DNA of 26,210 nt from a virus. Location of the stretch: IMG/VR virus record IMGVR_UViG_3300030101_003477, positions 694 through 26,903 of that record; one strand, 5' to 3'. Positions 1 through 26,210 of the stretch are shown piece after piece; positions within the stretch are counted from its first letter, which is position 1; each line of letters opens with the position of its first letter. The notes beneath the pieces were generated by a model that was not told where the DNA came from, did not search any database, and saw only the letters and a list, made by a program, of their open reading frames with translations. The position numbers and the translations under genes were made by a program.

Positions 1-8
1 TATCTTTG
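1..8 (+). promoter_or_regulatory. Bacteroidota-type -7 promoter box for the early operon
   Basis: The first eight bases (TATCTTTG) match perfectly the -7 consensus TAnnTTTG used by the primary sigma factor of Bacteroidota. The matching -33 TTTG element would lie outside the window, so only half of the promoter can be seen. The first start codon is at 40, giving a short A-rich leader without a Shine-Dalgarno motif, as is usual in this phylum. It would drive the whole plus-strand early operon. Confidence 0.6.
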
Positions 9-39
9 CTTTATCAAAAAAACTAATACAAATTATAAA

Positions 40-318
40 ATGTTGATTATGAGCCAAGAAGAACAAAATTTACTCAAGCAAGTTGAACCAATGTTAATAA
101 ACTGTTGGAACTTCAACAACGAAGAAAAGTGTTACGATGCAAAATTATCGTTAGCATATTACCCTAAAGAATATGATGGCAATAACCCTCCTAGAATAAG
201 GTATACTTTATTTATGGAAAGTGGAAGAGAGCAAACTAATTTTAATTGCTCTAAGCAATATGTTGATATGATTGATTGTATGACAAAATGTATTTACGAA
301 TCAATAACAAGAAATTAA
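40..318 (+). CDS. hypothetical protein, first gene of early operon
   Basis: A 92-residue acidic soluble protein that I do not recognise. It has no membrane segment or signal peptide. It carries scattered cysteines (around residues 22, 31, 70, 80 and 84) that do not form a clear zinc-binding pattern. A second in-frame ATG at 49 could be the true start, giving 89 residues. Both starts have the A-rich upstream context typical of Bacteroidota genes. It directly follows the -7 box at the window edge and is probably the first gene of the operon. In this position phages often carry small host-takeover or regulatory proteins, but nothing in the sequence proves such a role. Confidence 0.6.
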   Translation: MLIMSQEEQNLLKQVEPMLINCWNFNNEEKCYDAKLSLAYYPKEYDGNNPPRIRYTLFMESGREQTNFNCSKQYVDMIDCMTKCIYESITRN

Positions 319-326
319 AAAGTCAC

Positions 327-343
327 AAATGAAATCTTCATTT
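327..343 (+). terminator. short inverted repeat with T tract, possible weak terminator or attenuator
   Basis: AAATGAA and TTCATTT form a perfect 7-bp stem around a 3-base loop, and the T run continues to 345. The stem is A/T-rich and therefore weak. It lies 8 bases after the stop of the first gene and could trim transcription between the first gene and the rest of the operon. The rest of the 79-base gap (to 397) shows only a poor -7-like sequence (TAGGTTTT at 360-367). Confidence 0.3.
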
Positions 344-397
344 TTGGCATTATTATAAATAGGTTTTTATACCACCCCTACCTAAACAATTTAAATT

Positions 398-880
398 ATG
401 AAAGGACATTGGAAAAAACAATTTAATTATGAGTACCTAGGGTCTTACTCCCTAGATGGTAAAAAAGAAACAATAGTTACAGTGACTAAGTTGTCTCAAG
501 AGAAAGTTACAGGTCAGCAAGGTAGAAAAGAAGATTGCTTTGTTGTTTATTTTAAAGAATTTAGTAAAGGTATGATACTTAATAGAACTAATGCACGAGC
601 AATAGAAAAGGTTTCAGGCAGTGGTTTAGTAGAGGATTGGGTAGGTACACAACTTACTTTATATGTAGAAAAAGGTGTAAAAGCTTTTGGTGATGTTGTT
701 GATGCGTTAAGGATTAGAGACAAAAAACCTACTCGACAAACTATGACTAAAGAGATAGAAACAAGTATGTTAGATGCTATAAGAAATGGTAAATCAATAC
801 AAGTCGAACAAGCTTTAATTAAGTATGAAATGACTAGCAAACAAAAAGAAAATATAAATTTAGAACTATCTAAAATATGA
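398..880 (+). CDS. conserved phage protein of early/recombination region, function unknown
   Basis: A 160-residue basic soluble protein. Its N-terminal ~105 residues resemble a small phage family that I know only as conserved hypothetical and that usually sits near recombination or replication genes. Recognisable features are the opening KQFNYEYLGSYSL, the stretch MILNRTNARAIEK and the pattern WVGTQLTLYVEKGVKAFG, which suggests a compact beta-rich fold. The C-terminal ~50 residues look helical and lysine-rich, reminiscent of a small DNA-binding tail. It is coupled through an ATGA overlap to the tiny membrane gene downstream and lies two genes before the RecE-like exonuclease. A partner role in recombination, such as annealing, is only an inference from position. 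Confidence 0.75.
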   Translation: MKGHWKKQFNYEYLGSYSLDGKKETIVTVTKLSQEKVTGQQGRKEDCFVVYFKEFSKGMILNRTNARAIEKVSGSGLVEDWVGTQLTLYVEKGVKAFGDVVDALRIRDKKPTRQTMTKEIETSMLDAIRNGKSIQVEQALIKYEMTSKQKENINLELSKI

Positions 881-1029
881 TGTTGTTTGTTTGTATTGCC
901 TGGATATTAATTATTGCTAATGCCCCTTGGTGGATTTGGGTAGCATTTACAGCTCACATAGTAGGTTGTATTGTTAATTGGTTATTTGGAAACAATGATA
1001 AGTTTAATAAATTAGTAGATAAGTTATGA
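877..1029 (+). CDS. small membrane protein (50 aa)
   Basis: A 50-residue ORF with one long hydrophobic stretch covering residues ~2-38 (FVCIAWILIIANAPWWIWVA, then AHIVGCIVNWLF), rich in tryptophan, followed by a charged tail (NNDKFNKLVDKL). This could make one long or two short transmembrane helices with the basic tail in the cytoplasm. Its start overlaps the previous stop as ATGA, and its own stop overlaps the next start in the same way. That tight packing is the main evidence that it is a real gene. Function is unknown. Small membrane peptides in early operons can act in host membrane modification or superinfection exclusion, but nothing here singles out either. Confidence 0.6.
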   Translation: MMLFVCIAWILIIANAPWWIWVAFTAHIVGCIVNWLFGNNDKFNKLVDKL

Positions 1030-1118
1030 TGGAGTCTTTACCTTTAATTGTAATTTTAATTATTGTAAGTTATGCAGCTTATTTAGCTTTAAAAAACAGC
1101 GATAATGAAAATATTTAA
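1026..1118 (+). CDS. very small membrane peptide (30 aa)
   Basis: A 30-residue ORF starting with two ATG codons (1026 and 1029). It consists almost entirely of one hydrophobic helix (LPLIVILIIVSYAAYLAL) followed by a short polar tail (KNSDNEN). The start overlaps the stop of the preceding gene (ATGA), and the end overlaps the start of the RecE-like gene by 14 bases. It therefore fills exactly the space between two genes, which supports a translated, coupled peptide. No homologue is recognised. It could be a single-helix inhibitor or just a coupling peptide that brings ribosomes to the next start. Confidence 0.45.
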   Translation: MMESLPLIVILIIVSYAAYLALKNSDNENI

Positions 1119-1848
1119 AACAGACCAAGAATACTACAATGATTGGGAATACATAACAAATTCTCAATTAGGTTATTTAAAAAAAGGTTGGGAGTATTAT
1201 GATATGATGAAGAGTGGTGGAATGATAGATACTCCTGCTTTAAGATTTGGTAATTTAGTTCATACATTAATATTAGAACCAAAAGAGTACCAAAGAAAGT
1301 TTGTTGTAATTAATCCTGATGATAGACCTGAACCAGGAAAGTCAATGGCAAGTAAATTAAATAAGGCTTGGAAACTTAAAATGGAACAAAGAGATGGTAT
1401 TGTAATTAATTTAGAGCAATACAATTTAGCCTTAGCGATTAGAGATAAATTAATAAAATTAAAAGAGGTAAAGTCAATATTAGATAATTCACAAAAAGAA
1501 GTGCCAAAGTGTTGGATTGATTTTAATACAATGCAAAAATGTAAAGGTAAAGCAGACATTGTTATTGATGGGGGTGATATGTTAGTAGACATTAAAACTA
1601 CTTCTAAGCCAGTTAGTGAGTTTAAAAAAAGTGCATACAGATATAATTATCATAGACAGGCTGCATTTTACTTAGATGGTTTTGGTGCTAAAGAATTTGT
1701 ATTTATTGTAGTAGAAACACAAGAGCCTTACCAAGTAGGTATATTTAGGTGTACTGAAAACTTTATAGACCAGGGTAGGCAAGAATATATAAGCTTACTA
1801 GAGATGTTAAATCAACCAAAAAATAAAATTATACACCAAGAATTATGA
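1105..1848 (+). CDS. RecE-like PD-(D/E)XK exonuclease (DUF3799 / exonuclease VIII family)
   Basis: A 247-residue protein with the pattern of the RecE/exonuclease VIII C-terminal nuclease domain. The N-terminal part has the motif LRFGNLVHTLILEP (residues ~46-59), whose Gly-Asn-x-x-His is typical of this family. The catalytic core follows as GKADIVIDGG (Asp151), then VDIKTT (Asp162-x-Lys164), then the RQAAFYLDG motif (Gln185-Tyr189) that closes the active site in RecB-like nucleases. The expected role is 5'-to-3' resection of double-strand ends for phage recombination. The size matches a stand-alone nuclease domain without the long N-terminus of E. coli RecE. No RecT or Erf annealing partner is recognisable nearby. 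It overlaps the next gene by ATGA. Confidence 0.85.
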   Translation: MKIFKTDQEYYNDWEYITNSQLGYLKKGWEYYDMMKSGGMIDTPALRFGNLVHTLILEPKEYQRKFVVINPDDRPEPGKSMASKLNKAWKLKMEQRDGIVINLEQYNLALAIRDKLIKLKEVKSILDNSQKEVPKCWIDFNTMQKCKGKADIVIDGGDMLVDIKTTSKPVSEFKKSAYRYNYHRQAAFYLDGFGAKEFVFIVVETQEPYQVGIFRCTENFIDQGRQEYISLLEMLNQPKNKIIHQEL

Positions 1849-2264
1849 GAAAAAAGGAAGCTACGAGTTATGGTATTACAAAATTAAAAGAATCTTTACC
1901 TATGATTTGCTTATATTGGGGCGTTAAATCAAAAGATGTTTTAGGTAAAAGCAGATTAAGAGACATTGTTTATGCACGACATTCTTTAAGATATTTATTG
2001 CACAAAGATAAAAATTTAGGTTTGGCAGAAATAGGTACACTTACTAATGCAGACCACGCGTCAGTAATTCACTCTGTTAAAATATTTGAATTGTTGTGCC
2101 AACAAGATTACAAATTTGATGAGTTAAAAAAAATTATGGAAGGCGTATTGACTTACAAAAAACATAGTTCTAAAAACTACAGAGTATCAGAAGTTATTAC
2201 ATCTAATCTAAATGTAAAACAAAAAGTAAAAATGTTAGATGCAATATATTATGAAGATAGATAG
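1845..2264 (+). CDS. DnaA domain IV-like DNA-binding protein
   Basis: A 139-residue protein whose first ~85 residues follow the C-terminal DNA-binding domain of the replication initiator DnaA (Bac_DnaA_C). Visible matches are WGVKSKDVLGKSR (residues ~25-37), the basic-loop equivalent RLRDIVYARHSLRYLL, and the signature NADHASVIHSVK (68-79), which parallels the DHTTVxHA motif that contacts the DnaA box. There is no AAA+ ATPase domain. The remaining ~50 residues are lysine-rich and unassigned. It may bind DnaA-box-like sites in the phage or host origin, acting as a phage replication or regulation factor. It sits between the exonuclease and SSB-like genes, with an ATGA overlap upstream. Confidence 0.75.
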   Translation: MRKKEATSYGITKLKESLPMICLYWGVKSKDVLGKSRLRDIVYARHSLRYLLHKDKNLGLAEIGTLTNADHASVIHSVKIFELLCQQDYKFDELKKIMEGVLTYKKHSSKNYRVSEVITSNLNVKQKVKMLDAIYYEDR

Positions 2265-2487
2265 AATAGATGTTTGTCACGAAACAATACAGGATGAAAC
2301 AAATGAAAGTTTAGTCGTATCTGTTGTAGAGACAGAAAACGATGATGAGTTTCAAATAAGGTTTCATCTAAACTATCACGATGAATTAAGTCCACTTGTT
2401 GGTCTTTGCGTTGATGAAATGAATAAAACACCACAAGCTCGTGACTTTTTTATAAAAGTTGTGGACCAATATTATGAGCAATTTTAA
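2251..2487 (+). CDS. hypothetical acidic protein
   Basis: A small acidic protein of 78 residues from ATG 2251, or 82 from ATG 2239. I prefer 2251 because it gives a 14-base overlap with the upstream gene, and the extra four codons lie entirely inside that gene. No motif is recognised. The composition (many Asp and Glu, no cysteine cluster beyond two Cys, no membrane segment) suggests a small folded soluble protein or a DNA-mimic-like acidic protein, but there is no direct support for either. It ends 26 bases before the SSB-like gene and is transcribed in the same operon. Confidence 0.6.
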   Translation: MKIDRIDVCHETIQDETNESLVVSVVETENDDEFQIRFHLNYHDELSPLVGLCVDEMNKTPQARDFFIKVVDQYYEQF

Positions 2488-2513
2488 TTTAATACTAACT
2501 AAATAAGAAAAGG

Positions 2514-2873
2514 ATGAGAGATTTATCTTTAAGAGGCGAGATTACAAAAATCGCTAAACTAGAAACTGGAACGTCAAAAGCAGGAAATGAATGGAAAAAG
2601 TTAGGGTTTGTTATTACCACTGAAGGTGATTACCCTAAAGATGTTTACTTTACTGTTTTTGGTGAAGAAAAGACAGCTAACTTTATGAATTATAATAGAG
2701 TTGGGCAAGTTGTAGAAGTGTTTTTTAACATCAATGCAAGAGAGTTTAACAACAAATGGTATACTGATTTAGGTGCTTGGAAAGTAACAAGTGAAAAAAT
2801 TACTGAATCTACCACACCAGTTACAGAATCTACAAAAGAAGAATATCACAAAGTAGAAGATTTACCATTTTAA
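2514..2873 (+). CDS. single-stranded DNA-binding-like protein (DUF3127, OB fold)
   Basis: A 119-residue protein with the layout of the DUF3127 family: an opening strand (LRGEITKIAKLETGTSKAG), then NEWKKLGFVITTE, the YPKDVYFTVFGEEK strand and a closing strand around REFNNKWYTDLGAWKV. These give an OB-like five-strand core over residues ~4-93. The last ~25 residues are an acidic, Ser/Thr-rich linker ending in EDLPF. That tip resembles the DDIPF tip by which bacterial SSB recruits repair and replication proteins. It probably coats ssDNA made by the helicase and exonuclease encoded on either side. DUF3127 itself has no proven function to my knowledge, so the SSB role is inferred from fold pattern, tail and context. 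Confidence 0.75.
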   Translation: MRDLSLRGEITKIAKLETGTSKAGNEWKKLGFVITTEGDYPKDVYFTVFGEEKTANFMNYNRVGQVVEVFFNINAREFNNKWYTDLGAWKVTSEKITESTTPVTESTKEEYHKVEDLPF

Positions 2874-2875
2874 TT

Positions 2876-2963
2876 AATTAAGGCGTGAGTGACTAGCAGT
2901 TAAACTCTTATAATCATAGCTACTGCTTGTAAGACTTCAGTACAAAACCTATGAGCCTTAATT
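2876..2963 (+). other. intergenic inverted-repeat element, possible structured RNA or origin-like site
   Basis: The 104-base gap 2874-2977 is framed by a perfect 9-bp inverted repeat: AATTAAGGC (2876-2884) and GCCTTAATT (2955-2963). Inside it are GAGT (2887-2890) with ACTC (2904-2907), and AGCAGT (2895-2900) with ACTGCT (2922-2927); these two inner pairings interleave and cannot both form. No ORF, T tract or -7 box is present. It may fold as a leader RNA in front of the replication-initiator-like gene, or act as a DNA site for replication. Both ideas are inference. Confidence 0.4.
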
Positions 2964-2977
2964 TTAAATAATACATT

Positions 2978-3595
2978 ATGCCAAAAAGATTTACAGATAC
3001 AGAAAAATGGAATGAAGATTGGTTTTTAGACCTATCTAATGCTCACAAACTATTTTGGATATACATTTGTGATAATTGTAATCACGCAGGTATATTTAAA
3101 TTAAACAGAAAGATGTTTGAATTTTTAATAGGACAACAAATAGAGCCACAAGACTTTTTACATAAAGTTAATCAAGATAAAGAAAGAGTTAAAGTTATTG
3201 AAAAAGGTAAGTGGTTTATAGTCAATTTTGTTAAGTTTCAATATGGTGATGAATTAAATCCTAATAGTAGAATACACGCATCAGTTATAAAATTATTGAA
3301 ACAAAATAAGATAACTTATAAAAAATATAAAGGTACAAGTAGTGGTAAAAGTCGGGGGGCTAAAGTTACACTACCAAAATCCACAACTGAGGTAGCCGAA
3401 TATTTTCAAGAAAAGGGTAGCACAAAAAGGGAAGCAGAAAACTTTTTTTATTTTTATGAATCTAAAGGTTGGAAAGTTGGAAACAACCCAATGAAAAATT
3501 GGAAAATGGCTGCTTCAGGGTGGATTTCAAGAAACAATAAAAATAAACCTGATTCAAATTATTTAAGTAGTCAGTTAGATGCTATGAGAAGTTAG
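2978..3595 (+). CDS. replication initiator / helicase-loader-like protein (replisome organiser type)
   Basis: A 205-residue basic protein with two parts. The N-terminal ~110 residues (KWNEDWFLDLSNAHKLFWIY, later VKFQYGDEL) match the winged-helix-like N-terminal domain of phage replisome organisers and DnaD-like loaders. A basic linker follows (~115-130). The C-terminal part contains AENFFYFYESKGWKVG and PMKNWKMAASGWISR, the Trp-rich ending shared by many phage DnaT/DnaD-like primosome proteins. It likely binds the phage origin or ssDNA and brings the helicase encoded 3 bases downstream. It follows the structured gap 2876-2963, which could be its leader or its binding site. Family placement is by motif reading only; DnaD-like and Rep-O-like are both possible. 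Confidence 0.65.
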   Translation: MPKRFTDTEKWNEDWFLDLSNAHKLFWIYICDNCNHAGIFKLNRKMFEFLIGQQIEPQDFLHKVNQDKERVKVIEKGKWFIVNFVKFQYGDELNPNSRIHASVIKLLKQNKITYKKYKGTSSGKSRGAKVTLPKSTTEVAEYFQEKGSTKREAENFFYFYESKGWKVGNNPMKNWKMAASGWISRNNKNKPDSNYLSSQLDAMRS

Positions 3596-3598
3596 GAA

Positions 3599-4531
3599 AT
3601 GGCTTTATATAGAGTTACATCGAAACAAGAAATAACCGACTATTGTAAAAACATTTACAGCAAAGGTTATTCTAAAGGAGTTACTACAGGTGTAAAACCT
3701 TTAGACCCACACTATACTTTTCGTAAAGGTGAGCTAACTATAATGACTGGGTTTGCAAATATAGGTAAAACCACTACTCAATTATTTCTTATGATAATGG
3801 CTTCAAAACTTTATGATTGGAAGTGGTTAATGTATTGTCCTGAAAATGAGCCTATAGGTGATTTGATGATAGATATTGCTGAGATGTATTGTGGTAAAAC
3901 AGCAGATAAAGAATTTAGTGACAGAATAAATCAAGACCAATATTTACAAGCTATTGACTGGGCTTATAATCATTTTACTGTACTAACATTTGATGAAACG
4001 CCTACTGTAGATGAGGTGTTAGAATCTTTTGACGATTTTATGCAAGTAGAAAAGTTTGACGGAATATCTATAGACCCTTTAAACGATTTAAAAGCACCAC
4101 CTAAAGTAACTAAATACGATTATTATTATGATGCTTTAAGTAACGTAAGAAGGTTTATAAAGCGTCACAACGTAATGTTTTATTTAGTAGTTCATCCAGG
4201 TACAGCAGCTAACAGACGAAGAAACGAGGATGGTACTAGACCTGCACCAAATATGAGTGATGTTGAGTTTGGTGCTATGTTTGGTAATAGGGCTGATAAC
4301 TTTCTTGTCTTTCATCGTAACCCACAAAGTGACAAATGGAATGTTACTGAAATACACGCACAGAAAATTAAATTTCAAAAGTTAGTTGGTGTACCTACAC
4401 CTGAGCTTACACCTGTCTGTTTGTTTTATTCTTACACTTTGCGTAGATTTAGATACCTTAATGAAAATGGTAGTTTGGTAGACCCAATACAAGAAATAAC
4501 AAAAAAATCAATAACCAATAAATACTTTTAA
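3599..4531 (+). CDS. replicative DNA helicase, DnaB/Twinkle-like RecA-fold ATPase without primase
   Basis: A 310-residue RecA-fold ATPase. Walker A is GFANIGKTTT (residues 51-60, Lys57 and Thr58). An acidic catalytic motif PENEP follows the second strand (81-85), and Walker B is FDGISIDPLNDL (Asp159). The sensor motif VVHPGT (His199) and the segment FGNRADNFLVFHRN (228-241), with an arginine expected to reach the neighbouring subunit, complete the hexameric helicase pattern of Twinkle and T7 gp4-type enzymes. The N-terminal primase or DnaB N-domain is absent, and the size fits a bare motor domain. It would unwind DNA at the phage fork, probably loaded by the protein encoded just upstream. The host primase would be needed, since none is seen here. 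Confidence 0.85.
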   Translation: MALYRVTSKQEITDYCKNIYSKGYSKGVTTGVKPLDPHYTFRKGELTIMTGFANIGKTTTQLFLMIMASKLYDWKWLMYCPENEPIGDLMIDIAEMYCGKTADKEFSDRINQDQYLQAIDWAYNHFTVLTFDETPTVDEVLESFDDFMQVEKFDGISIDPLNDLKAPPKVTKYDYYYDALSNVRRFIKRHNVMFYLVVHPGTAANRRRNEDGTRPAPNMSDVEFGAMFGNRADNFLVFHRNPQSDKWNVTEIHAQKIKFQKLVGVPTPELTPVCLFYSYTLRRFRYLNENGSLVDPIQEITKKSITNKYF

Positions 4532-4533
4532 TT

Positions 4534-4869
4534 ATGCCTGATGAAATTACAATGAAAGCAATAAACCTCTTACGAGATGCTGACCCAAATTTAGATGAGA
4601 TAAATAGTCTTGATAAGTTTATAGCACATCAAAGAGAAATACTTGCTATGTATAAGCAAATAGAGGGTCACCCAAAAGCATATAAGTTAAAGCCTAGATT
4701 AAAGGTGTTCGAGGAAAGTGCGTTAGCATTTACTTGGGTGCATACACAAATGATGGCTTATAAAAGAGAAAAACTTTTAGCTAATGCTAATGAAATGGAA
4801 ATGGCTAATGCTGTTATAGAACTTAAGCAAGAGTTAGATATATTAAATAAATTAAATAAAAGTGACTAA
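4534..4869 (+). CDS. hypothetical helical protein
   Basis: A 111-residue protein that appears almost entirely alpha-helical, with heptad-like stretches near residues 22-45 and 85-110 (NAVIELKQELDILNKLNK). It has no catalytic or metal-binding motif and no membrane helix. It starts 2 bases after the helicase stop and overlaps the next gene by 8 bases, so it is co-translated with replication proteins. It might be a replication accessory or coiled-coil adaptor, but I do not recognise the family. Confidence 0.65.
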   Translation: MPDEITMKAINLLRDADPNLDEINSLDKFIAHQREILAMYKQIEGHPKAYKLKPRLKVFEESALAFTWVHTQMMAYKREKLLANANEMEMANAVIELKQELDILNKLNKSD

Positions 4870-5293
4870 AAAAGAACTAGACTTGTTAGACCGATTCGCT
4901 AGTAAGTATAAAATTAAGTGCGTACCATCTCATAGAAAATATGATTTTTGGGACTTTACTTACGAATGGGATAACAGAAAGTTCTACTGTGAAATGAAAC
5001 AAAGAAAGTTTACGTTAGAGACAGCTAAGAATAAGTACCCTGAAGGATTAATATTAGAAATGCACAAGTACGAAAGAATATTGAGAAAAACTAAAAATGA
5101 AAAAGCTGCTCAAGGTTTGTATATTAACTTCTTTGATTGTGATTCTGTGTTAGTATTTAATTTAAACAAAACAAGGATTAATAACTGGACCTGGAGGACA
5201 ATGCCTGAATCTACTGACTTTGGTAGAAAAAGTTATGTTTATAAATATATTACATTTTTAAACTATGATAAAGGAAAAGTTTTGTATATTTGA
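4862..5293 (+). CDS. putative small PD-(D/E)XK-type nuclease
   Basis: A 143-residue protein starting with GTG at 4862, which overlaps the upstream stop by 8 bases. No ATG occurs in this frame until well inside the predicted fold. The N-terminal half shows a possible PD-(D/E)XK core: KYDFWDF (Asp28) followed by FYCEMKQRKF, where Glu44-x-Lys46 would complete the metal site on adjacent strands. The rest contains IINFF-like beta strands with many aromatic residues. The size fits small phage resolvases or nicking nucleases, so a role in processing replication intermediates is plausible. It is the last gene of the early operon and is followed by a strong terminator. Confidence in the nuclease call is modest because only the ExK part is clear. 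Confidence 0.5.
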   Translation: MTKKELDLLDRFASKYKIKCVPSHRKYDFWDFTYEWDNRKFYCEMKQRKFTLETAKNKYPEGLILEMHKYERILRKTKNEKAAQGLYINFFDCDSVLVFNLNKTRINNWTWRTMPESTDFGRKSYVYKYITFLNYDKGKVLYI

Positions 5294-5348
5294 CCTGTTC
5301 TTACGATTAATATGAGCATAATTGTAGGTTTTTTTGGTTAATTAAAAA

Positions 5349-5374
5349 GGATGCCTTGTAGGTGTCCTTTTTTT
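5349..5374 (+). terminator. rho-independent terminator of the early operon
   Basis: GGATGCCT (5349-5356), a TGT loop and AGGTGTCC (5360-5367) form an 8-bp stem with two central G-U pairs, followed by seven T (5368-5374). It ends the plus-strand operon 55 bases after its last stop codon. An A run just before the stem means it may also work weakly on the minus strand. Confidence 0.8.
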
Positions 5375-5388
5375 ATTGCAATAAAAAA
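5369..5388. repeat. 20-bp perfect palindrome between the convergent terminators
   Basis: Six T, ATTG, CAAT and six A form an exact palindrome. It joins the T tract of the plus-strand terminator to the T tract of the minus-strand terminator, so both run through the same dyad. Confidence 0.8.
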
Positions 5389-5405
5389 GAGGACTAACCG
5401 TCCTC
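5383..5405 (-). terminator. rho-independent terminator of the late operon
   Basis: On the minus strand GAGGAC (from 5405), a 5-base loop and GTCCTC form a perfect 6-bp stem followed by six T and ATTG. It ends the late/lysis operon. The stem lies over the last codons and stop of the 33-aa ORF, so the terminator is partly coding. Confidence 0.8.
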
Positions 5406-5495
5406 CCCTTGTTCTTCTTCAGTAGAATCCACTATCCAACTTCCGAACATTTCTTGTGCTATCTCTTCGGGTGTCTTTTTCCTTCCCTTATCCAT
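5394..5495 (-). CDS. small hypothetical protein (33 aa) at end of late operon
   Basis: A 33-residue ORF from ATG 5495 to TAG 5394, overlapping the 3' end of the resolvase gene by 37 bases in another frame. The peptide is basic at the start (MDKGRKKTPEEIAQEMFGSW) and acidic at the end (STEEEQGEDG), like a small soluble helix with an acidic tail. It ends inside the terminator stem, which is unusual but keeps the transcript compact. Evidence for translation is only the intact frame, a plausible start and the position in the operon. It is not recognised. Confidence 0.4.
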   Translation of the reverse strand: MDKGRKKTPEEIAQEMFGSWIVDSTEEEQGEDG

Positions 5496-5854
5496 TCTAT
5501 AGGTATGTATTTATCAGCCCACTTGATGTTATTTTTGTCACACCATTGAGCATAGGTTGTTTTACTATTTTTATTTAACTTATTTTTTGGTCTCATAAAG
5601 ACCATTCTTATATCTAACTTAGGATGCTGTTTAATTACCAACAACATTTTCTTCCTATCTTTAGATGTAAACCTTCCCTTTAATTCTATTACAATTCCAT
5701 TCTCAAGTATAATATCGGGTATGTACTTTCTTTGTTCTGTAATTTCATAATAAAGATTTATACTTTCATATTTAAAAGGTATCTTTCCTTTATGTAATTT
5801 AGAACAAACATCTTCCTCATATTTACTTCTATATCTATTCTTGTCTATTCTCAT
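5459..5854 (-). CDS. T7 endonuclease I-like Holliday junction resolvase
   Basis: A 131-residue protein (start at ATG 5854; the reading frame stays open further upstream to 5908, but that part overlaps the HNH gene). It follows T7 endonuclease I closely: YRSKYEEDVC (residues 8-17), KYES (Glu30), YIPDIILENG (Asp47), VIELKGRF (Glu57, Lys59), DRKKMLLVIKQHPKLDIRMV, and the ending KWADKYIPIEWI. These supply the Glu/Asp/Glu/Lys metal site of that enzyme. It should cut four-way junctions and branched DNA that would block packaging. Its place beside the HNH gene at the end of the late operon fits clean-up of replicated DNA before or during packaging. The overlap with the HNH gene is 20 bases. Confidence 0.9.
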   Translation of the reverse strand: MRIDKNRYRSKYEEDVCSKLHKGKIPFKYESINLYYEITEQRKYIPDIILENGIVIELKGRFTSKDRKKMLLVIKQHPKLDIRMVFMRPKNKLNKNSKTTYAQWCDKNNIKWADKYIPIEWIREGKRHPKR

Positions 5855-6131
5855 AATAAGTTTTTCTATTGTGACATTGGTGACAAAGACCCTGTAAATT
5901 AGATTCATCTAACTCAGCACCACCTTTTTTTATAGGTACAATATGGTCCACTACTTCAGCAGGTTTTACTAAACCTTCATCTAAACAATAAACACATAAA
6001 GGGTTTTTATCTAACACAACCTTTCTTAGCTTCCTCCAGGCGTACTTTCTATAAAAAGATGTGTCCCCACCCCAAGACTTATTTTTCTCAGCCTTAGAAC
6101 GCTTATCTCTGCCTTTAGGTAGCCAAGGCAC
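5835..6131 (-). CDS. HNH endonuclease
   Basis: A 98-residue HNH nuclease. Zinc ligands are Cys46-x-x-Cys49 and Cys83-x-x-Cys86. The ββα-metal core is VVDHIVPIKKGG (Asp62, His63), then Asn78 in ESNLQGLC, and His87 in QCHNRK. Small HNH proteins of this kind commonly sit beside the terminase genes of cos phages, where they are needed for terminase cutting. Here the gene lies at the opposite end of the late operon, next to the resolvase. It starts at the last base of the holin stop region (6131), so translation is coupled. A packaging role is likely from the family; a general nicking role remains possible. Confidence 0.88.
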   Translation of the reverse strand: MPWLPKGRDKRSKAEKNKSWGGDTSFYRKYAWRKLRKVVLDKNPLCVYCLDEGLVKPAEVVDHIVPIKKGGAELDESNLQGLCHQCHNRKTYYENRQE

Positions 6132-6523
6132 TATTTAGACTTTGATGAACCACCAAAGAAAAAATCTATGATAGTATTTACTTTACTTGACATAGCACCA
6201 AATACCGTACTAATAAATCCTATTTCGTAATCTGAAAGTTCTAGTGTGTTTGTTATAAAGCACTTGAACATAAAGTAAGATATAAGAAAATAAGCACAAG
6301 TAAAGATGATAGCCAATATCTTTTGTATAAAGCTATCGTCCATAAACATTGTTCTAGCACTACTTCTATCTTGAACTTCAAGAGCAAACATTTCCTTTTC
6401 GTGTTCTTGTATAACTTTTTCAAACTCATTTTTAAGTTTTAATCGTTCTTCATCAGTTGTGACTACATCGTCTATTATTGTAGAAGCTTGTCCTACTAAA
6501 CTTTTAATAATATTTTTTATCAT
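6131..6523 (-). CDS. holin, 3TM (GTA_holin_3TM-like) family
   Basis: A 130-residue membrane protein. Residues 1-60 are a charged helical region containing the DRSSARTMF motif, followed by a hydrophobic helix (~66-92) and a second amphipathic-to-hydrophobic segment (~100-124). It ends in FFFGGSSKSK, the Gly/Ser/Lys tail seen in the 3TM holin family shared with gene transfer agents. It should form inner-membrane lesions that let the endolysin out. It overlaps the endolysin start by 4 bases on one side and touches the HNH gene on the other. Only two membrane segments are clear by eye, so topology is uncertain. Confidence 0.75.
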   Translation of the reverse strand: MIKNIIKSLVGQASTIIDDVVTTDEERLKLKNEFEKVIQEHEKEMFALEVQDRSSARTMFMDDSFIQKILAIIFTCAYFLISYFMFKCFITNTLELSDYEIGFISTVFGAMSSKVNTIIDFFFGGSSKSK

Positions 6524-6987
6524 AATGCAATTATATCAGGTGCGAATCTGTATTTAGTATCACCATCTTTATCTTTATAGGCTTCTAATACTTCTCGTCT
6601 GTTGTTAGATTTTTTAAGAGATATATGAATCCAAGAAAAATCAAATTCATTTATCATTTGGTCGAACTCTACTGCGTTATCTAAAATCCAGTCGTAAATT
6701 TCTTTATTACACATTTGACCATCTTTCCAAAATTGTATATCAAGTGCCTCGCCTTTACTATGTTGCGACTTATTACTGCCACCAATAGCACGATTAAGTT
6801 CCTTGTTGCGATAACCACTACTAATCCTGATAGGACCAAGATGGTTGCGAAGAGGCTGTAAAATATTTGTAATAATCCTTTGGATATTTTCCAAGTCTTT
6901 TTTTGTCGGCTCATTATTTATTCCGAGTCTTTTGGCTGTATTACTTCGAGTAATTTCTGATAACACAAAGTTTTTACTTAGTCTCAT
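6520..6987 (-). CDS. endolysin, M15-family peptidase (D-Ala-D-Ala carboxypeptidase / L-Ala-D-Glu endopeptidase type)
   Basis: A 155-residue zinc peptidase of the M15 type. Visible signatures are ISSGYRN (55-61), SQHSKGEALDIQ (His76 and Asp83 as zinc ligands), a catalytic acidic residue in INEFDFSW (Glu114 or Asp116), and WIHIS (His121, third zinc ligand). It cuts the peptide part of peptidoglycan. There is no signal peptide, so release depends on the holin encoded just downstream (4-base overlap). The length equals the single catalytic domain with no cell-wall binding domain, as usual for phages of Gram-negative hosts. Confidence 0.88.
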   Translation of the reverse strand: MRLSKNFVLSEITRSNTAKRLGINNEPTKKDLENIQRIITNILQPLRNHLGPIRISSGYRNKELNRAIGGSNKSQHSKGEALDIQFWKDGQMCNKEIYDWILDNAVEFDQMINEFDFSWIHISLKKSNNRREVLEAYKDKDGDTKYRFAPDIIAL

Positions 6988-6992
6988 TTATG

Positions 6993-7226
6993 CTACTTTT
7001 TTAGTGATTCTATATCTTTTTTTATATTGTCTATTTGATATTGCAATTTTTCGTTACTAAAATCAAATTCGATTCTAGTCACTTCATTTTTTGGTAAGCT
7101 TTTAGCTTCGTTTATTTCGTTTTGTAAAACAATGTACTCACCAAGTAATAAAAACAAAAAAGCACAAATAGTAAATAATGTTTTTAAGGTTATACTAAAT
7201 GTAGTGTCTTGTATTTCTTTACTCAT
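6993..7226 (-). CDS. membrane protein with coiled coil, lysis cassette (spanin-like or holin accessory)
   Basis: A 77-residue protein with a short N-terminal cytoplasmic part, one transmembrane helix (~residues 13-34, TLFTICAFLFLLLGEYIV) and a charged coiled-coil tail (NEKLQYQIDNIKKDIESLKK). This layout suits an inner-membrane spanin or a holin-associated protein, and it stands directly before the endolysin. No lipoprotein partner (outer-membrane spanin) is seen, so the spanin idea is unproven. It overlaps the preceding gene by 4 bases. Confidence 0.6.
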   Translation of the reverse strand: MSKEIQDTTFSITLKTLFTICAFLFLLLGEYIVLQNEINEAKSLPKNEVTRIEFDFSNEKLQYQIDNIKKDIESLKK

Positions 7227-7450
7227 TTATCTTTAATTTGATTAGCAGCTAACAACAACTCTATCTTGTGCAACTTAGTAGATATATCTGCTAATATAAC
7301 TTTTAATTCATTATCAGATTGCTCTAAATGATATACCCTAGAAGATAACTTTGTTACTTTAGTTTGTAGATTAGTCCAAACTCCTACACCAGTAGATAAT
7401 AACACCACAACTGATATTATTAATTCTATTATTCCTATTGTTATTTGCAT
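7223..7450 (-). CDS. small membrane protein with coiled coil, first gene of lysis cassette
   Basis: A 75-residue protein with one N-terminal transmembrane helix (~4-26, IGIIELIISVVVLLSTGVGV) followed by a long coiled coil (~30-70, with LSSRVYHLEQSDNELKVILA). The pattern resembles small phage membrane proteins of the haemolysin XhlA type reversed in order, and other class III holin-like proteins. It opens the lysis cassette and lies behind a possible promoter. It overlaps the next gene by 4 bases. Whether it is a holin, an antiholin or a tail-associated protein cannot be decided from sequence. Confidence 0.6.
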   Translation of the reverse strand: MQITIGIIELIISVVVLLSTGVGVWTNLQTKVTKLSSRVYHLEQSDNELKVILADISTKLHKIELLLAANQIKDK

Positions 7451-7490
7451 TTTATTTAATTAATGTAAAGGGAATGAAAATAATATATTG

Positions 7491-7522
7491 AAAAGGTAGC
7501 AAAAAAATATACTATAATCAAA
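7491..7522 (-). promoter_or_regulatory. possible Bacteroidota-type promoter for the lysis cassette
   Basis: On the minus strand TTTG (7522-7519), a 20-base spacer and TACCTTTT (7498-7491) approximate the Bacteroidota pattern TTTG-N19/20-TAnnTTTG, missing only the last G. It lies in the 83-base gap before the lysis genes, 40 bases from the first start codon. Confidence 0.4.
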
Positions 7523-7533
7523 CCCTTTTTTTA

Positions 7534-7824
7534 TTATGATACGTTTACTACACCTCTATTATTCCATAATAGACCTGATGTTTTAGGTCTTGATGTTGGT
7601 AGACTTGATGCGTCTATTTCTTGTGCTATTTCGTTACTTTGTATATATCTTCTTAACTCATCTATATCTTCTTTTAGTAGTTGTATTTGATATATAAGTG
7701 CTGCCTCTCCTTCAAAAGCTTCAAGCTCAGTATGTTTTGAGTTATCATAAGTAGACTTTAGAGCTGCCAACTTACTACCTGTTTTATTGTGTATTGTGCC
7801 TGATTTTCTACTTGCTAGTGCCAT
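7534..7824 (-). CDS. hypothetical protein downstream of tail-tip gene
   Basis: A 96-residue soluble protein. The N-terminal part (MALASRKSGTIHNKTGSKLA) is basic and polar, the middle (~35-68) is a probable coiled coil (EGEAALIYQIQLLKEDIDEL), and the C-terminus is Ser/Thr/Pro-rich. It starts one base after the tail-tip gene stop and ends before the lysis promoter gap, so it belongs to the tail gene block. A minor virion protein or fibre chaperone is plausible, but I do not recognise the family. Confidence 0.6.
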   Translation of the reverse strand: MALASRKSGTIHNKTGSKLAALKSTYDNSKHTELEAFEGEAALIYQIQLLKEDIDELRRYIQSNEIAQEIDASSLPTSRPKTSGLLWNNRGVVNVS

Positions 7825-7825
7825 A

Positions 7826-10800
7826 TTATATTTTTGCTATAGATACTAATGCACCATATACTCTTGATGTACTAGATTGTTCGACTTGTAATAATAAATA
7901 ATTTATTGCTGTGCTATTAACATCAGTTATATCAAGTAGTGTTCCTACGTTACCACTACCTTTTGATGAGGTACTAGCACTATCTACACTTCCTTCAAGT
8001 ACTTTAAATGATTGTGTGTCGTTACCATAAATTAAAACCTCAGTAGCTTTAAATCCTCTAGGTATTGATACAGTAGCATACATTCTTAATGATGAAAACG
8101 ATTCTAACCATCTAGTAGTTCCTATCTCATCTATCATTACTGGTCTACCTCCTTGATTAGGAATAAAATCACTATGAAGTACCTTAATTTTTGTTATGCC
8201 TGGTAATATATTTCCTGATAAACTTAAATCCCCTTTTAAACTATCATAAGTCATTCCACTATCACCACCAAAAGAGCCACCATCATTAAATTGTACTTGT
8301 GTATCTGAACCACCTGGAGTTACAGGTGATGAAGGAGGTGAATTAGCTATAACATTAGTTAAATCAAATGTTGATATAGCTATAATAGAACCTGCAGGAT
8401 AATTAACAGAAGGTGTAAATGAAGCAATATCTATTGACGATTGACCTGAACTTTCAGTACCATCCTTAGTAATAATAGCAGGGTGACTTAAATCAGGTCT
8501 TAACAAAACTAATTTTTGAGTGCTATATAATTTAGACCTAGTATTACTTAATAGTTGAAGTTTAGTTTTTGGTGTACCTGCTGTCATTTCTGCGTCAGTT
8601 ACACCTACAGAATTATACTTAATCCAATTTTTAACAAAATTACTACTGTCTGTAAGGTTTTTAATTGTGCCAGGTAAATTATCCACTTGTATTGGAGGTT
8701 TACCTTGGTTTTGGTCACCCGTTTCAGGTAAACTAATTGGACCTGTATTGACAGAAGTTATAGTTTCTGAAGATGTAGTCATCTTATACCAAGAACCACT
8801 AACTATATCAGTTGCAGCATTTAATGAACCTTCGTAAAAAACATATTTACTACCATCTAACACAATAGATTTAAAAGCACTAAAATCATTTACATAATAT
8901 TCTCCCTCTACAATCTCTAAAGGATTTATTTGTGGCTCTATATATTGCTCTAACAATAGTTGAGTCATATAACCATATGAAAAGCCTTGATTATCTACTT
9001 GAATACTTGTAGGGGCAGTAAAATTAGCTGAAGAGTCAAGTCTTTTAATAGTGTTAATATTTGTGTCTGACTGTCCTGTAGTACCTAAAGATATAGTGCC
9101 TAAATCAACTATTTGATAGTTTTCTAATGATGTAGATGATGAGAAAACCACACCGTTACCACTATTTAAAGAACTACTTGTTATTGATAGATACCTAGTT
9201 TGCATTGAAAAATTTGAAAACCAATGCTGCCCAGTAAAAAATTTTGTTTGTAAATTATTTTTTGTTACTGATAATGCTGTAGGTGTTGAGTTTGGGCTTG
9301 ATGTATCAGGGTCTTGATAATAATTTATAGTACCTGAAACAAATTGTAAACTACAAACACCTCCTGATGATAAAGGAGGCAGAGTTACAGGATAATTTGC
9401 ACCAATATAAGCTTCTGTACCTGCACCTGTAAAATATGGAACTGTGCTTGTTAAATTAGCATTAAAAATATAAACATTAGGTTCTGAAAAAGAACTGTTT
9501 ATAAATGAACCACTATTTACAGGCTCACTTATTGGCATAGTAATTGTAAAGTTAGTATCTGTTGAGGACCAAGACAAAGTTCCGTTAATGTCTCCCTCAA
9601 GGTATAAACCACCAATTTTTAACTTAGCAGTAATAACACCTCCAAGGTGCGTAACATTATTTATTGCAGATAAAAAATCAAATTTTTCACCATAAAATAA
9701 ATTTACATACATTGTTAAAGTGTCTGTAGACGTAGCACTTACAATTCCAAATTCAGTAAGAGCTGTTTCATATACACTTTGTGATGAAGGTATAGCAGCA
9801 GCTCCACCTAATATAGGAAAAATAGGGAAATTAGATAAAGCTTGTGCAGAAGCCATACCTGAATTAAATGTAGCTTTAACTTTTGATATAGGTCTGTCGT
9901 ATCTAAAAACTTGACCTGCTAAAAATTGTCTATTAAAAAAAGAACCTTTTTGTAGCCCAATGTATTCAACAAAAACATTACCAGTTGTTGAGCTACGAAC
10001 TCTAAGTTCTGCACCACCTGTAAAGTTTATTTGCCCACTCTCTGACAATAATGTAACAGCACCCCCTCCTTCAAATTTTTCTATGTATGTAGATAAATCA
10101 TTTTCAGAATAACTAAGACAATATTGACCTTGTGCTAAATCAATGTATAGAAAAGATGATGTTAGTGCAATATTAAATTTATTATTTGTTATTGAAGTAC
10201 AAGAACCATTTGATTGCCAGTTTTGATTACTATCTGTATAATCTTGAGGTTCTAAAATCCAATAATCATTTATAAATCCACTATCTTGTGTAGGGGTTAC
10301 ACTTGAGTCATTCTGTGCATTTTGCCTATTGTCTACAACTTCATTTGCAATATTAATTAAAAAGTTAGGATTTTTAGCCTTTAATTTTTGTATTAATACT
10401 GTGTTTTCCGTGTAATTATAAGGTTGTATACAATATAGTTTACCATCTGCAAGAAAAACTTTTAAACCTAATGATTTAAGAATTTCTTTAAATGCTTTTG
10501 ATTTTTTAAAAAGACCAATACTGTCACCTCCACCTTCAAATGCCATTGGGTTGGCAGCAAACATAGCTAATTTATTTTTGTCGTCTGCGTAAGAAAATTG
10601 TCCTGGTGCAGTCCATCTAAAATTTGTATATATAGATAACTCGTCATCGCTAAGAGGAAAAACATCATCATCCCAGTTGTTTGATACAATTTTAGAAACT
10701 TCTACATAATATTCTAGTATTTTACTTACTGCATAGTCTTGTGTATCTATTACAAAATTTTCTTTATTATTAACTACCTCACCTAAAAAATCATTTGCTT

Positions 10801-11164
10801 TTAGTGAAGTAACAAAAGGGTAGTGTTGATTCTCTTTAGCATCGAAACCTGCATTTAAGTTACCCCACCAATAAATAACAAAATTTCTTCTTATTACTAC
10901 AAAATGTTCACCATCAGGTGATGAAAGTATGCTATCTACAAAAGTTTCGTCACTAGAGTTACTAACCATAAAAGGTATAGTTACCTCAGAAGGCATTGTA
11001 ATATCTTGCCTATCGTCACTACCTTTATATGATAATTTAAAACCCCCTTTACCCGTTTTAAACTCTACACTTGATAAAGAGCTATTTGATAAACTCCAAA
11101 TTTCTATATCCCATCTAACACCTTTTTCAGAGTAAAACTTATTTACATAATTTTTATATGCCAT
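7826..11164 (-). CDS. tail tip / baseplate and fibre protein (1112 aa)
   Basis: A long protein directly after the tape measure, the place of distal-tail and tail-associated (host-binding) proteins. Residues 1-~285 are a conserved globular part (WDIEIW, a trio of Trp-rich strands around FVIYWWGNLN, then SLGLKVFLADGKLYCIQPYN), which I read as the tail-tip structural domain. Residues ~296-405 (from FINDYWILEP to FVEYIGLQKG) look like a carbohydrate-binding jelly-roll module. Long beta- and Ser/Thr-rich stretches follow. Near residue 955 is the collagen-like or fibre-joint motif DTQVQFNDGG found in many phage fibres, then a C-terminal ~145-residue domain. The protein probably combines tail closure and receptor binding. 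Its start overlaps the tape-measure stop by one base (TAATG). Confidence 0.7.
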   Translation of the reverse strand: MAYKNYVNKFYSEKGVRWDIEIWSLSNSSLSSVEFKTGKGGFKLSYKGSDDRQDITMPSEVTIPFMVSNSSDETFVDSILSSPDGEHFVVIRRNFVIYWWGNLNAGFDAKENQHYPFVTSLKANDFLGEVVNNKENFVIDTQDYAVSKILEYYVEVSKIVSNNWDDDVFPLSDDELSIYTNFRWTAPGQFSYADDKNKLAMFAANPMAFEGGGDSIGLFKKSKAFKEILKSLGLKVFLADGKLYCIQPYNYTENTVLIQKLKAKNPNFLINIANEVVDNRQNAQNDSSVTPTQDSGFINDYWILEPQDYTDSNQNWQSNGSCTSITNNKFNIALTSSFLYIDLAQGQYCLSYSENDLSTYIEKFEGGGAVTLLSESGQINFTGGAELRVRSSTTGNVFVEYIGLQKGSFFNRQFLAGQVFRYDRPISKVKATFNSGMASAQALSNFPIFPILGGAAAIPSSQSVYETALTEFGIVSATSTDTLTMYVNLFYGEKFDFLSAINNVTHLGGVITAKLKIGGLYLEGDINGTLSWSSTDTNFTITMPISEPVNSGSFINSSFSEPNVYIFNANLTSTVPYFTGAGTEAYIGANYPVTLPPLSSGGVCSLQFVSGTINYYQDPDTSSPNSTPTALSVTKNNLQTKFFTGQHWFSNFSMQTRYLSITSSSLNSGNGVVFSSSTSLENYQIVDLGTISLGTTGQSDTNINTIKRLDSSANFTAPTSIQVDNQGFSYGYMTQLLLEQYIEPQINPLEIVEGEYYVNDFSAFKSIVLDGSKYVFYEGSLNAATDIVSGSWYKMTTSSETITSVNTGPISLPETGDQNQGKPPIQVDNLPGTIKNLTDSSNFVKNWIKYNSVGVTDAEMTAGTPKTKLQLLSNTRSKLYSTQKLVLLRPDLSHPAIITKDGTESSGQSSIDIASFTPSVNYPAGSIIAISTFDLTNVIANSPPSSPVTPGGSDTQVQFNDGGSFGGDSGMTYDSLKGDLSLSGNILPGITKIKVLHSDFIPNQGGRPVMIDEIGTTRWLESFSSLRMYATVSIPRGFKATEVLIYGNDTQSFKVLEGSVDSASTSSKGSGNVGTLLDITDVNSTAINYLLLQVEQSSTSRVYGALVSIAKI

Positions 11165-13236
11165 TATCCTAGTGCGTTTCTATGTTTTGTAGCTCTATCA
11201 AATACAATTAGTAAATCTTCCCCTGAAATTCTTACATCAGGTATAACAGTACCACCAAATCCTCCATTAGGAATTATAGTACCTTTTTGTTGTGGCACAA
11301 ATAATTCAGGACCTTGCTCACCAACAAGACTGAGTTTACCTAAAGGAGGCTGACCCCCGTTGGCAAAACTTCCACCCATCATTCCCAACATAGTATTTTG
11401 AAAAGCTGATAAACCTTGACCACCTGCCCCTACTGCACCTGTAGGTGCAATTCCTAAAGCAGATAGTATTGCTGTCATTATAAGTGCCTTTATAACCATT
11501 TTAGCCATCATTTTAAGTAAATCTTTAAATAGATTACCTAAATTTTTTACTGTTAATTCTCCTGACACTGCCATTTCAGCAAAAGAGTCTGCAAAAGCAG
11601 AAGATACATCTACAGCAAATCCAGTTAAAGTATCTCTTGTTTGTTGTATTTTAGAATTTAAGTTTGCGTCAAATTCATCAACTTGGGCAGTCATTTCACC
11701 TATAGTGTTAATCAGACTACCACCTGCTTCATTTGATATTTGACCTGGCTTAATAGGTGACAAACTAGGCATACCACTAAAGGTCATACCTTCTTTATTT
11801 ATAACACCACTATCTAAATCTTTTTGTCTTTGGAAAGCCTCTTGCCTATCTAATTCTTTATTAATCGCTTCAAGTGCCTCTGCTTCTTTTTCTAATTCTT
11901 TATGAAGAGCAAAAGTTTCAAGCATAAAGTCGTGTTGGTCTTTTACCTTTTCCTTTATTCTTGCTTCATCTCCTAGGGTGTCTGCAAGAGACGATACTGC
12001 TGCAAATATAGCTGAACCTGCGAGTACATCAGTACCTATAAATGCTAAAGCAGCCCCTATAGCTTCAAATATTCCTACTAATATACCCCAACCTGTTGCC
12101 AATGGTGCTGCTAGTGCTGCTAAACCTGCTAATAATAATAAAAGTGGTCCTATTACTATAGCAATACCACCTATTGATACTATTAAGTCTTGAGTACCTC
12201 TATCTAGGGTAGCAAATTTATTCATCAACCTAGTAACAGTTTCTATCATAGGCATCATCATATCTGCTAATACTTCACCTATTTCTAGTTTAAAACCTTC
12301 AAATGCACTCTCTAACTTTTTAACCTTACCAAAGGTAGTATCACCCATAAGGTCAGCCATTTCTTTTAACCTAGTGGTATTGTTTTGATAAGAGTCTGCT
12401 AATTCATTAACTGCGTCTATGTTGTCTAATAATACAAGTAATTGGTTGGCTGCTGTAGTACCGACTAATTCTTGAGCATCATTTAAGGTTAGCTCTTTTT
12501 CAGCAGCAATAGCAAGAACATCAGAAAATTCTGTGCCAGTTTCATTTAACTTCATAAATATTTTACGAAGTCCCGTACCTGCTTTAGAAGCCTTAATACC
12601 ATTATCCATTAAGACACCCATCATAGCAGATAAATGTTCTACGCTAACACCTACTGCGTTTGCTGATGCCCCTGCGTGACCGAAAGCTGTTGCAAATGTA
12701 TCTAATTGTATTGATGAATCTGATGCTGCTGAAGCTAATGTGTTTGCTATATCTGCAGCGTCATTTGCTTCTAAGTTAAAAGCATTGATGTTAGCTGCTA
12801 CAACTTCTGCAGCTAAAGATAAATCCTCACCTGTAGCTAGTGCAAGGTCTAATATAGACCCAGTCATATCTTCTATTGCAGCAGGGTCAAATCCTTTACG
12901 ACCTAATACTAATTGTAAGTCTGATACTTGTTTTGCTGTAAATTGAGTTGTAGAACCTAAACGCTTCGCTTCACTTGTAAGCATACTAAACTCAGTGGCT
13001 GTTGCACCTGTTACTGCAGCAACCTTAGTCATTGAGTTTTCAAATTCAGCAAAAGTGTTAAATGCTTGTTTACCTAAAGCAGCTAAAGGTGCTGTAACAC
13101 CAAAAGAAAGCATAGAACCTACACGAGCTGCTTGTGAAGCAAAACGTCCTATTGATTTGTTAGCTTGACCTAGACCTGTTTCTAATGCTTTTACATTAGC
13201 TGCTACAATTATTGATATAGTTTTTACTCCACCCAT
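11164..13236 (-). CDS. tape measure protein (TP901 family)
   Basis: A 690-residue tape measure protein. Residues ~66-230 match the TP901-type core (MTKVAAVTGATATEFSML, then VLMDNGIKASKAGTGLRKIF). Hydrophobic segments lie at ~350-420 and ~575-600, a coiled coil at ~425-475. The C-terminus carries FANGGQPPLGKLSLVGEQGP and PELFVPQQ, a common ending of tape measures. It sets tail length: by the usual ~1.5 Å per residue it would imply a tail near 100 nm (an estimate from the family rule). No lysozyme or peptidase domain is visible. It starts one base after the chaperone T reading frame ends. Confidence 0.92.
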   Translation of the reverse strand: MGGVKTISIIVAANVKALETGLGQANKSIGRFASQAARVGSMLSFGVTAPLAALGKQAFNTFAEFENSMTKVAAVTGATATEFSMLTSEAKRLGSTTQFTAKQVSDLQLVLGRKGFDPAAIEDMTGSILDLALATGEDLSLAAEVVAANINAFNLEANDAADIANTLASAASDSSIQLDTFATAFGHAGASANAVGVSVEHLSAMMGVLMDNGIKASKAGTGLRKIFMKLNETGTEFSDVLAIAAEKELTLNDAQELVGTTAANQLLVLLDNIDAVNELADSYQNNTTRLKEMADLMGDTTFGKVKKLESAFEGFKLEIGEVLADMMMPMIETVTRLMNKFATLDRGTQDLIVSIGGIAIVIGPLLLLLAGLAALAAPLATGWGILVGIFEAIGAALAFIGTDVLAGSAIFAAVSSLADTLGDEARIKEKVKDQHDFMLETFALHKELEKEAEALEAINKELDRQEAFQRQKDLDSGVINKEGMTFSGMPSLSPIKPGQISNEAGGSLINTIGEMTAQVDEFDANLNSKIQQTRDTLTGFAVDVSSAFADSFAEMAVSGELTVKNLGNLFKDLLKMMAKMVIKALIMTAILSALGIAPTGAVGAGGQGLSAFQNTMLGMMGGSFANGGQPPLGKLSLVGEQGPELFVPQQKGTIIPNGGFGGTVIPDVRISGEDLLIVFDRATKHRNALG

Positions 13237-13237
13237 T

Positions 13238-13612
13238 TTAGATTTTTATTTTTTTAGGCTCTTTAATATTGTATCTTCTTAGAACATCTTTAATATGCTC
13301 TTCACTAGCAGTATTTTTTTTGACGGGTTTTTTATCCCAAGGGAAAGGCATTAAGTCTTTAGGTTTTATTTTGTGCTTAGAGTGAGGCAAAATAGAGCTA
13401 TGTACAATCATTCTAGTTTGTTCCCAATTATTTTGCGACAGTTGCTCTTGATATTTTTTAAACCCTTTAAGCTTGTTGTTTAAGGAACGTGGAGTAAAAT
13501 CATATAATTCATCATAATTTAACCCCAACATCCCTAATCCAACTTGTTCTAACTCATCCCAATCTGCCTCACTTGCATCTTCTATAACATCCTCTCCCTC
13601 TTCTACTTTCCC
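13238..13612 (-). CDS. tail assembly chaperone, frameshift extension (gpT-like part)
   Basis: This is the -1 frame segment that is joined to the upstream chaperone by ribosomal frameshifting. It continues from the slip site (13612) without a start codon and gives 124 residues: an acidic linker (KVEEGEDVIEDASEADWDEL) then GLNYDELYDFTPRSL, the region typical of gpT-like extensions. An in-frame ATG at 13531 gives a 97-residue product, but that start would cut into the conserved part and leave the acidic linker unexplained. The full fusion would be 97 + 124 = 221 residues. It is needed in low amount to bind the tape measure during tail assembly. The next gene is the tape measure, as expected. Confidence 0.75.
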   Translation of the reverse strand, partial: GKVEEGEDVIEDASEADWDELEQVGLGMLGLNYDELYDFTPRSLNNKLKGFKKYQEQLSQNNWEQTRMIVHSSILPHSKHKIKPKDLMPFPWDKKPVKKNTASEEHIKDVLRRYNIKEPKKIKI

Positions 13613-13902
13613 TTTTTTTGAGGTTGGTCTAATTGAAACGCTGAAAAGATTTCATTTATCTTACCAAAATCTTCATTATCTATCCATTGTTCAATATCTC
13701 GAACTTTGTACTTAAACTCTTCACCGTTTTTCTTAGCACCATATTTTAGACCATAGTAAGCAATAATACCAACGTGGTCTATCTCTGTACCTAATTTATT
13801 CATTTCATTCAACTTTAAATTACAATCATTACAGATATCTTTTAAAGCTAAATAACTAAATCTAATTGGTCTTTTTTGACCTCCTAATTCTACCTTATTC
13901 AT
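13603..13902 (-). CDS. tail assembly chaperone (gpG-like)
   Basis: A 99-residue protein directly before the T extension and the tape measure, the fixed place of the G chaperone in long-tailed phages. It begins MNKVELGGQKRPIRFSYLAL, with a helical middle part (YYGLKYGAKKNGEEF) and ends ...DQPQKKGK. The slippery heptamer lies four codons before its stop. It coats the tape measure during tail assembly and is absent from the finished virion. No motif is catalytic; the call rests on order, size and the frameshift signal. Confidence 0.75.
   Translation of the reverse strand: MNKVELGGQKRPIRFSYLALKDICNDCNLKLNEMNKLGTEIDHVGIIAYYGLKYGAKKNGEEFKYKVRDIEQWIDNEDFGKINEIFSAFQLDQPQKKGK
13612..13618 (-). other. 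programmed -1 ribosomal frameshift site (A AAA AAG)
   Basis: On the minus strand the chaperone frame reads CAA AAA AAG GGA AAG TAG. The heptamer A AAA AAG is in the exact X XXY YYZ register for a -1 shift and is one of the most efficient known slippery sequences. After the shift the frame continues open from GGG to the T stop at 13238, and the codon 13531 lies in that same frame. Any downstream stimulating structure was not identified by eye. Confidence 0.8.
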
Positions 13903-13922
13903 TTTAATTTAATTTAATTGAT

Positions 13923-15683
13923 TTATAAAACTTTCTTTAGTGATATTGAACTTAGCCAAACATTATTATTAGCAGAAGCTCTTTTTATCAACAACCCTGT
14001 AAAACTAGGTTTTAATAAAACTTTGTGTGTACCAACTGATGAGGGAATAGCTACATCAGGGTCTATATCATTATCCCATCCATCCATTACGAATAATCCA
14101 CCTGCTGTGCTAACAGCAACTGTGTATTCTAATAGTAAAGTATCACCTACTGTAAATAAACCTGTCTTAGTTATATAACTTTGGGCATTTGCTGAGTTAC
14201 TTTTAATTTTACCATAACCATCTTCTACAGTAGATAATGAGTTATTGGTAGGATGTACAGTCCAATAATTAGGGTCATCAAACCCTGTATCTTCTATCAG
14301 TTCAGGTCCAAGCCCATTTGGATATAAATTAGATGTTCCAGTAAATGTAGCTGAACAAGTTAGATTATCTTCAACACCTGAGTCAAAACTTATACTAGAA
14401 ACAAGTGCCTCACCTTGCCAATGTGTAATATTAATAGGGTCTTGATAATCGGTTGCACTAACTGCTGTTTCTATTTGCCAAGATGAGGTAAATATATTAT
14501 CGCCTGTAAGTGTGTTTCCTGCTGAAGGATATAAGTAAAAACCATAATAACTTACAGGTCCTGCATCAGAAGCCTCTGTACTTACTGAACCTTGTATTCT
14601 AGTCCAAGTTGAAGTACTTAAACCCGTTATGTTTACCTGAGCATTAGAAGGTGCAGTAGTAGATAAAGTACCTGGTCCTTCAAGAATTGACCAAGTTATT
14701 GAATTTACAGGGAATACAGTTGCTGTACCACTAATTATCCTATAAATATTAAATTTACATTCTGTTTTAGCACCTGTTCCTGTAGACCCTTTGACATAAA
14801 AAGACCAGCATATTTTTTTATTAGCTAACCTACCTGCATTGGCTATATATTGTAACCTACTTGATGTACCTGAACCTGATGTAATTCTTGAAGCAGTTAA
14901 GCCACCAAATGGATTAGGTTGTAATTGACTTTGAGTAATTCCTGCCGAAGTAAAATTATCAACTCCAAATTGAGTAAGATTAGTTTTTATAATATTTCTA
15001 ATTCTATCGGAAAAACTTAAAGTTACTTGAGTTCCATTTTTTAGTTTATCAAAAAAATCAGAACCATCTAAAGGTGTATCAGGATTTACTGATTGTAAAG
15101 AGTCAGTAGACATTTCAAAAGATTTTAAACCAGGCATAGATTCAGACCATCCACCTGAATCCTTGTTAGTTATATCTCTTAAATCTCTATTAACACTAAA
15201 AGAAGCTGATGTACTAAAAGCTACAGGGTCAAATATTGCACTTGAGCCAGGAGTAATTACTTCTACTATAATTGAATCCTCTTTTATAAAAAATTTAGGA
15301 GTTGTATCACCATCTGCAAAAGATAAAGTAGGTACAATACCTGCAGCACCATTTGTAAAATCTTGATAAGTATAGTCACCATCTACAACAACAGATGATA
15401 GTGAGTAATTACGAAGAAATAATACAGTTCCAATTTGACTCAAAACACTACCTCCAGTATTTGCAGCAGGTGCTGAGAAAGTCAAGCCATCTATTACTGC
15501 ACCCGAAGAGTCTGTAACATTATTTAAAACTAATGTACCAGTATCTTGACCATCTTCTATATCAAATGGGTTGTTAGTTTTTATCCTAATTCTAGTAACT
15601 TGATTAGCAGGAGTAGGATTACCATCTGCATCATAGTTAGACCTAGCATATACCAATAAATCCGATGCGTTATGAATTGCCAT
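13923..15683 (-). CDS. large tail tube paralogue with inserted beta-rich / glycan-binding-like domains (586 aa)
   Basis: This protein shares its framework with the 139-residue tail tube protein encoded upstream. It starts MAIHNASD (tube: MAISNATD). Residues ~158-226 match the tube core (SASFSVNRDLRD, then MPGLKSFEMS and VTLSFS), and residues ~421-453 match its end (GEALVSSISFDSGVEDN). Between these lie two insertions: ~13-157 (beta-rich, unknown) and ~227-420. The second resembles a phage jelly-roll carbohydrate-binding module (CWSFYVKG, TWTRIQGS, SSWQIETAVSATDY). A C-terminal module (454-586; GPELI...ISLKKVL) recurs in the head spike. It probably forms decorated rings or surface projections on the tail tube, or the tube's terminal ring. 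It might replace tube subunits in part of the tail. Function is inferred. Confidence 0.7.
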   Translation of the reverse strand: MAIHNASDLLVYARSNYDADGNPTPANQVTRIRIKTNNPFDIEDGQDTGTLVLNNVTDSSGAVIDGLTFSAPAANTGGSVLSQIGTVLFLRNYSLSSVVVDGDYTYQDFTNGAAGIVPTLSFADGDTTPKFFIKEDSIIVEVITPGSSAIFDPVAFSTSASFSVNRDLRDITNKDSGGWSESMPGLKSFEMSTDSLQSVNPDTPLDGSDFFDKLKNGTQVTLSFSDRIRNIIKTNLTQFGVDNFTSAGITQSQLQPNPFGGLTASRITSGSGTSSRLQYIANAGRLANKKICWSFYVKGSTGTGAKTECKFNIYRIISGTATVFPVNSITWSILEGPGTLSTTAPSNAQVNITGLSTSTWTRIQGSVSTEASDAGPVSYYGFYLYPSAGNTLTGDNIFTSSWQIETAVSATDYQDPINITHWQGEALVSSISFDSGVEDNLTCSATFTGTSNLYPNGLGPELIEDTGFDDPNYWTVHPTNNSLSTVEDGYGKIKSNSANAQSYITKTGLFTVGDTLLLEYTVAVSTAGGLFVMDGWDNDIDPDVAIPSSVGTHKVLLKPSFTGLLIKRASANNNVWLSSISLKKVL

Positions 15684-15708
15684 AATAAGTTGGATTTAAA
15701 AGTTAATA

Positions 15709-16128
15709 TTAAGAAGAATATGCTAATACGCCTGTACCTGTTAAAGTAAGTGAATAAGTTGCGTTTTCTTCTACTCCTGCGTCAATAGATGCTGAAGATA
15801 TTATTGCTTCACCTGTATATTTTCCTCCAGTATCAATAGTAAAAGATACTTCAACTTCAGCACCTGAATCTAAAATCATTTCATCAATTAAAACTTTTGT
15901 ATTATTCCCTGATGTTGTAAAGTCAGCAAAACCATCACCTGATATTTCCCAAGATTTTAGACCAGGTAAGTTTGATTGCCACCCTGCACTTGATTTTGTT
16001 GTAGAGTCTCTTAAGTCTCTTGAAATTGAAAGAGAAGCACTTGTACAATGTAGTAATACATCTGAAGGCGTTGAACCTGCTGTAGTGTTTATTTTTACTA
16101 CTACGTCTGTTGCATTTGAAATTGCCAT
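15709..16128 (-). CDS. major tail tube protein (TP901-1 MTP / Phage_tail_2-like)
   Basis: A 139-residue, beta-rich, Ser/Thr-rich protein with the pattern of TP901-type major tail proteins: opening MAISNATDVVVKI, the SASLSISRDLRDST strand-turn (~29-44), WQSNLPGLKSWEISGDGF (~50-67), and the closing strands GEAIISSASIDAGVEENATY (~106-125). It builds the hexameric rings of the non-contractile tail tube through which DNA passes. Its place after the tail terminator gene and before the chaperones is standard. The next gene is a much larger paralogue, so this protein is the likely bulk tube subunit. Confidence 0.85.
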   Translation of the reverse strand: MAISNATDVVVKINTTAGSTPSDVLLHCTSASLSISRDLRDSTTKSSAGWQSNLPGLKSWEISGDGFADFTTSGNNTKVLIDEMILDSGAEVEVSFTIDTGGKYTGEAIISSASIDAGVEENATYSLTLTGTGVLAYSS

Positions 16129-16134
16129 TGTTTT

Positions 16135-16548
16135 TTATTTTTTAATTATTAGACAGTTAAAATTTATGTTTTTGTAGAATTTTTCAGAAGTCTTAAAATA
16201 GTCATCATCTAAATCAATAAATCTGAATTTTGCGATATAGTCCACACTATCTTCTGTGTATTCTACCTCGTACAAATCTAAAGCCTCTACAGCAGCCTTA
16301 GCTTGATTATATGTTTGATTATAAGTGTCTGCAAAACAAGCTAATCTTATTGTTACATCACAAGAGTTTAAAGAACTTCCTTTGGATAAAAAATTTGATA
16401 CATTTGTTATCTCATAAGTTGTGCAAGGAAAAGGATTATCCCCTTGAGGAACAATAACTGGAAACACCCTGTTATTATTATTAGCTGCTGTAAAAGCTGC
16501 TGTAGCGTTTAACTTACTTACTATTTTTTTTCCTATTACTGCAAACAT
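16135..16548 (-). CDS. tail terminator / completion protein (DUF3168-like)
   Basis: A 137-residue protein with the DUF3168-like arrangement: an N-terminal helix (FAVIGKKIVSKLNA), then RVFPVIVPQGDNPFPCTTYE, and a middle helix (TYNQAKAAVEALDLY). The C-terminus has alternating strands that end in FNCLIIKK. Proteins of this kind cap the tail tube and join it to the head-closure complex. It lies between the gp10-like gene and the tail tube gene, the usual order. The start is directly before the stop of the upstream gene (1 base apart). Confidence 0.75.
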   Translation of the reverse strand: MFAVIGKKIVSKLNATAAFTAANNNNRVFPVIVPQGDNPFPCTTYEITNVSNFLSKGSSLNSCDVTIRLACFADTYNQTYNQAKAAVEALDLYEVEYTEDSVDYIAKFRFIDLDDDYFKTSEKFYKNINFNCLIIKK

Positions 16549-17031
16549 CTAAAACCCTGCTTGTTTAATCATTTTACTTAATAATTTGTCTAAATCAGAC
16601 TCTGCCTGAAGAAATATTTGAGATTCCATTCTTGCTGCTGTAGCCTGAAACACATCAGGTCTAGGACCGTGTATTGCATTACCTTTAATTTGCATAGCAG
16701 GTAAATTCTTACTATCCCTACCTTTAATTTTTATAGGTGTGGTTTTACGAACAATAGGTCCAACAAATAAACCTGGTACTCTCGAATTACGAGGTGTAAT
16801 TACCCCTATTGTTTTCCAAGTTGGTGTTCTACCACTTTTTCTTTCATAATCTGAGCCACTGTTAAACTCTCTTTGATAAGCTTTTTGAATACCCTTAGCT
16901 AATTTATTTGCTGCAGGTCTTAAAGCTTTATTTATAGCTGTACGAGATTCTCTAGCTGTCTTTCCGAGTCTTTTAAGACCATCTTGCACATCTTGCACTC
17001 CCGTTATTCGTATTGCCTTTTTTTCAGCCAT
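16549..17031 (-). CDS. HK97 gp10-like head-tail / neck protein
   Basis: A 160-residue strongly basic protein resembling the HK97 gp10 family: ITGVQDVQDGLKRLGKTARE at the start (residues ~8-27), a helical, Ala/Lys-rich stretch (NKALRPAANKLAKGIQKAYQ), and VPGLFVGPIVRKTTPI in the middle. HGPRPDVFQATAARM precedes the last helix. It helps connect the head-closure ring with the tail. The order closure protein, gp10-like, terminator, tail tube is characteristic of HK97-type siphoviruses. No enzymatic motif is present. Confidence 0.8.
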   Translation of the reverse strand: MAEKKAIRITGVQDVQDGLKRLGKTARESRTAINKALRPAANKLAKGIQKAYQREFNSGSDYERKSGRTPTWKTIGVITPRNSRVPGLFVGPIVRKTTPIKIKGRDSKNLPAMQIKGNAIHGPRPDVFQATAARMESQIFLQAESDLDKLLSKMIKQAGF

Positions 17032-17032
17032 A

Positions 17033-17410
17033 TTAAGTAAGAGAACTATTTATATCAAGCTTAGTATAAAATTCTATATATTCTTTTCTAGGGTCTATAA
17101 TATAACTTAATATATCATATCTTTCCTGAGTATTTTTATCAACTAATATCCAAGTTGGTTCTAAAGTGTTTGCAATACCAGTTGAATATCTTATTTGTAT
17201 AAAAAACTTTCCGTAAGATTGTAATTGGTCTCCTTCAAATTTTTCATTTATATCTCGCAAAGATGTAACACTTTTTTTAGCCCAAACTGTTGTTTCGGTA
17301 TCATAAGTAGTTGCAACTTTTTCACCAAAAGTATCTTGATTTATACTAGGTGATTTTATCATCATTCTAATATTAAAGTCACCTGCCTTTATTTGAGAAA
17401 TAAAAGCCAT
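17033..17410 (-). CDS. head closure protein (Phage_H_T_join / SPP1 gp16-like)
   Basis: A 125-residue beta-barrel-like protein of the phage head-tail joining family: IKSPSINQDTFGEKVATTYD (residues ~18-37), the WAKKSVTSLRD segment, YGKFFIQIRYSTGI, and WILVDKNTQERYDIL. These alternate strands fit the stopper protein that seals the portal after packaging. It lies between the gp6-like connector (3 bases upstream) and the gp10-like gene (1 base downstream). Confidence 0.8.
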   Translation of the reverse strand: MAFISQIKAGDFNIRMMIKSPSINQDTFGEKVATTYDTETTVWAKKSVTSLRDINEKFEGDQLQSYGKFFIQIRYSTGIANTLEPTWILVDKNTQERYDILSYIIDPRKEYIEFYTKLDINSSLT

Positions 17411-17413
17411 ATC

Positions 17414-18097
17414 TTATAAGTAACATTTATAAGGTTGTAGTAATATTTCAGAAGCCATAGGAAAAGCTCTTTTTCTATCTTCTCTAAAATAATACATATC
17501 ACTTGCAATTAATTTAATAGCTTGTTTTATAGCGTCAGGTATATCACTTGCAGACGCACCCATACCAGTAGTAAATCTTAAAAACCAACGACCTTTATTT
17601 AGACCGTCTAAATCTTCTACAGGAACAATATTTTGTATTGTAGCCCAATTAGAACTTTTAGCAAAAATGTATGGATTTGAATTTTTAATATAGTATGAGT
17701 TAAATCCTTGATTTACAGGAGAAAAAGTATTATTTGATGAATTAATTAAATAGAATAACCCATCATCAGTTGCTGAAGCACTTCCATAAGCCATTGTAAC
17801 ATCAGGATAATACATACTAAAAGTTTCAGGTAAATATTTAAAGAAAAATATTCTATATCTAGCGTTTAAAAAGTGTCTATTACAATAGTTTTCAGCCATC
17901 TGTGTCGCAGCAGATATATATGTAGCTAATAATGGATTTTCATCATTATTATCTATTCTAAGTTGAGCTTTTAACTCATCAGTTGTAACAACTTGTCCTG
18001 TAGCAGGAGTTTCTAGCTCTAAATTACCATATTCGTTTTGACTTGGATTTAGATACTCGTAACTGTTAAAGTTATTTATATTTTCTATGTACGACAT
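17414..18097 (-). CDS. head-tail connector (HK97 gp6-like adaptor)
   Basis: A 227-residue adaptor. The diagnostic N-terminal region contains TTDELKAQLRIDNNDENPLL (~38-57), then AATQMAENYCNRHFL, the paired helices of the gp6-like fold. The C-terminus has IPDAIKQAIKLIASDMYYFR, the closing helix. The middle (~85-165) is an unusual Asn/Ser/Tyr-rich stretch (SYYIKNSNPYIFAKSSN), longer than in HK97 gp6 (about 110 residues), and may be an inserted loop region. It docks under the portal as a dodecameric ring. It follows the capsid gene after a hairpin. Confidence 0.8.
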   Translation of the reverse strand: MSYIENINNFNSYEYLNPSQNEYGNLELETPATGQVVTTDELKAQLRIDNNDENPLLATYISAATQMAENYCNRHFLNARYRIFFFKYLPETFSMYYPDVTMAYGSASATDDGLFYLINSSNNTFSPVNQGFNSYYIKNSNPYIFAKSSNWATIQNIVPVEDLDGLNKGRWFLRFTTGMGASASDIPDAIKQAIKLIASDMYYFREDRKRAFPMASEILLQPYKCYL

Positions 18098-18120
18098 ATT
18101 TTGGTTGAATAAATAAAAGG

Positions 18121-18140
18121 GAAAGGGAGTTACCCCTTTC
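18121..18140 (-). terminator. hairpin after capsid gene, partial terminator or mRNA stabiliser
   Basis: GAAAGGG (minus strand, from 18140), a 6-base loop and CCCTTTC form a perfect 7-bp stem, followed by CC TTTT A TTT. It sits in the 70-base gap between the capsid gene and the connector genes. Such a hairpin could lower connector expression relative to the abundant capsid protein or protect the 3' end of capsid mRNA. Confidence 0.55.
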
Positions 18141-18167
18141 GCCTTTATAAAATTAATCTAATTATTA

Positions 18168-19433
18168 TTATGATGATGAAACGCAGTTTACTGCTGCTTC
18201 TGAACCTGTTGCTGCTGCTAATGCACCATCAACTAAAGCAGTCATAATAAGTCTAGTCCCTCCATTCAAAGATTGAGAATAAGGGTCTACAAGCATATCT
18301 AAACCACCGAACATAGCTAAGTGTACTTTTGAAGCATCTAACAATAAAGCTCTTGCTCTATCGGAATTCGACCCTTCACCAACATTAGCAGAAACATAGT
18401 AAGGAGTGTTTAAAACTCTTTTATCTTGTAAGTTTACTGAACCTCCACTAAATCCTGAACCTGCAGTTCCTGCAATTTGAGTCATCAAGTCAGCGTAAGC
18501 ACCTCCATTCATTAATAAACTTAAGTCATCAATGTTGTTGTTAGTTGCAATCAACTGATTCATCATCTCTTGGATTTTAGATACAGCGTTTGATGCAGTC
18601 CAAGAAGTAGGACCTTCTAAAGTACCTGCATATTCTTCTCTAAAGAAAGATTCTACAGTATCATCAGCTTGACCTAATAACGCTTCCTCTAATTTAGACA
18701 TAACTGCTTTTGCCATATTTCTACGAAAAGCTGCTTCAATAGAAGAGTTTTGAACCATAGCTGCTGCAGAAACATTAGTAGCTGCAATAAGAGTGTGAGG
18801 CTCTAAAGTTTTATTTGATACTGTCCCACCTGCTGAAGCTGCTGCAGCACCATTTTCACCAATAAATCCAGTTGTAATAGAATCAAAGATTGGTAGTTTT
18901 TGAGAAGCACTAATTCCTGAATATAAATTTGCACCTGCAGGAACTAAAATAGAAGCTGCAGACATCAAGTCTGTAAAAGAACGTACATCAGTTGGGTTAC
19001 TTGTAGCAGTAAGAACTGAGTTTTGCGCACGAGATTCCAAAACAGAAGAAGGAATAGCAACACCTTTAAATTGTTGAGAAGGGTTTTGCATTCTAGCTTC
19101 TTGGTCCATTTCTTTAACTAAACCTTCAACACGATTAGATTTTGCTGCATTTACTGCATCAATAAAAGAATAGTCACGAACTTCTTTAGAGTCAGAAACA
19201 TCTTGAATTGTGTGAGAAACTGGGCTAGAAGCCACTTCAGCGTTTAATTTTTCTTGACGTTCAACTACCTCAATATCTTTAGCTAGTTTGTCAATATTTT
19301 CCATCATACCATCGTATGAAGTTTGCTCGTCAGCAGTAAAGTCACGAGTCTCGTCTTTTGCCAAGTTTAACAAAGCATCAGCTTTTCCGATAAGCTCTGC
19401 TCTCTCTTGACGAATTTCAATCGAATTTTTCAT
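18168..19433 (-). CDS. major capsid protein (HK97 fold) with N-terminal scaffolding (delta) domain
   Basis: A 421-residue HK97-type capsid protein. Residues 1-~90 are a charged coiled coil (IRQERAELIGKADALLNLAK, then MMENIDKLAKDIEVVERQEK) acting as the built-in scaffold that the protease removes, probably somewhere in ~100-130. The shell domain follows: SFTDLMSAASILVPAGANLY, the E-loop-like strand KLPIFDSITTGF, then the P and A domain stretches VMSKLEEALLG and SLLMNGGAYADLM, and the closing region VHLAMFGGLDMLVDPY. Its start overlaps the protease stop by 4 bases (ATGA), coupling the two products. A hairpin follows the gene. Confidence 0.92.
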   Translation of the reverse strand: MKNSIEIRQERAELIGKADALLNLAKDETRDFTADEQTSYDGMMENIDKLAKDIEVVERQEKLNAEVASSPVSHTIQDVSDSKEVRDYSFIDAVNAAKSNRVEGLVKEMDQEARMQNPSQQFKGVAIPSSVLESRAQNSVLTATSNPTDVRSFTDLMSAASILVPAGANLYSGISASQKLPIFDSITTGFIGENGAAAASAGGTVSNKTLEPHTLIAATNVSAAAMVQNSSIEAAFRRNMAKAVMSKLEEALLGQADDTVESFFREEYAGTLEGPTSWTASNAVSKIQEMMNQLIATNNNIDDLSLLMNGGAYADLMTQIAGTAGSGFSGGSVNLQDKRVLNTPYYVSANVGEGSNSDRARALLLDASKVHLAMFGGLDMLVDPYSQSLNGGTRLIMTALVDGALAAATGSEAAVNCVSSS

Positions 19434-20959
19434 ATTCGTTTTTTTAATTTTAATTCGTTACTTAATAAATTTAAATTTGAATCATCAAATGATTCCTCAA
19501 CCTTTTGCTTCACTTCTTCCACTTGAGGTGTTTCTTCTATAGTAGCTTCCATTTCAAAAGCTTCTTTAGAACGAAGTGCAACATCAGTATTAGCGTAAGC
19601 ACCAACACCAACTATAGAAACATCAACAAGCCGACCAATTTTTTTTATTTCTCTTCTTGTTATATCCCCATCTTTACTCCAATCATCTTCTTCTACTGTA
19701 AAAGCAAATGAAGATTCATAAAGTAAACCTCGTTTCATTAATTCTGCTACATCATTACCCGTTGTTGTGTTAGGTAAAGTAGCATCATATCTTAGACCTT
19801 TTTCATCTGTTGATAGTTTGAGTGTACCACCCATATTTCTATCTAATATTAAATTAGGGTCGTGATTAAAAGTTAATATAACATTATCATCTAAACGACC
19901 TTCAAAAGCATCAGGGGATATAGTCTCTCTAAAACCTAAATCTCTACTATCTGTGTCGAATAAAGCAGCATAACCACTAACTCTTTTCTCATCTTTTTCT
20001 TTATCTTTTGTGACTTTGTATTCTGCTCTATATAATCTTATTTCTTTATTTTCCATAATATAGCTTTTTTCATCTTTCATATTTTTCTTTACAGGATGAT
20101 TGCTTGGCAGCAAATCAGTATCGTGTTTACCTGAACGAAATTTCCCCTTTTCCATAACATATAAGAAAGAGTTTACTCTAGCATAAGCCCATTGTTCAGG
20201 TGATTTTACTCTAGGTCTAACAGAACCTGGATTAGTTTTGTAAGCACCTATACCTCTATTAAATACTTTACCAAGTTTAGCTGTTGTTACTTTAGCGTTC
20301 CAAGACAAATTTTTCTTAGAAACTTTTTCATTATGGTCACTAGCTTTTTTTTGTAAACCCTTTTTTACTGCACCTGTTAAAGCTCTATCTTCATCATCTT
20401 CATCTTCATCATTATCTTTTTTATACATATTATCATTTAACTTACTCATCACTTCTTTTGCTTGTTCGTGATTTTCAAAAGGCATATAATATGTTTCTCC
20501 ATCCATTGTGTGTTCGTGATAACCACTTCCACCAAGTTCTTGAGCTTCTAGTTCAGCTTCTTTTATAGAGTCATATAATGGTAATTCTATACCATCAGTT
20601 ATCATTGTACCTACTTTCATTCTGTTTTCTTCTTCTCTAGCTATTTCTTTAACTTTTTTCTTCGACCAACTAAATCCTGCGTTACCTCCCCATAATGCCC
20701 AAGCTATTCTCCAAGCTGTTGGACCACCATCATTTTCTTTAGCAGAGTAATGTTTTGCTTTATTATTTTCGTGTCTACTAAAAAAACTAAACATTCTTTT
20801 TATACTTGATATACTTAAATCACCGTTAATTATATCTCTAGCACGAGAAACTCCAGTTTGAGTACCACCTCTACCATATTTTTTTCTCCATTCAAGACCT
20901 CTACGAGCTTCTTCTTTCATCCCTCCAGTTGGGCTAGTATTTATATCTTTAAGTGCCAA
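19430..20959 (-). CDS. three-part protein ending in HK97-type prohead protease
   Basis: A 509-residue protein. Residues ~302-465 are a U35-type prohead protease: RVSGYAALFDTDSRD, FNHDPNLILDRN (His366), and LYESSFAF (Ser416 or 417), followed by VDVSIVGVGAYANTDV. Residues ~15-100 form a separate phage domain (ARRGLEWRKKYGRGG, SIKRMFSFFSRH, AWRIAWALWGGNAG). Residues ~140-168 carry a GYHEH...YYMP element. Residues ~193-290 form another recurrent domain (GIGAYKTNPGSVRPRV, WAYARVNSFLY, DLLPSNHP). These extra domains are known from other phage proteins without a firm function. An internal ATG at 20056 (MENKEIRLYR) could give the protease alone. The C-terminal ~45 residues are acidic, then basic. It processes the capsid protein encoded next. 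Confidence 0.85.
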   Translation of the reverse strand: MALKDINTSPTGGMKEEARRGLEWRKKYGRGGTQTGVSRARDIINGDLSISSIKRMFSFFSRHENNKAKHYSAKENDGGPTAWRIAWALWGGNAGFSWSKKKVKEIAREEENRMKVGTMITDGIELPLYDSIKEAELEAQELGGSGYHEHTMDGETYYMPFENHEQAKEVMSKLNDNMYKKDNDEDEDDEDRALTGAVKKGLQKKASDHNEKVSKKNLSWNAKVTTAKLGKVFNRGIGAYKTNPGSVRPRVKSPEQWAYARVNSFLYVMEKGKFRSGKHDTDLLPSNHPVKKNMKDEKSYIMENKEIRLYRAEYKVTKDKEKDEKRVSGYAALFDTDSRDLGFRETISPDAFEGRLDDNVILTFNHDPNLILDRNMGGTLKLSTDEKGLRYDATLPNTTTGNDVAELMKRGLLYESSFAFTVEEDDWSKDGDITRREIKKIGRLVDVSIVGVGAYANTDVALRSKEAFEMEATIEETPQVEEVKQKVEESFDDSNLNLLSNELKLKKRI

Positions 20960-21793
20960 TTATAATAAAACTTTTTTAAGACTAATATTACCTATTGTTC
21001 CATTAAAAGCACTTACTCCATCGATTTTAAAACTATCCCTTGTGACTGTGTTTGTAAATTGCTCAGTATGAACACCAACTGAACTTCTTGTATTGCCATT
21101 TAATGCCGAAACACCATTTGCCTTAGATACTTTAAACCTTACTGAACCACTTGTTCTAGTAAGTATTTCAAATGAAACTTCATAAGTTGCACCTACTTCT
21201 AAAGTACTTATAGATTGTGCTAAGTTTGCTGTTACATTTGTGCCTACTAATCTATCTGAAACAACCCAACCTGAACCTAAAACCCATTGTGAAGATAAAC
21301 TTGGGTTTGTCTCTTTTACTGAAAAATCGAATAATGTAGCAACACTAAAACCCGAAACACGCTTTACTCTTAAACCTAAATAAACATCTGTTGCTAAAAA
21401 AACACCACTATCGTCAGCGTTTGTAATATCAAAATAATCTGTACTATTACTACTTGCTATATGAAATGTGGCATTTGAAAGTACTTGTTCTAAATCCCAC
21501 TGTGTTTTGTAGTATTTACCTGATGTTAAAACATTTTGATATATAACATTATTTGAAGTTGTAGGAGAAACAAGGCTTCTTACACCATCTCCTGCGTTAT
21601 TATCTGTCCATCCGTCATATGAACCTCCACTAGCTGTGCTAGGGTGAATAGACCAATCATTTACACCATTACTAAAATTACTATCAACAAATAACTCAGA
21701 ACCTAGTTCATTAAAATTACCATTGGTAATTAATTCAGGTCCTCTAGTTGCTATTGAGCCTGAGCCTATACTATTTGCTATACCTATTAACAT
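20960..21793 (-). CDS. putative head spike / decoration protein with carbohydrate-binding-like modules
   Basis: A 277-residue beta-rich, Ser/Thr/Asn-rich protein without catalytic motifs. After a short N-terminal anchor (MLIGIANSIGSGSIATRG) come two modules. Module one, ~18-160, contains GPELITNGNFN, VDSNFSNGVNDWSIHP and ends FDFSVKE. Module two, ~163-277, contains GATYEVSFEIL and ends NISLKKVLL. The pattern (an N-terminal Asn-Gly-x-Phe, a Trp a few residues later, a closing I/FS-x-K-x strand) is that of CBM_4_9-like glycan-binding jelly rolls. Its module two ending and opening GPELI motif recur in the large tail-tube paralogue. It lies beside the head-spike base gene, so it is probably the spike that projects from capsid vertices and binds host surface sugars. 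Its start is 3 bases after the spike base stop. Confidence 0.6.
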   Translation of the reverse strand: MLIGIANSIGSGSIATRGPELITNGNFNELGSELFVDSNFSNGVNDWSIHPSTASGGSYDGWTDNNAGDGVRSLVSPTTSNNVIYQNVLTSGKYYKTQWDLEQVLSNATFHIASSNSTDYFDITNADDSGVFLATDVYLGLRVKRVSGFSVATLFDFSVKETNPSLSSQWVLGSGWVVSDRLVGTNVTANLAQSISTLEVGATYEVSFEILTRTSGSVRFKVSKANGVSALNGNTRSSVGVHTEQFTNTVTRDSFKIDGVSAFNGTIGNISLKKVLL

Positions 21794-21796
21794 ATA

Positions 21797-22045
21797 TTAG
21801 TAAAGTGCTACTAAATTTGTAGCAGTTGTACCTGTTGTATAAACTCTATCTACTTTGACTGGTAAAACAGTTCCTGCTATACAGTTTTTAAAAACTATTG
21901 CTGTACCACTTCCTGATACATCTACTTTAACATCTCCACCTACACCTACATATATAAGTGCGTGAATTGTAGCTAAATCACTAGCATTAGAGGTAGTTAC
22001 TGCAACTGCTTCAGTTGCTTGTAATTTTAATTGACTTAAACTCAT
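21797..22045 (-). CDS. head spike base protein (Rcc01079-like)
   Basis: An 82-residue small beta protein matching the pattern of the spike-base family named after the Rhodobacter gene transfer agent protein Rcc01079: SNASDLATIHALIYVGVGGD (~19-38), VKVDVSGSGTAIVFKN, AGTVLPVKVDRVYTTGTTAT (~57-76) and the ending LVALY. In the gene transfer agent this protein sits at the capsid vertices and carries the spike. Here it lies between portal and the spike-like gene, supporting a head-fibre complex on this virion. It is only 5 bases from the portal stop. Confidence 0.7.
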   Translation of the reverse strand: MSLSQLKLQATEAVAVTTSNASDLATIHALIYVGVGGDVKVDVSGSGTAIVFKNCIAGTVLPVKVDRVYTTGTTATNLVALY

Positions 22046-22050
22046 AATTA

Positions 22051-23298
22051 TTAATTTTCTCTTTTTGTGCCTTCACCTAAATTATTTAAAGGCATCATAT
22101 TACTTTGCATATATACACTTTCACTTGCACCACCCATAGAGTTCATATCTTCAAAAGCTCTAACCTCATCAGGCGATAAAACACCAATGTTTACAAGTGT
22201 TCTATAATAATCTGCTCTTGACTTAGAATCACCTCTAAGTAGTGCAGTTAAATTAAATTTAAAGTATTGTTTACCTTTTTGTTTTGCAGGTATCAACTTT
22301 TGATTTAGTGCCATTTCAATTCTCTTAATCCAAGGCGTAATAGTATGTACAACAAAATCAATTTGCTGTGCCTCTATATTAGAGTATGTTGCGTTACTGA
22401 GGTCATTAACGTAATGGTTAGGCACTCTGAAAATACGACAAATATCACTAATTTGATATTGTCTAGTTTCTAAAAACTGTGCCTGGTTGTTTGGGATTTG
22501 TCTACTGATAAATTCCATTCCTTCTTCTAAAATTGCAGTTTTACCTGCATTTATTGAACCACTATAAGTTTGATTCCAACTAGCTCGTAATCTCTTTGCA
22601 GTTTCAGGTTTTAAAGTTCCTGGGTGTTTAAGAATCCCACCTACAGATGCACCATTTTTAAAGAAAGAACCTGCAAATTGTTCTATAGATAAAGATATAC
22701 CTAAAGACTCTGCAGCACTTTGTATTGGTGATTTACCCATAATACCATCACAAGAAAGTCCTTTTATATGAATCATATTGTCAGAACCAACTTTACCAGT
22801 AAAAGGATATGGTATAGTTGCGTTCTGCTCTATTTCGTAATAAACTTCTCTACCATCAGGTGATACATAGACGCTTACGTCATCACATTGGATAGGGATT
22901 ATTTGAGTAGGTAGACCACCATTGTTTCTTTCTATATAGGCATAAAAATTACCATCTAAACAAAGGTCTACTAAAGCTCTTTCAAAAAAATTAAAAGAGT
23001 TGTAGAGAGTTGAAGGTTGCTCTCCTACTAAAGTGTGAAGTAAATTGTCAGATAATATATATCTTTTATTATCTGCATCTTTTTCGTACAACGAGATAGG
23101 TAGAGAAGCTATTGTTTCAGATATAACTTTAACACAACTCCAAACAGTTGATAATTGTAAAGACCGTTCTTTAGAAACTGCTTGATTAGATGAATTGCCC
23201 ACTATCTGAGCATTACCGTATAAACTTGTGCTGTAGTACCTTTCTTCTTGTTGAGGTTCTACTTGTTTTCTTCTAAAAAAATCAAATATTGTTGCCAA
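22051..23298 (-). CDS. portal protein (HK97 family)
   Basis: A 415-residue HK97-type portal. Typical elements are the opening ATIFDFFRRK, the LSTVWSCVKVISETIASLPI helix (~49-68), DLCLDGNFYAYIERNNGG, MIHIKGLSCDGIMGKSPI (~180-197), IEQFAGSFFKNGASVGGIL, and the crown helix with ISDICRIFRVPNHYVND. It forms the dodecameric ring at one capsid vertex through which terminase pumps DNA. The start is TTG at 23298: an in-frame stop lies 13-15 bases upstream and no ATG occurs before the conserved N-terminus, so a rare start codon is required. It is preceded by a 64-base gap after the sigma-like gene. Confidence 0.9.
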   Translation of the reverse strand: MATIFDFFRRKQVEPQQEERYYSTSLYGNAQIVGNSSNQAVSKERSLQLSTVWSCVKVISETIASLPISLYEKDADNKRYILSDNLLHTLVGEQPSTLYNSFNFFERALVDLCLDGNFYAYIERNNGGLPTQIIPIQCDDVSVYVSPDGREVYYEIEQNATIPYPFTGKVGSDNMIHIKGLSCDGIMGKSPIQSAAESLGISLSIEQFAGSFFKNGASVGGILKHPGTLKPETAKRLRASWNQTYSGSINAGKTAILEEGMEFISRQIPNNQAQFLETRQYQISDICRIFRVPNHYVNDLSNATYSNIEAQQIDFVVHTITPWIKRIEMALNQKLIPAKQKGKQYFKFNLTALLRGDSKSRADYYRTLVNIGVLSPDEVRAFEDMNSMGGASESVYMQSNMMPLNNLGEGTKREN

Positions 23299-23362
23299 AT
23301 CCCTGTGGTTTTAATGTACCTTATCCATATAGATATATAAAAAAAGTGTTTTTGTGAACCTT

Positions 23363-23860
23363 TTATTTGTATTTTTTTCTTAAATAACCCGTTATCCTTT
23401 GTAAATACTTGTATATTTGCCTTGATGAAACCTTCTTAATCTTAGCAATTTCTATTACTTTAAACCCAAAAACATACCTTAATTCTATAATTTCTCTCTC
23501 TTTTTTAGTCAATAAATGGTGTATATCTGCCCAAACCATATCAGCAGTATGATTATACTCTTCATCATTTATTTCTACAAATGGTATTTGACTTCTGTAC
23601 TTTTTGTGAAACGGTGATGTACTTGAAAAAACTTGGTTTGTAATAATCCTAGCTATATAAAATTTAAAGTGACCTCTTTCGTATATTGTTTGTATAGACT
23701 CGTCACTTTGATTTAATAGAATCAAACAAACTTCTTGAACAAGGTCATCTAAAAGATGTAAGTTTTTGTTAGTTCTTAAAACATTTATACAAATCTCTTT
23801 TATAGAGTTGTATTCTTTTGATATTATCTCATTCTTAGATAAAAAATATTTCTTTGTCAT
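23363..23860 (-). CDS. sigma-70 family-like protein between terminase and portal
   Basis: A 165-residue protein (ATG 23860; GTG 23875 is possible upstream). It has a two-part sigma layout. Region 2 includes LLDDLVQEVCLILLNQ and the following FKFYIARIITNQVF with a basic stretch (HKKYR). Region 4 includes LTKKEREIIELRYVFGFKVI, the helix-turn-helix IEIAKIKKVSSRQIYKYLQRI and the tail YLRKKYK. The size equals an extracytoplasmic-function-type sigma factor without region 1 or 3. It may direct late transcription or act as a DNA-binding adaptor in packaging, as its neighbours suggest. It overlaps the terminase stop by 26 bases from ATG 23860. Sequence identity to sigma factors seems low, so promoter recognition is not certain. 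Confidence 0.7.
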   Translation of the reverse strand: MTKKYFLSKNEIISKEYNSIKEICINVLRTNKNLHLLDDLVQEVCLILLNQSDESIQTIYERGHFKFYIARIITNQVFSSTSPFHKKYRSQIPFVEINDEEYNHTADMVWADIHHLLTKKEREIIELRYVFGFKVIEIAKIKKVSSRQIYKYLQRITGYLRKKYK

Positions 23861-25418
23861 CGTAAGTTGAGCCACCCTTATTCTTGTTTTCCATAGCTTC
23901 TGACAGTGCCATAAGACAAGCTACAACACCATCTATCTTTTCATTACTTTTTGCTTTATTTGGTTTTACGTTACCTGCAGGGTCAAAAGTTAAAACTACA
24001 TTACTCATCATCCATCTAAGTACAGGGTCTCCACCGTGACGAACCTTTCCACTAAGTATTAATGTTTCAAATTCTTTAGTAGCAGGTGACATTGTCCTAA
24101 ATCCTTGTCCTACAGGTATCATAGGGCAACCCTCTTCTGTTAAATCTATTACAATTTGTGATGAGTTCCACCTATCGTATGCTACTATTTGAACATCATA
24201 AATCTCACTTAGGTCTCTAATTTTTTGTTTTATGTAATTGTAATCACAAACGTCACCAGGAGTATAGATTATGTAACCCTCTCTGTTCCACTTATCATAG
24301 TTTACCTTATCTCTTTCAGACCTTTTTTTTGCGTTCTCTTCAGGTATAAAAGAATAATTAATAATATCGTAACCACCCTCGTCATCAGGAAACAATAATG
24401 CAAGGCAAGTAACATCTCGTGTACTTGCTAAATCTAATCCTGCATAACAAACTTTACCTCTTAAATCACTTTTATCTACATCATCATCGCACAGCATCCA
24501 TTTTTCGTCAGAAATCCACTTAGTTTCATTTACAACCCATTGATTAGCGTGGAGTCTACGAAAAGTATTTTCGTATGAAGGCTCATTTTTAGCTTTTATA
24601 GCTTGTTGCTTCATATACTCTTCTTTTATTATTGTACCATAGCCTGGATTTGCTTTTTTCCAAACTTCTTCACTAAATACATCATCACCCTCATCTGCTT
24701 CATATACGACTGCTAAAAATGAGTCGTCATCAATACTACCCTCAATTAATTTTTTTGAATAGTCATACAACTCCTTTGATATGTGGTCTTTCTGATTACC
24801 TGCCCCTGCTGTAGTAATTCCTAACATTAAAGGTTCTTTTCTAGCACCCATTGAAGTAAGTAACACATCGTAAAGGTCACGATTCTTGTGCGAGTGAATC
24901 TCATCTAGTAAACAACAAGAGAGGTTTAGTCCGTGCTTAGTATCTGCATCAGCCGAAATAACTTTGTAGTAAGAACCTACTTTGTCGTAAGTAATAGAAT
25001 CACGATAAGTATTAGCACGTTTTGATAAGTTAGGGTCTTGTAAAACCATTTGTTTTGCTATCGAGAAAGACAACCTAGCTTGTTCTTTGTCTGCTGCTGC
25101 TGATACAATCTCTGCACCTTTCTCACCATCAGAAAAAAGCATATATAGTGCTATACCAACCATCATAGTAGTCTTACCATTCTTACGAGGTATAAATATA
25201 AAGCATTGTCTAAATTTTCTTAAATTAGTTTTTTTAGATTTCCAACCAAATATAGCTTCTATGATTTCTATTTGCCAAGTCTCTAAAACAAATGGTTGTC
25301 CTGCTAATTCACCTTTTGTGTGTTTACAAAAAGTTTGTATAAAATCACAAGCTCTTTTTGCAGACTTCTCGTCAAAATAATATTTATCCTTATTTATTCT
25401 GTGTAAATTATTCGCCAC
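23835..25418 (-). CDS. terminase large subunit (HK97-type, Terminase_1)
   Basis: A 527-residue packaging motor and nuclease. The ATPase has Walker A IPRKNGKTTM (residues 76-85, Lys82) and Walker B SCCLLDEIHSH (Asp172, Glu173), followed by the coupling motif ITTAG (201-205). The RNase H-like nuclease has GLDLAS (Asp329), VAYDRWNSSQ (Asp415) and KIDGVVACLMAL (Asp496). The order and spacing match the HK97/phi-C31-type Terminase_1 family, many of which cut at cos sites. It packages DNA into the prohead through the portal encoded two genes on. It overlaps the small subunit by 11 bases. Confidence 0.95.
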   Translation of the reverse strand: MANNLHRINKDKYYFDEKSAKRACDFIQTFCKHTKGELAGQPFVLETWQIEIIEAIFGWKSKKTNLRKFRQCFIFIPRKNGKTTMMVGIALYMLFSDGEKGAEIVSAAADKEQARLSFSIAKQMVLQDPNLSKRANTYRDSITYDKVGSYYKVISADADTKHGLNLSCCLLDEIHSHKNRDLYDVLLTSMGARKEPLMLGITTAGAGNQKDHISKELYDYSKKLIEGSIDDDSFLAVVYEADEGDDVFSEEVWKKANPGYGTIIKEEYMKQQAIKAKNEPSYENTFRRLHANQWVVNETKWISDEKWMLCDDDVDKSDLRGKVCYAGLDLASTRDVTCLALLFPDDEGGYDIINYSFIPEENAKKRSERDKVNYDKWNREGYIIYTPGDVCDYNYIKQKIRDLSEIYDVQIVAYDRWNSSQIVIDLTEEGCPMIPVGQGFRTMSPATKEFETLILSGKVRHGGDPVLRWMMSNVVLTFDPAGNVKPNKAKSNEKIDGVVACLMALSEAMENKNKGGSTYDDKEIFFI

Positions 25419-25881
25419 TATTAAAGAAGTTTTCTATTTTAACATCAGGTGTTGATGCTGCGTTTTCTATTGCATTTACTTTTGCTCTACTAGATGGAGT
25501 CAATCCAAATTCTTTAAGCAACTGAAAAACTCTAACAAAAGATTGATTAGCTATCTGTACCTCAGGTCTAATAACTGATTTAGTATTACCCTCCCTAGAT
25601 GTAACCTCCATAGTTGAGCCAAGAGAGTTTACAACTTCTTTAGCTTTTTTGTATTCGCTATAAGCATCACAAAGTAAAGTTAGTGCTAACTCATCTGCTT
25701 GAGTAAGTACCGACATATCGTGCAATAAGTTACTAAGTTCACTAAAAGCCTTTTGTCCATCTTCAGATAACCAAGTTGGTATAGGAGGTATAGAGCAAGG
25801 TAGATTTGGTTCTACTGGATTTAATCTGTCCTTACGAAGTGTACCTCTTTGTTTTTTTATCTCTGTTGGTAATCTTTTCAT
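25408..25881 (-). CDS. terminase small subunit (P27 family, Terminase_4)
   Basis: A 157-residue protein following the P27 small-terminase layout: GTLRKDRLNPVEPNLP (~13-28), PPIPTWLSEDGQKAFSELSN (~32-51), ALTLLCDAYSEYKKAKEVV (~66-84), and the closing helix QSFVRVFQLLKEFGLTPSSR (~113-132), then an acidic tail. It recognises the packaging site and regulates the large subunit. The 11-base overlap with that gene couples the two. The leader upstream contains a hairpin and three 11-bp direct repeats, which could be its binding site or regulatory elements. Confidence 0.9.
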   Translation of the reverse strand: MKRLPTEIKKQRGTLRKDRLNPVEPNLPCSIPPIPTWLSEDGQKAFSELSNLLHDMSVLTQADELALTLLCDAYSEYKKAKEVVNSLGSTMEVTSREGNTKSVIRPEVQIANQSFVRVFQLLKEFGLTPSSRAKVNAIENAASTPDVKIENFFNSGE

Positions 25882-25903
25882 ACTATATATATATTATCTT
25901 TAT

Positions 25904-25924
25904 CCTTAACCCTTAGTTAAGGGT
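25904..25924. promoter_or_regulatory. overlapping inverted repeats in the terminase leader
   Basis: Two mutually exclusive hairpins share these bases. CCTTAAC (25904-25910) pairs with GTTAAGG (25916-25922) around a 5-base loop, and ACCCTTA (25909-25915) pairs with TAAGGGT (25918-25924) around 2 bases. They lie 23 bases before the small-terminase start codon (minus strand) and touch the direct repeats. They may act as an RNA switch, an operator or part of the packaging site. Confidence 0.45.
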
Positions 25925-25956
25925 ATCTAAAGGCTATCTAAAGGCTATCTAAAGGG
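25924..25956. repeat. three tandem 11-bp direct repeats (TATCTAAAGGC)
   Basis: Copies begin at 25924, 25935 and 25946; the last differs only in its final base (G for C). The 11-bp step places each copy on nearly the same face of the helix, as for iteron-like protein-binding sites. The third copy overlaps the stop codon of the 55-aa ORF. They lie between that ORF and the small terminase. Confidence 0.85.
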
Positions 25957-26112
25957 TTTATTTTCTGTTATCGTAACTCCCTTTCTATCAAAGCCATACT
26001 TATAATAATATTTTCTTGCTACATAACCTGACAAACTAATTGGGGGTAGCTTCCAACCAAACATTAATTCATCAGTTCCTTTTGTTACTAATTTTTTTTC
26101 TTTCTTTTTCAT
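25945..26112 (-). CDS. small hypothetical protein (55 aa) before the terminase genes
   Basis: A 55-residue basic ORF from ATG 26112 to TAG 25945. The peptide starts with a lysine-rich run (MKKKEKKLVTKG), then DELMFGWKLPPISLSGYVAR and a Tyr-rich basic stretch (KYYYKYGFDRKG). The aromatic and positively charged content suggests nucleic acid or membrane contact, but I do not recognise it. The upstream bases are A-rich (AAAAAAACAAATT before ATG), as in other starts of this phage. It is the first gene seen in the late arm, where cos phages often have a small HNH or DNA-binding gene. Its stop codon overlaps the third direct repeat. Confidence 0.5.
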   Translation of the reverse strand: MKKKEKKLVTKGTDELMFGWKLPPISLSGYVARKYYYKYGFDRKGVTITENKPFR

Positions 26113-26157
26113 AATTTGTTTTTTTGATGATGCTAATATATAAAAAATTATTTAATA

Positions 26158-26182
26158 GGGTAGGGCATACCCCCAAAACCCC
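26158..26182. other. G/C-rich inverted-repeat island, candidate packaging (cos/pac) site
   Basis: In an otherwise A/T-rich gap, 26158-26182 is strongly G/C-rich. GGGTA (26158-26162) and TACCC (26168-26172) form an inverted repeat around GGGCA, followed by C5, A4, C4 and a T6 run. No gene covers 26113-26210. The minus-strand frames there open to the edge for only short stretches. Position just upstream of the terminase genes makes it a candidate cos or pac site; this is inference. Confidence 0.3.
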
Positions 26183-26210
26183 TTTTTTATTGACAGGACG
26201 AACAGAAGGG

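Follow-up and report, generated by a model that had tools for sequence, protein, structure and literature searches.

Why does a phage encode, directly after an ordinary tail tube protein of 139 amino acids (aa), a second protein of 586 aa in which recognizable tube segments are spread out between additional domains? We addressed this question in a stretch of 26,210 nucleotides (positions 694–26903 of a 26.9-kb virus record), hereafter called the window. The long gene had been predicted to lie at 13923–15683, which is correct: a complete 586-aa open reading frame (ORF) occupies these positions on the minus strand, with its own start about 25 bases beyond the stop of the tail tube gene (139 aa). 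In the direction of transcription, the window encodes terminase, portal, protease, capsid, connectors, tail terminator, tube and the 586-aa protein, followed by a 99-aa tail chaperone, the tape measure, a 1112-aa hub-like protein and lysis genes, the roles of ORFs without a database match being inferred from gene order and sequence.

Two further observations concern this gene order. The 99-aa ORF ends in a slippery site, A_AAA_AAG (~13600–13625, minus strand), where a −1 shift joins it in frame to an ORF at 13238–13531, comparable to the gpG/gpGT tail chaperones; the site is present in 10 of 61 distinct 99-aa genes, and the remaining ones have another end sequence. Between the portal and a 277-aa protein (Table 1) lies an 82-aa protein (21797–22045, minus strand) that matches PHROG 12296 (E 2.5e-15), a family whose tail fibre annotation is odd at this position beside the portal.

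The 586-aa protein is a paralogue of the adjacent tail tube protein. BLASTP aligns residues 9–65 of the tube protein with residues 138–194 of the paralogue (47% identity, E 2e-14) and residues 103–135 with residues 421–453 (55% identity, E 2e-07), and the start MAI-x-NA is common to both. Pfam PF06199 (Phage_tail_2), the phage tail tube family of TP901-1 type, scores above its cut-off in both proteins, reaching 35.8 bits against a cut-off of 23.8 in the paralogue, where the best stretch covers residues 138–197 only, and PHROG 1407 ("major tail protein") also matches both. Since the two families each recognize both proteins, the likeness goes beyond chance, and the shared landmarks on which the original prediction was built are real. 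The closest solved relatives of the 139-aa protein, by profile and by fold, are the monocin protein MttP and the tube protein Rcc01691 of RcGTA. Conserved positions that are identical in the tube and paralogue families make up 24 of the 105 core sites, and 9 of these fall within tube residues 40–61. In SPP1, the loop 40–59 contacts the neighbouring ring (PMC7666168). Matching tube residues 40–61 to this loop by analogy rather than by superposition, we propose that the RDLRD...GLKS stretch of core A may be a ring-to-ring loop.

How the tube segments and the additional blocks are delimited became apparent from the many relatives of the paralogue in IMG/VR. In every complete case the paralogue directly follows the tube gene and, where the sequence reaches, precedes the 99-aa gene. 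Once near-duplicates were removed, 53 complete paralogues were left: 15 short forms (249–275 aa) with insert 1 only, five medium forms (428–445 aa) with inserts 1 and 2, and 33 long forms (555–590 aa) with both inserts and a C-terminal module. Insert 1 is found in every complete paralogue examined. In the alignment, the short forms have almost no residues over most of positions 231–420, and the medium forms almost none past residue ~460; because the occupancy falls this cleanly, the blocks are evolutionary units and not guesses from a single sequence. The relatives that lack each block set the boundaries of insert 2 (~231–420) and of the C-terminal module (from ~453), and the sizes estimated earlier for the three blocks (~145, ~195, and ~130 residues) are close to those derived from the alignment. 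The left edge of insert 1 is uncertain, because either strand 9–13 or strand 138–144 could be the original first tube strand.

Table 1. Features of the 586-aa protein and of other genes in the window and in related loci (coordinates without a prefix refer to the window; those with an L number refer to loci of relatives).
Feature	Coordinates	Strand	Evidence
Tail-tube paralogue, 586 aa, two inserts and C-terminal module	13923..15683	-	Pfam, PHROG, BLASTP, alignment with relatives
Residues 1-12, conserved start MAI-x-NASDLLVY common to tube protein	15648..15683	-	BLASTP, alignment
Insert 1, residues 13-137, predicted mixed beta/alpha domain, helix 77-89	15273..15647	-	Alignment, structure models
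Tube core A, residues 138-228, contains RDLRD...GLKS	15000..15272	-	BLASTP, identity, conserved sites
Insert 2, residues 229-420, predicted jelly roll	14424..14999	-	Alignment, model, Foldseek, profile
Tube core B, residues 421-452 (GEALVSSISFDSGVEDN...)	14328..14423	-	BLASTP, identity, conserved sites
C-terminal module, residues 453-586, predicted jelly roll, "NGLGPEL...F..W" type	13926..14327	-	Alignment, model
Ordinary tail tube protein, 139 aa, unmodified paralogue	15709..16128	-	Pfam, PHROG, profile search
Tail terminator/completion-like protein, 137 aa, no insert in window	16135..16548	-	Pfam, PHROG, comparison with relatives
Terminators with insert, flanks conserved	L079:3936-4709, L081:7221-7994, L071:443-1246, L037:19-837, L024:7162-7995, others		
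Hub-like protein after tape measure, 1112 aa, no insert in window	7826..11164	-	Comparison with relatives
Hub-like proteins with inserts near residue 30	L067:12899-16192, L094:7736-11458, L112:5459-9184, L108:7018-10806		
277-aa protein between portal and protease, two weak copies of C-terminal-module type	20960..21793	-	Profile
Other proteins upstream of tail genes, largely one or two copies of C-terminal-module type	L010:1247-1693, L026:1215-3710		

In the structure model of the full 586-aa protein, the confident domains are residues ~26–133 (beta with one helix) and residues 244–405 and 458–585 (beta sandwiches), and the tube core is modelled with low confidence (mean pLDDT ~55–75, pTM 0.47). 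Jelly rolls dominate the Foldseek matches of this model. Insert 2 and the C-terminal module fall on the tandem CBM22 domains of 4xup (probability 1.00), and the match of the modules to CBM22 4xuo has a TM-score of 0.62 by target length with an rmsd of 4.4 Å. A jelly-roll fold of carbohydrate-binding module (CBM) type is predicted for both on the basis of these matches, so that the glycan-binding-like modules expected originally are borne out at the level of predicted fold for insert 2 and the C-terminal module, and not for insert 1, which is mixed beta/alpha. A likeness of the full model to Cry/Vip3 proteins was discarded as a beta-sandwich resemblance only (rmsd >25 Å, TM-scores <0.2), with no sign of toxicity.

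In order to view the tube part without the jelly rolls, we folded a 258-aa relative that carries insert 1 only (51% identity). Its best solved matches are tail tubes, namely monocin MttP (probability 1.00, rmsd 3.7–4.4 Å, ~124 columns) and those of T1, Sf11, R4C, RcGTA, lambda (gpV), and SPP1. The flagellar cap protein FliD (domains D2–D3) appears as a weaker match, which we attribute to the modelled insert 1. One tube fold built around inserts, as had been suggested, is thus supported by structure in the 258-aa relative, and for the window protein by sequence together with that relative.

In a tree of the tube core, built from 114 columns only with a distant outgroup and therefore rough in its inner branching, one branch (100/100) parts all tubes (52/52) from all paralogues (53/53). 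This topology is consistent with a single duplication as the origin of the paralogues, and gain and loss of the modules would need several changes on the same tree. In eight loci the tube gene is followed directly by the 99-aa gene with no paralogue in between, and for two of these the records, of 29.4 and 22.2 kb, contain only one tube-type match. Since the paralogue is missing from several relatives, not all members of the group need it. The distantly related Cellulophaga phage phi17:1 encodes a tube protein but no paralogue, and cultured phages yielded no relative of the full protein, only distant tube homologues. When GTDB genomes were searched with the protein and with the alignment of all 53 members, no related prophage appeared, and therefore no host can be assigned; similarity of the large terminase gave no lead to a host (best 44%, gut phages). 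In one 36.5-kb contig among the relatives (record L110/G007, loci L144 and L145), the sequence recurs after 27,951 bases, with 4149 of 4162 overlap bases identical, and a complete relative genome is therefore ~28 kb. In the locus L083 (9216–9533), a frame break interrupts the paralogue inside its C-terminal module and the rest lies in another frame, through a sequencing error or in reality.

It is conceivable that the paralogue is no part of the particle at all, being an assembly helper or a decaying duplicate. We consider this highly improbable, since dozens of divergent relatives retain a complete frame in which the core sites are strongly conserved, and a broken frame occurs in L083 alone, within the C-terminal module.

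The modules and the tube segments have evolved at different rates. Among the long forms, mean identity is 94.8% over residues 1–12, 66% in core A and 77% in core B, compared with 48% in insert 1 and 42% each in insert 2 and the C-terminal module. In the pair L007 and L042, core A is 97–99% identical at the nucleotide level, including 34 of 35 fourfold sites, whereas the inner parts of the modules are 41–62% identical, with identity climbing again at the edges. As judged from such alignments, modules are swapped from phage to phage around tube segments that remain almost the same, and other phage pairs exchange single modules; for example, insert 2 is 83% identical between L034 and L037, and the C-terminal module 38%. 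The tube gene of L007 and L042 is also patchy (60–93%), and exchange is therefore not confined to the paralogue gene. This free swapping of domains suggests that exchangeable grips for the host surface, which probably bind sugar, are mounted on the tail shaft itself.

A jelly-roll fold need not mean sugar binding. The modules were also compared by sequence. Pfam recognized no CBM family among 29 C-terminal modules or 34 copies of insert 2, profile comparison detected no relation between insert 2 and the C-terminal module, and database searches gave no convincing sequence match for the latter. Insert 1 has no sequence relative in the PDB and one weak PHROG match, to a long tail fibre family. 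The profile of insert 2 finds the RcGTA head-spike fibre Rcc01080 (E 3.5e-4, a weak homology) as well as two phage baseplate or structural proteins (E 0.0065 and 0.013). The RcGTA spike fibre binds the capsule polysaccharide of Rhodobacter (PMC10218006; PMC7296036). We infer that the modules of the paralogue likely bind glycans.

Modules of this kind are not restricted to the paralogue. In relatives, the tail terminator may hold a module of the C-terminal type between residues 24 and 25 of the window-type protein; this occurs in 11 of 48 distinct terminators, and in the clearest case the flanks are 67–78% identical. Terminator insert and paralogue as mutual replacements were considered and rejected on the co-occurrence table, which contains many combinations. 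The inserts near residue 30 of hub-like proteins mostly resemble the C-terminal module, with weak scores, and in L108 the insert is a Pfam Lcl_C domain (PF07603, E 8.9e-9) instead of a jelly roll; a profile of the hub-like N-terminus found no solved relative. The module-bearing proteins encoded upstream of the tail genes (Table 1) are possibly virion surface proteins. Because terminator, hub-like and portal-side proteins carry modules, the paralogue is the most elaborate case of a habit that extends to further proteins in this lineage. It could be, although we would stop a little short of expecting it, that fixed sockets in the terminator, in the hub-like protein and, at three sites, in the second tube protein allow domains of sugar-binding or lectin-like type to be gained, lost and swapped, giving the virion a changeable set of grips from neck to tip.

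Since the relatives' terminator carries a related module at a fixed site, the tail of this lineage bears decoration at its proximal end, and the paralogue might itself form a head-proximal ring or collar beside the terminator, similar to a neck passage structure. The terminator gene lies just upstream of the two tube-type genes, the related module always sits at one site, and two distinct paralogue-free loci have the terminator insert; the many combinations of insert and paralogue, however, leave no simple replacement of one by the other, and we regard such a collar as very unlikely.

The modules might also stabilize or shield the tube and not be adhesins, analogous to Ig-type decorations whose loss is tolerated. 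Such a role would fit the dispensable FN3 domain of SPP1 gp17.1* (PMC7666168), and no residues of a binding site were recognized in the modules. It appears rather unlikely here, since the modules diverge and swap far more than the tube segments, as expected of parts in contact with the host, insert 2 is related, if weakly, to a capsule-binding fibre, and the lectin-like Lcl_C domain occupies the equivalent socket of a hub-like protein in one relative.

Taken together, we hypothesize that the duplicated tube-fold subunit is a tail-borne carrier of swappable host-surface adhesin modules, most likely for glycans, which seems to us the probable, though by no means certain, explanation. The computed basis consists of the paralogy, the single paralogue branch, the presence and absence of modules, the mosaic exchange, the predicted jelly-roll folds, and the tube fold of the short form. 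A duplicated tail tube gene would have been turned into a module carrier whose tube domain, retaining the conserved positions of the normal tube, probably enters the tail together with the tube protein, either interspersed as single subunits or gathered in one or a few rings of its own. Surface loops and the C-terminus would hold three domains projecting outward from the shaft as putative host-surface adhesins, with glycans as the most likely targets, and recombination between phages would replace these modules while the tube segments stay fixed.

Alternatively, the paralogue might make up a single specialized ring at the tip of the tail and serve there as distal tail protein (Dit) or as initiator of the tube, in which case the inserts would be its adhesion domains, as in an "evolved Dit". 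RcGTA and R4C have hexameric distal tail proteins whose tube fold contains an inserted domain of sugar-binding type (PMC7296036; PMC10276861), and no separate distal tail gene was recognized between tape measure and hub in the window. For the paralogue, a tube fold (from the short relative) and an inserted jelly roll of putative sugar-binding type are predicted. However, its gene precedes the tape measure gene instead of following it, being placed between tube and chaperone genes in the window, and directly behind the tube gene and ahead of the chaperone and tape measure genes in all loci with a complete paralogue; some relatives possess the tube, chaperone, tape measure and hub genes yet no paralogue; and the paralogue is far closer to its own tube than would be expected of a distal tail protein (RcGTA tail proteins share <19% identity). 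A tip ring is thus unlikely.

The proposed module carrier would matter in several respects. Receptor binding of siphophages is usually sought at the tail tip, whereas here the shaft would have a duplicated, module-bearing subunit whose added domains change much faster than the scaffold, and the natural intermediates illustrate how domains can be accommodated within the fold of a core ring protein. Should the modules prove to bind host glycans, annotation of uncultured phages should include tube and terminator genes in the search for host-range determinants, and the fixed sites of insertion would be natural display positions on a self-assembling tube.

Several known systems share parts of this architecture. 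The SPP1 tail tube is mixed, consisting of gp17.1 and a longer gp17.1* at 3:1 (PMC7666168), and thus resembles the present case in combining a plain tube protein with a longer form that has an extra domain; however, gp17.1* arises by frameshifting and has a single FN3 domain at its C-terminus, whereas here the longer form is encoded by a separate paralogous gene and has internal inserts. In the 936-group lactococcal phages, a CBM on the major tail protein (MTP-TpeX) was shown to bind host cells (PMC6669499). A CBM-type module on a tube protein is common to both cases, predicted here from the structure model, but in the 936 group it is a C-terminal frameshift extension, while the modules described here lie within the fold of a second tube protein. 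With its own start and internal inserts, the separate gene found here differs from frameshift-made extensions of the TpeX and gp17.1* type. The distal tail proteins of RcGTA and R4C are alike in having a tube-type fold with an inserted domain of sugar-binding type (PMC7296036; PMC10276861), but they form a single tip ring, their gene follows the tape measure, identity to their own tube is low, and one domain is inserted. The head-spike fibre Rcc01080, weakly homologous to insert 2 (PMC10218006), is located on the head spike and not on the tail, and lacks a fusion to a tube domain, and monocin MttP (PDB 8qhs, 9j1j) and RcGTA Rcc01691 (PDB 6tba), with 170 and 137 residues, are too short for modules.

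In the open-access literature, covered mostly at the level of titles and abstracts, we found no separate tube paralogue with swapped modules inside its fold. BFVD contains large uncharacterized tube-fold proteins of uncultured phages, for example one of 651 aa, and the architecture may therefore exist in databases undescribed. The original prediction had called domains inserted into the tube fold of a second paralogue unusual, which is too broad with regard to its elements, as a tube-fold ring with an inserted domain (RcGTA, R4C) and a CBM on a tube (936 group) were known, and appears to hold for their combination. Decoration of tail tubes with sugar-binding domains is already known, and it is the arrangement on a separate paralogue that appears to be new.
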